Part shown: positions 1-64,000 of the stretch, in pieces
Layout: each line of letters begins with the position of its first letter
Numbering within the stretch: position 1 is the first letter of the stretch
Source: a virus
Strand: one strand, 5' to 3'
IMG/VR virus record: IMGVR_UViG_3300037042_006682
Span: 62,001 to 126,000 of that record
Length of the DNA: 64,000 nucleotides
Program-made: the position numbers and the translations under genes
The notes under the pieces: model-generated
What the model was told of the DNA's origin: nothing
Databases searched by the model: none
What the model saw: the letters and a program-made list of their open reading frames with translations, nothing else

Positions 1-539
1 TTGTTCGTGATCAACTTCGCGCCCTCGACGGGTTTGCCCGCCTTGAGGCGGTCGCCGATGGCCTTCTTGTTGAGCTTGGGCTCCCACGTCACGATCTCCG
101 CGTCGTCCTTGTGCAGCTTGGCGAAGACGTCCGGCTCCTCGATGTCGACCGAGGCCGGGTTCTTCTTGATCAGGACGCTCGCGTAGTTCTCGGTCTCCAG
201 CTTCTGGACCTTCGCGATCTCCATCGCCGCCTTCACGTAGTCGTAGAGCCGGTCCTGCTGCGCCTCCAGGGCGCGCGCGTGCTCGGTCAGGGACTTTGCC
301 CGGTCGCGGAACATGCGCGCCCGCGTCCCCGCCTCGTCGCCCACCCAGAGGCAGCGGTCGATCTTCGTGGCGAGGTCGCCCTCAGCCGCCTGCAGCTCCA
401 CGAACAGGGCGTCGGTGACCTCGCCATCCAGCTCGTCGATCGCGAACAGCACCTCGCGGAACCGCGCCACGATCTCCATCAGGCTCGACTTCTTGCTGGG
501 GACAACAGTGGTTTCTGTGCTTGCTTGCGTTGCGTCCAT
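1..539 (-). CDS. Siphovirus Gp157-like protein, 3' end off window
   Basis: The first 179 codons are present and the gene runs off the left edge. The layout is that of the phage Gp157 family: an acidic N-terminal helix, a long Lys/Arg/Glu coiled-coil (about residues 45-110), then the family signature in which a phrase like ENYASVLIKKNPASVDIEEP precedes a Lys-rich tail. Family members usually sit next to single-strand annealing or recombination genes and may act in phage recombination or resistance. The start ATG follows a GGAAGGA Shine-Dalgarno (SD) element and an early-type promoter at 597-625. The biochemical role is not established. Confidence 0.8.
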   Translation of the reverse strand, partial: MDATQASTETTVVPSKKSSLMEIVARFREVLFAIDELDGEVTDALFVELQAAEGDLATKIDRCLWVGDEAGTRARMFRDRAKSLTEHARALEAQQDRLYDYVKAAMEIAKVQKLETENYASVLIKKNPASVDIEEPDVFAKLHKDDAEIVTWEPKLNKKAIGDRLKAGKPVEGAKLITN

Positions 540-596
540 GACATCCATCCTTCCGCGCCCCTTGGGCGCTGGTTGACAAATCCGCCGACCTGATCT

Positions 597-625
597 TGTC
601 TACACCCCGCAAGGGTGTTTGTCAA
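597..625 (-). promoter_or_regulatory. Early-type promoter upstream of Gp157-like gene
   Basis: On the minus strand TTGACA (620-625) is followed by a 17-nt spacer and TAGACA (597-602). It belongs to the repeated family described in the findings. A GCGCCC/GGGCGC stem-loop lies between it and the start codon. Confidence 0.7.
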
Positions 626-631
626 CGCCTT

Positions 632-841
632 TTAGCGGGGATCGATCGCCCGCACGGCCCCCGCCGTCAGCTCGCTCGTGCGCACCAAGTAGGCCACAAT
701 GTCGTCCTCGCGCGGGTCGCATCGCTCGACCGCCACCCAGTCCCGCGAGCGGAACGCGAGCACGCGATGGGGCCGCCCCCGCCACCCCACGAGCTGCCCC
801 ACGCGGAGCCCCGCCACCCGCCGCCGGGCAGGAGGCGCCAT
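632..841 (-). CDS. Small basic hypothetical protein
   Basis: 69 residues, Arg-rich N-terminus, then a beta-rich stretch (VGWRGRPHRVLAF, WVAVERCDPREDDIVAYLV). No family recognised. The chosen ATG has a GAGG element 8-11 nt upstream; an in-frame ATG at 865, overlapping the methylase stop, is also possible. It is the last gene before the Gp157-like transcription unit. Confidence 0.5.
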   Translation of the reverse strand: MAPPARRRVAGLRVGQLVGWRGRPHRVLAFRSRDWVAVERCDPREDDIVAYLVRTSELTAGAVRAIDPR

Positions 842-851
842 GGCCTCGGCC

Positions 852-1508
852 TCATGCTGGGGCATAGGCACCAGGAACAGGAAGGGCTTGATTCGGTGGT
901 CTGGCTTTGTTCGGTTCACGGCTCCCCAGGACCGCGCGGATGTCGCGGCCGTCTCCTGGCAGATCCAAGCCGATCCCATGCCACCCGTCAACCTTCTCGC
1001 GCGCGAACAGTTCCACACGGCGCTGCGGCCCGTAAAGGCGCTGGATGCGTTTGGCCACCTCATAGGGCTTCGCACTGTGCAGCCCCACAGGCCCCGTCAC
1101 CTCCGCCAAAATCCCCGCATCGACCCGCTTACACCCCTTCCCCCGCACCCCCTCAAGGACAAACTCACAGTTGCCCCGCGTACCATGCCCCATGCCCATG
1201 AACGGCTGGCCCGACCGCGCATAAACCTTGCGCCACACAAAGGCGATCCGACGATAGGAAAAGCCCCACGCCGCCAAAACCTGCACGGCCTCCAGCAACA
1301 GCGGACTCGTCGCCCATAGAAAGCAATTAGCATCGGGGGCACAGATCGCCGCAACGTCGAGCGCACACAGATCCTCTACTGTCAACAAAGGATACTTGTG
1401 CGCTACCCCGCGCTGGCCAGCCCGCGCTTTGTCTTTATATGTCCAAGGGTTGTCTGACAAAACAATACCAAAAGACCCCGCATCCTCGGGGCGCGCCATG
1501 GGGCCCAT
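852..1508 (-). CDS. MT-A70-like adenine-N6 methyltransferase
   Basis: 218 residues. A SAM-dependent fold with DNPW (residues about 19-22) in the place of the DPPW catalytic motif of MT-A70/IME4-like N6-adenine methylases. Further family-like elements are a LLTVEDLCAL stretch, a CFLWATSPLLLEAV strand-helix, a YRRIAFVWRK strand and a late VELFARE motif. Phage members usually methylate DNA to evade restriction. It overlaps the upstream gene by TGATG, implying translational coupling. DNPW instead of DPPW is unusual but keeps the Pro-Trp. Confidence 0.8.
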   Translation of the reverse strand: MGPMARPEDAGSFGIVLSDNPWTYKDKARAGQRGVAHKYPLLTVEDLCALDVAAICAPDANCFLWATSPLLLEAVQVLAAWGFSYRRIAFVWRKVYARSGQPFMGMGHGTRGNCEFVLEGVRGKGCKRVDAGILAEVTGPVGLHSAKPYEVAKRIQRLYGPQRRVELFAREKVDGWHGIGLDLPGDGRDIRAVLGSREPNKARPPNQALPVPGAYAPA

Positions 1509-1888
1509 CACCCGCACCGCACCGCGTAGCGGCGTCGTGGCCCCGCCCGCCGCCCCTGCGCCGCGCCCCCAGCCGCCAGCTTCGCCCGCGCCCGCACCGC
1601 CGCCCGCCCCGCCTCGCGCGTGGCCTGCCGCGGAACGTCCACCTCCGCGCACGGCGGCGCCAGGTAAGCCACCCCCTTGTGCGGGGTCTCTGCCGCCACG
1701 AGGTAGCGATCCTCCTGCGGGCTCATGGGCGCCCCATGCAGGGCGCTCATGCACGTCCCCACTGGCAAGTAAATGTAAGCAGATCGCCCCGCCGGCACGA
1801 CCGCGACCACCTGCCCCTCGCGCGCCTCGCCACACCCACGTGGCACCCAACGCACCACGTCCCCTACCGCGTGCTTATGCAAATCCAT
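1508..1888 (-). CDS. Hypothetical protein
   Basis: 126 residues: an N-terminal beta-rich segment (GDVVRWVPRGCGEAREGQVV) that resembles a small SH3-like barrel, and an Ala/Arg-rich C-terminal tail. ATG is preceded by AAGGAG. TGATG-type coupling to both neighbours. Function unknown. Confidence 0.65.
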   Translation of the reverse strand: MDLHKHAVGDVVRWVPRGCGEAREGQVVAVVPAGRSAYIYLPVGTCMSALHGAPMSPQEDRYLVAAETPHKGVAYLAPPCAEVDVPRQATREAGRAAVRARAKLAAGGAAQGRRAGPRRRYAVRCG

Positions 1889-2325
1889 CACAACTTCTCC
1901 TTGTTGGGCGCCTTCCGTGCCCGCTTGGCCGCGATCTTCGCGGCCAACTTAACGGCTGTCTTGACAACCCGCGCCCGCGCCGGCTTAAGAACCGCCACAG
2001 CCTGGGCCCGCGCCTCCGCCTCGATCCCCATGAGCGTCTGGTCCGCCCACGTGTATAGGTGATGCCACCGCCACTCCGGCACCCCCGTCAGGGGGACCAC
2101 CACCGTGGCCCGCGCCTCCCCCCGCACGATCAGCGTGGCCTCCAGCGTGACCTCGGCGTCCGCAGCGAGCCGATTCGCCGTATAGAGGACCGTCAGCATC
2201 ACCCCCTGTTTGGGGTCCCCGTCGATCGCGTAGGTCTCCGTCCACTGCACGGGACGGCGCGCAAACGCCACCCAGTTGCGCTGCGGGACCTCCGCCACCA
2301 GTCCCTCGCTCTGCTCTTCCATCAT
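1888..2325 (-). CDS. Hypothetical protein with basic tail
   Basis: 145 residues; beta-rich core with many Val/Thr (TLEATLIVRGEARATVVVPL) and a Lys/Arg/Ala-rich C-terminus that could bind nucleic acid. Start ATG with GGAGG 7 nt upstream, overlapping the previous stop. No family recognised. Confidence 0.65.
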   Translation of the reverse strand: MMEEQSEGLVAEVPQRNWVAFARRPVQWTETYAIDGDPKQGVMLTVLYTANRLAADAEVTLEATLIVRGEARATVVVPLTGVPEWRWHHLYTWADQTLMGIEAEARAQAVAVLKPARARVVKTAVKLAAKIAAKRARKAPNKEKL

Positions 2326-2705
2326 CACAGTCCCTCCAAGCGCCGCAGGCTGCGTAACATCGCCGCCGTGCTCGCATTATCCGCATGCCAATACGCCAAT
2401 AAAACCTCATGATTTAGACGCACATATGCCTTGAGCTGCTCTAGATGCGCCACCGGCACACGCGGACGCCGCGGCACCTTCAGCACACGCGGATCCTCCT
2501 CAATCGTCACCACGATCTCCGCCGCCAAATTGTTGTATCCTGCCGGATAGGCCTTGATGCTCGCCCCATGGCGGATCCCGCGTTTATTGCGAATATAGAT
2601 GGGATACGGCAACCCCGATTCCGCAGGCAGCACGTTCGCCACCTCAAAGAGATAGTCCCCTGTCACGCGATCAAGCACCTCGCGCATCAACATCCGCATC
2701 CGCAT
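2325..2705 (-). CDS. Hypothetical protein, weak DUF4160-like features
   Basis: 126 residues. The order PIYIRNKRGIRHG, an acidic beta-hairpin ending in PRVLKVPRRP, and a closing helix LNHEVLLAYWHADN is reminiscent of DUF4160-type small proteins. That similarity is an impression, not an alignment. An AGGAGG SD sits 4 nt from the chosen ATG; four Met codons lie close together at the N-terminus. Confidence 0.55.
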   Translation of the reverse strand: MRMRMLMREVLDRVTGDYLFEVANVLPAESGLPYPIYIRNKRGIRHGASIKAYPAGYNNLAAEIVVTIEEDPRVLKVPRRPRVPVAHLEQLKAYVRLNHEVLLAYWHADNASTAAMLRSLRRLEGL

Positions 2706-2713
2706 AGCGCCTC

Positions 2714-3346
2714 CTACACGAGCGTCGTTACCTGCCCCCCACGGGCAAGCCGCACCTGCTCCTTGATCTGCACCGCGAGCCAATCCTGGATCGCGCTCAT
2801 CGCCGCCGTGGCATCCGCCGCATCGTCCAGGGGCTCCATACACCCCACCTCGGCCCGCACGAACTCAAAGCAATGCTCCATGCGCGGGATCTTCTTGACC
2901 GTGCACCCATAGGTCACGCCAATCACGCGCGCCCAGCACGCCGACGGGAACGTCAAGGTGGGCGTCGGGGGCTTGTGGTCCTTGTCGGCGTGCACCCACG
3001 CGATCTCCGCATCGAGCACACCGCGCGCGGCCCCCGCCAGCGCCTCGAACTGCGCCGTGCGGTTCCCCTCCAGCGCGAACCGCGCCTCCAGGCGCACCTG
3101 CACGCGGATGAACTCCTTGGGCCGGATCTCCGTCGTGGCCTGCGCCTCGACCGTGAGCTGCCGCCCCCCCGTGGCCTGCTCAGCTGCCCGCGCCGGCGCC
3201 GTCATCACGGTCCGCGTGGGGGCACAGCCCGGCTGCGCGTTGGCGTGGACCCCGGCCGTGGCGCGGATCACCGTCGCCTGAACCAGCGCCTTGCGAGTGG
3301 CCTTGCGGTACTTCTTGCTATTTTTCTTGGCTTTTTTGCCGCTCAT
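2714..3346 (-). CDS. Hypothetical early protein with Lys-rich N-terminus
   Basis: 210 residues. A very basic leader (MSGKKAKKNSKKYRKATRKA), a Thr/Ala-rich linker, and a beta-rich C-terminal domain with several Cys (residues about 140-175). It is the first gene behind the promoter at 3398-3426. The early position and basic start fit a nucleic-acid-binding host-takeover protein, but this is inference only. Confidence 0.65.
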   Translation of the reverse strand: MSGKKAKKNSKKYRKATRKALVQATVIRATAGVHANAQPGCAPTRTVMTAPARAAEQATGGRQLTVEAQATTEIRPKEFIRVQVRLEARFALEGNRTAQFEALAGAARGVLDAEIAWVHADKDHKPPTPTLTFPSACWARVIGVTYGCTVKKIPRMEHCFEFVRAEVGCMEPLDDAADATAAMSAIQDWLAVQIKEQVRLARGGQVTTLV

Positions 3347-3397
3347 CGTGTCCTCCAAGAGGTGCCAGCGGCCCCGCACAACACGGGGCCTGCCCAC

Positions 3398-3426
3398 AAC
3401 GTAACCGCTCGAACACAGTTTGTCAA
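3398..3426 (-). promoter_or_regulatory. Early-type promoter with 5' stem-loop
   Basis: TTGACA (3421-3426), 17-nt spacer, TACGTT (3398-3403). Immediately downstream the transcript would fold GGCCCCG / CGGGGCC (about 3367-3390) ahead of the start codon at 3346. Confidence 0.75.
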
Positions 3427-3441
3427 CACACCGTCCCCCCC

Positions 3442-3993
3442 CTAGGCTTCTTCAACCAAGGCCCCGACGGCCCGCCACCGCCGCTCGATCAGCGCCCGCA
3501 GGCGATCGGGATGCAACACCCTCCGCCGCTGATCGGCGTGGTCAGTAGAGTAACGCTCGTGATAGACCTCCAGCGCCTCCACAACCCCAACGATCTGCGC
3601 CTGGGAGTAGAACGCGCGCCCCCCCCGCGAACGATACGGCGTCGGCGGAAACATGCCACGCCGCGGCCACTCCTTCACGGTGTCCCGCGGGATCCCCAAG
3701 GCCATAGCCATGGTGGTCAACGAGTAGCCACGCACCGGCCCCAAGGGCCCCTCACACACGATCCCCCGCGCGTCCTCGTCCTCCTGCTGCGCCCGCCCCC
3801 AGGCTTCCCGCGCCCGCCGATGGCGCTCCTTCGAGGCCGTCGAGGCCTCGCAAATCGCTTTGTGGTACGCCGCATCTTCCTGGTACCGCCGCCGCTTCGC
3901 CTCAGCCAGCTCCTCGCGGCGCGTCAAATAGTACTGCTGTTGGTACGCCGTCCGGTCCGGCGGCGTCCGCTCCCCTGTCTTTTCCGCTGTCAC
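3442..3993 (-). CDS. MerR-like helix-turn-helix DNA-binding protein
   Basis: 183 residues. The first about 75 are charged and probably helical/coiled (YYLTRREELAEAKRRR). Residues about 88-130 form a MerR/excisionase-type winged helix: YSLTTMAMALGIPRDTVKEW followed by a wing (RRGMFPPTPYRSRGGRAFYS) and a QIVGVVEAL helix. Starts at GTG with GAGG 9 nt upstream. It has its own early-type promoter (4033-4061), so it may be a regulator; the target is unknown. Confidence 0.7.
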   Translation of the reverse strand: MTAEKTGERTPPDRTAYQQQYYLTRREELAEAKRRRYQEDAAYHKAICEASTASKERHRRAREAWGRAQQEDEDARGIVCEGPLGPVRGYSLTTMAMALGIPRDTVKEWPRRGMFPPTPYRSRGGRAFYSQAQIVGVVEALEVYHERYSTDHADQRRRVLHPDRLRALIERRWRAVGALVEEA

Positions 3994-4032
3994 ACCCCGA
4001 TCCTCTCACAACCACGCACCTGCACCATGACA

Positions 4033-4061
4033 CACTTAACCTACCACTGGAGGTTTGTCAA
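4033..4061 (-). promoter_or_regulatory. Early-type promoter upstream of HTH gene
   Basis: TTGACA (4056-4061), 17-nt spacer, TAAGTG (4033-4038). It overlaps the 3' end of the helicase gene. Confidence 0.65.
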
Positions 4062-7000
4062 CGGCCAGGCACCCCTGCGCTTCCTCCCCCGGCAGCGCCA
4101 CCCCCATGCGGCGATAAAATTTGTCGCGCCCCCTTGCCTTGCGCTCGCTCCACGCCACCTTGGGATCCCGCACGTCCACCACCACCGGCGTGGGCTTGCC
4201 CGTGCACTGCCCCGCCCGCCAGGGGCAGTAGTGCGCGCACTTCTCGGGGGCCGGCGTGCACCACCGCCGCACCCGGCCGATCGCCTGCTCCGCATCCCCC
4301 AGGGGGGTCGCCAGCACGATCACGTCCAGGGCGGACACGTCGAGGCCCTCCGCGACGAGCTGGATCGTGCAGAGCAACACGTTCGCGCGCTCCGCCTCCC
4401 GCAGCGCCTCGCGCGTCAGGGTGCGCTTGGCCTCCCCCTCCTCCACGGTGAACCACTGCCCCGTGTAGGGCGCGATGGCCACCGGGAACGGCGGGGGCGC
4501 CACCTCCAGGATCTTGCGCAAGTCCGCCCGGAACGCCCGCAGGTGCTCCAGCCGATGGCTCACAACCATCACCTTGCGCCCCTTGCGCACCGCGATGGCG
4601 ATGTCCTCCGCGATGTGCCGCGTGCGCGCCGCGTCCTCCCCGAGCTGGCTGATCACCTGCGCGCTGTTCATGCGCATCGCGCTCACCCGGTAGTCCCCGC
4701 GCCGGATCCCCGTCAGCTCGCTGTCCGACTGCAGGAGGCGCACCCCGAACGGCATCGACTGGGCCTGCATGGTGTGCAGGATCGGCCCGATGTGGTGGAA
4801 GAACACGGGCTCCGCCCGATCCGCGCGCCGCGGCGTCGCCGAGAGCCCCAGGCGGTACGCCGCCATGAAGCGGTGCGCCACGCTGCTCCACACCTCAGAA
4901 CCAATATGATGACAATTATGAACAACAATACCACCATCAAGAACATAGGATGGATGGCCCGAGACGCTCAAATTGAAGACATCAACGCAATCTCCATCAG
5001 TGCGGAATCCAAGTCGCTCAAAATCCTCTCGTTGCGCAACCGCAACACCAACCACCCTTTCTCCCTCAAAAAACGATCCTTCTTCGCATCGCGGTCCTTC
5101 GTCTTTACTGAGTGAGAATACCCATCCACCTCGATCGCTAGCTTCATCATCGGATGTGCGACGTCTATCTTGTAGCAATTCGGCAACCTGGATGGATTGT
5201 TCTTCGGCCGTGATGTCAGAACAACGAACTCCGCGATCCATCCATCTCCCAGCGCTTCTAGCAACACACGCTGTGGAACAGGCATGTCGCATCCATTCCC
5301 CCCTCGTTTTTTTAACGGCACAAACCCATTCCTCTGTTTGGTCTCCATAACCTTTGCGATCACGCCAAGCATGCGCATAGGGTTCTTGTCGCGCATACGG
5401 AGCGAAGCGCTTTCCCTCAGCGAAGAATCCTTCGCATGTCTTTCTAGCATCATAGAGGAATACACCGTCGAATGATCCAGCATGTAAAGACTGTGTGCTT
5501 TCTGCTGACAAGACACCGAACAAAACCTTCTTTGCCTCCCCATCAGTTTGTTCTCTCCGCAAAAAGCGCAAAAAGGACGACCATTCATAGTCCTCTGTCG
5601 TATCCCCTGTGCCGAACATGTCATCGAGCAGAACTTCCGTCCCTTCCTGACGCTGTTCTCCTTCCCGCAAAACGCACATGTTCCCGGTGTGTTCTTGACT
5701 GCCTTCTCCATGTTCCATCCTCATCCTGGTGCAATCATCAAAACTTACCAGAACGTCTCCACACAACGAACTGGCATGCTTCCATCCATCAACAGTCAAA
5801 AACGGATGGTTCTTGGTACATACAATATCAACACCACACAAAAGGCTAACAACAACACAATCGCTCACACACACGCTCCGCTTAAAAACATGTTCAACAA
5901 CACCTTCCCCAAGAGCATTAAAAACCGTCATCCCAATCACAACATCCCCAATAGCCACCTTGCCATCTGGGGTATCGATCTTCTGCTCAGCGGGAAAGCA
6001 CTCATCTGAAACGAACAGCCCGAACGCCTCGTACAGGGCGCGCGGGTAGCGCTGCGTCTGCACGTCCTTGGCCAGGGACTGGATCATGGCGATCACGAAG
6101 TCCTTGTCACGGTAGTCGCAGGTGTCCTGGCGCACCACGCCGATCCGCGCGGCCGGCAGCACGTCCCGGATGCGGGCCGCCCACTGCTCCAGGAAGAACT
6201 CCTTGTGGACCACCACGAGCGTGGCCCGCCCCAGGCGCCGCGCCAACTCCACGGCCAGGATGGTGTTATGCGTGGGCACGCAATTCCGCGTCAGGTAAAG
6301 GTGGTTCGGCGCATCAACCGCAATGCACGTTGCCAATCCTTTCCCAATGGCCGTCACAGACTCCACCGCACGCCCGACCTTGCGTTGCCAGCCATTGCGA
6401 TAAAACTCCGCCTTCTTGCGTGAAAATCTAAAGGGGCAAATGTCTGCTGGGAGTTTTATGTGTAGTCGAAAGCTATCAAACCATCGCGAGTGCACTCCAT
6501 CCTTTGTGTATCGCGTCTGACGTTTCACCAGTTTGCACGTACCCCCCAGAGAGAAAACAATCCGCTGGACCGCATGGGCGATCTGGTCTGATACCGTAGC
6601 ATACTCAACACTTCCGCCTCCACTTGCATATCCGTCTGTATCAAACAGTCCCTGGAGAAGGGATACCCGTGTTGCGACAGATCCACCTTCGTAAACTGTC
6701 GGAATAAATTTATCGTGTGCGGTCAGCCCGAGCATGCCTAGCTTGCGCATGCGCTTTCTGAACGATCCTTCTTGTTGACCAAATTTGATCGGTGGAGAAA
6801 AGCGATAAACCGCAGTATAGCCAGCACGTTGCTTGAGTGCCATTACACGATTTGGCGGCTCTACTGTCATCATATCTACGATCTCTCTATCGGGTGTGCA
6901 TACAGAGATCCCATTGGTGTTGCAAAAGTGGCCATCCCCAATGAGAACACCGAGCGTGTATGGCTCAAAAATCATTTCGCCATCTACCCCCTCAAGGGGG

Positions 7001-7707
7001 GCCATCGTTGGAAGCCACAGTAAACGCCCAACGCTCGTGCGCAGAGTCTCCCGCGCTAGGTCATGCGTCGAAATCGTAACCGTTGGCGCATCACGCTTAC
7101 GCCGCTTCACCAGCGTCCACAGGTGATCCCCATCACAATCCACGTGCGTTCCATCAGAAAATGCGACGCGGAATAGGTCGCGCTCCCCCTGCGGGAAGAC
7201 ACCCGTCACGCGGTGGAATCCACCATCGGTGCCTGCAGCCTCGTCACCAACACGCACCTCCTCAATGGAAGTCCATCCGCGTCTAAGCAAGACAGGCTCT
7301 CCGTGCGCGAGCGCCTTCCCGCTCCCGCAGCCCGCGCAGAGGATGCCCCCGCCCCAGGGGTGCGCCGTGAGGCGGTGCTCCAGCACGGCCAGGGCCTCCG
7401 CCTGCTGCGCGAAGGGGCCGTCCGCCCGGTAGCGCGAGGCCATGCGCTGCATGGGCTGCCCCATGCTCACCTGGACGATCTCCTCGTTCTGTCCCTTGGC
7501 CGAGGCGCGGTAGAACCCGCGCGGCACCCCGAAGAGCCCCACCTCGGGGCGGTCCCGGTAGAGCATGAGGGGCTTGGGCTGCGCGACCCCCGCCACGTCC
7601 GTGGTCAGGATCGGCTGCACGGTCAGCGCCGTGCGGAGCGCCCGCAGGTTGCCCTCGCTCAGCGCCCCCCGCTCCAGCCACGCCCACCCGTCGATGATCA
7701 CGCGCAT
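4036..7707 (-). CDS. SF2 DNA helicase (UvsW/RAD25-like) with two inteins
   Basis: One open frame of 1223 codons. Removing two inteins leaves a helicase of about 511 residues. Extein motifs: Walker A GCGSGK|T (interrupted by intein 1), motif II DE|CHH (interrupted by intein 2), motif III GLSATPRR, motif V-like VAEGLDVSALD and motif VI QAIGRVRR. A Cys/His cluster (CTPAPEKCAHYCPWRAGQC) lies near the C-terminus. Such enzymes remodel replication and recombination intermediates. The ATG at 7707 has GGAGGG upstream and starts 16 nt after the tRNA-like gene. Extein codons flanking intein 2 are AT-rich compared with the rest, a sign of co-conversion during homing. Confidence 0.9.
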   Translation of the reverse strand: MRVIIDGWAWLERGALSEGNLRALRTALTVQPILTTDVAGVAQPKPLMLYRDRPEVGLFGVPRGFYRASAKGQNEEIVQVSMGQPMQRMASRYRADGPFAQQAEALAVLEHRLTAHPWGGGILCAGCGSGKALAHGEPVLLRRGWTSIEEVRVGDEAAGTDGGFHRVTGVFPQGERDLFRVAFSDGTHVDCDGDHLWTLVKRRKRDAPTVTISTHDLARETLRTSVGRLLWLPTMAPLEGVDGEMIFEPYTLGVLIGDGHFCNTNGISVCTPDREIVDMMTVEPPNRVMALKQRAGYTAVYRFSPPIKFGQQEGSFRKRMRKLGMLGLTAHDKFIPTVYEGGSVATRVSLLQGLFDTDGYASGGGSVEYATVSDQIAHAVQRIVFSLGGTCKLVKRQTRYTKDGVHSRWFDSFRLHIKLPADICPFRFSRKKAEFYRNGWQRKVGRAVESVTAIGKGLATCIAVDAPNHLYLTRNCVPTHNTILAVELARRLGRATLVVVHKEFFLEQWAARIRDVLPAARIGVVRQDTCDYRDKDFVIAMIQSLAKDVQTQRYPRALYEAFGLFVSDECFPAEQKIDTPDGKVAIGDVVIGMTVFNALGEGVVEHVFKRSVCVSDCVVVSLLCGVDIVCTKNHPFLTVDGWKHASSLCGDVLVSFDDCTRMRMEHGEGSQEHTGNMCVLREGEQRQEGTEVLLDDMFGTGDTTEDYEWSSFLRFLRREQTDGEAKKVLFGVLSAESTQSLHAGSFDGVFLYDARKTCEGFFAEGKRFAPYARQEPYAHAWRDRKGYGDQTEEWVCAVKKTRGEWMRHACSTACVARSAGRWMDRGVRCSDITAEEQSIQVAELLQDRRRTSDDEASDRGGWVFSLSKDEGPRCEEGSFFEGERVVGVAVAQREDFERLGFRTDGDCVDVFNLSVSGHPSYVLDGGIVVHNCHHIGSEVWSSVAHRFMAAYRLGLSATPRRADRAEPVFFHHIGPILHTMQAQSMPFGVRLLQSDSELTGIRRGDYRVSAMRMNSAQVISQLGEDAARTRHIAEDIAIAVRKGRKVMVVSHRLEHLRAFRADLRKILEVAPPPFPVAIAPYTGQWFTVEEGEAKRTLTREALREAERANVLLCTIQLVAEGLDVSALDVIVLATPLGDAEQAIGRVRRWCTPAPEKCAHYCPWRAGQCTGKPTPVVVDVRDPKVAWSERKARGRDKFYRRMGVALPGEEAQGCLAVDKPPVVG
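4915..6000 (-). mobile_element. Intein 2 in helicase DExH box
   Basis: 362 residues spliced in between DE and CHH. It begins with Cys (CFPAEQKIDTPDG, block A), has a block B (TKNHPFLTVDGWKHASSL), and ends with block F (DVFNLSVSGHPSYVLDGG) and block G (GIVVHN), with +1 Cys. The middle has no LAGLIDADG motif in the intein frame. It instead covers a separate endonuclease ORF in another frame (4968-5711). Base composition is clearly lower in GC than the exteins. Confidence 0.92.
4968..5711 (-). CDS. Nested Vsr/DUF559-like homing endonuclease, out of frame in intein 2
   Basis: 247 codons from ATG 5711, in a different frame from the host intein. Two Cys4 zinc-finger modules with a CAFCG...FCSMTC / CAFCG...FCSVSC pattern (about residues 12-32 and 48-68) are followed by a Vsr/DUF559-type PD-(D/E)xK-like core near the C-terminus: KIDVAHP, AIEVDGYSH, KDRDAKKDRFL, GWLVLRLRNERIL. 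This resembles the EDxHD endonucleases found with fractured split-intein genes in phages. It is probably the homing enzyme for intein 2. Its motif density shows it is real coding, so the intein frame across it must be an overprint. Confidence 0.85.
   Translation of the reverse strand: MEKAVKNTPGTCAFCGKENSVRKGRKFCSMTCSAQGIRQRTMNGRPFCAFCGENKLMGRQRRFCSVSCQQKAHSLYMLDHSTVYSSMMLERHAKDSSLRESASLRMRDKNPMRMLGVIAKVMETKQRNGFVPLKKRGGNGCDMPVPQRVLLEALGDGWIAEFVVLTSRPKNNPSRLPNCYKIDVAHPMMKLAIEVDGYSHSVKTKDRDAKKDRFLREKGWLVLRLRNERILSDLDSALMEIALMSSI
6265..7314 (-). mobile_element. Intein 1 in helicase Walker A, LAGLIDADG type
   Basis: 350 residues inserted in GCGSGK|T. The N-terminal residue is Ala rather than Cys (ALAHGEPVLLRRGW), block B is CDGDHLWTL, and the C-terminus is CIAVDAPNHLYLTRNC then VPTHN with +1 Thr. 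Two LAGLIDADG-like motifs, LGVLIGDGH and LQGLFDTDGYA, show an in-frame homing endonuclease. An Ala1 intein must use the alternative splicing route in which the +1 residue or block F Cys attacks first. Confidence 0.92.
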
Positions 7708-7722
7708 GGGGTCTTCCCTCCG

Positions 7723-7803
7723 TGAGCCAGGCGGGCCTCGAACCCGCAACCTCCCCCTCACTGGTACCGTGGGGGCGCGCTACCTACTTGGCGCCACTGA
7801 CCC
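7723..7803 (-). tRNA. tRNA-like gene, anticodon ACC, lengthened anticodon stem
   Basis: Folds as a tRNA: acceptor GGGTCAG/CTGGCTC (wobbles), D-stem GCGC/GCGC with GG in the loop, variable AGGTT, and T-arm GCGGG-TTCGAGG-CCCGC. The anticodon arm is long: CCCCCACG pairs with TGAGGGGG (one A.A mismatch and a G.U), giving about 8 steps instead of 5 and a 7-nt loop GTACCAG with U33 and anticodon ACC (Gly). No CCA is encoded. It could be functional, degenerate or a decoy. Confidence 0.6.
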
Positions 7804-7807
7804 AAAC

Positions 7808-7829
7808 ACCCCGTTTTTCCGCACGGGGT
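7808..7829 (-). other. Stem-loop between HNH gene and tRNA-like gene
   Basis: Minus-strand ACCCCGT / ACGGGGT with an 8-nt loop (GCGGAAAA) and no U-run. A processing or 5'-trimming element for the downstream tRNA-like RNA is plausible. Confidence 0.4.
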
Positions 7830-7863
7830 CACACGGTCCGTCGCTGCCAACAACGGGTATCGG

Positions 7864-8244
7864 TCATTTTTTCTTGTTCTTTAGCCTGTTGATCTCGTGA
7901 TCAGTGTTCGCTTTTCGACACAAGGCACACCGACATCCGTGTGTTTTGTATCCCGACAATGTTCCATGTGATTCCTCTAAGTCGAATTTAGGCTTATGGT
8001 GCAATCTGTTGTGGCATGTAACGCATATCACAACACACTTGGCTAACTTCTCTTCGCGTCGTTTTTCCGACCAAGACCACACCTTGTGGTCAACCTTATT
8101 TTCTGGGTTTAAGTGGTGTACTAATAAATTCACCGACGACCCACACCACACACAAACGGGATGTTCTTTCATCCATGCGTCGCGTCTCCTCTTAATCCAT
8201 TCACGTTGGTAATCACGTTGCTTTTGGCATACTCCGTATCCCAC
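7864..8244 (-). CDS. HNH endonuclease, probably free-standing homing enzyme
   Basis: 126 residues. HNH/zinc core: CVWCG, LLVHHLNPENK, then VVICVTCHNRLHH (about residues 31-82). The C-terminal tail has a SHGTLSGYKTHGCRCALC motif seen as a DNA-binding appendage in phage HNH proteins. Base composition is markedly lower in GC than neighbouring genes, pointing to recent transfer. It sits between a tmRNA and a tRNA-like gene, typical territory for homing enzymes. GTG start; SD weak. Confidence 0.88.
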   Translation of the reverse strand: MGYGVCQKQRDYQREWIKRRRDAWMKEHPVCVWCGSSVNLLVHHLNPENKVDHKVWSWSEKRREEKLAKCVVICVTCHNRLHHKPKFDLEESHGTLSGYKTHGCRCALCRKANTDHEINRLKNKKK

Positions 8245-8271
8245 ACAACACCCAATTATCCACTAATCCAG

Positions 8272-8620
8272 TGGAGGACCTGGCGAGAATCGAACTCGCG
8301 TCCAAGCATACATCCTGCACGTCCTCATCCACAGGCTTGGCGGCGTCGATTGTCCGGGGTGCCGCCGCATCGCCCCTGACCAGGTTTCCCGCCGTATCTT
8401 AGATGGAGCTACTGCGAGTCCTCGCGTCCACCGCACCCTACTTAATGACGTCGGTCCATCGCACTCTAGGGGGAGCACAAAGCCGACGGGCCGAGGCTCA
8501 CGCCGCGGCCTGATACTCCTGCTGTTTGGCATTTGTATGGTGGCGCCTCTATACCCTGTGAGCGCCATCAGGGGCCTGCAAACATGCCATCCATGTGCCT
8601 GTCGAAACCATTTCAGGCCC
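8272..8620 (-). ncRNA. ssrA: tmRNA (one-piece)
   Basis: 349 nt. The 5' end GGGCCTG pairs with 3' CAGGTCC, followed by an encoded TCCA end. The conserved 5' segment GAAATGGTTTCGACAGG and the 3' T-arm GAGTTCGATTCTCGCC are diagnostic. The tag frame (8530-8498) reads A-K-Q-Q-E-Y-Q-A-A-A-stop, a normal length and Ala-rich end for ssrA tags. tmRNA rescues stalled ribosomes and tags products for proteolysis. It follows a terminator, so it needs its own promoter, read-through or processing; no clear promoter is visible in the 30 nt upstream. Confidence 0.94.
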
Positions 8621-8628
8621 ACATTCTC

Positions 8629-8648
8629 CTGCGCACGCGCGTGCGCAG
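8629..8648. repeat. Perfect 20-bp GC palindrome upstream of tmRNA
   Basis: CTGCGCACGCGCGTGCGCAG, a member of the dispersed palindrome family, 8 nt before the tmRNA 5' end. Could be a processing signal or protein site. Confidence 0.6.
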
Positions 8649-8650
8649 CC

Positions 8651-8671
8651 AAAAAAGCGCGGGGCCCGCGC
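8651..8671 (-). terminator. Rho-independent terminator after ssDNA-binding gene
   Basis: Minus-strand hairpin GCGCGG-GCC-CCGCGC followed directly by TTTTTT. It ends the transcript of the gp32-like gene and separates it from the tmRNA. Confidence 0.8.
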
Positions 8672-8729
8672 CATGGAGGCCCAGCGGTGAAGGATCCGCC
8701 GGCCCCCTCGGGCCCCGCACAAACACCGC

Positions 8730-9488
8730 CTAGTAGCTCGCGCCCTTGGGCTCATCCCAGGGCTCTTTCCGCTTCGTCGAGGACCGCGCTGCCAGCCGCT
8801 GGAGCTGGTCGAACGTGGGGATCGGGAACTCCTTGTAGTAGTCGTATGGCCCCAGCTCCTTGAGGTGGTCCGGGTTGGCCCCGAGTTCGAGGAGGTAGCG
8901 CTTCACGTCCTGCAGCGCGATGCGCTCCACGAACTGGTGGTCCGAGCCCACGGTCTCGCTCAGCGAGCCCTCGCGGCTCACGTCCCACACGGTCCCCGCG
9001 AGGTCCCCGCCGTTGGCGATGGCCCGCTTGCGGAGGCGCGTCAGCACGCCGGGCTTGTCCTCCGACCCCCGCTTGGCCCCGTAGAGCTTGCGCATGAACT
9101 GGTAGCTCTTGCTGGGGTCCTTGACGCCCTTGTAGGCCGACAAGAGGGCCTTGCCGTTCTCGTACACGACCATGCCCAGGTCGATCACCGTGAACCAGCC
9201 GAAGAAGAGCGGCCAGTTCTTGATCTCGCACAGGGGGCACCCCCGCCCGCCCGCGTTGTTGGGCAGCGCGTTCTTCTCCAGGCAGAGGTAGAGGTCGTGC
9301 TCGTTGTTGATCTTCCAGGTGTCGTGGAAGTACGCGGGGAACGGCATCCCGTCGAGGAAGAGGACCCGCCGCGTCTCCCCGTCCTTCATGTAGAACTTGC
9401 GAAGGCCGAGGTCGCTAGGGTTCTTGTCCTTGCTGTAGTCCTCGGTGCTCTCCCAGCCCGCTTGGGCCCATCCCGTCTGCTGTGTCAT
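8730..9488 (-). CDS. gp32-like single-stranded DNA-binding protein
   Basis: 252 residues. Pattern of phage ssDNA-binding proteins with a built-in zinc site: KFYMKDGETRRVLFLDG, a YLCLEKN strand, GCPLCE (about 83-88), then WFTVIDLG and a KLYGAKRG/LTRLRKRA basic segment. The C-terminal region is charged (RSSTKRKEPWDEPKG). It protects ssDNA during replication. It is transcribed alone from the 9561-9589 promoter to the terminator at 8651-8671, with two palindromes in its leader that may control expression. Confidence 0.8.
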   Translation of the reverse strand: MTQQTGWAQAGWESTEDYSKDKNPSDLGLRKFYMKDGETRRVLFLDGMPFPAYFHDTWKINNEHDLYLCLEKNALPNNAGGRGCPLCEIKNWPLFFGWFTVIDLGMVVYENGKALLSAYKGVKDPSKSYQFMRKLYGAKRGSEDKPGVLTRLRKRAIANGGDLAGTVWDVSREGSLSETVGSDHQFVERIALQDVKRYLLELGANPDHLKELGPYDYYKEFPIPTFDQLQRLAARSSTKRKEPWDEPKGASY

Positions 9489-9514
9489 GGTGTCTCGCCT
9501 TTCCTCGTGTTGCG

Positions 9515-9528
9515 CTCAGTCAACTGAG
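9515..9528. promoter_or_regulatory. Palindrome in ssDNA-binding protein mRNA leader
   Basis: CTCAGT / ACTGAG arms separated by 2 nt, between the start codon and the second palindrome. Probably a protein-binding site or mRNA structure. Confidence 0.45.
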
Positions 9529-9536
9529 TGGGGATC

Positions 9537-9555
9537 CGATCACAACATGTGATCG
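9537..9555. promoter_or_regulatory. Operator-like inverted repeat / 5' stem-loop
   Basis: CGATCACA-ACA-TGTGATCG, a perfect 8-bp inverted repeat a few nt after the predicted transcription start of the ssDNA-binding gene. Could be a repressor operator, an autoregulatory mRNA hairpin or a stabilising 5' stem. Confidence 0.55.
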
Positions 9556-9560
9556 CCCCC

Positions 9561-9589
9561 GTCCTACCGCATCCCTTATGGTTTGTCAA
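9561..9589 (-). promoter_or_regulatory. Early-type promoter of ssDNA-binding gene
   Basis: TTGACA (9584-9589), 17-nt spacer, TAGGAC (9561-9566). It overlaps the primase stop codon region. Confidence 0.7.
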
Positions 9590-10737
9590 CGCCCATCCTC
9601 GCCCACGGGGAGGCCCCACGCGCGCGCCTCCTCCCGCGTCGCCGTGCCGGGGTCCCGGCCCTCCGGCAGCACCACGGGGACCACGCGCGTCCCCGTGCCC
9701 TGGAAGCGCCCCACGACCTCCGCGTTCATGCGCTGCCCCGCGAGGTCCCCGTCCCCGCACGCGTAGAGGGGCTGATCCCCCGCGAGCTGCGCCGCGAGGG
9801 CGAGCTGCGCCTCCGTGATGGCCGCCCCGAGGCACGCCATCGGCGCCCGCACCCCCACCTCGGCCAGCGCGATGGCGTCCGTCGGGCCCTCCACGAGCAC
9901 CACGGACTCCCCCGCCTGATGGAGGTGCGCCCCGTAGAGGAGCTGGCCCTTGGGCATGCCGGCCGTGTGGTAGTACTTCGTGTACCACGCCCCGCACTGC
10001 GGGCACTTGTGCGCCCGCTTGCCCTCGGCGTCCACCAGCGTGCGCCCACAGCGGTAGCACCACTCCCGATCCCAGTAGAGCCGCGCCGTGAACCCCGCCA
10101 GCCGCCCATCGGGCCAACGCACGGGGAACACGAGGCGCCGCCGCCGCTCGTCGTGCCCGAGGCCCCAGCGCCGATAGGTCGCCTCCGAGATCCCGCGCTC
10201 GCTGGCATAGGCCGGCATGGATGCCGCAGCAAAGGCCTCCGCCTCGGCCTCGGGCGGGGGCACATAAGGGCGGGCCTCGCGTGGGGGCGCGGCCTCCCGC
10301 CCATCGAGCCCGAGCTGCCGCCGGGGCATCACCCCCACGTCAATTACGCGCGCCATGCCCTTTAGAGGGCCCCCAGGGTTGTAATCAAGCACGCGCGGGG
10401 GCGGCGCCATCGGCGGGCTCAGATCCTGCGCCTCGTTGAGCGCCGCCAGGTAGTAGCGCCCCCGCCGCACGCCCAGCTCCCAGACCAGCCCCACGAGCGA
10501 TCCGTGCGCCCCGCAGGACAGACAACGATAGGCCGCCCCCTCGCTGTCGACGAAGACCGCGCACGAGGGGTGCTCATCGCGCCCCCCACGATGGTGCCAC
10601 TCCGCCAGGGGGCACGCGAGGTCAATTTTGTCCCCCCGCACCCGCTGCTCCTGAAGCCCCAACGCGTGCAGCACCGCCAGCGCCCGGCGATGACTCCACG
10701 TGCCCCAGTGCCGCCTGGGCAACGCATGATCGTCCAT
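9586..10737 (-). CDS. DNA primase (CHC2 zinc finger + Toprim)
   Basis: 383 residues. N-terminal zinc-binding domain with C42, H48/H49, C59, C72 and C75 (CPLAEWHH ... CLSCG). A second Cys4 ribbon (CYRCGR...CPQCG) lies around 230-255. The Toprim fold includes VVLVEGPTDAIAL and ACGDGDLAGQ (about 285-345) with the conserved Glu and DxD. It makes RNA primers at the fork and lies in the helicase-loader/helicase/primase operon. The extra ribbon inside the catalytic part is less common. Confidence 0.9.
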   Translation of the reverse strand: MDDHALPRRHWGTWSHRRALAVLHALGLQEQRVRGDKIDLACPLAEWHHRGGRDEHPSCAVFVDSEGAAYRCLSCGAHGSLVGLVWELGVRRGRYYLAALNEAQDLSPPMAPPPRVLDYNPGGPLKGMARVIDVGVMPRRQLGLDGREAAPPREARPYVPPPEAEAEAFAAASMPAYASERGISEATYRRWGLGHDERRRRLVFPVRWPDGRLAGFTARLYWDREWCYRCGRTLVDAEGKRAHKCPQCGAWYTKYYHTAGMPKGQLLYGAHLHQAGESVVLVEGPTDAIALAEVGVRAPMACLGAAITEAQLALAAQLAGDQPLYACGDGDLAGQRMNAEVVGRFQGTGTRVVPVVLPEGRDPGTATREEARAWGLPVGEDGR

Positions 10738-10744
10738 GGGGCCC

Positions 10745-10960
10745 CTAGTTCAGCGGCACACTGGTATCGTTGCACGCGTCGATCACGAAATCCCGGATCT
10801 CCTCCAGCACGGATCCCTCTGCCTCCGTGGTCTCGCCCTTGAGCCGCCGGCGCAAGTGCGCCAGCAACTCATCAATGACGGCACGCAAGGCATCCCCGTG
10901 CAACGCATTGTCCAACGCCTGCCGGTCCTCCGGCAACGCAAACCCAATGGTGACGCGCAT
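10745..10960 (-). CDS. Small acidic hypothetical protein in replication operon
   Basis: 71 residues, mostly helical (LRAVIDELLAHLRRRL...SVLEEIRDFVIDAC). SD GGGAGG close to ATG. It lies between helicase and primase, so a replisome accessory role is possible; no family recognised. Confidence 0.6.
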   Translation of the reverse strand: MRVTIGFALPEDRQALDNALHGDALRAVIDELLAHLRRRLKGETTEAEGSVLEEIRDFVIDACNDTSVPLN

Positions 10961-10969
10961 CTTGCCTCC

Positions 10970-12274
10970 CTAGAATGGTAAATCGAGGTCGTCCTGCACG
11001 GACGCCGCGGGCAGCGCCGCAACCGGCCCAGGCTTGAAGCCCTCGTCGTTGTAATCAACCTTGCCCGCCCGCGTAATCTCGGTGAAGTTACAGGACGTGA
11101 AATCCCAATTGATCTCCACGGGCCCCTCGCTGTAACCGCGGCGAAACTTCAACGGCACATACCGCATGCGCCGGTCCAACTTCATGTCCGCGTCCTGCTC
11201 CATCGCGAACACCGCGTGGGCGTCCATGCCCACCTGGTCGGAGAAGGCGATCGTCCCGAGGCGCGTGCCGCCGCCCAGCTTCGCGCTGACCTCCTGATTG
11301 CGGTTCTGCTGGCTGAACGCCACAAGCGCGAACTGGTGCCGCTTGGCCATATTGAGCGACCACTCCAGCACACGCTCCGTGCGCTCGAAACGATTGCCCG
11401 GCACCTTGAGGTTGTACAGCGTGTCCAGCAGCACTAACTCGGGGTGAACCGCCCGGATGCGCGTCTCAATGCTCCGCGGCGAGAGATCGTCCTCCTGATC
11501 CATGATCCAGATGCCGTTCACCCCCTCGAGGTCGACGACTACATGCTTGAGGCGCTGCAACTCGAACTCGGTCAGGGTACCCCGTATAAGGCCCGTCTGA
11601 CTCACATGTGCATGCACCGCAAAAAAGCGCTCCGCCACCTCCAGGCGGCTCATCTCCGGCGAGATGATCAGCACCCGGCGCCCCGCCTCTTTCCACGCGT
11701 GCTGCGCAATAAGCACCAAACTAATCGACTTTCCGAGTCCGGGTCGCCCCACGAACATCGTCAACGTCCCCGGCCACATGCCCTGGGTCATGACCGTCAT
11801 GCTCGGCCACGGATAGGGCACCCCCACATACCCCTGGAGCATGCGCTCGTAGGCCGCCACCACCGCGGGCCCCGCCGCAAACAGCGTCTTGGGCGGCGCC
11901 TGCTCCTGCACCGCGCTGCTCTCCACGAGCGCCTGAAGGTTGGTCAGAGCGCCGCTGGGGTCGTTGCCCCGCATGGCCCCCATCGCGTTCTCCAGGCCCT
12001 CGCGCAACTGACGGAAGAGCTTGCGGCTCCGCACCTCTGCCAGCACGTAGCCAGGATCCGTACCGGGATCCTCGGGCGTGACCCCACAGAGGTCGACCAC
12101 AGCCGTAGCCCCCGGCACCCCCCCATAGTCGCGCACGTGATCCGCAATAAACCCGAAGGCCCGCCGCGCCTCGGGCAGATCACAATCCATCGGCCCGATG
12201 CCCGCCCCCACGATCCGGTCATAGTGGTCGCGCGAGACCAAGAGGGCCCACAGCAAGTTGCGATCGAGATCCAT
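10970..12274 (-). CDS. DnaB-like replicative helicase
   Basis: 434 residues. A helical N-terminal domain, then a RecA-fold ATPase: Walker A GRPGLGKS (about 176-183), SPEM at the end of the next strand (motif H1a region), Walker B ELVLLD (about 280), a SQQNRNQE sensor segment, and the FRRGY segment typical of DnaB motif H4. Preceded directly by its loader and followed by primase, the standard replisome order. Confidence 0.9.
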   Translation of the reverse strand: MDLDRNLLWALLVSRDHYDRIVGAGIGPMDCDLPEARRAFGFIADHVRDYGGVPGATAVVDLCGVTPEDPGTDPGYVLAEVRSRKLFRQLREGLENAMGAMRGNDPSGALTNLQALVESSAVQEQAPPKTLFAAGPAVVAAYERMLQGYVGVPYPWPSMTVMTQGMWPGTLTMFVGRPGLGKSISLVLIAQHAWKEAGRRVLIISPEMSRLEVAERFFAVHAHVSQTGLIRGTLTEFELQRLKHVVVDLEGVNGIWIMDQEDDLSPRSIETRIRAVHPELVLLDTLYNLKVPGNRFERTERVLEWSLNMAKRHQFALVAFSQQNRNQEVSAKLGGGTRLGTIAFSDQVGMDAHAVFAMEQDADMKLDRRMRYVPLKFRRGYSEGPVEINWDFTSCNFTEITRAGKVDYNDEGFKPGPVAALPAASVQDDLDLPF

Positions 12275-12285
12275 GTGCGCCCCCC

Positions 12286-14301
12286 TTACCTCGGCTTATC
12301 GCCAGTGAAGATCAGCTCTACCACGTCATCGAGCGCGCCCTCGCGGAGGTCGGCCCCTACCATCGCGATCGATACCGAGGTCTCGCTCAACATGTGGATC
12401 GTGCTAGTCTTGAGATACTCCTCCAGCTGGCTTAATTCCCCCCGCCGCCGGGGGATCGCGCTCATATTCGTCGTGATCAGCGTCGTACGGCAGTAGGCGC
12501 CCCGGAAGCGCAGCAGATCGTCTAGCAGGCGCTCCTCGGCCCCCTCCTTGTCGCGCACCCCCTTCCCGAGGTCGTCGAGCACGAGCACGTCCACGTCGAG
12601 GATGCGCTCCCAGAGGAGCTTCTCCCCCTCAAAGCCCTTACTCCCGAACTTGATGTCCTTGAGGGCCGCGGCCTCGATGAACAGCCCCGTGTTCCCGCGC
12701 CGGCGCGCCTCCTTGAGGGCGATCACGGCCGCTGAAGTATTGTGACTAATGACGCCGCTTGACCAAAAAAGATGATCCTTGGGAACTACAAAATCATAAA
12801 CGTCTTGTTTTTTAGATTGCACTACGCTCTTAACCTTAAAATACCTAACAGAAGACATCGAAAGCGACTGTAGCGAAGCAAGATCCTTGTTCCCTGGCAC
12901 TATATCAATCAATGAATCCACAACCCTCTTTAGAACAGATACAGAAATCACTCCTCGCTTAGCTGACGAACTAAAAAGACCGTATAGTTTTTCACCCCAA
13001 AAATACCTTAATCCACGCTTTTCAATCCTTGCAATGGCAAAGCCAGCATCTATTAGTATTCTGTCAATTGTATCCTTTTTTACAGGTACAACAGTCATAC
13101 ACACATTGCTGCTTCTGACTTTATCTGCTGCAACACGCAACAGTTCAACTTTGTCCTTTGTTATATCAGAAAACCCTATGTTCTCCTCAAATGCAACTAA
13201 TGCCTCCCCTGAAATATACAGTCTCCAATACTCACGCTTGATACGCGCCCCATTCGTCGCCATTTTCATACATGGTTTTATTGTTGAATTCACACCAAAC
13301 GCCATTAGTACAATTTGCAGATCCCTAACAAGCCTCTGCGACTTGCTGGTGTACTCGACAACACACCCACAAATCGAGCCATCCCCTGAAAAAAGCGAAC
13401 GCATAAAGCTACGCAAAACACTAGACGGAGAAGACAGTAATGAATCACAGATACAAACACTCTCGCTTGTGCCGCATCCCAATGCAGTCATAAACACATT
13501 CAATTTTTTTCCACCACGTATACTCGTATCAATACATCCGCTCTCTTGAACCACATCATGTCCACGACAAAAACCAAGGCTCTCCATAACGCTAACAACG
13601 TGCTCTGTGGCAAGACTGTTAGAATTTGAAAATACATTCTTACAATTTACCACACGACCCTCAGCTATGAACCATCCGAGCATAGACGCCACGTCACAAT
13701 CAATAACGACATCTCGGTCGCCAATGGTAATGCGCATTGGATCGCCATCGCTGACAACGCAACGAGCATCAACAGCAACAAAATCATCCTCACAAAGATC
13801 TCCCATGCGCACCATGGCATCACCACTATCCCGCCATACACGCACACGGTGTTCCTCTGTCGCCGTGACACACAATCCATTGGACAGTTCCATGCAAAGT
13901 GTAGGCTGTATGCCATCCGCATAAACCTGCGTTGCCACAGCATAATGCCCATCCCCCGCATACACAGGCATTTCCACGGGAGAACACGCCAAAATTGGAC
14001 TCGCCAACGATCCAATCCTATGCAACCGCCCATTGGCTACCACGATCTCTCTATCCGAAAGGCACTTCCCCGTGCCGTTCTTCCCGTGCAGCACGAGGCC
14101 CACGCCGCGCGCCAGCATGTCGTCCAGCGCCACGAGGTAGTTGTACAGCTCCATCTTGTGCAGCCCCGCGCTCACCCCGTCGAAGTGCGCGTCGCGATAG
14201 CGCAAGGGGATCCGCATCCGCTCCATGTCCTTGAGGTTCAGCTGCCGGCGCATCCCACTGCGCGCCTCGGCCACCTGCTCCAGGTCCTGCTCGTCAGTCA
14301 T
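12286..14301 (-). CDS. DnaC-like helicase loader with intein
   Basis: 671 codons; the exteins alone are about 229 residues, the usual DnaC/IstB size. The P-loop GKNGTGK|T is split by an intein. After it come a strand VDVLVLDDLGKG (Walker B), RTTLITTN (sensor 1) and ETSVSIAM. It loads the adjacent DnaB-like helicase onto DNA. Start ATG overlaps the upstream stop region. Confidence 0.9.
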   Translation of the reverse strand: MTDEQDLEQVAEARSGMRRQLNLKDMERMRIPLRYRDAHFDGVSAGLHKMELYNYLVALDDMLARGVGLVLHGKNGTGKCLSDREIVVANGRLHRIGSLASPILACSPVEMPVYAGDGHYAVATQVYADGIQPTLCMELSNGLCVTATEEHRVRVWRDSGDAMVRMGDLCEDDFVAVDARCVVSDGDPMRITIGDRDVVIDCDVASMLGWFIAEGRVVNCKNVFSNSNSLATEHVVSVMESLGFCRGHDVVQESGCIDTSIRGGKKLNVFMTALGCGTSESVCICDSLLSSPSSVLRSFMRSLFSGDGSICGCVVEYTSKSQRLVRDLQIVLMAFGVNSTIKPCMKMATNGARIKREYWRLYISGEALVAFEENIGFSDITKDKVELLRVAADKVRSSNVCMTVVPVKKDTIDRILIDAGFAIARIEKRGLRYFWGEKLYGLFSSSAKRGVISVSVLKRVVDSLIDIVPGNKDLASLQSLSMSSVRYFKVKSVVQSKKQDVYDFVVPKDHLFWSSGVISHNTSAAVIALKEARRRGNTGLFIEAAALKDIKFGSKGFEGEKLLWERILDVDVLVLDDLGKGVRDKEGAEERLLDDLLRFRGAYCRTTLITTNMSAIPRRRGELSQLEEYLKTSTIHMLSETSVSIAMVGADLREGALDDVVELIFTGDKPR
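12739..14064 (-). mobile_element. Intein in helicase-loader P-loop, LAGLIDADG type
   Basis: 442 residues, from Cys1 (CLSDREIVVANG) to GVISHN with +1 Thr. Block B is TATEEHRVRVW; LAGLIDADG motifs LGWFIAEGR and RSLFSGDGSI mark an in-frame homing endonuclease. GC is much lower than the exteins, and the first C-extein codons (ACT TCA) share that bias. Appears intact and splice-competent. Confidence 0.93.
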
Positions 14302-14887
14302 GGCGTCCACCGCCCTCCGGGCCGTCCCACTCGTCAAAGTTCTTCTTGCGCTCGCGCGCCTCGTCCTTCGCCGCCCCCTTGCGCGGCGCCCGCAGCGCGG
14401 GGACCTCGCCCCGCAACTGCCAGGCGTCGAAGACGCGCCCCCGCGCAGCATACAGCATATCGATCGTGGGGGGATCCCCCTTGGCCGCGCGGGCCATGGT
14501 CGCCTCGACCACAGCGCGCACGAGGTCCCAGCCGTACTCCTGCACGAGCAGCTTGGCCCAGCGCTTCTGCACGACGGTCCAGGCCGGGGGCTGGTAGTCC
14601 TTCCCGTAGCGCTCCTGCATGGCCCCCCGCCATACGCGCGCTACGTCGCCCGCGTTGCGGGCCCGCGCCGCTGCCGCTGTGGCATCCGCCGCCGCGGTCT
14701 CCACCTGCGCCGCCGTCATGGACTCCGCCCCCTCGAGGGCCCGCGGGGCCCGCCCCTCGGGGCGCTGCGCCCGCATCACCGCCTTCAGGGCCCGTGCCGC
14801 GAGCGACCGCGCCTGCGCCTCAGCCGAGATCGCCTGCAGTTCCGCGAGCCCCGGCCGCCGCCGCGTTGTCGTTGGATTCTGTGTCAT
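14294..14887 (-). CDS. Probable replisome organiser / loader partner
   Basis: 197 residues; Ala/Arg-rich helical N-terminal half, then a compact domain (WTVVQKRWAKLLVQEYGWDLVRAVVEATMARA) and a charged tail. Directly upstream of and overlapping the DnaC-like loader, the place phages often encode an origin-binding or replisome-organiser protein. No motif proves this; the call rests on position. Confidence 0.5.
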   Translation of the reverse strand: MTQNPTTTRRRPGLAELQAISAEAQARSLAARALKAVMRAQRPEGRAPRALEGAESMTAAQVETAAADATAAAARARNAGDVARVWRGAMQERYGKDYQPPAWTVVQKRWAKLLVQEYGWDLVRAVVEATMARAAKGDPPTIDMLYAARGRVFDAWQLRGEVPALRAPRKGAAKDEARERKKNFDEWDGPEGGGRHD

Positions 14888-15200
14888 CGTCAGCCCTCAA
14901 CTGTTCGCCGCGGTGATCCACCGCGGCCCTGCTCTCAACTATGACAAACTGCGGGGCCTCGACCGTGAGGACCCGCCCGCTCTCCAGCCGCACCGCGAGC
15001 CGCGCCCACCGCGCGCGCCCCCCGTGCAGCCGCATCCGCCCGTCGATCCGGGCCGTGAACTCCTGCGCCTCCGCCGCGCGCATCGCCTCCACGCAGTCGC
15101 GCCACGTCTCCACGGCCTCGACCACGCCCTCCTCGGGGTGGAGGTCATCCCCGACGATCCGCGCGCGATCCCCGAGGTACGCGGGGCGCGTGGCCCTCAC
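14820..15200 (-). CDS. Hypothetical protein
   Basis: 126 residues; beta-rich (LAVRLESGRVLTVEAPQFVIVES) after a helical N-terminus. GTG start overlaps the preceding stop (GTGA); the 3' end overlaps the next gene by 68 nt. No family recognised. Confidence 0.55.
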   Translation of the reverse strand: MRATRPAYLGDRARIVGDDLHPEEGVVEAVETWRDCVEAMRAAEAQEFTARIDGRMRLHGGRARWARLAVRLESGRVLTVEAPQFVIVESRAAVDHRGEQLRADDDTESNDNAAAAGARGTAGDLG

Positions 15201-15613
15201 AGCGGCACCAGGCGCGCCCACAGGCCGGGGCACACGCGGTCCACGGCCCGCGGCGGCACGCTCTCCGCGCCCAGCCACGCGGGGGCCCGCAGCTCCCGCG
15301 CATCCCACGCCCAGCCATCGATCCGCAGCACGCGCCGGCGCACCACGTTGCGCGAGATCCGGTGCAGGGAAGCCACGCCGTCCGCGCACGCCACGCTGGC
15401 CTTCAGGCGCTCCTGCCAGGGCATCCCAAACCGCCCCGGCGCGATCTCGACGGCGATCCCCGGCGCGACGAGCCCCCGCCGCACCGCGCGGTCCTCGGCG
15501 AGGACCATCGCCCCCGTCGCCAGGCCCATGGCGCGCAGCACGTCGCCGTCAAGCGCCGCAAAGGCCCCGCGCCGCGCCACCGCCGCCTGGGGCCGCCTGG
15601 CCAACGCGTGCAT
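15197..15613 (-). CDS. Hypothetical basic protein
   Basis: 138 residues, Arg/Ala/Val-rich, no recognisable motif. ATG overlaps the KH-gene stop as TGATG, suggesting coupled translation. Confidence 0.55.
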   Translation of the reverse strand: MHALARRPQAAVARRGAFAALDGDVLRAMGLATGAMVLAEDRAVRRGLVAPGIAVEIAPGRFGMPWQERLKASVACADGVASLHRISRNVVRRRVLRIDGWAWDARELRAPAWLGAESVPPRAVDRVCPGLWARLVPL

Positions 15614-15978
15614 CACGCCCCGCGCCTCGCCACCCCGCCCGCGCTGCGGCGGCTCTTGTTCTCACTCTCCGTGATGTAATCGAGGTCCATGTGGACCCCC
15701 GCCTTGCCCTGGAAGGCCGCCACAAACGACCGCAGCGAGCAGATGAGGTGCGCGTTGCGCCCCACCACCTGCCCCACGTCATCGGGGTGCGTGTGCAGCT
15801 CCGCGATGAGCCGGCTCGCGCCGGGCACCACGTCCACGACCACCCGCTCGGGGTGGTTGACAATGGTCCTCACGACCACCTCGATCAGCCCCCGCAGCTC
15901 CTCGATCACGCCCTGCGGGATGCGTGCCCGCCGGTCCTCGGCCTGCTGTTCCGCCTGCTGTCCTTGCATCTCTGCCAC
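15613..15978 (-). CDS. KH-domain RNA-binding protein (KhpA/YlqC-like)
   Basis: 121 residues. A single KH domain fills residues about 25-105: VVRTIVNHPERVVVDVVPG, a strand-rich middle, then VGQVVGRNAHLICSLRSFV. The loop VGRN takes the place of the GxxG motif (third and fourth positions altered). Bacterial KhpA/YlqC proteins bind RNA. In a phage it might act on mRNA stability, notable given the many stem-loops in this genome. Start is GTG 15978 or ATG 15969. Confidence 0.75.
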   Translation of the reverse strand: MAEMQGQQAEQQAEDRRARIPQGVIEELRGLIEVVVRTIVNHPERVVVDVVPGASRLIAELHTHPDDVGQVVGRNAHLICSLRSFVAAFQGKAGVHMDLDYITESENKSRRSAGGVARRGA

Positions 15979-15990
15979 CGTTCCGCCGGG

Positions 15991-16296
15991 CTAGAAGCCC
16001 AGCTCGCTGTCGGCGCGCTCGCGCGCGGCCACCCGCTCATCCACATCCCGCTTGGTTAGCCCTGCCCGCCGGCGCCCGTTCGTGCATCGCGCGCGCTCCC
16101 GCGCCTCGCGCAACTCCCGCAGCTTGCCCCCGTAGGTCCGCGCCTGGCGCTGGATCCACGAGCCGTCCGCCGCTACGAGTCCCACGCCCGCCCGCAGCCC
16201 CTCGCGAAGGGCCAGCAGCCGTTGACGCACTTGTGGGTTGATCTTGATGCACAGCAGCTCATCCAACAGCATCACCGCATCGTCGTAGCCGTCCAC
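15991..16296 (-). CDS. Hypothetical helical protein
   Basis: 101 residues, highly charged and helical (GKLRELREARERARC). GTG start chosen for the GAGG 6 nt upstream; TTG 16302 is an alternative. Unknown function. Confidence 0.55.
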   Translation of the reverse strand: MDGYDDAVMLLDELLCIKINPQVRQRLLALREGLRAGVGLVAADGSWIQRQARTYGGKLRELREARERARCTNGRRRAGLTKRDVDERVAARERADSELGF

Positions 16297-16352
16297 GTTC
16301 AACCTCGCAACACGGGCACATCGGCCGTGCCCCAGCTTACCCGCGCAACCGC

Positions 16353-16940
16353 CTACCGCGCAAGATCGGGGGTTGCCCCAATCGCAAACGCCCCCAGCGC
16401 CCGTGGGCCCTCCCAGCGCACGGGATGGACCTTATCGAGCACCCGCATGGTCGCCTCCAGGCCCCCCGCCCGGTAGGTCGCGCCCCGCAGCGCGAGCCCC
16501 CCGAGGTCTGCCGTGATCGGCGGCACCCAGGGGCCCACCAGATCGTAGGTGGCCTCCGCGACCACCCAGGCCCCCTCCTCCAGGGGAGCGAACCACCCCG
16601 GCACGTCCGCAGCGCGCTCCCCCCAGCCCCCCACGACCAGCCCAACGGCATGCCGCATGAGGCCGAAGGCCAGCCACTCAAAGCGCTCCAGCGGGGCCAG
16701 CGCCCGCGCCGCCGTCAGCGGCAGGGGGATCTGCCCCAGCAGCGCCCACTCCGGCATCGTCCGCAGCTCCATGGGGCGCCCCCGCGCCACCTCCTGGCCG
16801 TCCGGCCCCAGGTGGACCCAGGTCGAGCCCTCCCACACGATCCGATCCTGCACCTCCAGCGTGAGCCCCGTGGGGCCCCGCATCGCCCGCACCCACAGGC
16901 CGTCCGGGCTGCGCCCCCAGTGCACGCTCGGCGGCGCCAT
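16353..16940 (-). CDS. Hypothetical Trp-rich protein
   Basis: 195 residues with many Trp and Val (WEGSTWVHLGPDGQEV, WALLGQIPLPL). Its third-codon positions are almost all G or C, supporting this frame. It overlaps gene 16678-17256 by about 260 nt, far more than other pairs here, so a frameshift joining the two is possible. Confidence 0.55.
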   Translation of the reverse strand: MAPPSVHWGRSPDGLWVRAMRGPTGLTLEVQDRIVWEGSTWVHLGPDGQEVARGRPMELRTMPEWALLGQIPLPLTAARALAPLERFEWLAFGLMRHAVGLVVGGWGERAADVPGWFAPLEEGAWVVAEATYDLVGPWVPPITADLGGLALRGATYRAGGLEATMRVLDKVHPVRWEGPRALGAFAIGATPDLAR

Positions 16941-17256
16941 GCTCGGCCCGCTCACGCGCCAATGCGGCCTCATAGCTCGCCTCGGAGATCAATAGGGCCT
17001 CGTGCACATAGGCCACGCACCCGTTTAGCTCGATGGGCACGATGTCCTTGTTGCGGGCATCCCGCTTGGCCGCGTAGCGCATCCGCGCGCGCACCTCGGC
17101 CGTGTGCTCGGCCAGCCGCACCCGCGATCCTGCTGGCAACGTGTAGAACCCCGACGGCCCCACATAGCCCGCGCGCTCCGCCATGTAGCGCGGGACGTGC
17201 CAGGTAGAGGCTCGCCGCGTGCACACCCACGTCCCCGCATCGCGCGGATCTGCCAC
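16678..17256 (-). CDS. Hypothetical protein, probably frameshifted 3' part
   Basis: Residues 1 to about 105 look normal (GFYTLPAGSRVRLAEHTAEV, KDIVPIELNGCVAYVHEALL). From about 16.94 kb the frame turns into low-complexity Gly/Ala/Pro with lower third-position GC, while the +1 frame becomes coding-like (16353-16940). Either the gene really overlaps its neighbour or an extra base near 16.94 kb splits one gene of roughly 300 residues. Confidence 0.45.
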   Translation of the reverse strand: MADPRDAGTWVCTRRASTWHVPRYMAERAGYVGPSGFYTLPAGSRVRLAEHTAEVRARMRYAAKRDARNKDIVPIELNGCVAYVHEALLISEASYEAALARERAEHGAAERALGAQPGRPVGAGDAGPHGAHAGGAGSDRVGGLDLGPPGAGRPGGGAGAPHGAADDAGVGAAGADPPAADGGAGAGPAGAL

Positions 17257-17259
17257 GGA

Positions 17260-17949
17260 TCATCCCTTTGCCAACTCAGCGCGCATCGCCGCCAACTCGG
17301 CTGCCGCCTCCTCCTCAGCCAGAGCCTCCACCGCCCCCACGGCTTCAGAAGGCACCTCGGGAACCACCTCGGGCGCGGGCAGCCCCAAGGCATCCGCCGC
17401 GCTCGGCGTGAGCCCCCCCTCGGGGCGGGCCGCGGCCTCCGCCGCCAGCTCCTCCGGCGTGAGCCGGTGCACCACGAGGTTCCCCTCGGCATCGCGCTCG
17501 TCGGGCCGCACCCGCACGTTCTGCGGGACGAAGCCCAGTGGGAACTTCACCCCCCGCGGGAAGACCCAGAGGTGGCGCTCCGTGAGGCCCTCCATCACGC
17601 GGTCCGCCGCCGGATACAGCTCGATCGCCTCGGTGTCCTCGCCCAACAGCTCGGCCTTCGCGCGCTGCGCCTCGTCCCACGTGAGGTCCAAGTGGTCCTT
17701 CGTGCCCACCATGGCCAGGTGCGTAAGCATGAGGGGCTCCCCGTTGGGATCCTTGAACATCACCGACGGCAGGGAGTGCGCGAGCACCATGCAGCGATCG
17801 TTGCGCCACACGCGCTCCACGAGCACCCCGAGGTTCTCCCGCGCCACCGCGGGGTCCAGCTCCTCCCACGCGCCCCAGACCTCGCGCGTGAGGGCCTGCC
17901 CGTTCGCCCCCACGAGCGTCAACTTGCGATTAACCGTCCTGCGTCCCAT
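17260..17949 (-). CDS. DUF7694-like phage protein
   Basis: 229 residues. A central pattern of HLDLTWDEAQRAKAELLG, EAIELYPAADR, then HLWVFPRG and FPLGF is that of a phage-common family whose members read W-D-L-x-R-I-K ... E-x-V-E-L-Y-P ... HLW. Function unknown; usually near replication and nucleotide genes. C-terminal 70 residues are an acidic Ala/Glu/Pro tail. Confidence 0.65.
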   Translation of the reverse strand: MGRRTVNRKLTLVGANGQALTREVWGAWEELDPAVARENLGVLVERVWRNDRCMVLAHSLPSVMFKDPNGEPLMLTHLAMVGTKDHLDLTWDEAQRAKAELLGEDTEAIELYPAADRVMEGLTERHLWVFPRGVKFPLGFVPQNVRVRPDERDAEGNLVVHRLTPEELAAEAAARPEGGLTPSAADALGLPAPEVVPEVPSEAVGAVEALAEEEAAAELAAMRAELAKG

Positions 17950-18352
17950 TGCTCTCAGCTTTCCCGGCCCGCTGGCCGCTGGCCATCACCGCCGCGATCC
18001 ACTGCGGATCGCACAGCTCATCCACCTCGATCGTCTGCATCCGGCCATCATCTAGCGCCAACTCGGCGGCCACCGCCGCCGCCGCCCGATCAGCATCGTA
18101 CTGCCGCGCGATCACGCGCAGCGCCGCCTGGTAGTGCCCCAGCAGCGCCCGTGCGATCTGCTCCACCCCGACCATGCGCTCCCGCGCGTACCGCAGGTTG
18201 TGGATGATCTCGTAGAGCCCCCGGATGTCGGGCTGGTCGAGCCCCAAGAGCCGCGCCTGCGCGAGGCTCAGGCACTCCGCGATCTCGCTCTCGCGCGTCG
18301 CGCGGTACCCTTCTGGCGTCTGCCGCATGGCGTCCGCCTGCGTGTCAGTCAT
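17930..18352 (-). CDS. Hypothetical helical protein
   Basis: 140 residues, all-helical appearance (ECLSLAQARLLGLDQPDI, LGHYQAALRVIARQYDADRAAAAVAAEL), short disordered tail. First gene after the promoter at 18407-18436. A palindrome GGAGGACCTCC abuts the start codon and contains the SD in its stem. Confidence 0.6.
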   Translation of the reverse strand: MTDTQADAMRQTPEGYRATRESEIAECLSLAQARLLGLDQPDIRGLYEIIHNLRYARERMVGVEQIARALLGHYQAALRVIARQYDADRAAAAVAAELALDDGRMQTIEVDELCDPQWIAAVMASGQRAGKAESNGTQDG

Positions 18353-18363
18353 GGAGGACCTCC
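18353..18363 (-). promoter_or_regulatory. SD-sequestering palindrome
   Basis: GGAGGTCCTCC in the mRNA sense directly before ATG 18352; the SD GGAGG can pair with CCTCC. Could lower or gate initiation. Confidence 0.35.
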
Positions 18364-18365
18364 GT

Positions 18366-18383
18366 TGCGCATGCGCATGCGCA
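18366..18383. repeat. GC palindrome, dispersed family
   Basis: TGCGCATGCGCATGCGCA, perfect 18-bp palindrome in the leader of gene 17930-18352. Confidence 0.7.
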
Positions 18384-18406
18384 GCTCAGAGATTAGGGGC
18401 GCCGTC

Positions 18407-18436
18407 GTTATTCCATGGCCGCCGGTGGTTTGTCAA
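18407..18436 (-). promoter_or_regulatory. Early-type promoter of replication operon
   Basis: TTGACA (18431-18436) with GAATAA or AATAAC at 17-18 nt. The genes from 17930-18352 down to the primase follow in one direction with small gaps or overlaps. Confidence 0.7.
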
Positions 18437-18445
18437 CCGGAAAGA

Positions 18446-19036
18446 TCACCCCGCGTCAAGAGCAAACGGAGCCCGGCGATCAACGGTCCATCGCGCCCAC
18501 GCCTGGGTGGTCTCCTCGGCCGCCGGATCGCGATCGTGATGCCAGCAGTGGTAGATCCCGCGGTACCGCTTGCCGCGCCGGGGATCCGCCTGCGGGCGGT
18601 GGCAGCCCGACACCTCGCACGTGGGCCGCGCCAGGTAGTGATCCAGGCAGATCGGCCCCACATCCGTGAGGCGCACCTCGACGTCCGCCTCGCAGTCGTC
18701 GCACTGGCAGAGGATGTCGGTCCCCTCGCTGCGCACCCAGTCGATCAGCCGCCGGTCCACGCCGCGCGGGTAGCGCCCCTCGACATCATCGGCAGGCGCA
18801 ACCGGGCGCAGGGGCACGGGCGGGGCCGTCTCAAGGCCAATAGTCGTCTGCGGCACCGCGCGGAGGAGGTGCCGTAAAACCGCGATCGTCGCTGGGGGGA
18901 GGCTCGGCACTGTAGGGGGAAGGGGCTGCGGAGGGGCGGGCTTCGTTTTCGGCGTATCTGAGCCAGGGCTGGTCGAAGTCGCGATCGTTGTACATCGGCG
19001 TGGACCTCCATGCAGTGGCTTGTGAGCGGCTCCCAT
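18446..19036 (-). CDS. Zinc-binding hypothetical protein
   Basis: 196 residues. Pro-rich N-terminal 60 residues; the C-terminal part has repeated Cys/His pairs: CQCDDC, ICLDHYL, CEVSGCHRP, YHCWHHDRD, suggesting two zinc sites. Start ATG follows GGGAGG by 4 nt. Function unknown. Confidence 0.65.
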   Translation of the reverse strand: MGAAHKPLHGGPRRCTTIATSTSPGSDTPKTKPAPPQPLPPTVPSLPPATIAVLRHLLRAVPQTTIGLETAPPVPLRPVAPADDVEGRYPRGVDRRLIDWVRSEGTDILCQCDDCEADVEVRLTDVGPICLDHYLARPTCEVSGCHRPQADPRRGKRYRGIYHCWHHDRDPAAEETTQAWARWTVDRRAPFALDAG

Positions 19037-19284
19037 TGTGCCTCCCTTGTTAACGACGCGCAACAAACGCGCGATCGCTCGCGGCCATACGACTCAAGGG
19101 CCCCCGCTCACGCAGTGCTACGCAGCACCGCCCTCTTACGCCACCATTCCTACCCATTGCGAAGGGGACCTAACGCTGAACATACCTCCAGCGCTACCAC
19201 CGCCTCCCCTCGCTCGTCAATAGCGACGGTTACAGCCACATCGTTTTTTTATTGTCAAACTGGATCGATGACGGTCACGAGCAC
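19037..19284 (-). other. Gene-free leader region
   Basis: 248 nt. It holds an early-type promoter (19229-19258) and a long 5' leader with an AGCGCTG/CAGCGTT stem-loop near 19165-19190. No ORF with coding character seen. Confidence 0.5.
19229..19258 (-). promoter_or_regulatory. Early-type promoter, weaker match
   Basis: TTGACA (19253-19258) with an A-rich spacer and TGTAAC at 18 nt (or CTGTAA at 17). Confidence 0.5.
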
Positions 19285-20016
19285 TCACGGAGTACGCGGC
19301 ACAGGGGTCGGGATAATCGACGCAAAGCGCCGATTCTTGGTCAGCCCCGAACGCTCGAAGAGCTTCATGCGGTACACGGTCCCACGCTGCTTGAACGCCA
19401 TCCCCTGCCAGGCCTTGAGAGACAACGTCCCCTGCTCCGTAGGGTAAGCACACTTGCCAATCGCATAGCAGGTCAGCGTCGCCTCCAACCCCCCGCACCC
19501 CCGACGACAATCCGTCCACACAGTCAGGCCCTCGCGGATCTGATCTTCCGAAGTCACGCCCGTCCCGCCGTTCACCTGCATGAGCCCGTGATCGCGGCCG
19601 TCCTTAAAGCCCTTGATGCCCCCCTCCTGAAAACCGCTCTCCATGCGGCAGATCACCGTAGCCACCCGGTAGTCCACATCCATCTCCCGCGACACATCAA
19701 CGATGATCCGCGCCAAGACTGATGCCCGCTCAACCACGATCTTATTGGGCAGATAGTCTGGGTTCGTCGCGGCCCAACGGCGAATGTACTCTGCCACCCA
19801 CAACACGTCGCCCTCATAGGTGTTGGTCTCCTCAACCTCATCCATGGCCTCCAGGCGCTGCAGCGCGGCCTCCGTCCGCACCCGCATGCCCACGGGGTTC
19901 CCCTGTTTGTCCACGCTCCCCCCTGCCTGGCCCTTCGTCGGCGTATTCGCCCCCACGCTCCCCGCGGCCACCAACATCAACGCTACCGCACACAACACGC
20001 GCTTCAACTGGTTCAT
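19285..20016 (-). CDS. Exported lytic transglycosylase (SLT fold)
   Basis: 243 residues. Signal peptide MNQLKRVLCAVALMLVAAGS with likely cleavage near Ala-Asn 25-26. The SLT/lysozyme-like domain has ATVICRMESGF (catalytic Glu) and DHGLMQVN, the two hallmark motifs, plus several Cys probably forming periplasmic disulfides. It cleaves peptidoglycan; the export signal means it acts in the periplasm, for lysis or for remodelling after infection. SD GGAGG 5 nt from ATG; own promoter at 20144-20173. Confidence 0.88.
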   Translation of the reverse strand: MNQLKRVLCAVALMLVAAGSVGANTPTKGQAGGSVDKQGNPVGMRVRTEAALQRLEAMDEVEETNTYEGDVLWVAEYIRRWAATNPDYLPNKIVVERASVLARIIVDVSREMDVDYRVATVICRMESGFQEGGIKGFKDGRDHGLMQVNGGTGVTSEDQIREGLTVWTDCRRGCGGLEATLTCYAIGKCAYPTEQGTLSLKAWQGMAFKQRGTVYRMKLFERSGLTKNRRFASIIPTPVPRTP

Positions 20017-20143
20017 CTCAACCTCCTTCTCTGTGCCCCGCACCGCCTGCTCTCATGGGGGGGCGTCAGTACAGCCGCGCACGCATATGCGCCTGCCGGG
20101 AGGACGCCCCGCGGCTCCGCCGGGGCTATGTTCGTTGGGGTCT

Positions 20144-20173
20144 AGGCTATCGGCCCCCGTGGGCCCATGTCAA
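20144..20173 (-). promoter_or_regulatory. Early-type promoter of transglycosylase
   Basis: TTGACA (20168-20173), 18-nt spacer, TAGCCT (20144-20149). Followed by a GCCCCG/CGGGGC stem-loop at about 20105-20127. Confidence 0.6.
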
Positions 20174-20196
20174 ATTCGTTTCGCTTCGCCACACGA

Positions 20197-20577
20197 TCAC
20201 CCATCACCCCGCGTGGCGTCCGGGGCAGGCGTTGACCCATCAACGGGCGTCTCGGGGAGAAACGCCCTCCACTCCGTGGCCCCTCCGCACCGCGGGCACA
20301 CATGCTCATGGCGCTGCTCCCACGACTGCACCTCGGCCCCCAGCAGGGCCGCCCACCCGCACTCCTCGCGCGTCACCGTGAGGTGCGAGCACCGATGTCG
20401 GAATTGAAACGCCTTGCAGGGGCACACCGCATCCCCATGGCCCTCGCGGAACCACCCCGCGACCTCGTGGGCCTCGCCGGGGTGACTCTTCGAGGGCACG
20501 CGCAGGTGCCACCGCACGATCGGCGGGGCCATGCAGGCCTGGTACTGCCGCATCGGCGGGGGCCTATGCGTCGGCAC
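20197..20577 (-). CDS. SWIM-type zinc-finger protein
   Basis: 126 residues. CPCKAFQFRHRCSHL fits the SWIM pattern CxCx(n)CxH (about residues 52-66), a DNA- or protein-binding zinc finger. A second CPRCGG sits near residue 95. GTG start behind GGGGGTGA. Target unknown. Confidence 0.65.
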   Translation of the reverse strand: MPTHRPPPMRQYQACMAPPIVRWHLRVPSKSHPGEAHEVAGWFREGHGDAVCPCKAFQFRHRCSHLTVTREECGWAALLGAEVQSWEQRHEHVCPRCGGATEWRAFLPETPVDGSTPAPDATRGDG

Positions 20578-20580
20578 CGC

Positions 20581-21009
20581 TCACCCCCGGCACGCCATCA
20601 CCAGCTCGTTGAGGGCCGGCCACAGCCCCTCGAGATCCGCGTGCATCCGCGTGGCCTGGTCCACGACCACCACGCTGCGCCGCGGGAGCAGCGGCATCGC
20701 CCGCGCGGCCTCCGACAGGCTCAGCACGCGCACGCGCACCACCCCCACATCGAAGGCGTGGGCCGGGATCGTCAGATCGTAGACGGCCCCCAGGTGCGCG
20801 GCCTCCATGCGGCACCACTGCGTCACGCGCTCCGCGTCGCCCTGGCCCAGCACGATCGCGACCACCGTGCAGGGTTCGCGCCGCGAGATCGCCAGCTCGC
20901 ACGCCCCGATCACCTCATCGACGAACGGCGTCACGCACATGGATTTCACCTCCACGCCGATCTTCCGCCCGCCCCCGCGCACCTGCAAGTTTGTGGATTC
21001 CACCCTCAC
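20581..21009 (-). CDS. Hypothetical protein
   Basis: 142 residues with a Rossmann-like alternation (CTVVAIVLGQG, VVRVRVLSLSEAARAM, RSVVVVDQATRM). The N-terminal EVKSMCVTPFVDEVIGACELAI could be a PD-(D/E)xK remnant, speculative. GTGA coupling with the upstream gene. Confidence 0.55.
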   Translation of the reverse strand: MRVESTNLQVRGGGRKIGVEVKSMCVTPFVDEVIGACELAISRREPCTVVAIVLGQGDAERVTQWCRMEAAHLGAVYDLTIPAHAFDVGVVRVRVLSLSEAARAMPLLPRRSVVVVDQATRMHADLEGLWPALNELVMACRG

Positions 21010-21386
21010 GGCAGACGGACACCCTGCTTGACACGGTGGTAGAACATGATCCCCGAGCCCACGAACTCCACCTTGCCGCTGAACCGGAAGGTGTCCCCCT
21101 TGCTCACCTCATCCGCGATCGGCTTCTTGAAGGTCACCGTAGCGTAGTTGCCGCTGTCGAACTTCACCGTCAGCACCTTGGGGCTCACGATGTCGAAGAC
21201 CTCGCCCTCGAAGGCGAGCACCTTGCCCTGCACGGCCTTACGGCACTGGTCCTTCTCGTAGGTCGTCTCCGAGCCATCCGCGCACCTGATCAGGGCCGCA
21301 TCGCCCTCCCCGGCCCGCACATGCCCCGCGAGGACGACCGCCGCCGTAAACACCGCAAACGCGACTGCCAGTTGGATCCGCTTCAT
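21006..21386 (-). CDS. Exported hypothetical protein
   Basis: 126 residues with a clear Sec signal peptide (MKRIQLAVAFAVFTAAVVLA, cleavage near VRA-GE). The mature domain is beta-rich with two Cys. Periplasmic; function unknown. It follows transcriptionally from a block of small membrane and zinc proteins. Confidence 0.65.
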   Translation of the reverse strand: MKRIQLAVAFAVFTAAVVLAGHVRAGEGDAALIRCADGSETTYEKDQCRKAVQGKVLAFEGEVFDIVSPKVLTVKFDSGNYATVTFKKPIADEVSKGDTFRFSGKVEFVGSGIMFYHRVKQGVRLP

Positions 21387-21412
21387 TGTTCCACCCCTTG
21401 GTTGGGGGGCCG

Positions 21413-21595
21413 TCATTCGGCCCCGTACACTGCGGCCACGATCACCATGGCCACCATCATCGCCCCGAGCAGGAACAGCAGGGCGTTCCCCGCCCGGCCG
21501 TTGCCCCGCCCCACAAACAGCGCGCCCCCGAACCCCATAAAGACCAGCCCCACAGCGGCCACCACGACCAACGCCAGGACACGCCCCGTTGTCAT
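21413..21595 (-). CDS. Small two-TM membrane protein
   Basis: 60 residues, two hydrophobic helices (VLALVVVAAVGLVFMGFG and ALLFLLGAMMVAMVIVAAV) with a short polar Arg/Gly turn. Holin-like size and topology, but nothing diagnostic. Confidence 0.6.
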   Translation of the reverse strand: MTTGRVLALVVVAAVGLVFMGFGGALFVGRGNGRAGNALLFLLGAMMVAMVIVAAVYGAE

Positions 21596-22143
21596 GCGAT
21601 CCCAGCCTCGCGCGCCTTGCCCAGCGTGGCCAGGTACTCGCGCGTGAGGCGCCGGCCGCCAGGGAGCTGCAGCGTCGCGCGGATCGCCTCGCGCCCCGCG
21701 TCCTTGCCGCACCCGCTGCACTGCGCCACGTGGACGATGGGCTCCACCAGCAGCGCGAGCCCCGGCATCGTGAGCCCGCACACCTTCTCCCACTCGGCCA
21801 CCACGGCCTCCGCGACCTTCAGCGCCGCGAAGCCCTCGCCCGAGAAGCCCCGGCCATCGGTCGCCTGCTCCACGTGGTAGTCCACGAGCATGGCGTCGGG
21901 CTCATACCCCCGGCAGGTGCCCGTTACCGTGATCCCATGGCGCACGTCCCGCGGCCCCAGCTTGTGGTAGCGCTCGAAGCGCCGCTCCATCAGCGCGAAC
22001 GCCCAGGTGCGCAGGAGCCCATCGCGGGCCTCCGCCGTGAGGAGCCCCCGCGCGTGCTGCTCCCGCATCGCCTCGGCCCCCCCCTCCACGGGGATCCCCT
22101 GCAGCACGTGCTGCACGATCACTTCTTCGATGCCCAAGTTCAT
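21592..22143 (-). CDS. Hypothetical protein with CxxC
   Basis: 183 residues; helical first half, then a segment with VHVAQCSGCGKDAG. ATGA overlap with the gene downstream. Unknown. Confidence 0.55.
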   Translation of the reverse strand: MNLGIEEVIVQHVLQGIPVEGGAEAMREQHARGLLTAEARDGLLRTWAFALMERRFERYHKLGPRDVRHGITVTGTCRGYEPDAMLVDYHVEQATDGRGFSGEGFAALKVAEAVVAEWEKVCGLTMPGLALLVEPIVHVAQCSGCGKDAGREAIRATLQLPGGRRLTREYLATLGKAREAGIA

Positions 22144-22334
22144 GATGCTCCCTCGCCCGGCAGCGTACCACGCCGCCACTGCCCGCGCACCCACCGCAAC
22201 GCCACGCGCTCCCCGTTGACGCAGCGGGCCGTGGCCCCCCGCAGGATGCGCCGCCCCCACGCCGTCCTCGGCTGCGGGAGGGCCCGCGCCGCATCGCAGA
22301 CCCCCTCGCGATAGTAGATGTCATACAACAGCAT
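22140..22334 (-). CDS. Small basic hypothetical protein
   Basis: 64 residues, MLLYDIYYREG start, Arg-rich middle (VALRWVRGQWRRG). ATGA overlap with both neighbours. Unknown. Confidence 0.5.
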   Translation of the reverse strand: MLLYDIYYREGVCDAARALPQPRTAWGRRILRGATARCVNGERVALRWVRGQWRRGTLPGEGAS

Positions 22335-22593
22335 CGTCGTCCCGCTCCTCTCGTTCCTTCCAACCCCTCATCAAGCACATCATGCTACGCGCGAACGAGG
22401 GGCGCACCTCGTCATCCCCCCCATCCTCGACCACCAACTCCTCCTTGTTCAAGCCGCAGTAGTACACGGCCCCCGCCAGCGTGGGCCGCCACGCCAGGGC
22501 CTCGCACGCCCCGCAACAGCGATCAGGAGGGGAGGTTAACGTGCTGCTGTTACAGGCGCCCGCTTGGTAGTAGTGCTTAGAGATGTTGTTCAT
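22321..22593 (-). CDS. Cys-rich hypothetical protein
   Basis: 90 residues with Cys pairs (CNSSTL...CCGACEAL...YYCGLN) suggesting a zinc or iron site, acidic C-terminus. First gene behind the promoter at 22658-22686. Confidence 0.55.
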   Translation of the reverse strand: MNNISKHYYQAGACNSSTLTSPPDRCCGACEALAWRPTLAGAVYYCGLNKEELVVEDGGDDEVRPSFARSMMCLMRGWKEREERDDDAVV

Positions 22594-22657
22594 GGCTCAG
22601 AGCCCTTTCCGGCGCCAGGCGCCTGGGTTGTCAGTAGAGCCTATGGCTCCACCGAGA

Positions 22658-22686
22658 AAGTTAGCGCATCGCCCCAGGTTTGTCAA
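22658..22686 (-). promoter_or_regulatory. Early-type promoter
   Basis: TTGACA (22681-22686), 17-nt spacer, TAACTT (22658-22663). The leader begins with a GAGCC/GGCTC hairpin and carries GGCGCCTGGCGCC just before the SD. Confidence 0.75.
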
Positions 22687-22954
22687 CGCGCACCAGGCGG
22701 GGCCGGTACAGGGGCGGGGGGGCCTCCCGCACAAAGCGCTCGGCCAGGCCCTCCGGGGCGAGGCGCGGCCCATACCCCTCCCCACGCGAGAGCACCCGCG
22801 AGACGCACACCGCCCCAACCTCGGCGTAGCGCACCATCCAGAAGGCCGCGGCGACCTTGCGCGCCTGCTGGCCCCCGCACGCCACGACGTCCACCGCGCG
22901 CTCCCCGCAGGTCGCCCGCCAGATGTGCCACTGCTTCTCATTGAGCTTGGGCAT
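22661..22954 (-). CDS. Hypothetical protein
   Basis: 97 residues; helix-rich (QWHIWRATCGERAVDVVACGGQQARKVAAAFW). The 3' end contains the next promoter. Unknown. Confidence 0.5.
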   Translation of the reverse strand: MPKLNEKQWHIWRATCGERAVDVVACGGQQARKVAAAFWMVRYAEVGAVCVSRVLSRGEGYGPRLAPEGLAERFVREAPPPLYRPRLVRVDKPGAMR

Positions 22955-23123
22955 GCCCCCTCCTCGCGGTGATGTGCCCGCACCGGGGGCACTCCCCCGG
23001 CCGCATCTGGATCCGGCTCCCCCACTCGTTGTCCGTCTGCGTCGGCGACGTGACCCCCAACGGCACGGCGCACACGACCAACCCCGAGGAGAAGAGCGCC
23101 CCGCACCGCTCACACGTCGTCAT
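22938..23123 (-). CDS. Small Cys4 zinc-ribbon protein
   Basis: 61 residues: CERCG at the N-terminus and CPRCG near the C-terminus, a one-zinc ribbon. Start uncertain because the SD is poor (an upstream GTG would add about 20 residues). Confidence 0.5.
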   Translation of the reverse strand: MTTCERCGALFSSGLVVCAVPLGVTSPTQTDNEWGSRIQMRPGECPRCGHITARRGHAQAQ

Positions 23124-23412
23124 CGTCGTCGTGGTCGTTGGGGTACCACTCCACCGCCTGCGCGGCCGTAGCTTGCGCCTGCCCATGCGTCCGCTCCCTG
23201 ATGGGTCGAGTCATCACCATCAACTGCTCCAGGTGCCTGCCCGATTGACAAGCCCCCTTGGGTTGCGGGGGGAAGGGGCGGGGGCCAGCGTGGACCCGCA
23301 CCCCGCGCGCCATCAACGCCGCCCTGGTCTTCCGCGCCAACTCATTTATCGTCGCCAACAGCCGGCACGCCTCACAATCGCAGTATTCGATGGGGGCCTG
23401 CTCATCCGTCAT
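23110..23412 (-). CDS. Hypothetical protein with CxCxxC
   Basis: 100 residues: YCDCEACRLL near the N-terminus and a C-terminal Asp run (DHDDDDDV). Unknown. Confidence 0.5.
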   Translation of the reverse strand: MTDEQAPIEYCDCEACRLLATINELARKTRAALMARGVRVHAGPRPFPPQPKGACQSGRHLEQLMVMTRPIRERTHGQAQATAAQAVEWYPNDHDDDDDV

Positions 23413-23813
23413 GGCTGCACCTCGGCACTGACCCGCCACCGCTTGTCGAGGATCCCCGTGAGGTCCTCCTCGACGTCCCGCACGAGCACGTAACACTTGG
23501 CGCACAACGACCCGCAGTGGCGCCGGATGTTCTCCGCCGTCGCCTTCTGGCAGTCCAGCAGCCGCGCGTTCGCCGTGATCCCCTGGTCCACCAGGTCCTG
23601 CTGGCACCCGTCCAGCGAGTCCTCGGCCGCCGCGAGGCGTTTTTGCACCTCGTCGAGGCGTTTTTGCACCGCGTCGAGGCGTTGCTGCAACGCCGCCCGA
23701 TCATCGACCACCGACATCGCCTTCATCCGGTCCTCGACCACGAACCCTCCCAGCACCAATAACATCACGATCTCGACCGCCATAAGCGTCGTCATAATCT
23801 TCTTCCCGCTCAT
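23409..23813 (-). CDS. Single-TM coiled-coil protein
   Basis: 134 residues: cytoplasmic stub, one TM helix (TLMAVEIVMLLVLGGFVV), then a coiled-coil made of near-identical heptad-pair repeats (RLDAVQKRLDEVQKRL) visible as tandem DNA repeats at 23630-23695, and a Cys-rich C-terminus (CGSLCAKC). Its layout matches gene 24300-24608, suggesting duplication; a spanin-like or envelope role is possible. Confidence 0.6.
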   Translation of the reverse strand: MSGKKIMTTLMAVEIVMLLVLGGFVVEDRMKAMSVVDDRAALQQRLDAVQKRLDEVQKRLAAAEDSLDGCQQDLVDQGITANARLLDCQKATAENIRRHCGSLCAKCYVLVRDVEEDLTGILDKRWRVSAEVQP

Positions 23814-24085
23814 GGCGTCACCTGGTCCATTCCATCCACCAGTTCTGCGATGGGCGTCCCTTTGCAAGTGGCCAGTTTTCGCTCTGCCAACCATGCGCTT
23901 GCATCGCGGTCGCGAACGTCCACATCAAACCAGGCACACCACGCACCACAGGGGTCTCCGTCAGCAGAAGACGACAGCGGGCAGTAAATCTTGCGCCACC
24001 CCGTCGTGCCGTCGGCCAGTGCCTGCTCGGTCTGTAGCTCTGGCGCACACCCAGGCGCGCTAATGTGTGTCCTCGCCTTTTTCAT
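23810..24085 (-). CDS. Hypothetical protein
   Basis: 91 residues, several Cys (YCPLSSSADGDPCGAWCAWFDVDVRDRD). No signal peptide. Unknown. Confidence 0.5.
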   Translation of the reverse strand: MKKARTHISAPGCAPELQTEQALADGTTGWRKIYCPLSSSADGDPCGAWCAWFDVDVRDRDASAWLAERKLATCKGTPIAELVDGMDQVTP

Positions 24086-24303
24086 GGCAACACCATCAAA
24101 CTAAGGTTGTCCAACACAGCCTTCACCGCCTCTGCCTTCTCAAACTCCCCAGCGGCTTGATACCGCAGCATTACCGTCCTGGTAATCAGCAGCGCCCGGT
24201 TGCCGAACTCCTGCACCGCCGGACGGTCGATCGCCCGCTTTAGCTTCTCCAGGGCGGCGTTGCGTTCCGCTTCCACTGCGCGTATGTCGCGATACTTCGT
24301 CAT
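24082..24303 (-). CDS. Small helical protein
   Basis: 73 residues, charged helices (AVEAERNAALEKLKRAIDRPAV). ATGA overlaps at both ends. Unknown. Confidence 0.5.
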   Translation of the reverse strand: MTKYRDIRAVEAERNAALEKLKRAIDRPAVQEFGNRALLITRTVMLRYQAAGEFEKAEAVKAVLDNLSLMVLP

Positions 24304-24608
24304 GGCGTCACCTCCGTCGTGTACCCCGCGCAGACCGCCTGCATGCGCTCCCGCCACTCAACGCCCTTCTCCCGCTGGCACGCCTCCAGCTCGTCGTGGA
24401 ACTGCGTGGCGTCCCGCAGCATGTTCGCGTAGTCCTTCTCCACCTCTGCGGTGCGTTTCTGCATCACCGTGATGCGCTCTTGCAACGCCGCGTTGTCATC
24501 GGCGAACTTCCGGGCATCGCTCCACTTGAACGCCGTCAAGATGCCCATCACGAAGACGGCTGCAATCTCGATGGTGAGCAGGGCCGTCAACCCCGTGTTC
24601 CTATTCAT
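24300..24608 (-). CDS. Single-TM coiled-coil protein, paralogue-like of 23409-23813
   Basis: 102 residues: TM helix (LLTIEIAAVFVMGILTAF) then coiled-coil (DDNAALQERITVMQKRTAEVEKD). The DDxAALQxR start of the coil is shared with 23409-23813, supporting common ancestry. Location inner membrane with periplasmic coil, possibly. Confidence 0.6.
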   Translation of the reverse strand: MNRNTGLTALLTIEIAAVFVMGILTAFKWSDARKFADDNAALQERITVMQKRTAEVEKDYANMLRDATQFHDELEACQREKGVEWRERMQAVCAGYTTEVTP

Positions 24609-24886
24609 GGCTGCTCCTTGTTGGCCGCCGCGCAGACCGCCTTGATCGCCGCCCCGTCCCACCCCTTCCAGTCCAGCTTCCGTGACGCATCATCCTGGAG
24701 GGCGAACACGTCCGCATCCCGGATGGGATCCCCCTCCATCGCGACGATGTACCCGGCGACTGTCAGGTAATGCCGCCCGCAGGCGAACCCCCAATCGACG
24801 ATCGGCTTCTTCTCAGCCGGCGGCGCCTCCGGGGACGACAGCTCCGGCGGAGGCGGCAACGGATCAGTCGGGTAGAGCGCCGTCAT
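24605..24886 (-). CDS. Hypothetical protein
   Basis: 93 residues: Pro-rich N-terminus, then WGFACGRHYLTVAGYIVAMEGDPI and a short helix. Unknown. Confidence 0.5.
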   Translation of the reverse strand: MTALYPTDPLPPPPELSSPEAPPAEKKPIVDWGFACGRHYLTVAGYIVAMEGDPIRDADVFALQDDASRKLDWKGWDGAAIKAVCAAANKEQP

Positions 24887-25224
24887 GACCGCCCCCCCCG
24901 TCGACACGCGGCGAGGTCCTGGATCAGCATATCCGCCATGTTGCGCAGGAGGTCCCGCCCATCCTCGGTACACCGCTCGCACCGGCACTGGGCCGCCTTG
25001 CGCCGGAGGTAGTCCGCGCACTCGAAGATCGCACGGTCCCGCGCCAGCTGCTGATCCCGCTCGCACTGGCGGGGGCAGGGCGGCGCGGGCGCGGGCTCCC
25101 GCACGACGACCACCGTGTGATCGTGCCCCCCCGACCCCTGGCGCGCGGGCGCCAGGGCCACCCCCGTCATCGCGAACAGCCCCCCGATTGACATCTTGTT
25201 CCGTCCATCCCAGTCTCGTGGCAT
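24883..25224 (-). CDS. Hypothetical protein with Cys motif
   Basis: 113 residues: weakly hydrophobic GLFAMTGVALAPA stretch, then CPRQCERDQQLARDRAIFEC and CRCERC. TGATG coupling. Unknown. Confidence 0.5.
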   Translation of the reverse strand: MPRDWDGRNKMSIGGLFAMTGVALAPARQGSGGHDHTVVVVREPAPAPPCPRQCERDQQLARDRAIFECADYLRRKAAQCRCERCTEDGRDLLRNMADMLIQDLAACRRGGRS

Positions 25225-25694
25225 CACCCCTCCTTCAGCAGCGCCTGCAGCTCGGCGTCTAGGGCGGCGATCGCCCCCGTATGGTCGCTCAGCCACTGTT
25301 CACCGCGATACATCTCAAGGGCCGCCATCTGGTTCTCGTGCTCCATCCAGATCAGGAGCGCCCGCGCCCGGAGCCTCCGCGCCTCGTGCGCCGGCGCGGC
25401 GCTGGGGCCGGCCAAGGGAGCGGGGGGCACCCACCGCCGCTGCTCAGCCGCGCGCGCGCGCTCCGCCGCCCACCGGATGATGTCGGGCGTGCCGGGCCCC
25501 TTGCGGTCGGGGCCGTCGTAGCTGTGGGTGCAGGCCGCGCACAGGGCCCGGCCTGCCTCCGCGATGTTGTCGGCGCAGACCGCGCAGCGGCGCCCCTCGG
25601 CGCGCTGATGGAACAGGTTGCAGGGCCCCACCGGGCGCTGCCCCTCGCACCACGCCCCCTCGTGGACGCACCTCCGGCACTCGTCATCGCTCAT
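25224..25694 (-). CDS. Multi-Cys zinc-binding protein
   Basis: 156 residues. CRRCVHEGAWCEG, CAVCADN and CAACTHSY give a probable double zinc module in the first half; the C-terminus is helical. SD GAGGAG. Unknown partner. Confidence 0.55.
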   Translation of the reverse strand: MSDDECRRCVHEGAWCEGQRPVGPCNLFHQRAEGRRCAVCADNIAEAGRALCAACTHSYDGPDRKGPGTPDIIRWAAERARAAEQRRWVPPAPLAGPSAAPAHEARRLRARALLIWMEHENQMAALEMYRGEQWLSDHTGAIAALDAELQALLKEG

Positions 25695-25969
25695 GGGGTC
25701 TCCTCGGCGCTCATACGGTTCTTCTCCTTCTGCTTGCGCACCCACGCGAGCCGCCGCAGCCGCCAGCAGCTCCCGCAGGACGCCTTGAGCATCCACTCCG
25801 GGTGCTCGCTCCCCGCCGCATCCCGCGCCAGCGCCGCCGCCACGACCCGATCGAGCCCCGCCCGCTCCGCGTACTGCATCCCGCAGATCGACACGCGCTG
25901 GGGCTCCCCGTCCACGAGGCGATGCCAGTGCAGCACCGGCCCCGTGTCGTACCAGATGCCGCTCCGCAC
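25691..25969 (-). CDS. Hypothetical protein with CGSC
   Basis: 92 residues, beta-rich N-terminus (DTGPVLHWHRLVDGEPQRV), CSICGM-like and CGSCW motifs, basic tail (RRLAWVRKQKEKNR). GTG start. Unknown. Confidence 0.5.
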   Translation of the reverse strand: MRSGIWYDTGPVLHWHRLVDGEPQRVSICGMQYAERAGLDRVVAAALARDAAGSEHPEWMLKASCGSCWRLRRLAWVRKQKEKNRMSAEETP

Positions 25970-25972
25970 GGC

Positions 25973-26275
25973 CTATTCGCCCCACCACGTGCATGGCGTA
26001 TCGATCGTCTCCCAGACCTGCTGGTCGTTGACGCCATCGACGAGGACGTTCAGGCGCCGCAGGACCACCCGCCCCCCGGCGTCGCGCTGGACCTCGCACC
26101 AGGAATCCACGACCCCCCCGTAGCCCGCATCCGTCAGCTTCACGACCGCCCAGATGAAGGCCACCGCGCAGACCCCGCAGAACAGCACCCACCCCATGAC
26201 GACCACGGGCGGCAGGGGCGCGGGCCGGTACAGGGCGGCCATGTTGATCACGGCTTCCTCCTCCTCGCCCGTCAT
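25973..26275 (-). CDS. Single-TM protein
   Basis: 100 residues: one TM segment (VVVMGWVLFCGVCAVAFIWAV) and a 55-residue C-terminal domain with two Cys. Unknown. Confidence 0.55.
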   Translation of the reverse strand: MTGEEEEAVINMAALYRPAPLPPVVVMGWVLFCGVCAVAFIWAVVKLTDAGYGGVVDSWCEVQRDAGGRVVLRRLNVLVDGVNDQQVWETIDTPCTWWGE

Positions 26276-26472
26276 GGCCCCACCTCGCCGACGAGGACGC
26301 CACAGCCCGCGCAGGGGGCCTCGCAAGGGGGCCGCCCATCGCTGTACACGCGGACCCACGGGGCCGATCCGCGCCCCGCTTGGGCCTCCTCCAGCCGCCC
26401 ATGCTGGTGCAGGCAGTCCACGCAGTAGAGGACGCCGCCAGGGTCGAGGTAGGCGCAGATGGCCCGCGTCAT
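26272..26472 (-). CDS. Small zinc-ribbon protein
   Basis: 66 residues: YCVDCLHQHG and CEAPCAGCG. Overlaps its neighbours by ATGA. Unknown. Confidence 0.5.
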   Translation of the reverse strand: MTRAICAYLDPGGVLYCVDCLHQHGRLEEAQAGRGSAPWVRVYSDGRPPCEAPCAGCGVLVGEVGP

Positions 26473-26681
26473 GTCCCGCGCTCCTGCAAGTCGTAATAGA
26501 TCTCCCCCACTAGGGTGACATCCTCGGTGTAGACCTCGCTAGCCGTGATGATCGTGCGCGCCCCGCACGCCGGGCACTCGAAGACGTCCCCCCGCAGGCA
26601 GTAGCCCGTGCTGCGCATGCGCACCACGACGCCGTTCTTCTGGCACCGCAACTCCACCCGGCACCCCGCGCACACCTTCAT
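26469..26681 (-). CDS. Small zinc-ribbon protein
   Basis: 70 residues: KVCAGCRVELRC at the start and FECPACGARTI in the middle, a classical Cys4 ribbon, then a beta-rich tail. Unknown. Confidence 0.55.
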   Translation of the reverse strand: MKVCAGCRVELRCQKNGVVVRMRSTGYCLRGDVFECPACGARTIITASEVYTEDVTLVGEIYYDLQERGT

Positions 26682-26965
26682 CGGCCCCCCTTGCGATCCG
26701 CGTGAACCGCCAACACGATGTCCGCCAGCCCCTCCCAGCGGATGATCGCGGGCATGACCTCCAAGATCAACGCCAGTACCGTGCGGGTCCAGGCCTCCAC
26801 CTCGCCCGCACGCAGCTCTAGGACCCCGACCTGCTCCTGTTCAACCATGGCCTGCACCAGCTCGTTCAGCTGCCGCGTAAGATCTGCCAGCGCCTGCACG
26901 CCCCCCTCCGGGGGGGACTCGTCCTGGCCCACCGAGGCCACCGCATCCTGCTCACCGTCGCTCAT
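26678..26965 (-). CDS. Acidic helical protein
   Basis: 95 residues: acidic N-terminus, helical LADLTRQLNELVQAMVEQEQ, hydrophobic VLALILEVMPAII. Unknown. Confidence 0.5.
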   Translation of the reverse strand: MSDGEQDAVASVGQDESPPEGGVQALADLTRQLNELVQAMVEQEQVGVLELRAGEVEAWTRTVLALILEVMPAIIRWEGLADIVLAVHADRKGGR

Positions 26966-27201
26966 CGCTTCTCCTTGAGGGCGCGCTCCACGGCCCGCAG
27001 CCCCTCGGCCACGTCCCGCAGCGCCCCGTTGATGTCCTTCAGCGCGCTCACCACGTCCCGCAGCTCCGCCGGCGGCCCCTCGGAGGCCCGCACGGGCGCC
27101 GGCTGCAGGGCGAGCGCCCCCACGCACAGCACCGCGAGGCCCACGAATCCCAGCACCCGCGCGCGATAGCACGCCCACAATCCGCTCCACGTGATCAGCA
27201 T
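26962..27201 (-). CDS. Signal-anchored coiled-coil protein
   Basis: 79 residues: hydrophobic ARVLGFVGLAVLCVGALAL with a possible signal peptidase site (VRA-SE), then helix LRDVVSALKDINGALRDVAE. Resembles small envelope proteins; function unknown. Confidence 0.55.
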   Translation of the reverse strand: MLITWSGLWACYRARVLGFVGLAVLCVGALALQPAPVRASEGPPAELRDVVSALKDINGALRDVAEGLRAVERALKEKR

Positions 27202-27842
27202 GTTGCCCCCCGGTGCCAAGCAAAGCTGTACCGCGACCGCTCCCTAGCCCACGCGCGCTTCACGGCCTGGCACTGGGCCCGCGCCCAGCAGTCCATCCAG
27301 GTCGCCCGCGGGCGCCAGTAGCGCCGCAGCGCGGCCATGTCTTCGAGGTTGTCCGCGCTGATGTGGTCCCAGATGTCGGCCCACACCACCCCGTAGTGGG
27401 GGCCGCGCCCCGCGCCCCGCGGGAGGCGGTAGGTGCGGGCATCCCCCTCGACGATCGCCAGGCGGGTGCCCCAGCGCTCCCGCAGCGTCGGCGCCACGAG
27501 GGCGATCACCTCGGGGACCAGCTCCACGACCGTGACGCCCGTCACCTCGGGCCGCGCCAGCATGGCCTCGGCCACGAGCCCGAGGCCGAGCCCGAACACG
27601 AGGCACTCCCCCGTGGCCCGGCGCACCGCCTCGCGGTGGTCGCGCGCCTCATCCGGCGTGTCGCTCATCACGAGGGTGCCCCCGCGCATCAGGCTCGTGT
27701 AGGCGCCCTCGGGCACCCAGCGCCCGCGCCCCTTGACCGTCGCCTTCAGCATGTCGAGCCGCGCGTCGTCCGGCGACACCGTGTAGCGCTCCACGCGCCA
27801 CGCCCCAGCCTGCCCCTCGGGGATGTTGGCCTGCCACTGCAT
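27195..27842 (-). CDS. Class I SAM methyltransferase (spermidine synthase-like fold)
   Basis: 215 residues. CLVFGLGLGLVAEAML carries the SAM-binding Gly motif, VTVVELVPEVIAL the acidic strand-2 residue, LAIVEGDARTYRL the motif II/III Asp, and YGVVWADIWDHIS the catalytic strand. The order is that of spermidine synthase-like enzymes, but putrescine-site residues cannot be judged. Substrate unknown. Directly repeated TTGAACG elements lie in front of the ATG. Confidence 0.7.
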   Translation of the reverse strand: MQWQANIPEGQAGAWRVERYTVSPDDARLDMLKATVKGRGRWVPEGAYTSLMRGGTLVMSDTPDEARDHREAVRRATGECLVFGLGLGLVAEAMLARPEVTGVTVVELVPEVIALVAPTLRERWGTRLAIVEGDARTYRLPRGAGRGPHYGVVWADIWDHISADNLEDMAALRRYWRPRATWMDCWARAQCQAVKRAWARERSRYSFAWHRGATC

Positions 27843-27912
27843 CGTTCAACCATCGTTCAACCTCCAGCCTCTACGCGGGGAGCCCCGCGCGCAACCTGCC
27901 ACCGTTCAACGC
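27843..27912 (-). promoter_or_regulatory. TTGAACG repeats and CGCGGGG stem-loop
   Basis: Two direct copies of GGTTGAACGATG abut the start of the methyltransferase gene and a third TTGAACG lies near 27903; between them CGCGGGG-CT-CCCCGCG forms a strong hairpin. Confidence 0.45.
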
Positions 27913-28142
27913 GGGATCCCGATCCCGTGCGCATGCGCGTACGCCAGCGCCTTGGCGCCGATGGCCAGCACGGCGTCGAGCTGCGCCCGGCTCATGGGGT
28001 TCGTCTGCCCGCAGCAGCGCCCCAGGAGGGCCCCCTGGGCCTCCACCATGGTCCGCCGCTCCTCGGGGGTCAGGGCCCCCGCATATCCCCGCACGGCCTT
28101 GTAGACCGCGAGGGCGTCCTTCCAGCTCAGCACACGGTCCAT
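27906..28142 (-). CDS. Small helical protein
   Basis: 78 residues: DALAVYKAVRGYAGALTPEERRTM and a CC pair (GRCCGQ). TGATG coupling. Unknown. Confidence 0.5.
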   Translation of the reverse strand: MDRVLSWKDALAVYKAVRGYAGALTPEERRTMVEAQGALLGRCCGQTNPMSRAQLDAVLAIGAKALAYAHAHGIGIPR

Positions 28143-28360
28143 CAGGCATCCGCGCGCGCCGCAAAAAAAGCCACACGCAGGCACTCCGTCGTGCGCTCGT
28201 AGGCGCAGTCCGGGGCGTGCCCCTCGATCTGGTGGCAGGAGCACGGCGCCACCTCAGCCCAGTGCACCCGCATATAGTCAAGGAAGGCATGCGCCTCCAA
28301 CAAGACCTCTTCCTGCGCATGCGCATGCGCGGGCGAACGCATCCACTCCCAGGGCGTCAT
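28142..28360 (-). CDS. Small Cys/His protein
   Basis: 72 residues: HAHAQEEVLLEAHAFLDYM helix, CSCHQIEGHAPDCAYERTTEC possible zinc site. A palindrome of the dispersed GC family (28314-28331) is part of its coding sequence (Ala-His-Ala-His). Confidence 0.5.
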   Translation of the reverse strand: MTPWEWMRSPAHAHAQEEVLLEAHAFLDYMRVHWAEVAPCSCHQIEGHAPDCAYERTTECLRVAFFAARADA

Positions 28361-28563
28361 GCCCGCCCCCGCAGCGCCGCCACCACGACAGCCCGCGCGA
28401 TCCGATCCCGCCCCACCTCGACCTCGGCCACGAGCGCCGCCGGCTTGTCCCCGTGCTCCGCCGCGAGGAGACCCGCCCACATGGGGCCGCCCCGCAGCAC
28501 GCAGGCGCGGCGCCCCACGAACTTACCCTCATGCTCTAGCATCCGTGTGCCCTGCGCATCCAT
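28357..28563 (-). CDS. Small hypothetical protein
   Basis: 68 residues; N-terminal basic beta strand region, C-terminal VEVGRDRIARAVVVAALRG. First gene behind promoter 28601-28629, SD GAAGGA. Confidence 0.55.
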   Translation of the reverse strand: MDAQGTRMLEHEGKFVGRRACVLRGGPMWAGLLAAEHGDKPAALVAEVEVGRDRIARAVVVAALRGRA

Positions 28564-28600
28564 GATGATCCTTCCCCCCTGGCCCCTAGGGCCTGCAAAG

Positions 28601-28629
28601 GCGTTAGCACGCCCCGCCCGGTTTGTCAA
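28601..28629 (-). promoter_or_regulatory. Early-type promoter with 5' hairpin
   Basis: TTGACA (28624-28629), 17-nt spacer, TAACGC (28601-28606). The transcript starts with GGCCC-TAG-GGGCC. Confidence 0.75.
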
Positions 28630-31071
28630 CTACTCGCGGCCCTGGGCCACCATAAACCGCGTGGCGAGCCCCGCGAACCACGCCACCACGTCCTGCACGG
28701 CCTCCGCGCCCCCCGCCCCGATCACCGCGGCGTCAGCCACCGCGCGCTTGCTCTCGATCAGCTCGATCATGTCAGTGTCGAACGTGTCCTCACCAGCGAG
28801 CCAGTAGGAGTTGATCGACTCGGCCTCGCTGCCGATGCGGTGCACACGCCCCTCGGCCTGGTTCATGTCCGCGGCGTGCCACCCGAACTCCACGAAGGCC
28901 ACGGTCCCCGCGCACTGGAGGTTCAGGCCCACGCCGGCGGCCTTGAGGCTGCACACGATCACGCGGCACGCGGGGTCCTTCCAGAAGCGGTCCACGGCGT
29001 CCGCGCGCTCGCGGTCCGTGCTCTCCCCGCTGAGGGCCACGGCCCCGTAGGGGGCGAGGGCCGCGAGGAGCTTGCCCTGGATGGCCTTGTGGTGCGCGAA
29101 CACCACGAGCTTCTGGCCCTCGGCGCCGTCGAGCCACGCCTCGATCCAGTCGACCGCGCTGGCGAGCTTGAACTCGGCCGCCATCTGGCGGAGGGCGTTG
29201 ATCCGCACGAGGGCCTCGGCGTGGAACGCGCGCTCCGATAGCGAGCCCTTGGCCTCGCGGAGCCACTCGATGGCGTCGCACATGGCGTCCGCGAAGGCGG
29301 CCTTGTCCCGGATCTCGCAGGGCACCACGGTCCGCTGGAGGGCCGGCAACTCTTTTACGACGTCCGCCTTCTCGCGGCGCACCATGCAGGTCGCGCGCAG
29401 GCGGCGGTTCAGCTCGCCGAGGTTGCTGGCGCCGCTGAGGTCCCACCCGTAGCGGCCCTGCGTGGCCTTGCAATACTGCTTCACGAACGCCCAGAACCCG
29501 CCGAACTCGCCGAGGCGCCCGAGCACGTCGAGCTGGTGCACCAGCTCCACGGGGCGGTTCATGATCGGGGTCGCGGTGAGGAGCAGGCGGGACTTAATGC
29601 TCTTCATGAGGGAAAGGCCCTTAACGCGCCCGGACTGTTGCGTTTTCGCGTCCTTGATCGCCTGGCACTCGTCCACGATGATCGCCCGGAAGCCGCGCGC
29701 CGCGACCTCGGGGGTGGGCTCGTACACCGTGCGCTCCCGGCCGCCCTTGCCCGGCGCCTTGACGGCGACCGTGAGCTTGCTGAGCTGCGCGTAGTTCACG
29801 ATCACGAAGTCGCCGCTGAGGTCGATCTTGCCGTTGACCTCGCTGCTCGTGCGCCCCGCCAGAAACTTGTCGATCTCCTTGCGCCACTGGCGCTTGACCG
29901 CCTTCGGCGCGATCACGAGGCAGGGGTAGGCGCCGAGCTGCTCGACCGTGATCATGGCCTGGGGGGTCTTGCCGAGGCCCGTGTCGTCGGTGATGAGGAC
30001 GTTCCTGTTGGCCACGGCGTAGGCGATGCCCGCCTTCTGGAAGGGGTAGGGAGTGACGCCGGCGGCCAACCCGGTCAGGGTCACCTCGGCGTCGGCCGCG
30101 CGGCTCGCCTCGACGTTGGCCAGGGCCTGGGCCACCGTCGCCTGCCCGAACGTGGCCACCGCCGCCGCCACGCGCCAGTTGAAGCGGCCCGCGAGGGCCT
30201 GGACCGCCGTGCAGTTCTCCGCCGTCGCCTTGACGACCCACACCCGGCGCTCGCCGTCCCAGCGGCGGCCCTGGAGGTCCTTGATCGCCGCGGTGGCCTC
30301 GGGGCTGTAGGGGGTGCGCAGGATGAGCTGGCCGTCCACGAGGGTCACATGGTCGGCCTTGGGGGCCTCGGCCTGGGGGGCCGGGGTGGCGGCGTCCGCG
30401 GCGTGGGCCGCGAGGAGGGCGCGGGCCACGGCGGGGCAGGCGATCTCGAAGCGGTCGAGGATCGCGAGGAGGGCCGCGGCGTTGCCGCGCATCGCGGCGA
30501 CCCAGATGCGGCGCGCGCCGTCCCAGCGGCGGCCACTCAGGGCCTTGACCGCCGCGGTGAAGTCGACGTCGTAGTGGGTCTGGAAGAGCAGGTCCTGCCC
30601 CTCGACCCAGGCCACGTACGCGCAGGTCTTGGTGTCGGCGAGGGCGCGGCGGTCCGAGGGGCAGCCCGCGCTCGCCGCGTAGGTCGCGAGGGCCACGGTC
30701 TTGAGGGCGGCGGCGGTCGCGGCGGCGGCGCGCGCCTTGAAGGCCTCGTAGTTGGCGTGGCGGTCCACCCCGACGCGGGGGAGGGCGTCCACGTCGATGC
30801 CGAAGCCCGCGAGCTGGCCCTTGTAGGTGCGGCAGAGGGCGCTGACGCCCGCCACGTCCTCGGCCGTCCAGGCCTCGGGGGCCACGGCGGCAATGGCGCG
30901 GCCGTAGGAGGTGTCCGAGGCGCTGAACCCCACGTCGTCCTTCTTCTTGGCGCCGTCACAGACGCCCGCGAGGGCGCGCACGGCCGCGTGGAGTTGCTGG
31001 GCAAGGGCGAGCAGCTCGTCGGAGGTGAGGGCGGCGAGGGCGGCGAGGGTGATGATCGTGTTGGCTTCCAT
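28630..31071 (-). CDS. SNF2-family helicase with two HARP-like repeats (SMARCAL1-like)
   Basis: 813 residues. Two repeats of a LxGRRWDGxRRxWV motif (about 163-192 and 248-280) resemble the HARP domain of SMARCAL1-type annealing helicases. Then the SNF2 ATPase: DDTGLGKT (about 362-369), VDECQAIKD, LLLTATPIMN, and helicase C with VVFAHHKAIQGKLL, RVIVCSLKAAGVGLNLQ and NQAEGRVHRIG. Family members rewind RPA/SSB-coated DNA and remodel stalled forks, so a replication-repair role is likely. Own early promoter (31126-31154). Confidence 0.88.
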   Translation of the reverse strand: MEANTIITLAALAALTSDELLALAQQLHAAVRALAGVCDGAKKKDDVGFSASDTSYGRAIAAVAPEAWTAEDVAGVSALCRTYKGQLAGFGIDVDALPRVGVDRHANYEAFKARAAAATAAALKTVALATYAASAGCPSDRRALADTKTCAYVAWVEGQDLLFQTHYDVDFTAAVKALSGRRWDGARRIWVAAMRGNAAALLAILDRFEIACPAVARALLAAHAADAATPAPQAEAPKADHVTLVDGQLILRTPYSPEATAAIKDLQGRRWDGERRVWVVKATAENCTAVQALAGRFNWRVAAAVATFGQATVAQALANVEASRAADAEVTLTGLAAGVTPYPFQKAGIAYAVANRNVLITDDTGLGKTPQAMITVEQLGAYPCLVIAPKAVKRQWRKEIDKFLAGRTSSEVNGKIDLSGDFVIVNYAQLSKLTVAVKAPGKGGRERTVYEPTPEVAARGFRAIIVDECQAIKDAKTQQSGRVKGLSLMKSIKSRLLLTATPIMNRPVELVHQLDVLGRLGEFGGFWAFVKQYCKATQGRYGWDLSGASNLGELNRRLRATCMVRREKADVVKELPALQRTVVPCEIRDKAAFADAMCDAIEWLREAKGSLSERAFHAEALVRINALRQMAAEFKLASAVDWIEAWLDGAEGQKLVVFAHHKAIQGKLLAALAPYGAVALSGESTDRERADAVDRFWKDPACRVIVCSLKAAGVGLNLQCAGTVAFVEFGWHAADMNQAEGRVHRIGSEAESINSYWLAGEDTFDTDMIELIESKRAVADAAVIGAGGAEAVQDVVAWFAGLATRFMVAQGRE

Positions 31072-31125
31072 TGAGGCCTCCTGGCGCCAGGCGCCGGTTT
31101 GTTGATGGGACCATGCCCACTCAGA

Positions 31126-31154
31126 AACGTAACGCCGCCAGCCGGGTTTGTCAA
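31126..31154 (-). promoter_or_regulatory. Early-type promoter of SNF2 helicase
   Basis: TTGACA (31149-31154), 17-nt spacer, TACGTT (31126-31131), identical -10 to the 3398-3426 promoter. Leader with TGGG/CCCA stem and the GGCGCCTGGCGCC element also present at 22.61 kb. Confidence 0.75.
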
Positions 31155-31186
31155 CAACAGATCAACGGGGGTGTGGGGGGGGGGCC

Positions 31187-31837
31187 TCAGAGGGGGGGCA
31201 GGCCGATGGGCTCCCAGACCGCGGCGCTGAGGCGCACCGTGGGGGCGTGGGTCTCCAGCCACGCGATGGCGCGCCGGCTCGGGGTGTGCGCGATCCCCCC
31301 GCGCCACGCGATGCTCGCGGAGGCCGCCAGCATCCGCGCCGCCACCGCGATGTCCGCGGTCCCGCACCCGTAGGCCCGCAGCTTCGCCGCGAGGGCCGCG
31401 GGGTCCAGGTGCCCCCCGTCGTACCAATAGGCCATCTCCAGGTTCGTCGCGTAGGCCTCGGCCTCGTAGCGCGCCCGCGCCGTGGGGTCCGTCATGTAGG
31501 CCCACTGCCAGCGCCAGCCCCCCGCGTCGTACTGCTCCACGTGCTGGTGCTCGTGGACGCACGTCGCGATCTCCTTGGCCAGCACCGCGGGGTCCTGCGA
31601 GGCGCCCACCGCGTAGGGCAGGTAGATGGTGCGGCCGATCGTGGTCGCATATCTCTTCATGAACGTCTGGGCGTCCTGGATCCCCATGAGGTCCAGGGCC
31701 CACCCCGCCGCCTGCATCGCGTTCGAGCCCCCCTTCTGGACCACCCGGCTGTGGTAGCCGCTGCTCATGTACCCGTACAGGTCGATCACTAGCGCCGGGG
31801 TCAGCGCGTGGTGCTCAGTCGTTGGGCTCGTCGTCAT
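31187..31837 (-). CDS. Putative zinc metallopeptidase (HExxH)
   Basis: 216 residues. CVHEHQHVEQYDAGG holds an HExxH motif (about residues 99-103) and ARYEAEAYATNLEM supplies a downstream Glu as possible third ligand, the arrangement of minimal gluzincin-like peptidases. No signal peptide seen, so it may act in the cytoplasm. Substrate unknown. Confidence 0.65.
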   Translation of the reverse strand: MTTSPTTEHHALTPALVIDLYGYMSSGYHSRVVQKGGSNAMQAAGWALDLMGIQDAQTFMKRYATTIGRTIYLPYAVGASQDPAVLAKEIATCVHEHQHVEQYDAGGWRWQWAYMTDPTARARYEAEAYATNLEMAYWYDGGHLDPAALAAKLRAYGCGTADIAVAARMLAASASIAWRGGIAHTPSRRAIAWLETHAPTVRLSAAVWEPIGLPPL

Positions 31838-31958
31838 CGTCGCTCCTCACCTCCCCGATCCACGGGGAGCCTAGCCGCCAGGACTCGTCCTCCATCGCCC
31901 AGCGCGCGCGCAGGCGCCGCGCCTGGCGCTCCTCGTACTCCGCCGTCTCTTTGTCCAC
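31815..31958 (-). CDS. Small acidic ORF
   Basis: 47 residues from GTG, right after an in-frame stop and with GGAGG 9 nt upstream. Charged throughout (KETAEYEERQARRLRARWAM) ending DDDDEPND. Overlaps the start of the metallopeptidase gene by 23 nt. Too short for family assignment. Confidence 0.45.
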   Translation of the reverse strand: MDKETAEYEERQARRLRARWAMEDESWRLGSPWIGEVRSDDDDEPND

Positions 31959-32002
31959 CTAAATGCGCCTCCAGGTCCAGGACGCGGGCCCCCGGCGCCC
32001 AC

Positions 32003-32371
32003 TCAGGGGACGGTGTCCCCGGCATCGCCCGCATCGACCATCTTGCCGGCGTCGGCAAAAGGGTCCCCCGCGTCCCCGCCGCACTCCGCGGCCGGCACGC
32101 ACGCCTCTTGGGCGGGGCAGCACGCCCAGACCCCCGGCGTCACGGTCGCGCAGTCCGCGACGAGGCCCCAGCGGCGGTCCGCGTCGCAGACCTCCAGGCG
32201 CGTCCCCGCGCACCGCAGGGCCTCGGGCGCGCACCCATCCGGGGCCGCCCTCGTGAGGTCGCACCCCGCGAGCACCATCGCGAGCACCCCGACGCCGATC
32301 CCCGCCCCGAGGCACAGGCCCACCAGGGCCCAGATCCACCGCTTTATGGTGTGCTTGTCGTCGCTCTGCAT
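32003..32371 (-). CDS. Cys-rich phage lipoprotein
   Basis: 122 residues. Basic N-terminus, hydrophobic helix and lipobox LAGC (cleavage before Cys about 37). The mature part has eight or more Cys (CAPEALRC, LEVCDADRRWG, VADCATV, WACCPAQEAC) and a low-complexity Asp/Ala/Gly tail. This style is common in predicted secreted proteins of Myxococcota-like bacteria. An outer-membrane role such as superinfection exclusion is conceivable. The ATG chosen has AGGAG 8 nt upstream. Confidence 0.7.
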   Translation of the reverse strand: MQSDDKHTIKRWIWALVGLCLGAGIGVGVLAMVLAGCDLTRAAPDGCAPEALRCAGTRLEVCDADRRWGLVADCATVTPGVWACCPAQEACVPAAECGGDAGDPFADAGKMVDAGDAGDTVP

Positions 32372-32384
32372 CCCCATCGCTCCT

Positions 32385-32402
32385 TGCGCACGCGCGTGCG
32401 CA
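32385..32402. repeat. GC palindrome, dispersed family
   Basis: TGCGCACGCGCGTGCGCA just upstream of the lipoprotein SD; same core as at 8629-8648. Confidence 0.65.
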
Positions 32403-32406
32403 GCCG

Positions 32407-32622
32407 TCAGTTGAGCTTGATCGCCGGGGTCGACGTTACCACGGCCCCCGGCGGCACCGCCACGATCGTCAGCTGGATCACATTGTTGGGCGTATCGAGG
32501 TCCAGCCGCGCCCAATCGTAGGGGGGCACCCCGACCCCGCGCTCCTTCAAGCCGTCCGTCAGCAGCTCCACGGCCTCCTGCAGGGAGAGGCGGTAGACCC
32601 GCGCCTCGCGCACCTCAGCCAT
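32407..32622 (-). CDS. Small hypothetical protein
   Basis: 71 residues: LSLQEAVELLTDGLKERG helix and a beta-rich end (NVIQLTIVAVPPGAVV). Unknown. Confidence 0.55.
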   Translation of the reverse strand: MAEVREARVYRLSLQEAVELLTDGLKERGVGVPPYDWARLDLDTPNNVIQLTIVAVPPGAVVTSTPAIKLN

Positions 32623-33055
32623 CGGCGTCCTCCAGCCCGAGGAAGCCCTCGACGCCCGCCAGCCCGAGGCACGCGGGGCACGTGTCGAGCGCCCACGCGG
32701 GGCTCCGCCACACCCGCAGGCACGCGGGGCACGCCGCGGGGTGCCAGGCGTAGCCCAGCGCGGCCGAGAGCGCCGCCCGCAGGGCCGCCGGGGCCTTGCT
32801 CACCGGGATCACCTCGACGGTGGGGTGCGCCGCCACGTGGGCCGGGGCCCGGATCCGCGCCACGACCGCCTCGGCCGCCGCGCGGTGCGCCGCCTGGACC
32901 ACCACGAGCGGCTGGTCCCCCGCCACCGCGAGGTACCGCGTCACGCGCACCATGGGGATGATGTCCGCCCCAGGGCACCCCCACTGCGGCTGCGCCGCCA
33001 CGATGTCCGCGGACGCCGGCACCAGGGGCTTCTTGCGATTCTTCTTGCCGGCCAT
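32615..33055 (-). CDS. Zinc-binding hypothetical protein
   Basis: 146 residues: Lys/Arg-rich start (MAGKKNRKKP), alpha/beta middle (PLVVVQAAHRAAAEAVVARI), C-terminal Cys4 site (CPACLRVW...CPACLGL). Unknown. Confidence 0.55.
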   Translation of the reverse strand: MAGKKNRKKPLVPASADIVAAQPQWGCPGADIIPMVRVTRYLAVAGDQPLVVVQAAHRAAAEAVVARIRAPAHVAAHPTVEVIPVSKAPAALRAALSAALGYAWHPAACPACLRVWRSPAWALDTCPACLGLAGVEGFLGLEDADG

Positions 33056-33693
33056 CAGAGGAGGCCCCCCGCCTTGGCCTTGGCCCGCACCTCGACCGCC
33101 TTGTCCAGCGAGGGCAGCGGGGCAGGCGGCGCCTCGTAGGCCCGCGCCTTGAGCACGCGCTGCTCCTCCGTCGCCGTGTCCAGCATCCGCGCGAGGTCCG
33201 CGAGGTTCGCCTGGTCGCTCAGCGCCTCGGGGTCGGGGTCCTCCCCGAGGGATCCCGGCAGGGCCGCCACGCTCGTCGCCGCGGGGCGCCCCCCCACGTA
33301 CCCCGGCCGGTCGATCGGCGGGGCCGTCAGCGCGGGGCTCGCCGCCGCCGCGAGGGCGTCCCGCTGCGCCACCAGCAGCTTGAGGAGGTCGCGCACGTCC
33401 GCGAGGTCCCCCCGCAGCTCGGTGAGCTGCCCATCCACGTAGGTCACGCGCTCCCGGAGCACGGCGTAGGCCGTCTCCGCCTTGGCGTCCGCCACGTCCG
33501 CCTTGGCGTCCGCCCCGCTCAGAAACGCGAGGTTGCCCGGCACCAGGGCCGCGAGCAGCAGCAGCGCCTTGCCCGCCAGGAGGAGCCACGCGCGCTTCGT
33601 CCGCGCCGCCGGGGCCTGGCTCGCGGGGCCCGCCCCCGTCACGGTCTCCGCCGCCGCGTCCACTGTCTTCTGCACGTCATCCGCGAGCGTCAT
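33055..33693 (-). CDS. Single-TM coiled-coil protein
   Basis: 212 residues: soluble start, TM (AWLLLAGKALLLLAALVPG), coiled-coil (AVLRERVTYVDGQLTELRGDL), Pro/Ala tail with second helix. Third member of the TM + coil layout in this genome. Unknown. Confidence 0.55.
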   Translation of the reverse strand: MTLADDVQKTVDAAAETVTGAGPASQAPAARTKRAWLLLAGKALLLLAALVPGNLAFLSGADAKADVADAKAETAYAVLRERVTYVDGQLTELRGDLADVRDLLKLLVAQRDALAAAASPALTAPPIDRPGYVGGRPAATSVAALPGSLGEDPDPEALSDQANLADLARMLDTATEEQRVLKARAYEAPPAPLPSLDKAVEVRAKAKAGGLL

Positions 33694-33743
33694 GGTTGAT
33701 TGTCCTTGTTAAATCCTGTTTTTAACATCTTCGCTTAACCCCA

Positions 33744-34058
33744 CTAGGGCATCACGGGCAAGGTCTGCCCACAAGTCGGGCAGCACCGGGCGCCCAGCCG
33801 GCAATCCACGCAGGTCTCGATCGCCCAGGGCTCACAGGTGTGTACCTTGCCGCAGGCCGGGCACGGCGCCTCGTAGTTCACCAGATCGTGCTGCGCCGCG
33901 ACCTCCGCCTTCCGCTCCGCCGACATCTCCGTGTAGGGCGGGATCGCCACGGCCCGCAGCCAGGTCTGCGCCTCCGCGGGCGTAGTCCCGATCCCCGCCG
34001 CCGTGGTGCCGTCCTCGAAGGTAAACAAGATCATGTGCAGCTGATTGTCATTGTCCAT
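33744..34058 (-). CDS. Zinc-ribbon protein
   Basis: 104 residues: a small alpha/beta domain (MILFTFEDGTTAAGIGTT, AEAQTWL), then CPACGKVHTC, CVDCRLGARCCPTCG. Unknown. Confidence 0.55.
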   Translation of the reverse strand: MDNDNQLHMILFTFEDGTTAAGIGTTPAEAQTWLRAVAIPPYTEMSAERKAEVAAQHDLVNYEAPCPACGKVHTCEPWAIETCVDCRLGARCCPTCGQTLPVMP

Positions 34059-34067
34059 GGGTCCTCC

Positions 34068-34364
34068 TTAGGCCTCCGTGGGCGCCACGCGGTCCGCGGG
34101 GCGCGTCCCAATGCAGAACGCCATCTCCCCCGTGGAGCCGTGGCGCTCAATGTACCACTCCGCATACGCCGTCCGCGGGGGTTCCCCCACGCGCTCCCAG
34201 AGATCCGCCACGAAAAAACACCCCTGTCCCCCACAGAACCGCGCCCGGTGCTCCGGGGCATAGCAGGGATGCCACTGCATCGCGGGGGCCCACGCCAGGG
34301 CGCCCCCGCAGTCCGGGCACTCCCACCGCAGGGCCGCCTCCACACACACCTTGATCTCATGCAT
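34068..34364 (-). CDS. Zinc-ribbon protein
   Basis: 98 residues: WECPDCGGAL early, CGGQGCFFVADLWERV later, forming a probable zinc site. Unknown. Confidence 0.5.
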   Translation of the reverse strand: MHEIKVCVEAALRWECPDCGGALAWAPAMQWHPCYAPEHRARFCGGQGCFFVADLWERVGEPPRTAYAEWYIERHGSTGEMAFCIGTRPADRVAPTEA

Positions 34365-34716
34365 CGCGGCCCCCCTGCGACGGATTCCCCACGCCGCACA
34401 GGGCCAGCGCCCGCTGGTCCTCCTCGCTGGTGATGGCATCGATCGCCCGCTGTCCCCCCCCCGCCGCCGTGGGCAAGGGCGTCACCGTGAAGATCGCAGC
34501 GGGAGCCGCCACCGGCCCCTCCCCCATCCCCTTGGCAGCCTGATAGGTCAAGATCGCGGCAATCAACCGCTGCTGTGCCGGCACACTGTGGGGATCCATC
34601 AACAGCTCCGTGAAGCGGTACGACACCGGCCGCGCCCCCGGATCCCCCGCCAGGGCTTGATCCTCGATGGTCTTCCCATGCACTCGTATCCACGCGATCG
34701 CCTCGTCATAGGTCAA
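34357..34716 (-). CDS. Hypothetical helical protein
   Basis: 119 residues (YDEAIAWIRVHGKTIEDQAL, QQRLIAAILTYQAAKGM). TTG start overlapping the previous stop with GGAGG upstream. Unknown. Confidence 0.5.
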   Translation of the reverse strand: MTYDEAIAWIRVHGKTIEDQALAGDPGARPVSYRFTELLMDPHSVPAQQRLIAAILTYQAAKGMGEGPVAAPAAIFTVTPLPTAAGGGQRAIDAITSEEDQRALALCGVGNPSQGGRDA

Positions 34717-35303
34717 AGGGCCTCCTCCGTCGGCCACGCCGACGAGATCTGCAACGGGATGTACGGATACCAGATCGTCCCTGGCAGCAGGTCCGGTGGC
34801 GGCACGATCGGCGACGGGTACTGCGACTGGTGCAGATCGAGGGCGGACACCGTAAGCCGCATCACATGGACGCGCATCTCAGGGCACTCCTCGATCTCCA
34901 ACCCCGTCACCGTCGCCTTGGTCATCGCCACCGCATGGTCATAGCGCGCCCAGCCCCGCCACCCCTCCCAGCCCCCAAAGGCCTCAGGGTCGTTGAACTG
35001 GGCGACCACCAACGCGCCGCATGCTGGCGGTGCCCGGAAATGACGATTCACCCAATCGAGGAACGCCTCCTCCCGCCGGATAATCCCGCCGAACACCAAC
35101 TCGGCCGCCTGCATCCCATGCCGCGCCACGTGATCGGCCACCATCTCGAGGGGCAGATGGTCCGTCGTCACGCTACCCCGTGCATACCCATAACGGGGCA
35201 CCTCCCGCTGGATGCGCACCACGCACTCCTGCGCCACCGCCTGGATCCACCCGCTGGAGACATCCTCCGTCTGGAAGCTCAACCGATACCGCACAGGACT
35301 CAT
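34713..35303 (-). CDS. Hypothetical protein next to thymidylate kinase
   Basis: 196 residues, mixed alpha/beta (RYRLSFQTEDVSSGWIQAV; VHVMRLTVSALDLH). TGATG coupling with tmk. Unknown. Confidence 0.55.
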   Translation of the reverse strand: MSPVRYRLSFQTEDVSSGWIQAVAQECVVRIQREVPRYGYARGSVTTDHLPLEMVADHVARHGMQAAELVFGGIIRREEAFLDWVNRHFRAPPACGALVVAQFNDPEAFGGWEGWRGWARYDHAVAMTKATVTGLEIEECPEMRVHVMRLTVSALDLHQSQYPSPIVPPPDLLPGTIWYPYIPLQISSAWPTEEAL

Positions 35304-36004
35304 CGCGTTTCCTCCTGGTGCCGCGCGCACCGCGCCCACGCCTCCGGGGTCAGGCCCCGGTCGAGGTCCGCCCAGACCGCATCCTGCACCGCCTCGGCCG
35401 CCAGCGTCCCGTCAACCCGCTTGACCACCCCCGTATCCAGCGCCACGTCCCACACGAAGCTGTGGTAGGCCGCGACGACCTTCTGGTGGAACGTCTGCTC
35501 CTCGAACCGATCCGGCAAAAACCCGCGCGCCCGCACCCGTTGCCAGAACACCCCAGCGGGCCCGTCCAGGATGAACGTCATGTCCGGCGCCACCCACCAC
35601 GGCACCTCGGGCACCCCGTGATCCCGCGGCACCCCGGCCCGCACCTCGCGCGCCAGGGCCATCATCCGCTCCAAGTGCCCCCCCTCGGAGAGCCCCTGGT
35701 AGACCACCGTCGAATGAAAGAACCGATCGCAGACCACGACTACGCCCTGCCGCAGCAGGGGGCGGATCACGTGCTCCACGTGCCAACAGCGGTCCGCCGC
35801 GAAGAGGTGGGCGAGCCCCCGCCAACTGAGGTGCACGCCACCCCGCAGGTACTCCCGCAAGGTATGGCCGATCGGCCCGTGCGAGGGCTCTGCCGTCGCC
35901 TGCGCCGCGATCCCCATCCCCTGTAGCCGAGCGACCAGCAGCGCGGTCTGCGTCGTGGTCCCCGCGCCATCCGCACCCTCGAATACGATGAACGGCGCTC
36001 TCAT
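35300..36004 (-). CDS. tmk: Thymidylate kinase
   Basis: 234 residues. FEGADGAGTTTQ is the P-loop in the thymidylate-kinase form (EG.DG.G.TTQ; Thr where Lys-Ser/Thr is usual). VVCDRFFHSTVVYQG gives the DR(Y/F) substrate-binding motif and MTFILDGPAGVFWQRV the LID-proximal strand. It phosphorylates dTMP to dTDP, feeding phage DNA synthesis. The P-loop lacks the canonical Lys (GADGAGTTT), so activity needs testing. Confidence 0.82.
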   Translation of the reverse strand: MRAPFIVFEGADGAGTTTQTALLVARLQGMGIAAQATAEPSHGPIGHTLREYLRGGVHLSWRGLAHLFAADRCWHVEHVIRPLLRQGVVVVCDRFFHSTVVYQGLSEGGHLERMMALAREVRAGVPRDHGVPEVPWWVAPDMTFILDGPAGVFWQRVRARGFLPDRFEEQTFHQKVVAAYHSFVWDVALDTGVVKRVDGTLAAEAVQDAVWADLDRGLTPEAWARCARHQEETR

Positions 36005-36705
36005 TCGGCCACCTCATCGGGCACGACACCGACGATGTCCACCTCGCTGAACAAGTCCACGGCGTCCCCGTGTTTGGCCCGCACGACACAGGCATTGAAC
36101 AACGAAATGATGCGCACCTCCTGGGGTCCCTCGACCGCGCCCCGCTGCAACCACAGGACGCACATCCGCCCCTTATAGACCGCGTACTCGCTCATCTTCA
36201 CCCACGCAAGCATCGCCGCGTCCATGTCCCCTCGTGGAATGCGGCACAGCGTGATCGACCGATTCCACGCACTCCCCGAGATCGGCGTCCGTGCCGTCGC
36301 CGTCTCCTCTTCGATGTGGACCGCCCTCATGGGAATGCGCGTCGGCCACGCCTCCCAGGCATCAAACGTCGTCGTCCCCTCGGGGGCCAGGTAGAGGTCG
36401 ATCCGCGAGGGCACCATGCAAGACGGCACCCCCTCCTGAATGTCGCCCACTTCGGTCAACGCCAACGCCCACACCGGCTGACCAAACCCCACGAACCGCG
36501 CCTGTTCCGTCCGCTGACACGCCGCGATCCGCGCCGTGAGCCAGCGCCCCGTATAGACCGCTGCCCCGTGCTCCCACTCGCGGAACACGATCGTGTCCTC
36601 CGCCGCGTACTGGCGGTCGTCGCCGAACCGGATCTCCAGCGTCTTCGCCCCGCGGGCGATCTCCACAAAATAGGCGCGCCAGATCTTCAACTCGTGCGTG
36701 ATCAC
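36001..36705 (-). CDS. DUF3850/ASCH-like protein
   Basis: 234 residues. The first about 90 match the DUF3850 ASCH-like pattern: THELKIWRAYFVEIARGAKTLEIR, then DTIVFREWE and YTGRWLTARIA. ASCH/PUA-like domains bind modified or unmodified nucleic acids. The rest is an unrecognised beta-rich domain. GTGA overlap with the methylase in front suggests shared function in DNA or RNA modification. Confidence 0.65.
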   Translation of the reverse strand: MITHELKIWRAYFVEIARGAKTLEIRFGDDRQYAAEDTIVFREWEHGAAVYTGRWLTARIAACQRTEQARFVGFGQPVWALALTEVGDIQEGVPSCMVPSRIDLYLAPEGTTTFDAWEAWPTRIPMRAVHIEEETATARTPISGSAWNRSITLCRIPRGDMDAAMLAWVKMSEYAVYKGRMCVLWLQRGAVEGPQEVRIISLFNACVVRAKHGDAVDLFSEVDIVGVVPDEVAE

Positions 36706-37761
36706 AACGGCAATACCTCCTGCGCCAGCCGCCGCGCGGCCACCGCACAAAACTGCTCCTCGCGCTCGATCCCGATCACGCGGCGCCCCAGCTCCTTGGC
36801 CGCGCGCAGCGTGGTCCCGCTCCCCATGAACGGGTCGAGCACGAGGTCCCCCTTGTGGCTGCTCACGCGCACCATCTGCTGGATCAGCGGCAGGGGCTTC
36901 TGCGTGGGGTGCTGCCGGTCGGTCTCCCCGCCGAACCGCCAGACCTCCCCCCATTGGTCGTGCTTCGTGAGGTTGAAGGGCCGGCGCAGGGCCTCGTACT
37001 CGCGCTTCAGCTCGTTGTACTCGCGGCGCAGCACGTCGGCCTCCCGCTGCAGCAGCGCGAGGTCGCGGTCCAGGGCGGGCTCCCCGTCCGCAGCCCGCGC
37101 CGCGTTGAACAGCTCGCGCAGGCGCAGGTAGTGGGCCTCCGTGGGGAGGGCCCACTGCGAGCTGCTGAACCAGTGCCCCGCCATGTTGGTGTTGAGGGCG
37201 CGGTTCACGTCCCCCCGCGAGAGCCCGGCCCGCGCGCGCTCCCCGTCGAGGTAGGCCCGGATGGGCTCGAAGATGCGCCCCCGCAGCTCGTCCTCGACCC
37301 GCGTGCGGTGCTCCTCGGCCCCCGGCCGGAGGCCCTCCCCGCGCTGCTCCGCGAAGACGATGCGCTCGTTGTTGCGCGTCCAGTAGGTCCGCAGCATCTC
37401 GAAGTCGACCTGGCCGTTGGCCCCCGGCTTCTGCCACGTGATGTTCGCCAGCACGTGGAACTGCGCCCGCATCGCCACGTCGACCCGCGTCAGCATCTGC
37501 GGCGAGGTGAAGACGTAGAGGCTCCCCCGCAGCTCCAGGATGCCCCGCAGCAGGCCGAGCACCCCGTCGAGCCACGCGAGGAACGCGGCCTCCGTCTCCC
37601 ACTGGTTGTCCCAGTCCTCCTCGACGACCCCGCAATAGGGGGGGGTCCGCGATGACGAGCTGCACGCTCGCCAGCTCCAGCTGCGGGAGCACCTCCTCGC
37701 AGGCCCCGCAGTAGATCGTGACCCCATTGCGCTCGTCGGCGTAGTACGGCGTCAGCGCCAT
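36702..37761 (-). pseudogene. Beta-class DNA methyltransferase, frameshifted at G8/C8 run
   Basis: Start ATG 37761 (MALTPYYADERNGVTIYCG). Translation runs to VIADPP in one frame, then YCGVVEEDWDNQW and everything to the end in another. The break lies at a run of eight identical bases (37638-37645), where seven would restore DPPY. Motif order (DPPY early, LDPFMGSGTT late) is that of beta-class N4-C/N6-A methylases. Either an assembly indel or true phase variation. Confidence 0.75.
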
Positions 37762-37763
37762 CG

Positions 37764-38807
37764 TCAGAAGCCCTCCCAGAGCGCCCGCTGGCGGGGCTCC
37801 GCGGGGAGGCACCCCGGCGAGTACCAGATCGCCTCCTGGTCCTTCGTCTTGCTCGACCCATAGGTGGTCCGCAGGCGCTCCCAGCCCACGCAGTCCCACC
37901 CCGGCAGGTCGTAATCCCCGAGGTGCCCGCACAGCGCGACGCGGAGGTCCCCGTGCTCGCGGCACCACGCGATGACCCCCGCCACCACGCTGTCCGCGCG
38001 GTAGAGGTCCTCGTAGCCGTCATAGGGCGGGTCGAGGAACACCGCGGTCTCCTCCTTGCCATAGTAGCTGTTGAGGCAGCGGTCCCAGGCCCCATGCACG
38101 ACCCGCACGCGATTCAGGCGCGCCGCGAGCCGCCGCAGCCACTGCGCCGCCACCGCCCCGCTGGAGGTCCAGTGGTCGGGGCCCGCGCCGTCCTCGGCGA
38201 TGTGCGTCTTCGAGGCGTAGCCCCGCCCCACGTCGTTGATCTGCGGGATCTGCCCCACGGCCTGCACGCCCCGCCCCAAGTTGTTGACGTGCGGGATCTT
38301 GCCCCCCGCCTGCACCCCCATGCCGGGGCTGCTCAGGAAGGGGATCTGCCCGCCCTCCACCGCGTCGCCCATGGGCCGCGTGCGCCACCAGTCCGCCCAG
38401 CCGCTGCCGATCCAGCAGCACTGCCCCCACATCCACCACCCCGCGACCTGCGCGTCCCCCGGCCACTCCGGGTCCTGCAGGGCCGCCCCGAGGCGCTCGC
38501 GCTGCGCCATCAGCCAAACGTGCCGCGCCCCGAGGTCCACGTTGACCACCGGGTAGTCCGCCCACCGCGCGACCTCCGCGTGCTGGTTCACCACCGCCCG
38601 CCAGAAGTTCGCGATGAACCCGTTGGCGTCCCCGATGACCTCCAGCGCGGCCGGCCGCGGCGCCCCGAGGAGCATCGCCGCCGACCCGCAGAACGGCTCG
38701 ATGTAGTGCTTGGGCCGCCCGAAGCGCGCCCAGACCTGCGTCACCACGTCCCGCTTGCCGCCGAAGTACGGAAAGGGGGCTACTAGGGGTTGTTCAACCA
38801 CCGACAC
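37764..38807 (-). CDS. DNA adenine methylase (Dam/D12 class)
   Basis: 347 residues. PFPYFGGK (SAM motif I region, about 11-18), YIEPFCGSAAMLL, and FLDPPYDGYEDLY (catalytic DPPY, about 258-270) define the alpha-class D12 family. It methylates N6 of adenine in a short site. A Gly/Gln-rich insert with repeated GxGVQAxGxIPxxN units (about 160-200) is unusual. Between antirepressor and second methylase; both may protect phage DNA. Confidence 0.88.
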   Translation of the reverse strand: MSVVEQPLVAPFPYFGGKRDVVTQVWARFGRPKHYIEPFCGSAAMLLGAPRPAALEVIGDANGFIANFWRAVVNQHAEVARWADYPVVNVDLGARHVWLMAQRERLGAALQDPEWPGDAQVAGWWMWGQCCWIGSGWADWWRTRPMGDAVEGGQIPFLSSPGMGVQAGGKIPHVNNLGRGVQAVGQIPQINDVGRGYASKTHIAEDGAGPDHWTSSGAVAAQWLRRLAARLNRVRVVHGAWDRCLNSYYGKEETAVFLDPPYDGYEDLYRADSVVAGVIAWCREHGDLRVALCGHLGDYDLPGWDCVGWERLRTTYGSSKTKDQEAIWYSPGCLPAEPRQRALWEGF

Positions 38808-38822
38808 CTCCGGCCAACGCCA

Positions 38823-39626
38823 TCATCGCCGTCCCCGCGTCACGATGGCACCAGGCCCCGCCGCGAACAGCTCAAAGGCTATCGCATAGACCTGCCGCAG
38901 GAGGCCAGGGTGCTCGCCCGCATCCAGCGACTCCGCGAGGTCCAACACGCTCATCTCCGCGCGGTCCGCCCGCCGCTTGAGGTCCAGGTGGCAGCGGTCC
39001 CGCACCTCGCGATACAGGCGGTTCCAGGTCTCGCGGTAGTCCGCCCCCGTGAGCTGGCAGAACCCCCGCACCACCTGGTTGATCTGCATGCGCTCCGTCA
39101 GCTCCGGGGCCGGCAGGGCCGGTGCCGGGAGGGCCCGTAGCGCCTGATCGCCCGCCGCGGCGCGCGCCTCAATAGCGTCCACCCGCTGCGCCAACGCCGC
39201 CGTCTGGCGCTCCTGCTCAGCCAAGGCCTGCACCGACTCCAGCAACAGCTCGATCTGCGTCTTGGCCCGTCCCGCCACCGCGTATTGCCCCGTGCGCCGG
39301 ATGCGCGGGAGCACCTCCCCCGCGATCCACTTCTGGAACGGAAGGGCCATCGGCTTGTCCGATCGGGCCAGGAAGAAATAGAGGCCCTGCTCGGAAAGGC
39401 AAAGGATTTCCTGCACTCCGCCAGGGGTCGGTATTGGATACCGCCCCTTCCACTCCTCCGGGATGTGGTCCGTCATGCGCTTGGCATTGTCTGCTGTCGA
39501 TTCAGGATACCCCAGGGCCAACGCGACATCTCGCGCCACCCACCAGGGCTCGCCCTCGATCAGCTCGACGCGCACCGCCCGTTGCTCAAAATCAAACACC
39601 TGCACCACCGCTTGCTGCTCGCTCAT
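38823..39626 (-). CDS. BRO-N domain antirepressor
   Basis: 267 residues. BRO-N fold at the N-terminus: VFDFEQRAVRVELIEGEPWW, ARDVALALGY, then LSEQGLYFFLARSDKP and FQKWIAGEVLPRIRRTGQY, the classical ending. The C-terminal 130 residues are a helical domain (LTERMQINQVVRGFCQLTG). Phage antirepressors of this kind switch gene expression. Preceded by tandem TTGAACG repeats (39662-39679) that could be its operator. Confidence 0.88.
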   Translation of the reverse strand: MSEQQAVVQVFDFEQRAVRVELIEGEPWWVARDVALALGYPESTADNAKRMTDHIPEEWKGRYPIPTPGGVQEILCLSEQGLYFFLARSDKPMALPFQKWIAGEVLPRIRRTGQYAVAGRAKTQIELLLESVQALAEQERQTAALAQRVDAIEARAAAGDQALRALPAPALPAPELTERMQINQVVRGFCQLTGADYRETWNRLYREVRDRCHLDLKRRADRAEMSVLDLAESLDAGEHPGLLRQVYAIAFELFAAGPGAIVTRGRR

Positions 39627-39660
39627 CGCTCCGCTCCTGGGCCCTCGCCCGCAACCGTCA

Positions 39661-39679
39661 GCCGTTCAACCGTTCAACT
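39661..39679 (-). promoter_or_regulatory. Tandem TTGAACG repeats before antirepressor
   Basis: GTTGAACGGTTGAACGG in the gap between the zinc-ribbon and antirepressor genes; the same element recurs at 27843-27912 and about 60094. Confidence 0.4.
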
Positions 39680-40002
39680 CACCGCCGCCGCACGAGCCAC
39701 GCGGGGACCCCCTCGGGGCCCACCGGGGCGGCCGGGGCCGCGCTCCGCCGCTGCGCCTGCACCTGCGCCACCGCCTCATCAAGCGCCCGCAGCACCCCCT
39801 CGTGGGCCTCCACGAGCCCCAGTAGGCGCCCGCGCTCCGCCCGCAGCGCCACGAGGTCCCGCGCGAGGCCCTCCGCGAGGCAGGGCCAGCAGCGGTGCTG
39901 CCCCTCCAACAGGACAGCCGCGCGCCCCCCGCAGGCCCCGCACTCCTCCCCCCGCAGGCCTACCCGCGTCCACCGCGGGCACTCCCCCGTCAAGAAGCCC
40001 AT
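39679..40002 (-). CDS. Zinc-ribbon plus coiled-coil protein
   Basis: 107 residues: CGACGGRAAVLLEGQHRCWPC zinc knuckle, then helix (VALRAERGRLLGLVEAHEGV). SD GGGAGGTG. Unknown. Confidence 0.55.
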   Translation of the reverse strand: MGFLTGECPRWTRVGLRGEECGACGGRAAVLLEGQHRCWPCLAEGLARDLVALRAERGRLLGLVEAHEGVLRALDEAVAQVQAQRRSAAPAAPVGPEGVPAWLVRRR

Positions 40003-40232
40003 ATCACCTCCCCTGCACCATGCCGCGCGGCCCGCCGCCCCCCGCCAGGGGCCGGGTTCACGGCCGGCACCCCCTCACATGGTGTGGTTCCCTGCCACCC
40101 CCAGCTATTCTTCACCCTGAACCATTGGTTTCGCTGCATCTTGGAGGGGCCTGCGTGAGTTTTTAGGGGGCAGCAGGCCGCGCCGCACGCCGCGCCCCCA
40201 CCCCGTTGCTGTGTCCACGTTCGCACCCCATC

Positions 40233-40262
40233 GGGCTACCACGGGGCCACCATGTTTGTCAA
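40233..40262 (-). promoter_or_regulatory. Early-type promoter, first of the leftward early region
   Basis: TTGACA (40257-40262), 18-nt spacer, TAGCCC (40233-40238). It serves gene 39679-40002 and onward; a GC-rich GGGGGC...GCCCCC fold lies in the leader. Confidence 0.6.
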
Positions 40263-40501
40263 CTTTCATCCTCCTCCCCCGCACTTTCCCCCGCCGCGCC
40301 CCGCGCCACGAGCCGCACGCGCCCCCGCTGGGGCACCCACAGCATCGCCGCCGCCTTGGCCCCCGCCCGCCGATGCATGCTCACCCACCAGCCCTCCTCC
40401 CCGTCCAGCGCCCCCCGCGTCACCTCCACGCGCAGCCCCAGGAGGTCCGCCGCCATGCGCCGCACCACGCCCCAGCCCTCCCAGCCATCACCCAAAAACA
40501 T
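40259..40501 (-). CDS. Small hypothetical protein
   Basis: 80 residues: DLLGLRVEVTRGALDGEEGWWVSM then basic strand. Very good SD (AGGAGG, 5 nt). It is the first gene downstream of the 40.5-41.2 kb non-coding region. Confidence 0.6.
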   Translation of the reverse strand: MFLGDGWEGWGVVRRMAADLLGLRVEVTRGALDGEEGWWVSMHRRAGAKAAAMLWVPQRGRVRLVARGAAGESAGEEDES

Positions 40502-40676
40502 CCATGCCTCCTCTCCGGACTGCCCCGCCCCATCCTACCACAGCCCTCCCCCAGGTTATCGCGCGAGACACGCGCGCGGCTTCATCCGCTTCGATCCTGC
40601 GCGATGTGGTCTGTTCTAGATCGATCTGGCCTTCCCCGAGCCCCGAGCCAAAGGCAGAGGACCCCTGTACCTTTAC

Positions 40677-40723
40677 GTCTTGTTCTTCGTCTTGTTCTTC
40701 GTCTTGTTCTTTGTCTTCGTCTT
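40677..40723. repeat. Tandem 12-nt repeat
   Basis: GTCTTGTTCTTC repeated three times (third copy ends TTT), followed by half units GTCTTC/GTCTTA. A pyrimidine tract on the plus strand, purine tract on the minus strand. Confidence 0.85.
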
Positions 40724-40875
40724 AGATCTCGAGAGAGATCGCGCGGCCCTGCGCGCAGGGCGAAACTCCCGTAGGGAGTTGAGCTAAGACCCGCAAGGGA
40801 TCCGGATCCGGAGATCCACGCGCTCTCCAAGGCGCGAAGACGCCCCCGATCGAACGCCCGTCGTCACGCGCGAGA

Positions 40876-41145
40876 CAAAGGAGAATCCACGGGGTTCACG
40901 TAGATTCTTGAGGTTGCGTACGCGCGTACGCGGATTCTAGGATTCACCTTAACTATGCACATCAAACGGCTCGACATCGCTTGTGAAATCTCGCAAGGGC
41001 ACGCGAAGCATCCCATCTTGCCGCTTTGCCACTGCGTACGCAGGTTCGAGAATCTACTTTAACTATTGCGTGTAACCACCACGTAATCTCACAGCTATCG
41101 CCAAACGCGAGCGCCCACTGCGTACGCAACCTCGTGACTTTACTT
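40876..41145. repeat. Iteron-like GCGTACGC elements
   Basis: A left arm GTAGATTCTTGAGGTTGCG and right arm with GGATTCTAGGATTCACC are inverted around GCGTACGCGCGTACGC (40915-40930). Further copies start at 41032 (GCGTACGCAGGTTCGAGAAT, then CTACTTTAACTAT) and 41118 (GCGTACGCAACCTCGTGAC). The right arm and the second copy both continue into TTAACTAT. Confidence 0.65.
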
Positions 41146-41183
41146 GAAGGATTGATACTCAACTCCACGATTACACAAGGCAA

Positions 41184-41567
41184 TCACCGCTTTTTCCACT
41201 CATCCTCGTGGACAAAAGCACGCAGGATCGCGGCCACGCCCCCCTCGGCCTCCTCCGGGGGCACGCTGGTGCGCGCCTGCACCGCGGCCACCGCGCGCCC
41301 CACCCCGTCCCCCGCCGCGGCCAGCGCGTCCACCTGCACCTGCAGGGCATCCGCGCGCTCCCGGTGCTGCTTGAGGGCCGCCACCATGCCGAGGCGCGCC
41401 CGCTCCAGGGCCCCCACCTGGACCTCCGCCGCGACGAGGGCCTGCCCCAGCGCCGCGACCTCGCGCTCCACCCGCGCGAGCCCCGCCGTCAGCGCCCGCA
41501 CGGTCCCCGCCAGCTCCGCGACCCGCGCCTCCACCCCCACCCACGAGGGCGCCCGCGGCGGCGTCAC
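41184..41567 (-). CDS. Coiled-coil protein
   Basis: 127 residues, GTG start overlapping the membrane protein stop (GTGA). Long Ala-rich coil (VAELAGTVRALTAGLARVEREV). Last gene of the structural run. Partner of the upstream membrane protein perhaps. Confidence 0.6.
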   Translation of the reverse strand: MTPPRAPSWVGVEARVAELAGTVRALTAGLARVEREVAALGQALVAAEVQVGALERARLGMVAALKQHRERADALQVQVDALAAAGDGVGRAVAAVQARTSVPPEEAEGGVAAILRAFVHEDEWKKR

Positions 41568-42178
41568 GAGCGGCCCCGCACCCCCGCCCCGTCCGCCTCC
41601 GTCACCGTCTGGAACGAGGCCGTGATGGCCTCCCCGAGCGGCCCCTCGTCCCCCGCCATCGGCGGCGGCGCCACCGTGGGCACCGGGGGCGGCCCCAGCG
41701 GCGCGGGGACCCCGCCCATGCGCACCACCCACGCGGCCAGCGCCACGGCCACCCCGTGCGCCGCCTGGCGCCACGACGTGGGGAGCGCCCCGAGCCCCAG
41801 CCCGAGCCCCCGCGCCACCGCCAGCAGCAGCGCCAGCCCGTGGACCCCCCACACCGCCCCGGCCTCGTGGCCATCGGCCCCGCGCACCCCGCCCCCCGTC
41901 GCCCCGAGGGGCCGGTGCCAGCGCGCGAGCCCCATCACCAGCGCCGGGGGGAGCCCCCCCGCCACCAGCGCGTCCACCGCGTAGATCCCATGGCCATCCG
42001 CCCCCACCACGCGCAGGAGCCCCTCCACCGCCGCGCGGTCCAGGGCCTGGCGCCCCGCCGCCGCCCGCGTCCCCACGCGCGTCCCCAGCGCCGGCGTCCG
42101 CATCTGCCCCGCCAGCTCCGCCGCGGCCCCCGCCCGCGCCCCGTCCGGCCGCGTTGGCCGTCCCTGCTCGTCGCCCAT
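41564..42178 (-). CDS. Putative membrane protein
   Basis: 204 residues. A lysozyme- or loop-like middle (VDALVAGGLPPALVMGLARW), two hydrophobic segments (VHGLALLLAVARGLGLGLGAL; AAHGVAVALAAWVVRMGGV), Pro-rich end. Start ATG supported by AGAGGAGG; the frame stays open to GTG 42337, which would add a further hydrophobic N-terminus. Holin or internal virion protein are possible. Confidence 0.55.
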   Translation of the reverse strand: MGDEQGRPTRPDGARAGAAAELAGQMRTPALGTRVGTRAAAGRQALDRAAVEGLLRVVGADGHGIYAVDALVAGGLPPALVMGLARWHRPLGATGGGVRGADGHEAGAVWGVHGLALLLAVARGLGLGLGALPTSWRQAAHGVAVALAAWVVRMGGVPAPLGPPPVPTVAPPPMAGDEGPLGEAITASFQTVTEADGAGVRGRS

Positions 42179-42352
42179 CACGCGCCTCCTCTGCTGGATC
42201 GTCTCTGGGGTATTGTAGGCCGCCGCAGGGGCGCTATCAAGGCGACGCGCACGCGCATACGCAGGCACAACGCCACCAAAAAGAAGAGCCGCCGTGGTTG
42301 CACCCACGAGCGGCTCGAGTCGGTCCAGGACAAACACAACGACCAGGGCCTT

Positions 42353-42829
42353 TTACCCCACCGCACCGCCGCGTGTCAAGCCCTCCACAAGCGCCCGCAG
42401 GCGCTGGCTCAGCGACCGGGCCTCGCCCTTCAGCGTCCATGGCCCCTCGAACTCCGCGCGCCTCTTGCCCACGAGCTTGTAGTACTTCGCGTCCTTCGCG
42501 GCGTGGTTCCGGTCCCGCTGGTGCCTCTGGATGTACTTGCGCCCGCGCGGCGTCTGCTGGTGCGGCTTCCGCCGCTTGAAGTACGGCAGCTTGGGCCCGT
42601 GGTGCAACGCCGCGACCCCGCGCGCGATGGCGTGCGCCTTCGGGGCGTCCGAGCGCCGCGGGGGCGTCTTCTTCCGCAGCCCCCCCACGATCGCCACCAC
42701 GGCGTGCCGCGTGTAGGGGTCCGCCGCCCGCGGCTTCTGCACCTTGATCGCGGCCCCCCCATGGGGCGTCTTCCCCTCGATCAGGGCCCGCAGGCGCGCG
42801 CTGAGCCGCTCCCCGCGCGTCAGCGCCAC
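42353..42829 (-). CDS. Leader-bearing basic protein (putative internal protein)
   Basis: 158 residues. N-terminal leader LSARLRALIEG with an LIE|G site, a strongly basic body (KLPYFKRRKPHQQTPRGRKY), and at the C-terminus a second leader-like SLSQRLRALVEG. GTG 42829 (4 nt after the previous stop) is chosen; ATG 42850 is an alternative. A basic packaged protein resembles T4-type internal proteins. Confidence 0.6.
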   Translation of the reverse strand: MALTRGERLSARLRALIEGKTPHGGAAIKVQKPRAADPYTRHAVVAIVGGLRKKTPPRRSDAPKAHAIARGVAALHHGPKLPYFKRRKPHQQTPRGRKYIQRHQRDRNHAAKDAKYYKLVGKRRAEFEGPWTLKGEARSLSQRLRALVEGLTRGGAVG

Positions 42830-42833
42830 GGCG

Positions 42834-43157
42834 TCAGAGGCTCCACGCATCCCAGACCGCCTCGAACTGCTTGTACGCCTCGGCCACGGCCGCCTGCGCC
42901 AGGAACAGCGTGTGGGCCTGCGTCGCCTCCCACGTGGCCTCGTAGTCCTTGCGCGGCACATCGACCTCGTAGTGCATCAGCGGGCGGATCCCCGCCATCT
43001 CCTCCCGCTTCGCCTTCAGCGCCCGCACCGCCTGAGCCAGGGCCTCGGCCGCCTTGAGGACGGGGTCCACCTTGGGCACCACCTTGCGGGCCTTGATGAC
43101 CGCCTCGGGGACCTTTACCTCGTCCAACTGCCGGATCAGCGCCTTCATGCTCCTCAT
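42834..43157 (-). CDS. Leader-bearing helical protein
   Basis: 107 residues. MRSMKALIRQLDE leader (LDE|V), then helices (LKAAEALAQAVRALKAKREEM). SD GGAGG, ATGA overlap. Part of the 42-54 kb leader family. Confidence 0.6.
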   Translation of the reverse strand: MRSMKALIRQLDEVKVPEAVIKARKVVPKVDPVLKAAEALAQAVRALKAKREEMAGIRPLMHYEVDVPRKDYEATWEATQAHTLFLAQAAVAEAYKQFEAVWDAWSL

Positions 43158-43513
43158 ACGGGCCTCCCCATCGCGAGTTCCCACGCGTCCGTCACGCCCC
43201 ACTTGGCCTCGTCAATAGCGATCAGTTGCTCCTGGTACGCCGCCATCGCCTGGCGGTCCGCCCGGTCCAGCCCCTTGACCAGCTTGGCCAGGTCCGCGAC
43301 CTCCTTGTCGAACCGCGCCACCGCCGCATGCACGCCCTTGAGCACGGCCTCCGTCGGCACGTGCATCTGCTGGTTCCGCTGGTCGATCTCGCGCCGCCGC
43401 GCCTCCTTCGACTGGAAGTCCCCCGGCGCCACCTCGCGCCGCCGCTGGACCCCCTCGATCACCGCGATCCGCCGCTTGACCCCCTCGATCACCGCGCTCA
43501 TCCGCTGTGCCAT
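43154..43513 (-). CDS. Leader-bearing helical protein
   Basis: 119 residues. Leader MAQRMSAVIEG repeated almost directly as KRRIAVIEG, then charged coil (ARFDKEVADLAKLVKGLD). SD GGAGGAG. Confidence 0.6.
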   Translation of the reverse strand: MAQRMSAVIEGVKRRIAVIEGVQRRREVAPGDFQSKEARRREIDQRNQQMHVPTEAVLKGVHAAVARFDKEVADLAKLVKGLDRADRQAMAAYQEQLIAIDEAKWGVTDAWELAMGRPV

Positions 43514-43515
43514 CG

Positions 43516-43860
43516 TCACTCCTCCGTGTCGGAGTGGGCCGCGCCGTGCGCGAACCCCACCTGGAATAGCAGCCCATCGACGGCCTTGTTCAGCGCGATC
43601 ACGGCCGCCTGCATGCGGGGGTCCGTCGCCGGGCGGTCCAGCCCCTGGACCAGCTCCGCCACGCGCCCCGCCGCCTGCTGCAGCGCCGCCGCCTTGGCCC
43701 CCGCGGCCTGGCGCGCGTTGGCCACGCCCCGCGCGTCCTGCGGGGAGCGCCACGCCACCTGCATCCCGCTGGTGACCTGCCCCCAGTTCGCGGGCACGCC
43801 CTCGGCCAGCAGGCCCGAGGCGACCAGGCTCGCCTCGATCATCGTGCGCATGCGCGTCAT
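43516..43860 (-). CDS. Leader-bearing helical protein
   Basis: 114 residues. Leader MTRMRTMIEA, Ala-rich helices (VANARQAAGAKAAALQQAAG). Shares the VAELVQGLDRP / LAKLVKGLDRA phrase with 43154-43513, so the two are likely duplicates. Confidence 0.6.
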   Translation of the reverse strand: MTRMRTMIEASLVASGLLAEGVPANWGQVTSGMQVAWRSPQDARGVANARQAAGAKAAALQQAAGRVAELVQGLDRPATDPRMQAAVIALNKAVDGLLFQVGFAHGAAHSDTEE

Positions 43861-43869
43861 GGCGCCTCC

Positions 43870-44259
43870 TTACTCGGTCGCACCCCTGAATTTCCATTCC
43901 TTCTTGGCGAAGTCGTACCACGCCTGTAGCAGCGTGATCCCATTGCTGCCGCCAGCCCTGTGCTCCCACGAAATATCCAGTGGGATCTGCATCATGTTGT
44001 GCTGGGCGCTGTAGTGCCCCGCGCCCTTCACGACCACCGTGCTCATCACGGCCTCGAAAACCCCCGCCTTGCCCACTAGCTCGTCGCTCTTCACGATCAA
44101 ACGCCAGGGTCCAGCAGACGACAACTTGGCCGTCAACTTCACCGGCACCTTGAGGGCCTTGGAGACCTGCTGCTCCAGCGGCTTGATGTCGATCTCGTCC
44201 TCGCTCGGACCCTCAGTGGCCTCGTGCAACCGCCCGATCAGGGTGCTCATCTTCTGCAT
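43870..44259 (-). CDS. Leader-bearing protein
   Basis: 129 residues. Leader MQKMSTLIGRLHEA (LHE|A), acidic spacer, then beta-rich domain (VKLTAKLSSAGPWRLIVKSDE, HYSAQHNMMQIPLDISW). Unknown domain. Confidence 0.6.
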   Translation of the reverse strand: MQKMSTLIGRLHEATEGPSEDEIDIKPLEQQVSKALKVPVKLTAKLSSAGPWRLIVKSDELVGKAGVFEAVMSTVVVKGAGHYSAQHNMMQIPLDISWEHRAGGSNGITLLQAWYDFAKKEWKFRGATE

Positions 44260-44327
44260 GGTATCTCCATTCTCAGGGGCGCCACCGGCGCCGCGTTTGC
44301 TACTTCGCGAGCCCCGCGCGCGCCGCC

Positions 44328-44849
44328 CTACGGCAGCACGTAAATGGTGCTGACCCCGCGCTTGCGCGCCTCCGCCTGGGCCGCCTTGACCGCCTCGGCA
44401 TAGAGCATGTTGCCGCCGGGGGCGAACGCCTCGTCCGACCGCATGTCCGGGTCCTGCGTGCCAATGCCGAACATCCAGTTGCCGCGCCCCTTCGGGGCCG
44501 CCCCGTGGTTGAAGCGGTACAGGTTGGTCTCCACGTTGACCTTGCCGGTCGCCTCTTCCAAGCGCCGGATCAGGCTCTGCATCTTCGTCATGGTGTCCTC
44601 ACCCTTGATGGCCCGCTCGTAGGCCGCATCTTTGCCATGGGCCGCCGCGTCGCGTCCATGCGCCCGGATCGCCCGCTTGCCCTTGGCCGTCTTGTGCTTC
44701 GTGCCGGGCTCGTAGTAGCCGGCCTTGTTCCCGCCCGCCTTGCAGATCGCGAAGGCCGCGCCCTTGTCCTTGCCACCCTTGGTGACGCCCGCCACGCAGT
44801 GCCGCATGTAGGCGTCCGCCCGCTCGATCAACGCTTGCATCGACTCCAT
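44328..44849 (-). CDS. Double-leader protein with CV...AIC motif
   Basis: 173 residues in one frame. First unit: leader MESMQALIERADAYM, HCVAGVTKGGKDKGAAFAIC (a phage head-protein-like CV..V..G..AxAIC motif) and a Lys/His-rich tract. Second unit: MTKMQSLIRRLEEATG (LEE|A) from residue about 87, then an independent alpha/beta domain. The internal ATG has its own GAGG, so both a fused and a separate product are possible. Confidence 0.65.
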   Translation of the reverse strand: MESMQALIERADAYMRHCVAGVTKGGKDKGAAFAICKAGGNKAGYYEPGTKHKTAKGKRAIRAHGRDAAAHGKDAAYERAIKGEDTMTKMQSLIRRLEEATGKVNVETNLYRFNHGAAPKGRGNWMFGIGTQDPDMRSDEAFAPGGNMLYAEAVKAAQAEARKRGVSTIYVLP

Positions 44850-44859
44850 GCTCGCCTAC

Positions 44860-45231
44860 TCACACGCTCGCCAGGATCCGCACGGGGACCGGGCTCGTCG
44901 GCGCCGTGGTCCCCGGCGTGCCGGGGCTCGTCACGCAGCAGCACGTGAGCCCCACCCCGAACGCCAGGCCCTCCGGCACCGCGAACGACCGCTTGACCGC
45001 CGCGGGGACCATCAGCACGAGGTGCGGGTCCACGGACCCCGGCGCCGCGCTCACCGCGTTGTAGAACTTCACGTAGCTGGGGGCCCCCGCGTTGCCCGTG
45101 TTGTCGGCCTCCACGAGGTACAGCGTGCAGGGCGCCCCGAAGAGGTTGTTCTGCGCCGTCACGCCGAGGGCCGTGTCCACCGCGAGGCGGGTCGCGACCG
45201 GGTTCACCTGGGTACTGACTGCCATCACCAT
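44860..45231 (-). CDS. Putative virion (decoration-like) protein
   Basis: 123 residues, beta-rich, no leader: VEADNTGNAGAPSYVKFYNA, HLVLMVPAAVKRSFAVPEGL and TSPVPVRILASV are phrases typical of small phage virion proteins. SD weak; preceded by the long GC palindrome at 45250-45275. Structural role is inferred from composition and position. Confidence 0.6.
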   Translation of the reverse strand: MVMAVSTQVNPVATRLAVDTALGVTAQNNLFGAPCTLYLVEADNTGNAGAPSYVKFYNAVSAAPGSVDPHLVLMVPAAVKRSFAVPEGLAFGVGLTCCCVTSPGTPGTTAPTSPVPVRILASV

Positions 45232-45249
45232 GCTCGTCCTCGTTTCCTC

Positions 45250-45275
45250 GCGCTGCGCATGCGCATGCGCAGCGC
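45250..45275. repeat. 26-bp perfect GC palindrome
   Basis: Longest member of the dispersed family: GCGC arms around TGCGCATGCGCATGCGCA (45254-45271), between the metallopeptidase stop and the next gene. Confidence 0.75.
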
Positions 45276-46648
45276 TACCTTACCACCGCGCCCCCCGCCC
45301 TGTCCGCAAACTCGCGCAGGAGGGCCCCGAGGCCCCCGTCAACCCCCTCGCTCTGTGCCGCCCGCCCCAGCGCCAGCGCCTCGAAGCGCGCCCGCTGCGG
45401 GCCCGTCAGCACCACGCCGTTATAGTCCCCCAGCACATAGGCCGCGAAGGTCTCCGCGAACTCCTCCACCGCCGACTCTGCCCCGTAGGCCGTCGGCGCG
45501 GGCACATACCCCGCCTGCGGGCCCTCGCGCTCCTGGTCCGCCTTGCTGCGCGGGTCGAACCACGCCGCGAAGCGCGCCCGCGCCCCCGCCTTCATCACCT
45601 TGTACCAATAGCGATGGCCTAGCTCGTGTACTGCGATCTCCGCCACCACATCGGGCGTCCACCACCCCTTTGGGTTCAGGACAATCTCCTCGCTCGTGTT
45701 GTAATGCCCCGCAACCTTAAAGTTCACCCCAGACTTAGCCTTCTTTAACGTAAGCGCACGCGCCACAGGACGCACAAAAATCTCCCCATACCACACGCCC
45801 CCCATCCCCCGCTGTACCAGCGCCCGCTGCGCCGCTTGCAACCCTGCATGCACAGCCCGCATTACACCTATGTTCACGCTGCGCTCCCCAACGGGCGCTC
45901 CCGCAATGTCATCGGATCGTGCCAGGGCACTCAAATCCACTTGTGCACCTGGATCTGTCACGACTTTCATGCGCCCTAGACTGTACTCTAGCGGCGGGGC
46001 CTCCGCGACGACCGCGGCCGTGTTCGGCGAGACCTGCAACAGTTTAAGATAGGCGCGCAAGGCCGCCTGCACCTCGATGTCGACCGCCTTAACCGCATTG
46101 CCCTCGTTGCGCATCTCAAGCTGCCACGAGGTTAGCTCCCCCTCGTCCGTGGCCCCCGTTTGCGAGCGATTGCCCATGCGATCATTAAAGGCGCGCTTGG
46201 CCTCCGAATCTGGATATTCTACATCGAACCATTGCTGCTCCCGCCCCATCATATTTTGTAGCGCCTTATGGGCTACATCCAGATGCGGCAAAACCCCCTG
46301 CTCCGGCGCCTTTGAAAGAGCATGCCCCGCCACACGGGCTGGCATCTTTAGCACGGCATAGGCTCCCGCTTTGTAAGGGCGCCGCTCCATCGCAGTAAGG
46401 GCCGCCTTCGCAACATCCTGCGGCACCGCTATCCCAGCCGCCCGCACCAAGGCATCCTTCAGCGCCGCGATCCGAGCCTGCCCCTCGGCAAACCACGCGA
46501 GCACCTGGCCGCGATCTTTAGGGTCGCGGATCTGCGCCACCGTGGCCGCGGCCTTCACCCACTGCCCCCACCACTTGCGGACCCCCGCCAGCCACGCCTT
46601 GGTGCCCGGCTCGGGGGCCGCCTCCAGCAGGGTCAGCAGCTCACGCAC
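45275..46648 (-). CDS. Leader-bearing zinc metallopeptidase (putative ejected protein)
   Basis: 457 residues from GTG. Leader VRELLTLLEAAPEPG (LLE|A). Helical first 200 residues, then a peptidase-like domain with VAEIAVHELGHRYW (HExxH, about residues 357-361) and ESAVEEFAETFAAYVLG supplying the Glu third ligand, the gluzincin arrangement. Overlap with the previous gene. If packaged and injected, it could cleave host proteins at infection; that is inference. Confidence 0.72.
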   Translation of the reverse strand: MRELLTLLEAAPEPGTKAWLAGVRKWWGQWVKAAATVAQIRDPKDRGQVLAWFAEGQARIAALKDALVRAAGIAVPQDVAKAALTAMERRPYKAGAYAVLKMPARVAGHALSKAPEQGVLPHLDVAHKALQNMMGREQQWFDVEYPDSEAKRAFNDRMGNRSQTGATDEGELTSWQLEMRNEGNAVKAVDIEVQAALRAYLKLLQVSPNTAAVVAEAPPLEYSLGRMKVVTDPGAQVDLSALARSDDIAGAPVGERSVNIGVMRAVHAGLQAAQRALVQRGMGGVWYGEIFVRPVARALTLKKAKSGVNFKVAGHYNTSEEIVLNPKGWWTPDVVAEIAVHELGHRYWYKVMKAGARARFAAWFDPRSKADQEREGPQAGYVPAPTAYGAESAVEEFAETFAAYVLGDYNGVVLTGPQRARFEALALGRAAQSEGVDGGLGALLREFADRAGGAVVR

Positions 46649-47036
46649 GGCGCACCTTCGCAGCCAGCGTACCGAGGGCGACCCCCCAGTCCGTCGCCGC
46701 GCTCGCCGCGCCCCGCAACCGCTGGTCCGCCGCCCGCACCGCGGCATCCTTCATCTGGTCCCCCGGCCAGAACAGCCCCATGCGGCCCAGCTCATAGCTC
46801 GTGGCTAGGGACCACACCTTCGCATCGTGCTTCTTCTTGACCAGGAGCACCTCGCGGTCAAAGCCCTCGACCCGCGCGTAGGCCCCCCAGTAGGAGCGCG
46901 CGGTCCCCGGCCGATCGCGCCCCATGATCCAGCCCTCCCACGTGATCGTCACGGGGCGCTTCGCCCCCGCCACCACCACGCGGACCGCGCCCGTGCCCTC
47001 GACCAGCGCCCGTAGGCGTGCGCTCAAGCAGGTCAT
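46641..47036 (-). CDS. Leader-bearing protein
   Basis: 131 residues. MTCLSARLRALVEG leader (LVE|G), nearly identical to both leader copies in 42353-42829, then a beta-rich domain (VAGAKRPVTITWEGWIMG). Good SD GAGGAGG. Confidence 0.6.
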   Translation of the reverse strand: MTCLSARLRALVEGTGAVRVVVAGAKRPVTITWEGWIMGRDRPGTARSYWGAYARVEGFDREVLLVKKKHDAKVWSLATSYELGRMGLFWPGDQMKDAAVRAADQRLRGAASAATDWGVALGTLAAKVRRA

Positions 47037-47046
47037 CGCGCCCTCC

Positions 47047-47904
47047 TCAGTCCATCGTGCTGAAGATGTGGTACGCCAGCTTCGCATCGGACAGCGCCTT
47101 GTACAGCTCGCGGAACGTCATGCGCTTGATGTCGCTGAGGTTCGCCTGCACCCACAGGTAAAAGGCCTTGATCGCCGTCTTCTTTGCCCCATAGGTCGGC
47201 GGCATGATGATCGGCGTGTCGTCCCCCCCGTGGCCCGGCCGCGGCTTCTCCGACACGGAGAAGTCCGTCAGGGAGGCCTCCAGCGTGAAGGTCGGCGTCT
47301 CGACCTTGATCTGCGCCCCCGCGGCGCCCTGCGCGGGCTCCACATCGACCCCGCGCGACGACCCCTCGGTGAACTTGACGCGGTCCGCATACGCGGCCTT
47401 CCCACTCTCGGCATCCCGCACCTGCGCCGCCGTCTCGCGCGCGATCTGCACGGCCTGCGCGTACCCCTTGGCCTTCGCAATCGCCTTCAAGCCAGCCTCT
47501 AGGATCGCCACCGCCTTGGCGCTAGCGAAGCCGTCGTTGCGCGGGTCGAACCCGCTGAGGGTGAACGAGGACACCGTCTTGCCGCGCTTGCCCGCGTTGG
47601 CGAGGTCCAGGACATGCAGGTTCGTCATGAAGCGGTGCAGGCGCATGCCGTTGCGCTCCACCGTCTGCGCCATGGGCACCCCCGCATTCTGGTCCACATA
47701 GAAGCGCTCGGGCGCCTCCGCCTTGGGCAGCGCCTGCTGCGTCGCCCCCTGGATCACCGCCGCCATGCCCTGCGCGGGGCTCGCCGGGGGCGCCGGGGGC
47801 GTCGCCACCGTCTGCCCCTTGGGGTCCTTCCCGCCGGGCAGCACGCGCAGGGTCACGCCCGTCTTCGTCGTCGTCTCCACCCGCTCCAATAGCTGCCGCA
47901 TCAT
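47047..47904 (-). CDS. Leader-bearing protein
   Basis: 285 residues. MMRQLLERVETT leader, Pro/Ala linker, then a mixed domain (FYVDQNAGVPMAQTVERNGMR; FTLEASLTDFSV) and C-terminal helix. SD AAGGAG. Unknown domain. Confidence 0.6.
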   Translation of the reverse strand: MMRQLLERVETTTKTGVTLRVLPGGKDPKGQTVATPPAPPASPAQGMAAVIQGATQQALPKAEAPERFYVDQNAGVPMAQTVERNGMRLHRFMTNLHVLDLANAGKRGKTVSSFTLSGFDPRNDGFASAKAVAILEAGLKAIAKAKGYAQAVQIARETAAQVRDAESGKAAYADRVKFTEGSSRGVDVEPAQGAAGAQIKVETPTFTLEASLTDFSVSEKPRPGHGGDDTPIIMPPTYGAKKTAIKAFYLWVQANLSDIKRMTFRELYKALSDAKLAYHIFSTMD

Positions 47905-47915
47905 GAGTCTGCTCC

Positions 47916-49001
47916 TTAGCTCCACGTCGAAGACGTGCCTTTACGGGCAATTTTATGATCGTCCAACCAGGCCCCTAAGTCCTTGTAGGCCACGCCCTTG
48001 AGGGCTGCGGGCTGCGCCTGCAGCAGCTTGAACAGCTTGGCCGCGGCACTCGGCCCCTTCTCCACGGTCCCCGTGTAGTAGGGGCTGCTCTGCTGGAAGT
48101 CGCTGTTCGGCGAGTAGGCGCGGAAGGTCTTCCACGTCACCTTGAGCGCGAAGTCCTTGCCGTCCACGACCAGCTCCGTGTCCCCGCCCTCGGGGGCCAC
48201 GCGGCCCGCCGGCACGGCCTGTTCCCGCCAGCTCCCCTGCTGCTGCAGCCAGTCCGGCCGGTGTGCCCCCTCCCACTTCGCGATGACCGCGCCCTGCGCC
48301 TCGGCCACCGCCTTCCCGACCTTGTCCTTGATCGCGTCGAAGCCGTCGCTGTCCGCGAGTTTGGCAAAATGCAGGATGTTCTGCGGGAGCATCGCGTCCC
48401 AGGCGCGCGCCATCTGCCCCCCGCGGTACCCCGTCCCCAGCTCGGCCACGCGCAGCTGGCGCTTCCCCTTCACGGGCAGCTCCTCCAGCCGGTAGCTCTC
48501 CCCGTAGTAGCCGATGGTGAGCCGCGCTCCCGCCCCTGTGAATACCATGGTGTCGTTGCTGCGCTTCTCCAGCTTCTCCAGCAGCACGCGCAGCGAGGCC
48601 TGCTGCGCCCCCTCGCTCCGCTCGCCCTGGCCCAGCGCACGGGAGGCCGCATCCTTCGGCGCGTACCCGTCCTTCTGCGCGGAGGCATACGCCTTCTGGA
48701 GGCGCTCCCACCACCCCGCCACGGCCTGCCCCGCTGCTGCCTCCGACTTAAAGGCCTGCCCCTGGAACATCGCCTCCCAGGTCGGCAGCCCCTTGCGATC
48801 GACACGCCACGCCGTGCCCTCGTTGTTATCCTGAATGATCCGCACGGCTACGTCCACGGGGCCCACCTTGAAGGTCCGCCCGTAGGCCATCCGCTTGCCA
48901 TCCGGGCTCGGGTGCTCCTCCCATCCCTTGAGGTAGAGCGCCTTCGCCTCCTTGTGTATGTCAAACTTCTCCAACAGGGTGTGTATCGTCGGGATAGTCA
49001 T
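47916..49001 (-). CDS. Leader-bearing two-domain protein
   Basis: 361 residues. Leader MTIPTIHTLLEKFD; first domain to about residue 135; then a second leader-like SLRVLLEKLEKRS in mid-chain (about 145-157) followed by a second beta-rich domain. TGATG coupling. The internal leader suggests fusion of two former internal-protein genes. Confidence 0.6.
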   Translation of the reverse strand: MTIPTIHTLLEKFDIHKEAKALYLKGWEEHPSPDGKRMAYGRTFKVGPVDVAVRIIQDNNEGTAWRVDRKGLPTWEAMFQGQAFKSEAAAGQAVAGWWERLQKAYASAQKDGYAPKDAASRALGQGERSEGAQQASLRVLLEKLEKRSNDTMVFTGAGARLTIGYYGESYRLEELPVKGKRQLRVAELGTGYRGGQMARAWDAMLPQNILHFAKLADSDGFDAIKDKVGKAVAEAQGAVIAKWEGAHRPDWLQQQGSWREQAVPAGRVAPEGGDTELVVDGKDFALKVTWKTFRAYSPNSDFQQSSPYYTGTVEKGPSAAAKLFKLLQAQPAALKGVAYKDLGAWLDDHKIARKGTSSTWS

Positions 49002-50605
49002 CACTTGCCTCCGTAGACCGCGTGGTCCGCCGCCTTGACGAGCAGCTTGCAAATCGCCTGATACTTGGGGTCGTGACCGCTCGATGGAATCGCGCGGCTC
49101 TCCGGGGCCACCTTCACCATCCCGCTCAGCATCCGCCCGAGGTACATCACGATCTCGGGATGCACCTTCTGCAGCTTCCCTACCGCCTCGCGTATCCAGT
49201 CGAGGTTGACCTCCTCAGTCATCCCCCCCACCGCCTCGGTGAAGCCCTTGGGGTCCTTCAGGGCGATGTCGACCGTGCGCCCCATGCGCTGCTGCACCAC
49301 CAGGAAGCGGTCCCCCTCGACCTCCTTGGCCACCGCCAGGAGGTAGTTCTGGTTCAGCGCCCGCTTGCCGTCCGCCGCCGCCATCAGGGCATCGTTCTTC
49401 TTCGCCGACTGCCCGCTCGTCGTCGCGCTCGGGCTCGCCAGCAGCACGGCCTCCGCGGCCTGCGGGACCCCGCTGATCAGCTGCCAGCCCTTGCGCCCCT
49501 TCCAGAGCGTCACGAAGGCCTGGGAGTCCGCCGCCGGCCCGTGGTCCTTATTCACAAAGACCAACCACTCCTTGCTCGTGCCCTCCGCCCACGGGGCCAT
49601 CCCCGCCCGGCGGAAGGCCGCCTTGGCCGCCCCCTCCAGCGTCCGCTCGCTGGGCGCGCGGTCCCCCGCCGCCTCGCCCATGGCCCCCGCCTTCTTGCGC
49701 GCGATCGTCCCGCACAAGGCCTTGGGATCGCTCACGCCCCCCTTGGCCTTCATGTACTTCACGCAGTTCCCAAACTTCTCCCCCTTGCGCCCCTTGAAGG
49801 CCCCCGTCTTCGGGTTGATGTACTTCGCGCTGAGCTGCTGCTGCTTCGACGCCTTCTTCTTCTTGGCCGCCGCCTCCATCAACGCCGCGACCCAGTGCCC
49901 CACGGCCTCGCTGGCCTCCTCGGCGTCCATCTCCTCGTCGTCGTCCTCGGGCCCCTCGCAGTCCTCGCAGGCCGCCCCGTCGCTCTCATCCCGCGCCTCG
50001 CAGGCCCGCGGCTCGCCCGTCACCGGGCACACACCCTCGTCGCCCATGTCCTCGCCCTCGTCCCCACCGTCCTCCTCGTCCTCGTCGTCCTCCACCGCCT
50101 CAAACCTCTTCGCCGCCGGCGCGAAGGCCTGCGTCGTGCTGAAGTACCGCTGCAGGATGAGATCCGCCATCTCGCGCCCGCTGATCCGCACCATGAGCAG
50201 GTACCAGTAGATCGGCATGTTCTCGGGCTGCGCCCGCATGAGCCGCGCCGCCTTCGGGGCCACCTTCGCGATGTTGCGCAGCGCCAGCTTGAACGCCTCG
50301 CGCGGCCGGTTCGCCAGCACGTCCTGCGCGTCCGCCATGTTGTCCGCCCCCAGCAGCGCGGGGAGGTCCTCGCGCGGGATCGCCTTCAGGAGCGCGCGCT
50401 GGTTGTCAAAGATCATGTTGGAGAGGTCCAGCTTCCCCTGGTCATCCTTCCACGCCGCCGGCGCGTCCTTCTCCCACATCCTGAGGATCTTGCTGCTCAC
50501 CTTGAAGGCCCCCGGCCGCACCGGGGTGTCCTCGCCCGCCATCGCCATCGCCGCGGGGCCCGTCTGGCGCTCCATCAATGATCCCAACCGCTCGCTCAAC
50601 CGCAT
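49001..50605 (-). CDS. Leader-bearing large protein with acidic linker
   Basis: 534 residues. Leader MRLSERLGSLMERQ; helical N-domain; acidic stretch rich in Asp/Glu (about 180-235) with CPVTG and CEDCEG; then WVAALMEAAAKKKKASK (LME|A), a CVKYMKAKGGVSDPKALCG motif seen in phage head-associated proteins, and a C-terminal alpha/beta domain. Alternating acidic linker, leader-like site and Lys-rich segment suggests proteolytic processing. Confidence 0.6.
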   Translation of the reverse strand: MRLSERLGSLMERQTGPAAMAMAGEDTPVRPGAFKVSSKILRMWEKDAPAAWKDDQGKLDLSNMIFDNQRALLKAIPREDLPALLGADNMADAQDVLANRPREAFKLALRNIAKVAPKAARLMRAQPENMPIYWYLLMVRISGREMADLILQRYFSTTQAFAPAAKRFEAVEDDEDEEDGGDEGEDMGDEGVCPVTGEPRACEARDESDGAACEDCEGPEDDDEEMDAEEASEAVGHWVAALMEAAAKKKKASKQQQLSAKYINPKTGAFKGRKGEKFGNCVKYMKAKGGVSDPKALCGTIARKKAGAMGEAAGDRAPSERTLEGAAKAAFRRAGMAPWAEGTSKEWLVFVNKDHGPAADSQAFVTLWKGRKGWQLISGVPQAAEAVLLASPSATTSGQSAKKNDALMAAADGKRALNQNYLLAVAKEVEGDRFLVVQQRMGRTVDIALKDPKGFTEAVGGMTEEVNLDWIREAVGKLQKVHPEIVMYLGRMLSGMVKVAPESRAIPSSGHDPKYQAICKLLVKAADHAVYGGK

Positions 50606-50631
50606 CGCTCGTCCCTCATTCCCTTGGTTAT

Positions 50632-50649
50632 CGCGCATGCGCATGCGCG
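50632..50649. repeat. GC palindrome, dispersed family
   Basis: CGCGCATGCGCATGCGCG, between genes 50656-51435 and 49001-50605. Confidence 0.7.
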
Positions 50650-50655
50650 GCTCGC

Positions 50656-51435
50656 TCATCTCTCGCCCGGCAGCGCGAAGTCCACCGGCACGCGCGCCGC
50701 CCGCAGGCCCGCCCGCAGCGCCGCGAGGTCCATCCCCGGCAGCGCCGCCGCGTGCTCGTCCACCCAGCGCGCGAACATCGTCCCCACCGCGTACTTGCCC
50801 GCGGCCCCCGTGCGGATCGCCACGTCCCGGCCATCCCACATGCGCAGGCTCACGGCTGGCCAGCTGTAGGACAGCACGAAGTCCTTCCCCCGCAGCTCCT
50901 CGCTGCTATGCGCCAGCCCCACGGGCCGCCGCTGGCTCTCCTCAAAGGGCGTCCGCAGCGTGGCCGCCCCGTCGATCAGGAACCGCTCGGGGCCCTGGAG
51001 CCCGCGGTTCGCGGCCTCCGCCGCCGCCTGCACCCGCGCCCAGACGCGCGGCCACCCCGCCTCGCCGTAGGCCGCCCGCAGCGCCGCCCGGAAGCCCTCC
51101 ACCGCCGCCTCGACCATGGCCCCCGCGCGCCCCGCCTCGACCCGCTGGGCATCGCGCGCCGCCCACTGCGCCTTCGTCAGCTTGCGCCCCCGCGGCGGGG
51201 CCGCCATGGGCACCCGCGGCGTCGCCGGCACGCTCACGCGCCCCACGTGCCCCAGCCCCGTGAGGTCCACCACGAGCACATCCACGAGGTCGCGCGGATA
51301 CCGCGTGCCCTGCGCGCAGAACACCCGCACGTCGTCGACCGCCCAGCCCAGCTCGGCGTTCCACACGCTCTCCACGCTCGCGTTGTACCGGGTCCCCCGC
51401 TCGATCGCTTCCAGCAGTTGTCGCATCGCAGCCAC
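50656..51435 (-). CDS. Leader-bearing protein
   Basis: 259 residues. Leader MAAMRQLLEAIERG (LLE|A); beta strand region VVDLTGLGHVGRVSVPATP; helical Ala/Arg middle; C-terminal strand (LSYSWPAVSLRMWDG). Unknown domain. Confidence 0.6.
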   Translation of the reverse strand: MAAMRQLLEAIERGTRYNASVESVWNAELGWAVDDVRVFCAQGTRYPRDLVDVLVVDLTGLGHVGRVSVPATPRVPMAAPPRGRKLTKAQWAARDAQRVEAGRAGAMVEAAVEGFRAALRAAYGEAGWPRVWARVQAAAEAANRGLQGPERFLIDGAATLRTPFEESQRRPVGLAHSSEELRGKDFVLSYSWPAVSLRMWDGRDVAIRTGAAGKYAVGTMFARWVDEHAAALPGMDLAALRAGLRAARVPVDFALPGER

Positions 51436-51537
51436 GTCTACCCTCCGGCAAGCGCGCGCCCCCTCTCGTCTGCTCGCTGATCGACTCTACCGACCCGCCC
51501 GCCCCCTGCCAAGAAATCCCCACGCCCCGCTCGCGCT

Positions 51538-51642
51538 TTACCCCGCCGCGAGCCACGCGAGCACCGCCAGGACGAGCCCCGCCACGGCCAGCCCGATGAG
51601 CGCCGCGAGGGCCACGTCGCGCCCGCCCGGCCCTACGCCCAC
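51538..51642 (-). CDS. Tiny single-TM peptide
   Basis: 34 residues from GTG: VALAALIGLAVAGLVLAVLA forms one TM helix. Overlaps the stop of 51633-51947. Small-membrane-peptide character is clear; expression is not. Confidence 0.4.
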   Translation of the reverse strand: MGVGPGGRDVALAALIGLAVAGLVLAVLAWLAAG

Positions 51643-51947
51643 GCCGGCCCCACCGGGGGCTGCGAGATCGGCCCCTCGGCCGCCCCCGTCGCGCGCAGGG
51701 CCTCCGTGAGGGCCGCCACGCACAGCGCCACGTGCCGCCGCGTCGCCGCCGCATCCCGCCCCAGGCCCCCGGCCTCCGCGAGCTTCGCCAGCAGCGCCGC
51801 CGCATTGCGCACCGCCGCCCAGGCGTCCGCCGCCTCCGCGGGGTCCCCGCCCCGCTTGCCGTCCAGCAGCAGCCCCAGCGCCGCGCGCATCAGCGCGTTC
51901 GCCTCGGCCTCCGCCAGCGCCTCCATCCTCTCGATGAGCTGTTTCAT
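51633..51947 (-). CDS. Leader-bearing helical protein
   Basis: 104 residues. MKQLIERMEALAEAE leader (LAE|A), Ala-rich helices. Possibly a tape- or scaffold-associated factor; unknown. Confidence 0.55.
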   Translation of the reverse strand: MKQLIERMEALAEAEANALMRAALGLLLDGKRGGDPAEAADAWAAVRNAAALLAKLAEAGGLGRDAAATRRHVALCVAALTEALRATGAAEGPISQPPVGPAWA

Positions 51948-51957
51948 GGCCCCCAGC

Positions 51958-52260
51958 CTACCGCCGCGCGGGCCGCCCCGCAAGCTCGTCCCCCGCCCCC
52001 GATGGCACGAGCCCCGCCGCCTCCGCCTTCTCCTGCAGCGCCTTGAGCGCGAACGCAAACAGCTCCGCCGGGGGATGTCCATAGGCCCGCCCCAGGGCCC
52101 GCGCGCGCTCCCAGGTGTCCCTCGTCACGAGCATCATCACCAGGTCGTCGTGCTGGAGGGCCTCATCCGGCCGCGGGTCGAGCTTGCCATCCTCGGCCCC
52201 CGCGATCTCCCGCTGCGGCCCCCCGCGCGGCCCCCCGCGCGCCTGTGCCCGCATCACCAT
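51958..52260 (-). CDS. Hypothetical helical protein
   Basis: 100 residues; acidic/basic with LVMMLVTRDTWERARALGRAYG and ELFAFALKALQEKAEAAG. TGATG coupling with the tail protein in front. Could be a tail-assembly chaperone-like factor; no proof. Confidence 0.5.
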   Translation of the reverse strand: MVMRAQARGGPRGGPQREIAGAEDGKLDPRPDEALQHDDLVMMLVTRDTWERARALGRAYGHPPAELFAFALKALQEKAEAAGLVPSGAGDELAGRPARR

Positions 52261-53018
52261 CAAATGGCCGTCTGGTCGAGCTTGCCAACGCCGTGCCCCG
52301 CCCCGTCCCAGGTCTTGTCGTCAAACTTGTACGGCGCCGCCCCGCTCCCCACCGCATCCTTCTGCCGCCCCACGTAGGCCACGCCCTTCATGGGCTGCTG
52401 CACCACCTGCCGGAACGTCAGGGCCACCGTGGCGAGCCGTGGCACGCCGTTCGCGAAGCAGAGGCTGTACGTCACGTCGCAGCCCGTCATCACCGCGAAG
52501 ATCGCATCCCCGCCCTTCTCGTTCCAGTTAAGCCCCGGCGCGTGCAGGATCGCGATCGGCGGGGGGTACGCCTCCACGTGCGTCTCCCCCTGCGTGTACA
52601 GCGGGTAACAGAACGCCCGCAGGTAGCGGATGGCCCCCGCGACGTCCGCGTTCCACCCCGGCGCGTCCGCCCCCTTCGTCATCCCAAAGGGGTCGAAGAG
52701 CTTCTCCATCACCGTGCGGTCGCCCTCCGGCTTCATGAGCCGGCTCATGGTGACCTCGAACGAGATCGTGCGCCCCCCGTTGCTGCCCCACGTCGCGAGC
52801 GCGTGCGAGGCCCCAGGGATCTCGCTGAAGTTCCAGCCGATCTCGATCGTGTCGGAGATGCTCTCAGGCCAGTACTGGAAGGCGCGCTGCGGGAGCGCGG
52901 GCTTCCCCGCGTCCGCCGCCAGCGCGTCGATCCCGCACATGCTCATCCACGCCGGCTTCTCGCCGGTGGGCCCGTCCATGATAATGCTGGCGATGCCGCC
53001 GAAGACCCCGAGGGCCAT
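52260..53018 (-). CDS. Baseplate / tail structural protein
   Basis: 252 residues. The string FQYWPESISDTIEIGWNFSEIPG, WGSNGGRTISFEVTMSRL, IRYLRAFCYP, then FAVMTGCDVTYSLCF and PRLATVALTFRQVVQ matches the pattern of large-phage baseplate proteins related to the hub/LysM-adjacent wedge components. Position between leader cluster and baseplate genes agrees. Exact T4 counterpart uncertain. Confidence 0.65.
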   Translation of the reverse strand: MALGVFGGIASIIMDGPTGEKPAWMSMCGIDALAADAGKPALPQRAFQYWPESISDTIEIGWNFSEIPGASHALATWGSNGGRTISFEVTMSRLMKPEGDRTVMEKLFDPFGMTKGADAPGWNADVAGAIRYLRAFCYPLYTQGETHVEAYPPPIAILHAPGLNWNEKGGDAIFAVMTGCDVTYSLCFANGVPRLATVALTFRQVVQQPMKGVAYVGRQKDAVGSGAAPYKFDDKTWDGAGHGVGKLDQTAI

Positions 53019-53044
53019 GGCCTACCTCCCGCGGCGCCCCGCGC

Positions 53045-53953
53045 TCAGTACTCGACCCCTAGCGCGTCATCCACCAACTTGGCTGTCCGCGCATCGAGCT
53101 TGCGTGCTAGCGTCCGCAGGGCCACGGGGGAATAACCCATCTTGCGCATCATGGGATTGGCCCGCTGCAGGAACATCTCCAGGGGGGTCCCCAATGCCTT
53201 GACCAGCGTCACGACCGGCTTGTCCAACCCGCCCCCCATCAAGGTCGTGAGCTTGTCCTGCAGCAACAGGGCATACACATAGGCCAACGCGGCCTCCGCG
53301 TCTTCTGGATTCGTGTCCATCACGGCCTCCGCGACCGCCTTGCCCTTGCCGCCCGCCGCGCAGCCCCCCTCATCATCCGCCTTGGCCTTCCCCTTCCCCT
53401 TGGCCGCCTTCTTCTTGCCCTTGCGCCCTTCGTCGAGGATCGCCCGGAGCGACGCCAGCAGGGGGTCCGCCCCCTCCATCTCGGGCTCCGCGTCCGCCGC
53501 GCTGCCGTTGGGCTCCTCGGGCTCCAGGTCCTGCGCGCCCTCGTCCTCCAGGTCCGCGCCCTCGTCGCCCTCGGCGATGGCCCAGCCCACGGAGCCCTCC
53601 GCGTCGATCGCCAGCATGGTCTCGTCGTCGAGCATGATCACGGCGCCCGGCGGGTCCTCATCCAGCGCCACCCCCACGACCTCGGCCGTGGTGTCCGCCG
53701 GCACCTCGACGGCCTCGCCGTCCTCCGTGTACGCAATCGTGTCGCTGACCGCGACGAGGGGCACGCCCTCCTCCCAGCCCGCGAACAGGTCCCCCTCAGC
53801 CATCGCGTTGGGCTCCTCCGGCTCCAGGGCCTCCCCGTCGCCTTCAAACCCCGCGTCCACCATCTCGCCTTCGGCCTCCGCGCCCTCGCGCACCACGGCC
53901 ACGGCCTCGCCCGCCTGCCCCTTCAGGGCCTCCATCAATGCTCGCATCGTCAT
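53045..53953 (-). CDS. Leader-bearing acidic protein
   Basis: 302 residues. MTMRALMEALKG leader (LME|A); long acidic region (EGEMVDAGFEGDGEALEPEE and similar); LLASLRAILDEGRKGKKKAAK (LDE|G) followed by Lys-rich linker; C-terminal helical domain. Same architecture as 49001-50605. SD AGGAG 8 nt upstream of the chosen ATG. Confidence 0.6.
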   Translation of the reverse strand: MTMRALMEALKGQAGEAVAVVREGAEAEGEMVDAGFEGDGEALEPEEPNAMAEGDLFAGWEEGVPLVAVSDTIAYTEDGEAVEVPADTTAEVVGVALDEDPPGAVIMLDDETMLAIDAEGSVGWAIAEGDEGADLEDEGAQDLEPEEPNGSAADAEPEMEGADPLLASLRAILDEGRKGKKKAAKGKGKAKADDEGGCAAGGKGKAVAEAVMDTNPEDAEAALAYVYALLLQDKLTTLMGGGLDKPVVTLVKALGTPLEMFLQRANPMMRKMGYSPVALRTLARKLDARTAKLVDDALGVEY

Positions 53954-53993
53954 CGCTCGATCTCCTCGTGCGGCCCGCAGCCGCGCTATGCCT

Positions 53994-54013
53994 GCGCTGC
54001 GCATGCGCAGCGC
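53994..54013. repeat. GC palindrome, dispersed family
   Basis: GCGCTGCGCATGCGCAGCGC, 20-bp perfect palindrome between 54018-54521 and 53045-53953. Confidence 0.7.
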
Positions 54014-54017
54014 CCGC

Positions 54018-54521
54018 CTACAGGGTCACCGTCACGTTGCGCTGCAACGACTTCTCCGAGGTCTTGATCACCTCGTCAAAGGTCACGTAAAACATCATGT
54101 TGTCCCCCGCATCGAACGCCGCCAGCTCGAACAGCGAGGGGCTGCCCCCCGTCCCATCGTCGTTCGCCTCAGCCGCGTCCAGCGCGCAGACCACCGTGAG
54201 CACGTTGTCCACCACGCTCACGGTCCCCGGCGCCAAGGGCTTGCAATAGTACCAGTTCTGCCCCACGCGCGTCCCCACGAGGGCCGTCCCCTCGCTCCCC
54301 GCCGGCGTGGGCCAGCCCGGCGGCACGGGGCACGCCGCGCCGCCCGCCGCCTGGATGTCCCCGTAGCTCGCCGCTGGCGCCGGCATCGCCGACCCCGAGG
54401 GCAGGTTCGCGCACCCCCACTTCACATAGCTGAGCTTCAGGGCGTCGAGCGGCGCGCCGTCCCGCGCCACCGCCGCGTACCGCTCCCGGTAGAGGTCCGT
54501 AAACACGCCTGCCGATGCCAT
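54018..54521 (-). CDS. Tail fibre/baseplate connector-like protein
   Basis: 167 residues. GVFTDLYRERYAAVARDG, LKLSYVKWG near the start and FYVTFDEVIKTSEKSLQRNV at the end resemble the N-terminal attachment domain of tail-collar fibres (start strand, then F-D-E-V-x-K ending). Structural, tail tip. Confidence 0.6.
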   Translation of the reverse strand: MASAGVFTDLYRERYAAVARDGAPLDALKLSYVKWGCANLPSGSAMPAPAASYGDIQAAGGAACPVPPGWPTPAGSEGTALVGTRVGQNWYYCKPLAPGTVSVVDNVLTVVCALDAAEANDDGTGGSPSLFELAAFDAGDNMMFYVTFDEVIKTSEKSLQRNVTVTL

Positions 54522-54533
54522 GCCGTCTCCTGT

Positions 54534-56972
54534 CTAGCGCGTGATCGTGAACGTGAAGCGCACCTCGCCGTTCGCCACCGCCGCCGTTGCCCTCGCCTGG
54601 AGCGTAACCGCCCCCGCCCCGGCGAGCAAGGAAGTCAGGTCCACCGCGCCGCCGCCCGGCGCCACGCGCCACACCAGGTCGTCGTAGCCCGTGCGCACGT
54701 CGTCCAGGCCCCACGGGGTGTCCCCGTCCACGTCCACCCAGATCGACTGCTCCTCGCCGATCTCGTTGAGGTCGCCCCGCTGCTCCACCGTCAGGAGCAC
54801 CTGCGTGGCCCCCGCGAGGTCCTCCACGTCGAAGGCGTGCGCCACCGTGGCCCCCGCCTCGACCGCCAACAGCACGTGCTGGCTCGTCAGCACGAGGGCC
54901 CCCGTCACCGGCAGCACGTGCCCGTCCATCGGCAGCACGTCCGCGGGCCACCCCGGCGCATCGAAGGTCTCCGTGAACGGCAGCACCGTCACGAGGGTCT
55001 CCTGCAGCGCGCCCACCGCGAGGCCCGGCACCCCCATCCCGATCGCCGTCGTGTAGACCAGCGCGTACTCGCTCACCCGCACGTGGATCGGCACCAGCGT
55101 CGCCTCGATCTTCGCGATGAGGCGCCGGACCGCCGCGTCCAGCGGGAGCCCAAACCCGAAATAGGTGTCCGCCCCCCAGGGCCCGCCCTGCGGCGTGATC
55201 TCCACCCGGATGCGGTTGCTCCGGCAGTACCCGCAATCCACCAGCAGCTCCGGCCAGTAGCGCACCGCCACGTCCGCCCCCAACGCCGGCGTGGGCGCCG
55301 CGGGGTCCTGCCCCACCACGACGTCCCAGTGCCACCGCAGGGGGTCCAGCGGGTCGACCCCCGTCCCCACCTCCGCATCGATCCACCACACGGCATCCCC
55401 CAGCGCCGGCGGCACGCCCCCCGCCCGGTCGTACACCGAGAGCCCGAAGACCCCCTTGCGCACCCCCCGGAAGTCCCCCAGGGCCTCCTTGAGGATCGAC
55501 ACCGTAACCACGTGCCCCCCCATCAGGTTGTAGCCCGCGGCCTCCGCCGCCGTGAGGTCCCGCACCGCCACCACGCGCGCGGGGTCCCGCTCCGGGTGGG
55601 CATAGCCCTGCGCCACGTCCAGCGCGAAGGCGAGCCCCACGGAGAGCCCCGCCGGGGAGAAGTCCTCGTACAGGAAGCAATCGTCGATCAGCGTCTTCCA
55701 GCGATCCGCCTCCACGGCGTCCCGCCAGTCGTAGTACCGCACGTCCGCGTTGATGTCGTCGAACCGCACGGCCCGCGGCTCGATCGTCGTGTACCACTTG
55801 TCCCCCACGTGATGCACCGCCGGCGCCGGCAGGAGCCCCGCGAACCCCGCGTCGCCCAGTAGGTGCAGGGGCCGCGCCGCCACCGCGAAGCCGCTCACCG
55901 CCCCGCGGATCCGGTAGCTCTCCGCCGTGGCCTTCAGCCCGAAGAACTTGTGCGCGTGCGCGATCGTCGCGCGCTGCACGCTCTCCGGGTCGTTCGCATC
56001 GTTCTCAAACCCAAAGTCCCGCGCCAGCACGTCCAGCAGGCTCGCGGGCCGCGCCGCCACGTAGTAGCCCGCCACCCGCCAGTCCGCCGTGATCGGCGTG
56101 GTCCCCCACGGCAGGTCCCAGGTCCCCGTCCAATCGGGGCTCGCGAGCGCGCGCTCGTAGTCCACGGTCCCCCGCGCCTCCCCGAGGTCCGCCTCGCCCG
56201 TGCCGGGGTCCACGAAGTACAGCACGCCATAGCCATCGTAGGGGTCGTTCGGCACGTCCACCAGCGCCACGCGGTCCACCCACCAGGGGCTGCTGTACCA
56301 CAGCACGAGCCCCGCCGCGGCCACCGTCAGGGGCCCCGACGTGTCCATGGGCCGCAGGCGCCAGGGCGCCCCCGGCAGGGCCACCGGCGGCGTCTGCGTG
56401 CCGTCCCCAGCCCCCACCGCCACGCCGTACTGCGTGGCCGGCCACAGCCCCAGGGGCACCCCCGCCACCCAGACCTCGTTCGCCTCGGACTGCGCGGGGG
56501 CCGCCGCGTCGAAGAGGCGCGTCCGCACGTTCACCACGCGGTAGCGCGCGCCCCCCCACTCTACCCACCACTGCGGGGCCACCCGGCTGATGGCCGCATA
56601 GGGCGCCCACGCCACGCCGAAGGCCTCGTCCCCGTAGGGGAAGGCGCTCGCCAGCGCGGGCTCCCGCAGCACCACCACGGGGCCATGCGTCGCGTCCACC
56701 ACCCACGTCGCGCTCTCAAAGTACAGCCACTCCTCGGTCCCGAGCCGCCCCCGCACCTGGAAGGGATCCCGCTGCGCCGGCAGCGCCGCGATCTGGTCGC
56801 GCACCGCCTCCAGCTCGTCCGCCCACGTCCCCAGCAAGCGCTGCAGGACGTCCCCCTGGCCCGCGTCCTCCGCCTGCCAGAGCTGCGGCACGTTGCCCCA
56901 CAGCACGCGCCGCGCCCAGCTCCCCTGGCCGAAGCGCCCGCTACCAAATGGCTCGTTTCCAAAGGTCGGCAA
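54534..56972 (-). CDS. Large baseplate/tail protein
   Basis: 812 residues. N-terminal FGSGRFGQGSWAR and QRLLGTWADELEAVRDQIAA are like tail protein I/baseplate N-termini; then a long beta-rich body with many Trp and a CGYC pair (residues about 610). The C-terminal beta sandwich (ALVLTSQHVLLAVEAGATVA) is carbohydrate-binding-like. Position next to fibres supports baseplate or receptor contact. Confidence 0.6.
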   Translation of the reverse strand: MPTFGNEPFGSGRFGQGSWARRVLWGNVPQLWQAEDAGQGDVLQRLLGTWADELEAVRDQIAALPAQRDPFQVRGRLGTEEWLYFESATWVVDATHGPVVVLREPALASAFPYGDEAFGVAWAPYAAISRVAPQWWVEWGGARYRVVNVRTRLFDAAAPAQSEANEVWVAGVPLGLWPATQYGVAVGAGDGTQTPPVALPGAPWRLRPMDTSGPLTVAAAGLVLWYSSPWWVDRVALVDVPNDPYDGYGVLYFVDPGTGEADLGEARGTVDYERALASPDWTGTWDLPWGTTPITADWRVAGYYVAARPASLLDVLARDFGFENDANDPESVQRATIAHAHKFFGLKATAESYRIRGAVSGFAVAARPLHLLGDAGFAGLLPAPAVHHVGDKWYTTIEPRAVRFDDINADVRYYDWRDAVEADRWKTLIDDCFLYEDFSPAGLSVGLAFALDVAQGYAHPERDPARVVAVRDLTAAEAAGYNLMGGHVVTVSILKEALGDFRGVRKGVFGLSVYDRAGGVPPALGDAVWWIDAEVGTGVDPLDPLRWHWDVVVGQDPAAPTPALGADVAVRYWPELLVDCGYCRSNRIRVEITPQGGPWGADTYFGFGLPLDAAVRRLIAKIEATLVPIHVRVSEYALVYTTAIGMGVPGLAVGALQETLVTVLPFTETFDAPGWPADVLPMDGHVLPVTGALVLTSQHVLLAVEAGATVAHAFDVEDLAGATQVLLTVEQRGDLNEIGEEQSIWVDVDGDTPWGLDDVRTGYDDLVWRVAPGGGAVDLTSLLAGAGAVTLQARATAAVANGEVRFTFTITR

Positions 56973-56980
56973 CGCCTACC

Positions 56981-57376
56981 TCACTGGGGGTGCGCCTGCA
57001 GCCACGCCGCGTGCGCCTTGGCAAAGGTCTCCGCCAGCGGCACCTCCACCGGCGCCCCCGAGGGCCACGCCGTCGCGCCCGCCACCATCTCTGCTGGAAT
57101 CTGATCCGCCGTCACCCCCTTGGCAAAGCGCCCCGCCCCCACGAGCCACTGCATCACAGCCTTCGCCGCCCGCAATCGCTCACACGCCTCCTCGGGATAC
57201 CCCGCAGGAAGCTCGCCATACACCATAATATCCGCCCGCCGCTTCTCACAGGCAGGGCAGAGGGGCGTCGCCACGACCCCGATGCCCACCGTCATGTCCG
57301 CCGCTGCATACACCGTCGGCGCCCCGCACATGCACACGATCTCCACACCGTCAACTAGCAGCCGCTTGATCGACAT
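56981..57376 (-). CDS. Small Cys protein in tail module
   Basis: 131 residues: VCMCGAP and PLCPACEKR form a likely zinc site; helical C-terminus (ETFAKAHAAWLQAHPQ). Unusual in a tail cluster; unknown. Confidence 0.5.
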   Translation of the reverse strand: MSIKRLLVDGVEIVCMCGAPTVYAAADMTVGIGVVATPLCPACEKRRADIMVYGELPAGYPEEACERLRAAKAVMQWLVGAGRFAKGVTADQIPAEMVAGATAWPSGAPVEVPLAETFAKAHAAWLQAHPQ

Positions 57377-57385
57377 CGCATCCTC

Positions 57386-59530
57386 CTACACGTAGGTCAC
57401 TACGGCACATCCATGCCAATACGCAGACTCATAAACATCGAGGGTGTCCGTTTCTACAGTGGCCAATGCCCCAACGCCATCCCCCGGTATCCCTGTTCCC
57501 CCAACTACCGTAGGCATAGCAGCGATGCGTATCTGCACCGTCCTCTCAAAGGTAATCGAAGCAACAAAACCGCGATAGGTCCGATGGATCTCCGAAAAGG
57601 CCACACATGGTTGCGACAAGGCAGAAGGGTTGTAAAAACCAAACCCCAATGGCACGCACTCCACGCTGCCCCCGCCCACCACGATCGGCGAGAGATGGCC
57701 TGCGAGCACCGAGTCCATCCACGAGATCGCAGTGTCCCAGCCTAGCAGCGCCCACCCCGTCGCATACCCCGACGACAAGCGACTCTTGTCGTACATCTGG
57801 AATCCGCCCAGCGCCGTGATCTCGAACATCTTGGCGTCAAAGTCGGTATCGTCCGGCCGCCACTTGCTCGTTGCCTGGTTCCAGTAGGCGTTCGTCGTGA
57901 CCATGATGGCGCCCGCCCCGCCAAAGTAGATGCGCGACTTGATGGACGAGGTGCCCCCGCTCTCCCAGAGGAGCCCCAACGCATCCTGCCCCCCCACCCC
58001 TGGCTCGTACGCGCTGGATAAGTAGGTGGTGTCGTTGCTCAGCGTCACCTGCCCGCCCGCCAGCGTCACGCCGCTGTCGAGCGTGAGGAGCCCCACCACG
58101 TTGGCGATCAGCGCCGTGATGTTGAAGATCCCCCCGCCGATGTCGAACCCGCTGGCCCCGCCCACGTTCCCCACGCGCGTGTACGCGCTCCAGTTCGCCA
58201 GGTTGTTCCAGGCGAGCCCCCCGCTGAAGGCCCCGTGCTTCGCGAGCAGCATGGGCCCCATCTGGTTGTCGGAGCTGAGCCGCAGCATCGTCACCGAGGT
58301 CTGCGGCGCGACCGGCGCGCGGTGGAAGTTCCCCGCATTGAGGTACCCGCCCACGATCGCCGCGAAGCCCAGGGGCGAGCCCCAGTACAGCGTGATCGTC
58401 TGCCCCGTCACCAGCGAGTCATCCGTGATGCCGTGCGACCGCCAGATCTGGACCGCCCCGCTCGGCGCCGTCTCGGGGTCGATCTGCGGCACGCGGCCGT
58501 TGATCGCCCCCGTCAGGATCGCGATGGCCTCGGAGACGTTCTTGCTCGTGATGCTGGTGGGGTCCCCCGCGACGTCCCGCGTCGGGATGTCCTCGGCGTG
58601 CGGGAAAACGTCGAACTCCTCCAGGAAGCGGTCGTCCGTGACGAGGTCCCGCACCGTGGCCCGCGTCCAGTACCACGCGGTCCCCGCCGGGGGCGCCGTG
58701 TCGCTCGTCTTCGTGAGGTCCAGCTTGATCCAGGGGTTCGTGACGAACCCCTCGCTGTCCGCCGTCGCCAGCGTCGTGGCCCCGCTGTCCGCATACAGCG
58801 ACGCCACCGTGATGCGCCCGTGATCGTCCCCCACGTAGGGCCCCTGGAACCGGAAGCTCCCATCCCCCGCCCCCAACTGGACATAGCTCGATTTGATCGT
58901 CCACGCGCCGCCCCCCAAGGGGCAGTACACCTTGCCCGTGATCTGGAACACGGGGGGCGCCCCCGTGGGGGCCGCGAAGTTCACGTAGGCGCGCTTCACC
59001 GTCACGCGGTCCAACGACGCCGTCATGCGGTAGCAGCTCGCCGGCGTCGCCGACGTGCTGCGGTCGATGTAGCTGTCCAAGATCGTCGTCGCCCCCATCG
59101 GGATCGTGATCTTGGCCAGGCGCACCGCGCTCCCGCTCGTGCTGGGCGCCGTGGTGTCCACGTAGAAGGCCCCGCTCGTGGGGGCCCCCGTCGCGTAGGT
59201 GCAGCTCAGGTACACGTAGTACGTCTTGGTGCTCGGCATCGTGCCGCCGCCCCCGGTGAACTGCCCACTAAGGTTCACCGCGACGTCCGTCGCGTAGCGC
59301 ACCGCGAGGGCCGCCCCGCCGGTCTTCTCCACCCACAGGTAGAAACTATCCTGCTCCCCGTTGGGCGTGATCTTGACCGTCTGGGTGCCCTGCGCCATGA
59401 CGTAGCCCCCCCGGTAGATGCCAGGGTCCAGCACCGCAAGCGCCTTGTTGATCCCCTCGGAGACATAGGTCTCGCGCCACCGCACCTTCATCTGCGCCTC
59501 GGGGATCACGACCGTCTGTACTACCGCCAT
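57386..59530 (-). CDS. Tail fibre / baseplate-associated protein
   Basis: 714 residues. N-terminus MKVRWRETYVSEGINKALAV ... GIYRGGYV resembles tail fibre attachment domains of large phages; the rest is Gly/Thr/Ser-rich beta structure (TLDSGVTLAGGQVTLSNDTT). Host contact likely. Confidence 0.6.
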   Translation of the reverse strand: MAVVQTVVIPEAQMKVRWRETYVSEGINKALAVLDPGIYRGGYVMAQGTQTVKITPNGEQDSFYLWVEKTGGAALAVRYATDVAVNLSGQFTGGGGTMPSTKTYYVYLSCTYATGAPTSGAFYVDTTAPSTSGSAVRLAKITIPMGATTILDSYIDRSTSATPASCYRMTASLDRVTVKRAYVNFAAPTGAPPVFQITGKVYCPLGGGAWTIKSSYVQLGAGDGSFRFQGPYVGDDHGRITVASLYADSGATTLATADSEGFVTNPWIKLDLTKTSDTAPPAGTAWYWTRATVRDLVTDDRFLEEFDVFPHAEDIPTRDVAGDPTSITSKNVSEAIAILTGAINGRVPQIDPETAPSGAVQIWRSHGITDDSLVTGQTITLYWGSPLGFAAIVGGYLNAGNFHRAPVAPQTSVTMLRLSSDNQMGPMLLAKHGAFSGGLAWNNLANWSAYTRVGNVGGASGFDIGGGIFNITALIANVVGLLTLDSGVTLAGGQVTLSNDTTYLSSAYEPGVGGQDALGLLWESGGTSSIKSRIYFGGAGAIMVTTNAYWNQATSKWRPDDTDFDAKMFEITALGGFQMYDKSRLSSGYATGWALLGWDTAISWMDSVLAGHLSPIVVGGGSVECVPLGFGFYNPSALSQPCVAFSEIHRTYRGFVASITFERTVQIRIAAMPTVVGGTGIPGDGVGALATVETDTLDVYESAYWHGCAVVTYV

Positions 59531-59549
59531 GGCTTACCTACCTCGCTCG

Positions 59550-59569
59550 CTGCGTACGCGCGTACGCAG
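59550..59569. repeat. GC palindrome, dispersed family (TACG variant)
   Basis: CTGCGTACGCGCGTACGCAG between two tail genes; shares GCGTACGC with the 40.9-41.1 kb iterons. Confidence 0.7.
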
Positions 59570-59571
59570 GG

Positions 59572-60069
59572 TCAGTCCTCTAGGATCCCACACTTGAAAA
59601 ACACCAGCATCGCCTCGGCATCGAGGATGCCGTCGGGGATCTCGGTCCGCTTGATCTTGTAGGGCTCGAAGTCGGTGGTGAGCCGGAGCAGCTCCTCCTC
59701 CTTCTTCGTCAACGCCTGCTCATCGATCTCCGCCTGGGGGTGCTCCTGACGGAGGGCCGCCTGGGCGATCTCCAGGGCGTCGGGATGCGCGATCTGATAC
59801 CGGAAGGCCCCCGGCTGATCCATGATCGGCGTCCGCTTGGGCTCCCCCGCCGCCGTCTTCTCCGCGTGCGCCTCGACCAGCTTGTTCCGCGCCGTGCTGA
59901 ACGCCTTCATGGCCTCCGTGGGCTCGATCTGCTTCTTGAGATCCTCGATCGGCTTGTCGAGCTTCGCCCGATTCCGCGCGATGGCCCACGCCACATTCGT
60001 CACCTTGACCGCACTGTGCCGCCGCAACGTCGCGTCGCACACCAACATCAACTCGTTCAACAACTGCAT
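59572..60069 (-). CDS. Hypothetical helical tail-region protein
   Basis: 165 residues: MQLLNELMLVCDATLRRHSA, then ARNRAKLDKPIEDLKKQIEP and FEPYKIKRTEIPDGIL. Reminds of DUF1617-type small phage proteins found near tail genes; weak. A TTGAGT/ACTCAA hairpin lies upstream (60109-60127). Confidence 0.5.
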   Translation of the reverse strand: MQLLNELMLVCDATLRRHSAVKVTNVAWAIARNRAKLDKPIEDLKKQIEPTEAMKAFSTARNKLVEAHAEKTAAGEPKRTPIMDQPGAFRYQIAHPDALEIAQAALRQEHPQAEIDEQALTKKEEELLRLTTDFEPYKIKRTEIPDGILDAEAMLVFFKCGILED

Positions 60070-60108
60070 CGTCCTGCTCCTTCATTGGCCACGTTCAACC
60101 GTCCATCT

Positions 60109-60127
60109 TTGAGTGGTTCTTACTCAA
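60109..60127 (-). other. Leader stem-loop
   Basis: TTGAGT-AAGAACC-ACTCAA in mRNA sense, upstream of gene 59572-60069. Confidence 0.4.
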
Positions 60128-60181
60128 GCCACGCTACCACAGCCGATCGCCCCCCGCCAACCTTCCGCGCACCCATGCACG

Positions 60182-60436
60182 TCACGCCACGGGGATCTTC
60201 GCGATCTCCGCCTCGACCACCATGGCCTGCGCATCGAGCGCCGTGAGCTGCGCCTCCAGGCGGGGCTTCACGGTCCCCATCGCATAGGCCACCGCCACCG
60301 CGATGCGGTCCGGCTCCGTCGCCCCGAACACGAGCGCCTCGACCTGCTCCGTCGTCACGCCACCCCCGCCCATGCCCAAGTAATACTGCCGCAGCATCTC
60401 GTTCGCCCACGCCTTCTGATCCGTTGTAAAGGCCAT
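60182..60436 (-). CDS. Small hypothetical protein
   Basis: 84 residues, helical (KAWANEMLRQYYLG; AQLTALDAQAMVVEAEIAK). Between two tail proteins. Unknown. Confidence 0.5.
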   Translation of the reverse strand: MAFTTDQKAWANEMLRQYYLGMGGGGVTTEQVEALVFGATEPDRIAVAVAYAMGTVKPRLEAQLTALDAQAMVVEAEIAKIPVA

Positions 60437-60451
60437 CCACGTGCTCCTGGG

Positions 60452-63400
60452 TTAGTACCGCGTGATCTGATTGGGCATCCGTGCGTCACACGGATCGGGG
60501 ATGAAATTCTGCTTATACTTCGCCACCCCCACATGACACTGGAAGTTGCTGATCGATCCCGCCATCGACCGACTCGCCGCCTGCGCATCATTGAAAAACG
60601 TCGGGGTTGCCGACGAGGCCCCGACCAACGTCGTCGTCGTGACGCTCTCGGACATATAGCCATTCTTAAACATCTTCAACGAGGACCCACTGCGCACGAC
60701 CGCGATATGCGTCCACCCAATACCGAGAACCGACGAATTCACGGTCGCCGCCAAGGTCCGCGTAACATCGTACAACATCGCCTGGATGATTTTGCCTGTC
60801 GTCTGGACAATCTGGAACCCATAGTTGTTGCCCCCCATCAAGGCGCATCCCCCCACCACGATCCCATACACCCCTGAACCGGGGGCACTCGTCAAGTGGA
60901 CCCAAAACTCAATCGTGAAGTCCCCCGCCCCCAACGACAGCGGCATCCGAATGGCCGTCTGTGGCACGACCTCTACACCAAACGCCACGACCCACCACGG
61001 CTGGCTCATCGACCCGTTACATTCAATCTTTGGAGACGCTTTTACTGTCGGAGATACCTTGCGCGACCCATGCACCCAATGCTGGCACTCCGCCGTGTAG
61101 GCCCGGCGATACTGATCCACCGTGGTCGGCGGCGTAAAGGCCCCCGTCCACAACGCCTTGCCCACAAAGATCCGCAACTGGTCGGCATACCCCGCCGTCG
61201 TCTCATTCGTCGTCCCATACGCTGCCCACCCCAACGCCACCCAATTTATGAGGGAGTAGTTCGACGCGACGACCTGCGAGCACACGGAAACCCCACCGAC
61301 ATACAGCGTGATCGTCGTTCCCACCCGCACTAACGCGACGTGCTGCCAGACATTCGCGATGCGCGACGTATACGAGGGCACCACGTACTGGACCGATCCG
61401 TTATAGACGGAAAAACAGAAATAACCGCTAGTGTTGGTGTAAATCCGGATCGCCCCATATGTCTCCACCGAACTTAACGGCCAATTACACGAATTCACAA
61501 ACAAATCGAATTCCGTTAAACTGTATGATCCTCTTGTCCAGAAATCGACCGTAAAATCCTGCGTACCAAAGACCGTCCCATTGACCGGCGTCGCGATCCA
61601 CCCCGGTGTCGATAAAACATCATGACTGAATTCAGCCAGTGCAACACGATCATACGGCATCACCTGCGTCGTCCCCGTCAAAAACTCGGGTGACACCGAG
61701 GCAATACTACCGCTATGCACGAAATCCCGCCGATCCGTCGGCGGCGTAAAACTGGTCGTCCACAAGGCCGTCCCCTTCAACACCTCAACACAGGCAATGG
61801 CCCCCAAGATCAACTGCTGTCCCGACGGATTAGCCCCCCCACTATCTCCAATGGTAAAATACCCGGACATGTTGTCCCAATACTCGGTGCTCGATGTCTC
61901 GCTGCCCCCACTAACCCCGTCAATATAGACCGTCGTCGTCGTCCCACTGCGCACGATCGCCGCGTGATGCCAATTACCATCATTAAGCGTCACGCCTGCG
62001 CGGGAGGCCGTAATCGCGTGCTCCGTTGCCCCCGCATTGACCGCCTTCCATCCCAGTTGTGTCGCACTATTGATCGACAGACGGAACGCCACGCTCGTAT
62101 TAGAAAGTGCCACACCACGGTTCAAAAGAATCTTAGGGTACGCCGTCCCCGCATAACGAAACCACAGGTGGATCGTGAAGGGGTCATTGGCTAGGTAATA
62201 CTTGTTCCCCGTACCAGCTTCATAAATGGCTTCAAACTTTGTAAAGTCAAAGGCCGTCTGGACACAGCACGCCCGCGCCCCCGACTGGAAGGCGATCGCA
62301 TACCCCATGCCCCCAAAAGTGCGGTGCATCCGTTGATAGTTGGATGTCCCCCCCGTGCTGATCAGCCCCGCCGGACGCTCCGCCCGCCGGGCCATCGACC
62401 CCCCCGTATTCGTCGCGACCGTCCCGCCCCTGACGGGCATCCCGCGATACTCGGACAAGGTTCCCCCCAAACTACCTGGGAAACTCATCCCATCGGGGCC
62501 AGCATCCACCAGACGAAAGCCCAACCCCACCTCTACACTATTCCCACGCAGGAAGAACTTGACGTTGCTCATCTCCGCGTAGTCCGCCGTGGTCACCGGC
62601 GGCGTAAAGGGCGCCGTCCACCGCGCAGCGGCCGTGAACCGTATGTTCACCATCCTGCCATAATGGAACGCCGCCGACACACTACCCACCGTGAACGGTT
62701 GAGACGAAGACAGGCTCTGCCACGGCGTGGGTTGTGAACTGTATGCCGGTTCCACCCCGTTGACATACAACTTCCCCTGTCCCGCCCCCATCCCACTGCG
62801 CACAAAGGCCACATGCGTCCATTTACGTTGCGGCACCACTCCGGCCACAGAGACGACCGCATCCCCCGTTCCGCACGATAACGCCCCCGTTTTGGTCACC
62901 AGGAAAGAGTAATCGCTCGATCGACTGCAAATCTCGGTAATATATTGACTGGCATTATTCCACTCGCTGAACACCCAGGCATCCAACGTGTAATTCCCGT
63001 ATCCTAGGTTAAACGGCGTGGTGCTACTCGTCTGGGCATACCATGTGGCTTCCAGGTGTTCCAATTGCTCTTCATCATCGACGAACACCACCGAACTGTT
63101 CTTACGCAACATTTTTGTGGGCGGCGCGAAGTCCCCCGCATACAACGCCTGACCAATCGCAATGCGCAAACCAGCAATCTTGCCAAGAAAATAATTAACC
63201 GCTGTATAATATCCAGTAAACTCCGCCGCTAACATCAATGGGGCACTTGTAAATTCCAAGACCGAGGAACCAATGCTAAAGGTCTCTGTCTTCCCATCAA
63301 TGGCAAACAACAGACTGCTACCCACACGACTGATCGCCACATGGTACCATCGAGACAACTCTAGCGTTACCGTACTATCCACAGTCACCGTCGCCCCTGA

Positions 63401-64000
63401 CGCGGTTGAATACAGAAAGGCCAATCGGTAAATCGCCGCTTGTACCTTTAACGCCCAACCCATATACACAGACGCTTCCTGCATCGAAACAATGCACTTG
63501 CCGTATCCAGTGGCCAAAGACACCCAACATTCAATCGTAAAATCCTGTGACGTGATCACCATCTTTGAATACGGATTGTTATAGCGTGTTTTAGCCGTCC
63601 CCGTCGTCACCGTCCACACCCGATCTGGTTTGGCCTTATCAAAGATGTTAACCCCCGATTGAATATAACCAAAATCCTGATCCCCCGGAATTAAAACCTT
63701 GGTATTCGCCGTAACGGTATAGGACGCCTCCGATGGCACGGTAAAACTGGTCCCCGTCCATAGTGCCGCGCCCAGGGTGACGCGAAAATACGACAGAAAC
63801 AAAGAAGCAACATTGTAATAATTCCCACCTATGTAAACATCATACCCATTAAGATTTTTTATACTAACCGTGATCGCCTCATCCGTACCACACTGTACGC
63901 CATCCTGGAACATACGCAGGACATTCCCCGTACGCACCCACGCGACATGATGCCACGCACCATTCTGATTCGAGACAGGCGTCGTCTTTGTCACTGTCGT
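60452..64000 (-). CDS. Multi-LamG-domain tail/adhesin protein, 5' end off window
   Basis: At least 1182 codons, open to the right edge. Six LamG/concanavalin-A-like jelly-roll repeats, each with an F-T-I-x-x-W opening and a W-x-H-x-A-x-x-R-x-G ... G closing: WHHVAWVRTG, WYHVAISRVG, WTHVAFVRSG, WHHAAIVRSG, WQHVALVRVG, WTHIAVVRSG. Ends at NQITRY. Such folds bind glycans or protein surfaces; a receptor-binding fibre or side-tail adhesin is likely. Lower GC than the neighbouring baseplate genes. Confidence 0.85.
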   Translation of the reverse strand, partial: TTVTKTTPVSNQNGAWHHVAWVRTGNVLRMFQDGVQCGTDEAITVSIKNLNGYDVYIGGNYYNVASLFLSYFRVTLGAALWTGTSFTVPSEASYTVTANTKVLIPGDQDFGYIQSGVNIFDKAKPDRVWTVTTGTAKTRYNNPYSKMVITSQDFTIECWVSLATGYGKCIVSMQEASVYMGWALKVQAAIYRLAFLYSTASGATVTVDSTVTLELSRWYHVAISRVGSSLLFAIDGKTETFSIGSSVLEFTSAPLMLAAEFTGYYTAVNYFLGKIAGLRIAIGQALYAGDFAPPTKMLRKNSSVVFVDDEEQLEHLEATWYAQTSSTTPFNLGYGNYTLDAWVFSEWNNASQYITEICSRSSDYSFLVTKTGALSCGTGDAVVSVAGVVPQRKWTHVAFVRSGMGAGQGKLYVNGVEPAYSSQPTPWQSLSSSQPFTVGSVSAAFHYGRMVNIRFTAAARWTAPFTPPVTTADYAEMSNVKFFLRGNSVEVGLGFRLVDAGPDGMSFPGSLGGTLSEYRGMPVRGGTVATNTGGSMARRAERPAGLISTGGTSNYQRMHRTFGGMGYAIAFQSGARACCVQTAFDFTKFEAIYEAGTGNKYYLANDPFTIHLWFRYAGTAYPKILLNRGVALSNTSVAFRLSINSATQLGWKAVNAGATEHAITASRAGVTLNDGNWHHAAIVRSGTTTTVYIDGVSGGSETSSTEYWDNMSGYFTIGDSGGANPSGQQLILGAIACVEVLKGTALWTTSFTPPTDRRDFVHSGSIASVSPEFLTGTTQVMPYDRVALAEFSHDVLSTPGWIATPVNGTVFGTQDFTVDFWTRGSYSLTEFDLFVNSCNWPLSSVETYGAIRIYTNTSGYFCFSVYNGSVQYVVPSYTSRIANVWQHVALVRVGTTITLYVGGVSVCSQVVASNYSLINWVALGWAAYGTTNETTAGYADQLRIFVGKALWTGAFTPPTTVDQYRRAYTAECQHWVHGSRKVSPTVKASPKIECNGSMSQPWWVVAFGVEVVPQTAIRMPLSLGAGDFTIEFWVHLTSAPGSGVYGIVVGGCALMGGNNYGFQIVQTTGKIIQAMLYDVTRTLAATVNSSVLGIGWTHIAVVRSGSSLKMFKNGYMSESVTTTTLVGASSATPTFFNDAQAASRSMAGSISNFQCHVGVAKYKQNFIPDPCDARMPNQITRY

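What the first reader, a model, noticed from the sequence alone, without database searches (positions are those of the whole stretch)
4915..6000. Endonuclease gene nested out of frame inside a still-contiguous intein
Intein 2 in the helicase DExH box has recognisable splicing blocks at both ends, and its frame stays open for 362 codons. Within it, ORF 4968-5711 in another frame encodes two Cys4 zinc fingers and a Vsr/DUF559-like PD-(D/E)xK core (IEVDG, KDRDAKKDRFL). EDxHD enzymes are known between fractured split-intein genes (established). Here the two halves have not been separated: the intein frame is overprinted across the whole endonuclease. It may be a step between a contiguous intein and a fractured gene.
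Basis: partly seen in the sequence, partly recalled or inferred. Interest (0 to 1): 0.9.

Follow-up and report, generated by a model that had tools for sequence, protein, structure and literature searches.

The report
Endonuclease gene overprinted inside an intein
A self-splicing protein insert (intein) in a phage helicase carries its DNA-cutting mobility gene in a different reading frame written over its own linker; the arrangement is real, occurs in more than a hundred other phages, and shows how one stretch of DNA can serve a host gene and a selfish gene at once.

Summary
It is neither an assembly artefact nor a one-off. Of 141 distinct relatives, 128 sit in the same +1 phase inside a contiguous intein with no stop in the intein frame; 8 are free-standing, 4 fractured, 1 in frame, none has 1-7 stops. 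The endonuclease frame is under purifying selection. The overlapped linker is predicted disordered and changes freely, but never gains a stop. A 97%-identical helicase from a sister phage is empty at the site, and 16 of its 49 differences cluster within 25 nt of the junction: a co-conversion footprint of homing. The same phage carries a second, unrelated out-of-frame endonuclease in its terminase intein. Closest prior art is the ShiLan insertion (out-of-frame HNH, not an intein). A 2025 preprint on non-canonical intein architecture could not be read.

The parts
4036..7761 (-). SF2 (ResIII-type) helicase ORF, 1241 aa, host gene with two inteins
6265..7314 (-). intein 1 (350 codons, Walker A site, GSGK^ALAHG...PTHN^TILAV), conventional, LAGLIDADG_3 in frame; absent from sister-phage allele L274
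4915..6000 (-). intein 2, 362 codons, inserted after Walker B 'DE' (SDE^C...HN^CHH)
5731..6000 (-). intein 2 N-terminal splicing half (residues 1-90, pLDDT about 97)
5077..5706 (-). intein 2 linker, residues 99-308, predicted disordered (mostly pLDDT 38-55), almost coextensive with the endonuclease
4915..5070 (-). intein 2 C-terminal splicing half (residues 311-362, pLDDT about 96), ends VVHN
4968..5711 (-). nested homing endonuclease gene, 247 aa, +1 frame relative to intein and helicase
5719..5722 (-). GAGG Shine-Dalgarno-like site 7 nt upstream of the nested ATG (duplex -7.4 kcal/mol)
5721..5723 (-). TGA in the endonuclease frame 3 codons before its ATG: argues against a frameshift fusion
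   Evidence: sequence
5508..5678 (-). two Cys4 motifs (C12/15/28/32 and C48/51/64/68)
4986..5174 (-). DUF559/Vsr-like catalytic core (residues 180-242) with family-invariant E194, D196, H200, D208, K211
6001..6025 (-). 5' flank of the junction, dense in differences from the empty allele (co-conversion)
4891..4914 (-). 3' flank of the junction, dense in differences from the empty allele; supplies the +1 Cys (empty allele has Met)

Best explanation
Intein 2 is a mobile intein made of two genes sharing one stretch of DNA. Frame 0 encodes the host helicase and a gp41-1-like splicing domain whose two halves are joined by a meaningless but stop-free linker; after translation the domain excises itself. 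The +1 frame over the linker encodes a separate DUF559/Vsr-like endonuclease with zinc fingers, started from its own ribosome-binding site. The endonuclease would cut intein-less helicase alleles at the Walker B codons, and repair would copy the whole intein in. Selection keeps the endonuclease protein and forbids stops in the linker. The overlap can last because in this phase every stop has the form NNT before AA, AG or GA, and NNT to NNC is always synonymous. Shown by computation: both frames, their selection regimes, recurrence, internal RBS, empty allele and co-conversion footprint. Inferred: splicing, cleavage and homing.
For: Frame and boundaries. Structure: endonuclease frame pLDDT 87.7; intein frame pLDDT about 97 in the splicing halves but mostly 38-55 in the overlapped linker. 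Folds: gp41-1 intein top PDB hit; 3R3P I-Bth0305I catalytic domain, probability 1.00, top for the endonuclease. Recurrence: 128 of 141 distinct relatives nested in one phase with 0 stops, the other 13 with 8-31. Selection: in 14 close pairs, differences by endonuclease codon position are 513/511/1042; changes silent for the endonuclease but altering the linker 858 against 482 expected, the reverse 327 against 491. First ATGs carry strong SD in 37% against 9% of inner ATGs (p=9e-15), median 5 codons after an in-frame stop. Empty sister allele with 16 of 49 differences in the 49 nt at the junction, p=1.3e-13. Same site in near-identical Vibrio helicases: nested intein or mini-intein; empty in a more distant one.
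Against: No splicing, cleavage or expression was measured. The window endonuclease is on a long branch (best relative 44-46%). One family member is in frame (L259). Some co-conversion differences could in principle be local adaptation to splicing rather than an imported tract. The 128/141 count comes from similarity scans led by nested queries, so proportions are not a census.
Confidence: 0.88

Rival explanations
1. Transitional form: the window locus is a short-lived step from a contiguous intein to a fractured gene with a split intein.
For: Fractured relatives L198, L199, L201, L202 keep both intein halves in register with the endonuclease +1 and overlapping both halves, as expected if stops simply accumulated in a nested ancestor; they form one clade among nested ones; splicing domain nearest gp41-1.
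Against: Nested is the overwhelming state (128/141), spread over the whole tree with zero stops, so it is stable rather than transitional. No locus with 1-7 stops was seen. The tree is unrooted.
Confidence: 0.2
2. Frameshift fusion: the endonuclease is made by programmed +1 frameshifting from the intein frame and stays attached to the N-terminal splicing half.
For: The +1 phase is universal among nested loci.
Against: In the window an endonuclease-frame stop lies 3 codons before the ATG; across 128 loci the median distance is 5 codons, leaving almost no room to enter the frame upstream. First ATGs carry SD sites.
Confidence: 0.04
3. Assembly indel or pseudogene: an in-frame endonuclease was thrown out of frame by a sequencing error or is decaying.
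For: One in-frame homologue exists (L259).
Against: Both intein halves are in the helicase frame, so two compensating errors would be needed; the same phase occurs in 127 other loci, including complete genomes of isolated phages (MR14, CP-T1, phi673); catalytic residues intact in the window and the ExDG..H motif in 126 of 128 nested loci; purifying selection in the family.
Confidence: 0.01
4. Dead passenger: the endonuclease no longer cuts and the intein is now only inherited.
For: Many homing endonucleases decay after fixation (established knowledge, not tested here).
Against: Intact ORF, RBS and active-site residues; polymorphic presence against a 97%-identical allele and a fresh co-conversion footprint.
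Confidence: 0.1

Closest known systems
ShiLan domain and Pacc40 gp60 insertion in mycobacteriophage DNA methylases (Arsenault, Gosselin, Gogarten 2025, PMC11855218)
   Same: Endonuclease encoded out of frame inside a stop-free insertion in a phage gene; patchy distribution; translation of the hidden gene posed as an open question there.
   Different: There the nuclease is HNH, the insertion has no splicing blocks and was judged not to be an intein, and no RBS was found. Here the carrier is a bona fide intein, the nuclease is DUF559/Vsr-like, and internal SD sites are enriched.
Fractured genes with split inteins and EDxHD endonucleases (Dassa et al. 2009, NAR 37:2560; cited in PMC3229294 and PMC12350094, text not held)
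   Same: Vsr-like endonuclease fold; gp41-1-like splicing domain; fractured members occur within this very family.
   Different: In the window and 127 other loci the intein and host gene are not split; the endonuclease is overprinted, not intergenic.
I-Bth0305I (EDxHD, PDB 3R3P)
   Same: Top PDB fold match, probability 1.00; profile match E=3e-4.
   Different: From a mobile intron; this family is closer in sequence to DUF559 protein 3HRL (E=3e-12); 3R3P has EVNG where this family has ExDG.
Conventional inteins with in-frame endonuclease (e.g. LAGLIDADG intein 1 of the same helicase)
   Same: Same splicing blocks and the same expected homing cycle.
   Different: There the endonuclease domain is part of the spliced polypeptide; here it is a separate gene in another frame.
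gp41-1 intein (PDB 6QAZ)
   Same: Best PDB fold match of the splicing domain (E=2.5e-6); profile match E=6.6e-19.
   Different: gp41-1 is a naturally split intein; this one is contiguous.

Membership tests
Intein (class 1 type) | Cys1, block B His, penultimate His and terminal Asn, +1 Cys/Ser/Thr | tested here: met
   C1, H65, H361, N362 invariant in 38 sequences; +1 Cys present
Intein (class 1 type) | HINT fold in both halves | tested here: met
   model pLDDT about 97 at both ends; gp41-1, DnaB and RecA inteins are the top PDB hits
Intein (class 1 type) | self-splicing | not testable with these tools
   needs expression
Vsr/DUF559-type endonuclease | Pfam DUF559 match over the curated cut-off | tested here: met
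   45.4 bits, cut-off 20.6
EDxHD homing endonuclease | Vsr-like catalytic fold | tested here: met
   3R3P probability 1.00, TM 0.66-0.69 by target length, Foldseek E=3.4e-3
EDxHD homing endonuclease | EDxHD active-site signature at equivalent positions | tested here: inconclusive
   E194, D196, H200, D208 invariant in 49 members, but 3R3P aligns EVNG at ExDG and no His at H200
EDxHD homing endonuclease | site-specific cleavage of the intein-less allele | not testable with these tools
   needs enzyme assay
Fractured gene / split intein | host gene and intein in two separate ORFs | tested here: not met
   frame 0 open across the whole of 4036-7761; met instead in L198, L199, L201, L202
ShiLan-type insertion | HNH nuclease, no splicing domain | tested here: not met
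   splicing domain present, nuclease DUF559
Mobile (homing) element | presence/absence at one site in near-identical alleles with co-conversion of flanks | tested here: met
   L274 empty; 16/49 differences within 25 nt of the junction

The most novel reading that the evidence does not exclude
Overprinted inteins are a general class: at least two unrelated endonuclease families (DUF559/Vsr-like and a NUMOD3-repeat nuclease, both in this phage) have been written over intein linkers, always in the one sense phase whose stops can all be removed by synonymous NNT to NNC changes. Fractured genes and natural split inteins of the gp41-1 kind arise when the linker frame is allowed to gain stops.
Probability: 0.5. 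Interest if true: 0.92.

Novelty: new variant of a known kind. Interest (0 to 1): 0.82.

Why it matters
It answers, for a large family, how a hidden out-of-frame homing endonuclease can be expressed (own RBS) and kept (a phase in which stops are synonymously avoidable). It gives a concrete route to fractured genes and split inteins, and yields many natural long same-strand overlapping genes in which one frame is under selection only to stay open. The nested genes are invisible to current annotation: 40 of 41 matching phage records show only the host gene or a neighbour. Natural contiguous and fractured relatives of gp41-1-like inteins may also be useful for protein engineering.

Tried and rejected
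Single-sequence scan of viral contigs with the window endonuclease found nothing; alignment queries worked. Checked whether zero stops is a property of such nucleases: ordinary DUF559 genes use T at the third position before AA/AG/GA at 37% and free-standing NUMOD3 relatives have 7-68 stops, so it is not. Mycobacteriophage hits (L006, L007) looked like further cases but are antisense to annotated genes and not nested in inteins. Plasmid hits are ordinary DUF559 genes. The Dassa 2009 paper and the 2025 preprint are not held.

Full report
OBSERVATION. The minus-strand ORF 4036-7761 encodes a 1241-aa SF2 helicase (ResIII, E=1.7e-12) with two inteins. Intein 1 (6265-7314) is conventional, with a LAGLIDADG_3 domain in frame. 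Intein 2 (4915-6000, 362 codons) sits right after the Walker B 'DE' (SDE^CFPAEQ...GGIVVHN^CHH). The ORF 4968-5711 inside it is +1 to the helicase, encodes 247 aa with two Cys4 motifs and a DUF559 core (E=8e-12), begins with ATG 7 nt after GAGG, and has a stop in its own frame 3 codons upstream.

NOT CHANCE, NOT AN ARTEFACT. Synonymous shuffling of the endonuclease codons puts 11 stops on average into the intein frame, with none of 1000 shuffles stop-free; the real sequence has none. In the annotated phage collection, tblastn finds the same nuclease at +1 inside helicase inteins at the same DE^CF site in Pseudomonas phage MR14, Vibrio phages CP-T1 and 1.194.O, and Corynebacterium phage phi673. 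The features annotated under the match are the helicase or neighbouring proteins, never the nuclease, in 40 of 41 records.

HOW COMMON. Four scans of viral contigs and bacterial genomes with nuclease alignments gave, after removal of ordinary DUF559 genes and duplicates, 141 distinct nucleases (window and phage records included): 128 nested with zero stops in the intein frame, 8 free-standing, 4 fractured, 1 in frame; stop counts are either 0 or at least 8. The sampling is similarity-led, so these are not population frequencies. Nested loci span G+C from about 30 to 67%, many phage contigs and several bacterial phyla. Of 74 well-delimited inteins, 70 follow a 'DE'. Hosts examined are SF2 helicases, DNA polymerase III delta-prime/gamma-tau type ATPases and a Strawberry-notch-like protein. 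The phase is the same in every nested locus. In the opposite sense phase, 95 of 103 nucleases would force at least one TGA (Met followed by K, N, T, I or M), whereas in the phase used all stops are NNT|AA, NNT|AG or NNT|GA and can be cleared silently. Common descent also contributes: intein and nuclease distances correlate (Mantel r=0.58, 0 of 2000 permutations).

WHAT EACH FRAME IS. AlphaFold gives the nuclease frame pLDDT 87.7 and the intein frame pLDDT about 97 for residues 1-90 and about 96 for 311-362, but mostly 38-55 for the overlapped 99-308. The intein's best PDB hit is gp41-1 (E=2.5e-6; profile E=6.6e-19). The nuclease's best fold hit is the I-Bth0305I catalytic domain (3R3P, probability 1.00); by profile the DUF559 protein 3HRL is closer. 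In 14 close pairs, differences fall 513/511/1042 on nuclease codon positions 1/2/3; changes silent in the nuclease but altering the linker are 1.8 times expectation, and the reverse class 0.67 times. In the Vibrio pair 1.194.O/1.088.O the counts are 5/0/32. The nuclease frame is therefore constrained and the linker is not, except that it stays open.

EXPRESSION. First ATGs of nested ORFs have anti-SD duplexes of -7 kcal/mol or better in 37% of cases against 9% of internal ATGs (p=9e-15); the window's is -7.4. Upstream stops lie a median of 5 codons away. Independent initiation is far likelier than frameshifting; this remains an inference from sequence.

MOBILITY. A sister phage (L274, 168.5 kb) has a helicase 97% identical at the protein level that lacks both inteins. 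Over 1538 aligned extein bases there are 49 differences, 16 of them between -25 and +23 of the intein 2 junction (p=1.3e-13), changing VVDE|MHHVG to VSDE|CHHIG, so the catalytic +1 Cys arrived with the intein. This is the pattern expected of homing with short co-conversion. The sister record has no detectable copy of the nuclease (absence there was not calibrated by a positive control). Among Vibrio phages, near-identical helicases carry either the nested intein (K391, 1.194.O) or a mini-intein without nuclease (K457) at the same site, and a 65%-identical homologue is empty (1.118.B).

RELATION TO FRACTURED GENES. L198, L199, L201 and L202 have 14-26 stops in the intein frame, an N-half ORF ending soon after block B and a C-half ORF restarting within the 3' end of the nuclease gene; both halves are in register and the nuclease is still +1. 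They form one clade (SH-aLRT 100) among nested loci. This fits a route from nested to fractured by relaxed stop avoidance, but the tree is unrooted and direction is not proven. Free-standing members next to intein-less helicases (L097, L171, L180) and one in-frame member (L259, in a phage that also has a nested one, L075) complete the range.

A SECOND CASE IN THE SAME PHAGE. Outside the window, the terminase-like ORF of this genome (G000:C1 32386-37830) carries an intein at 34141-35907 after another 'DE'. Inside it, a 448-codon NUMOD3-repeat nuclease (34242-35585) is again +1, with zero stops in the intein frame against 9.4 expected. The sister phage lacks that intein. Its free-standing relatives all have 7-68 stops in that frame. 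Two unrelated families in the same phase argue for a general rule, but two cases are few.

NOVELTY. Literature searches found out-of-frame HNH insertions that are not inteins (ShiLan; PMC11855218) and none describing an out-of-frame endonuclease inside a genuine intein. The cited preprint 'Actinobacteriophage Inteins... Non-Canonical Architecture' could not be read and may overlap. I therefore call it a new variant of a known kind.

Noticed in passing
G000:C1:34242-35585 (minus), outside the window, seen in L285: Second out-of-frame endonuclease in this phage: 448-aa NUMOD3-repeat protein nested +1 in an intein (34141-35907) of a terminase-like ORF, 0 stops in the intein frame; the sister phage lacks this intein.
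   Followed up: yes
G000:C1:29335-37830: Intein-rich neighbourhood: three inteins in one terminase-like ORF and one more in the neighbouring 1011-aa ORF, plus intein 1 and a helicase-loader intein in the window.
   Followed up: partly
window 12286-14451 (minus): DnaC-like helicase loader ORF interrupted by an intein with apparent in-frame LAGLIDADG-like motifs.
   Followed up: no
window 7864-8244 (minus): Small HNH-like ORF (no Pfam match) between a tmRNA gene and the helicase; the sister phage L274 has a tRNA-Lys in the corresponding space and lacks this segment.
   Followed up: partly
window 8272-8620 (minus): Phage-encoded tmRNA gene, predicted tag AKQQEYQAAA.
   Followed up: no
L006:3962-4759 (Mycobacterium phage Fishburne; also L007 Camster): DUF559/Vsr-like nuclease with several Cys4 motifs encoded antisense to annotated gp58, between two parts of a DNA methylase gene in cluster P phages.
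   Followed up: partly
L259:3401-4900 and L075 (same contig): One phage carries both an in-frame DUF559 intein in a UvrD-type helicase and an out-of-frame nested one in another gene.
   Followed up: partly
L276 (Vibrio phage K457) 2582 onward: Mini-intein without nested nuclease, with an annotated endonuclease gene directly downstream of the helicase.
   Followed up: no

Follow-up and report, generated by a model that had tools for sequence, protein, structure and literature searches.

The window is a stretch of 64,000 nucleotides of viral DNA, covering positions 62001-126000 of a virus record 161,208 bases long. On its minus strand we found, from upstream to downstream, a gp32-like gene, a terminator, a palindrome, a tmRNA gene, an HNH endonuclease-like gene and a tRNA-like element (Table 1); a helicase gene comes next. 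The sequence-only reading that preceded this analysis had described a complete phage-encoded tmRNA at 8272-8620; these coordinates are exact, and the strand, which it left unstated, is minus. ARAGORN and the Rfam model RF00023 agree at both ends of the gene. The covariance search which that reading had proposed as a check gave 94.4 bits against a gathering cut-off of 47 (E 1.7e-35, model positions 1-374 of 374), far from the low score it had named as grounds for rejection. The value is below the 105-287 bits of the chromosomal tmRNAs listed, and we count this against a working tmRNA. The 8620->8272 gene is the sole copy, with no other tmRNA in the 161,208-base record. It has the one-piece gene order; the 3′ tRNA half does not lie ahead of the 5′ half, as it would in RF04321.

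The two tRNA-like ends pair as claimed earlier, with 7 of 7 pairs in the acceptor stem, G3.U70 among them, and 5 of 5 in the T-arm. The open tag frame with an Ala-rich end was likewise borne out: the codons at 8530-8498 are GCC AAA CAG CAG GAG TAT CAG GCC GCG GCG TGA, giving a GCC resume codon, an open frame and an Ala-Ala end. The idea in the sequence-only reading that the tag could divert proteolysis or escape host proteases is a conjecture. The -AAA ending is not unusual, as DADMALAAA, ANDDYVLAAA and ANDDIALAAA were also found, so by default one would expect tagged proteins to undergo ordinary ClpXP-type degradation. When 84,980 species genomes were scanned for exact matches to the broad pattern A-[KN]-x-x-[DE]-Y-x-AAA on contigs of at least 3 kb, no bacterial tmRNA carried a tag of this type. 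The single match to the pattern, in Endobugula, was discarded as a candidate host since the locus is not a tmRNA. A search with two exact tag patterns yielded no viral copies of AKQQEYQAAA beyond the window and a sibling phage described below. Among phage isolates there was no full-length DNA relative of the window tmRNA; the short matches were permuted tmRNAs and tRNA genes, not close relatives. The window phage encodes neither SmpB nor SspB, and SmpB was also not found in the sibling, so host SmpB must serve. ARAGORN called no canonical tRNA gene anywhere in the 161,208-base record.

Table 1. Positions of the tmRNA gene, its parts and its neighbors in the window
Feature	Position	Strand	Evidence and remarks
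tRNA-like element, 13-nt anticodon loop	7723..7803	minus	sits where the sibling has tRNA-Lys(CTT)
HNH endonuclease-like gene, AT-rich, 126 aa, 27 bp past the tmRNA	7864..8244	minus	tblastn
tmRNA 3′ flank ACTGGATTAGTGGATAAT	8255..8272	minus	homologous to the L187/L189 flank; begins at the probable ancestral A73
tmRNA gene (ssrA), one-piece form, 349 nt	8272..8620	minus	ARAGORN; Rfam RF00023
Extra TCC, apparent copy of the preceding TCC	8273..8275	minus	3-nt gap against L181 exactly here; relatives CTCC-A-CT
Pseudoknot 4	8339..8376	minus	pairing per sequence, own register; weaker than PK1-3
Pseudoknot 3	8388..8432	minus	covariation; 5 of 7 first-stem pairs double-changed
Pseudoknot 2	8436..8488	minus	covariation; second stem CCCUA/UAGGG becomes CCCUG/CAGGG in the sibling
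Helix 5, spans tag end and stop codon	8489..8510	minus	drawn pairing and covariation
Tag reading frame, AKQQEYQAAA and stop	8498..8530	minus	ARAGORN; 33/33 bases same in the sibling
Pseudoknot 1, CCCUG/CAGGG and GGCGCU/GGCGCC	8542..8574	minus	compensatory changes in L187 and L189
Acceptor stem 5′ strand GGGCCUG (partner 8282-8276, CAGGUCC), with G3.U70	8614..8620	minus	7/7 paired; 3/7 pairs double-changed across four relatives
Perfect 18-bp palindrome TGCGCACGCGCGTGCGCA, just upstream of the tmRNA	8630..8647	minus	identical in the sibling
GC-rich hairpin and T6, terminator of the gp32-like gene	8650..8700	minus	stem letters differ in the sibling, pairing kept
gp32-like single-strand DNA-binding protein gene, upstream	8730..9488	minus	tblastn to RcZahn gp57, 'T4 gp32-like DNA binding domain'

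The RNA block lies within a replication module whose proteins are only distantly related to those of RcZahn, DLP_5 and Samunavirus phages. RcZahn has its gp32-like gene directly against the helicase gene and no RNA gene at that point, which implies that the tmRNA/tRNA/HNH block was probably added at the gp32-like/helicase junction. RF00023 found nothing above its cut-off in the RcZahn, DLP_5 and Samunavirus genomes. The palindrome between the terminator and the tmRNA 5′ end is a possible operator or leader hairpin. We found no sigma-70-like promoter near the tmRNA, by a consensus that may not be the host's. The tRNA-like element has good acceptor, D and T arms; ARAGORN needs a 6-nt intron to call it and scores it 42.

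Other insertions occur in the surrounding genes. The helicase gene (4036-7761) contains two intein-like insertions, at about 6268-7314 and 4903-6010, one with a Pfam LAGLIDADG_3 match and both missing as clean blocks in the sibling. Nested in the second, on the minus strand at 4968-5711 and in a frame different from that of the helicase, is a 247-aa ORF with a DUF559 match (E 8e-12) after zinc-finger-like CxxC motifs; it is an endonuclease-type gene that uses another frame than the intein around it, whose own reading frame is open from end to end. A DnaC-like gene (12286-14451) holds a LAGLIDADG intein at about 12743-14064 that is absent from the sibling, which has an apparent insertion of its own in a DnaB-type helicase gene instead. 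At the far end of the window, 60452-63994 on the minus strand encodes a protein of 1180 aa in which Laminin_G_3 (concanavalin-like lectin) matches occur six times; it is probably a receptor-binding structure.

Relatives of the tmRNA and covariation of its helices

IMG/VR yielded three more tmRNAs of this lineage, all on phage contigs. The sibling phage (contig 3300036985_007703, 168.5 kb) has the same locus and the same tag, and its tmRNA adjoins a gp32-like gene 98% identical to that of the window. For this tmRNA we used the Rfam boundaries (L013 7249->6900, 66.7 bits) and discarded an ARAGORN call with a 29-residue tag and misplaced ends. The other two, on contigs 3300036985_005327 (88.6 kb; L187/L181) and 3300037493_005685 (95.5 kb; L189), both have the tag AEPQEYLKAA. 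All four tags thus follow the pattern QEY--AA.

To assess covariation, we aligned the four RNAs and scored 51 pairs from eight column-aligned helices, or 204 pair cells. Standard pairs fill 96.6% of these cells, and 18 of the 51 pairs (30 cells) are changed on both sides, for a covariation score of 0.487. When the helices were slid by 1-3 columns, 37-43% of cells were paired and 0-3 pairs were double-changed; none of 500 shuffles reached the observed pairing percentage, double-change counts or covariation score. Covariation supports PK1, PK2, PK3, helix 5, the acceptor stem, the T-arm and the inner part of helix 2, with compensatory changes among the relatives in both acceptor stem and T-arm, while the alanine identity pair G3.U70 is invariant in all four. 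For PK4 and some inner stems, every sequence can form the pairs but each in a register of its own; this is weaker than the evidence for PK1-PK3, and we list PK4 against our best explanation. All four pseudoknots can be drawn in the window; a broken pseudoknot region, the other outcome that was to speak against the sequence-only reading, is not what we see. Together with the covariance score, these results uphold its description of a complete tmRNA. The conservation of structure with covariation argues that the window tmRNA is under selection as an RNA.

The tag frame departs from this pattern of change. Between window and sibling, the tag and its stop codon are the same at 33 of 33 bases, whereas identity is 67% over the full length of the RNA and about 50% in PK3/PK4. 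A fully identical stretch as long as the tag frame arose in 0.02% of column shuffles. Since the silent positions are identical as well, peptide selection alone is not demonstrated, and the base identity could instead reflect a constraint, for example on the RNA, or recent exchange.

Origin of the unusual 3′ end

In the window the acceptor strand CAGGUCC is followed by U73 and CCA. The corresponding end is GTCC-A73-CG in the sibling and CTCC-A73-CT in L187 and L189, in each case without CCA. The letters CCA noted by the earlier reading are indeed present at 8274-8272; as a sign of completeness they do not hold, because the relatives end at A73 without them. Encoded CCA was seen in 1 of 18 viral tmRNAs sampled in census loci. 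A discriminator A73 is a usual, though non-defining, feature of tmRNA. All 28 chromosomal tmRNAs whose register was clear have it, as do 21 of 22 viral tmRNAs; the exception is the window, with U73. That U73 is unique among the 50 tmRNAs checked is a second point that we count against a working tmRNA.

Comparison of the downstream DNA suggests how this end was formed. The flanks of L187 (ACTAAATTAATGTACAAT) and L189 (ACTAAAGTAATGGACAAT) match the window flank ACTGGATTAGTGGATAAT at 13 of 18 positions when counted from the final A of the window's CCA, and the BLAST alignment of the window with L181 has a 3-nt gap exactly at the extra TCC. Taken together, the flank match and the position of the gap imply that GTCC-A became GTCC-TCC-A, a 3-bp duplication that gave both U73 and an accidental encoded CCA. 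On these alignments, the window's UCCA most likely derives from the TCC duplication and not from an ancestral encoded CCA, and the A at 8272 is most likely the old discriminator A73, with U as the new one. An assembly error in the short TCC repeat may be an alternative source of the extra bases. We also considered insertion of the HNH gene in place of A73 as the direct cause of U73 and rejected it, since L189, which has no HNH gene, has the same flank from A73. A search within the window for a displaced copy of the sibling flank found nothing past chance (223 of 300 shuffles were as good).

An HNH gene docked behind the tmRNA

The gene directly past the tmRNA differs in composition from its surroundings, with a GC content by codon position of 0.47, 0.38 and 0.50 against 67.7% for the window. 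By tblastn, its product is 38.6% identical over 126 aa to annotated mycobacteriophage HNH endonucleases (E 2e-19); the Pfam HNH model gives E 0.28, under the cut-off. The same gene (78% aa identity over 120 aa) lies behind the tmRNA at a similar distance in L181, and the DNA of the two loci aligns over 705 columns at 70% identity, a span that starts ahead of PK1 and takes in the HNH gene. The L181 phage differs from the window phage in gene content. At the same site in the sibling and in L189, the HNH gene is absent. In Flabslab (Bixzunavirus), tRNA-Thr genes flank a related HNH gene, within a tRNA array that also contains a tmRNA. The docking of the window gene, and its presence or absence at one site, match what free-standing homing endonucleases show at tRNA-type genes, and we infer that it may home; SegB of T-even phages, for instance, promotes amplification of a tRNA segment (PMC13096335). 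No published link between a tmRNA and an HNH gene was found in the open-access literature.

Proposed function and alternative explanations

We consider it likely that the locus encodes a working one-piece tmRNA that takes part in trans-translation during infection, relying on AlaRS, SmpB and proteases of the host, so that ribosomes stay free. Counting for this are the covariation relative to slid and shuffled controls, the full-length RF00023 match, the invariant G3.U70, the 33/33 tag identity with the sibling and the QEY--AA pattern in four tmRNAs. The RNA would be transcribed with the replication module during infection and then processed, and host AlaRS would charge it with alanine via G3.U70. 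Bound by host SmpB, it would enter ribosomes stalled on broken mRNAs and add Ala-AKQQEYQAAA to the unfinished protein, which would probably be degraded by a host ClpXP-type protease, while the ribosome would be released for viral translation. U73 and the encoded CCA from the 3-bp duplication would tune charging without abolishing it. The docked HNH gene product is probably a free-standing homing endonuclease that would aid the spread of the tmRNA segment between phages. That phage tmRNA genes can matter is indicated by mycobacteriophage Wildcat, where the tmRNA shows the highest expression of all lytic genes (PMC7474061).

The RNA could instead act mainly as a competitor, depriving the host tmRNA of SmpB or of stalled ribosomes and so blunting host quality control, or swapping host tags for one that proteases or adaptors of the host read badly. 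A tmRNA-domain-only RNA of phage DS6A inhibits the endogenous tmRNA in E. coli (PMC4131195, PMC11915505), the window tag lacks the AAND--NY start read by E. coli SspB, and the phage has neither SmpB nor SspB of its own. However, a decoy would have no need of a tag frame, helix 5 and pseudoknots, which DS6A does not keep and which are maintained here under covariation, and the -AA tag end is the usual protease signal; we therefore regard competition as improbable. It is also unlikely, in our view, that the gene is a recently crippled copy, poorly charged after the 3′ TCC duplication and heading toward a pseudogene. Such decay would fit the sole departure from A73 among the tmRNAs checked, its origin in a 3-bp duplication and a neighboring tRNA-like element that also looks degenerate, but all remaining helices are intact, and the encoded CCA that was gained could help maturation. 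The discriminator data themselves differ between systems: alanylation of E. coli tRNA-Ala is altered by A73U but still proceeds, whereas U73 abolishes charging of human mitochondrial tRNA-Ala (PMC6451123). The E. coli result speaks against a crippled copy; the mitochondrial one we count against a working tmRNA.

Linkage to the HNH gene raises the question of whether the tmRNA is carried mainly as part of a selfish cassette, because the endonuclease homes to tmRNA flanks, with any translational benefit secondary. The same tmRNA-HNH pair does recur in another phage that differs in gene content, and the DNA of the pair is similar throughout; relatives of the HNH gene lie within Bixzunavirus tRNA arrays that also carry a tmRNA, and SegB amplifies its tRNA segment in T-even phages (PMC13096335). 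Yet two relatives keep an intact tmRNA structure without the HNH gene, and both the activity and the cleavage site of the HNH protein are predictions, with a sub-threshold Pfam score, which leads us to rate this as very improbable. Somewhat less doubtful, and put forward tentatively, is a mobile tmRNA-HNH cassette that passes between phages, in which the endonuclease would cut tmRNA flanks lacking the HNH gene and so spread rescue RNAs with phage-specific tags of the QEY--AA family by homing, one copy having moved to U73.

Comparison with known systems

The statement in the sequence-only reading that a minority of phages have tmRNA genes agrees with the literature, which reports them in 402 of 18,146 phage genomes, or 2.3% (PMC9004378); a 2025 tmRNA database holds 79 unique phage sequences (PMC11915505). 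Phage tmRNAs are thus already known, and lists of them go back two decades; what sets this member apart is its tag, the duplication behind U73 and the HNH gene linked to it. The present group offers four comparable members, strong covariation, a tag absent from the scanned bacterial genomes, a natural A73-to-U73 change and an endonuclease neighbor that is present or absent. This makes it possible to test whether phage tmRNAs tag proteins for degradation or compete with those of the host, and whether homing endonucleases spread them.

In the course of this work we observed permuted tmRNAs in other phages. Pseudomonas phage PA_L9 has an unannotated permuted two-piece tmRNA (PP869205.1 80285-80669; L180 1086-1470) with 115.7 bits to RF04321, 101 bits to beta_tmRNA and the ARAGORN tag ANDTSFDVRLAA; the tmRNA of its host, P. 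aeruginosa, is one-piece. Unannotated permuted tmRNAs also occur in Xanthomonas phage X1 (OQ427096.1; L017 776-1104; RF04321 76.6 bits) and Tunturiibacter phage Tunturi_5 (PP885688.1; L018 766-1062; RF04321 86.4 bits), and no SmpB was found in either of these two genomes. A permuted viral tmRNA at L188 2587-3007 (IMGVR_UViG_3300035670_000766) encodes the tag ANDQEYRIAA, with QEY--AA as in the window group despite its other gene form.

The window gene resembles the one-piece tmRNAs of RF00023 in its full-length match, G3.U70, GCC resume codon, PK1-PK4, helix 5 and AA tag end; it differs in having U73, a tag without an AND start and a phage carrier without SmpB. With Melnitz-type marine phages, whose tmRNAs are permuted two-piece RNAs of RF04321, it shares a phage-encoded tmRNA of an origin not obvious from the host, but it is one-piece and unpermuted. 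Mycobacteriophage DS6A likewise encodes a tRNA-like domain, in its case as a TLD-only RNA, whereas the window RNA has a conserved message part and pseudoknots. As in SegB and other free-standing homing endonucleases, a small endonuclease-type gene lies by a tRNA-type gene and is present or absent at one site; unlike SegB, it is of the HNH and not the GIY-YIG type, it stands beside a tmRNA, and its activity is predicted. The Bixzunavirus (C1) mycobacteriophages and Wildcat also carry a complete tmRNA in a large phage genome, and the C1 phages have a related HNH gene in the same tRNA/tmRNA region. The C1 phages differ in their tag, in having about 30 tRNA genes around the tmRNA where ARAGORN finds none in the window phage, and in the position of the HNH gene, which is 2.3 kb off there and adjacent to the tmRNA in the window.
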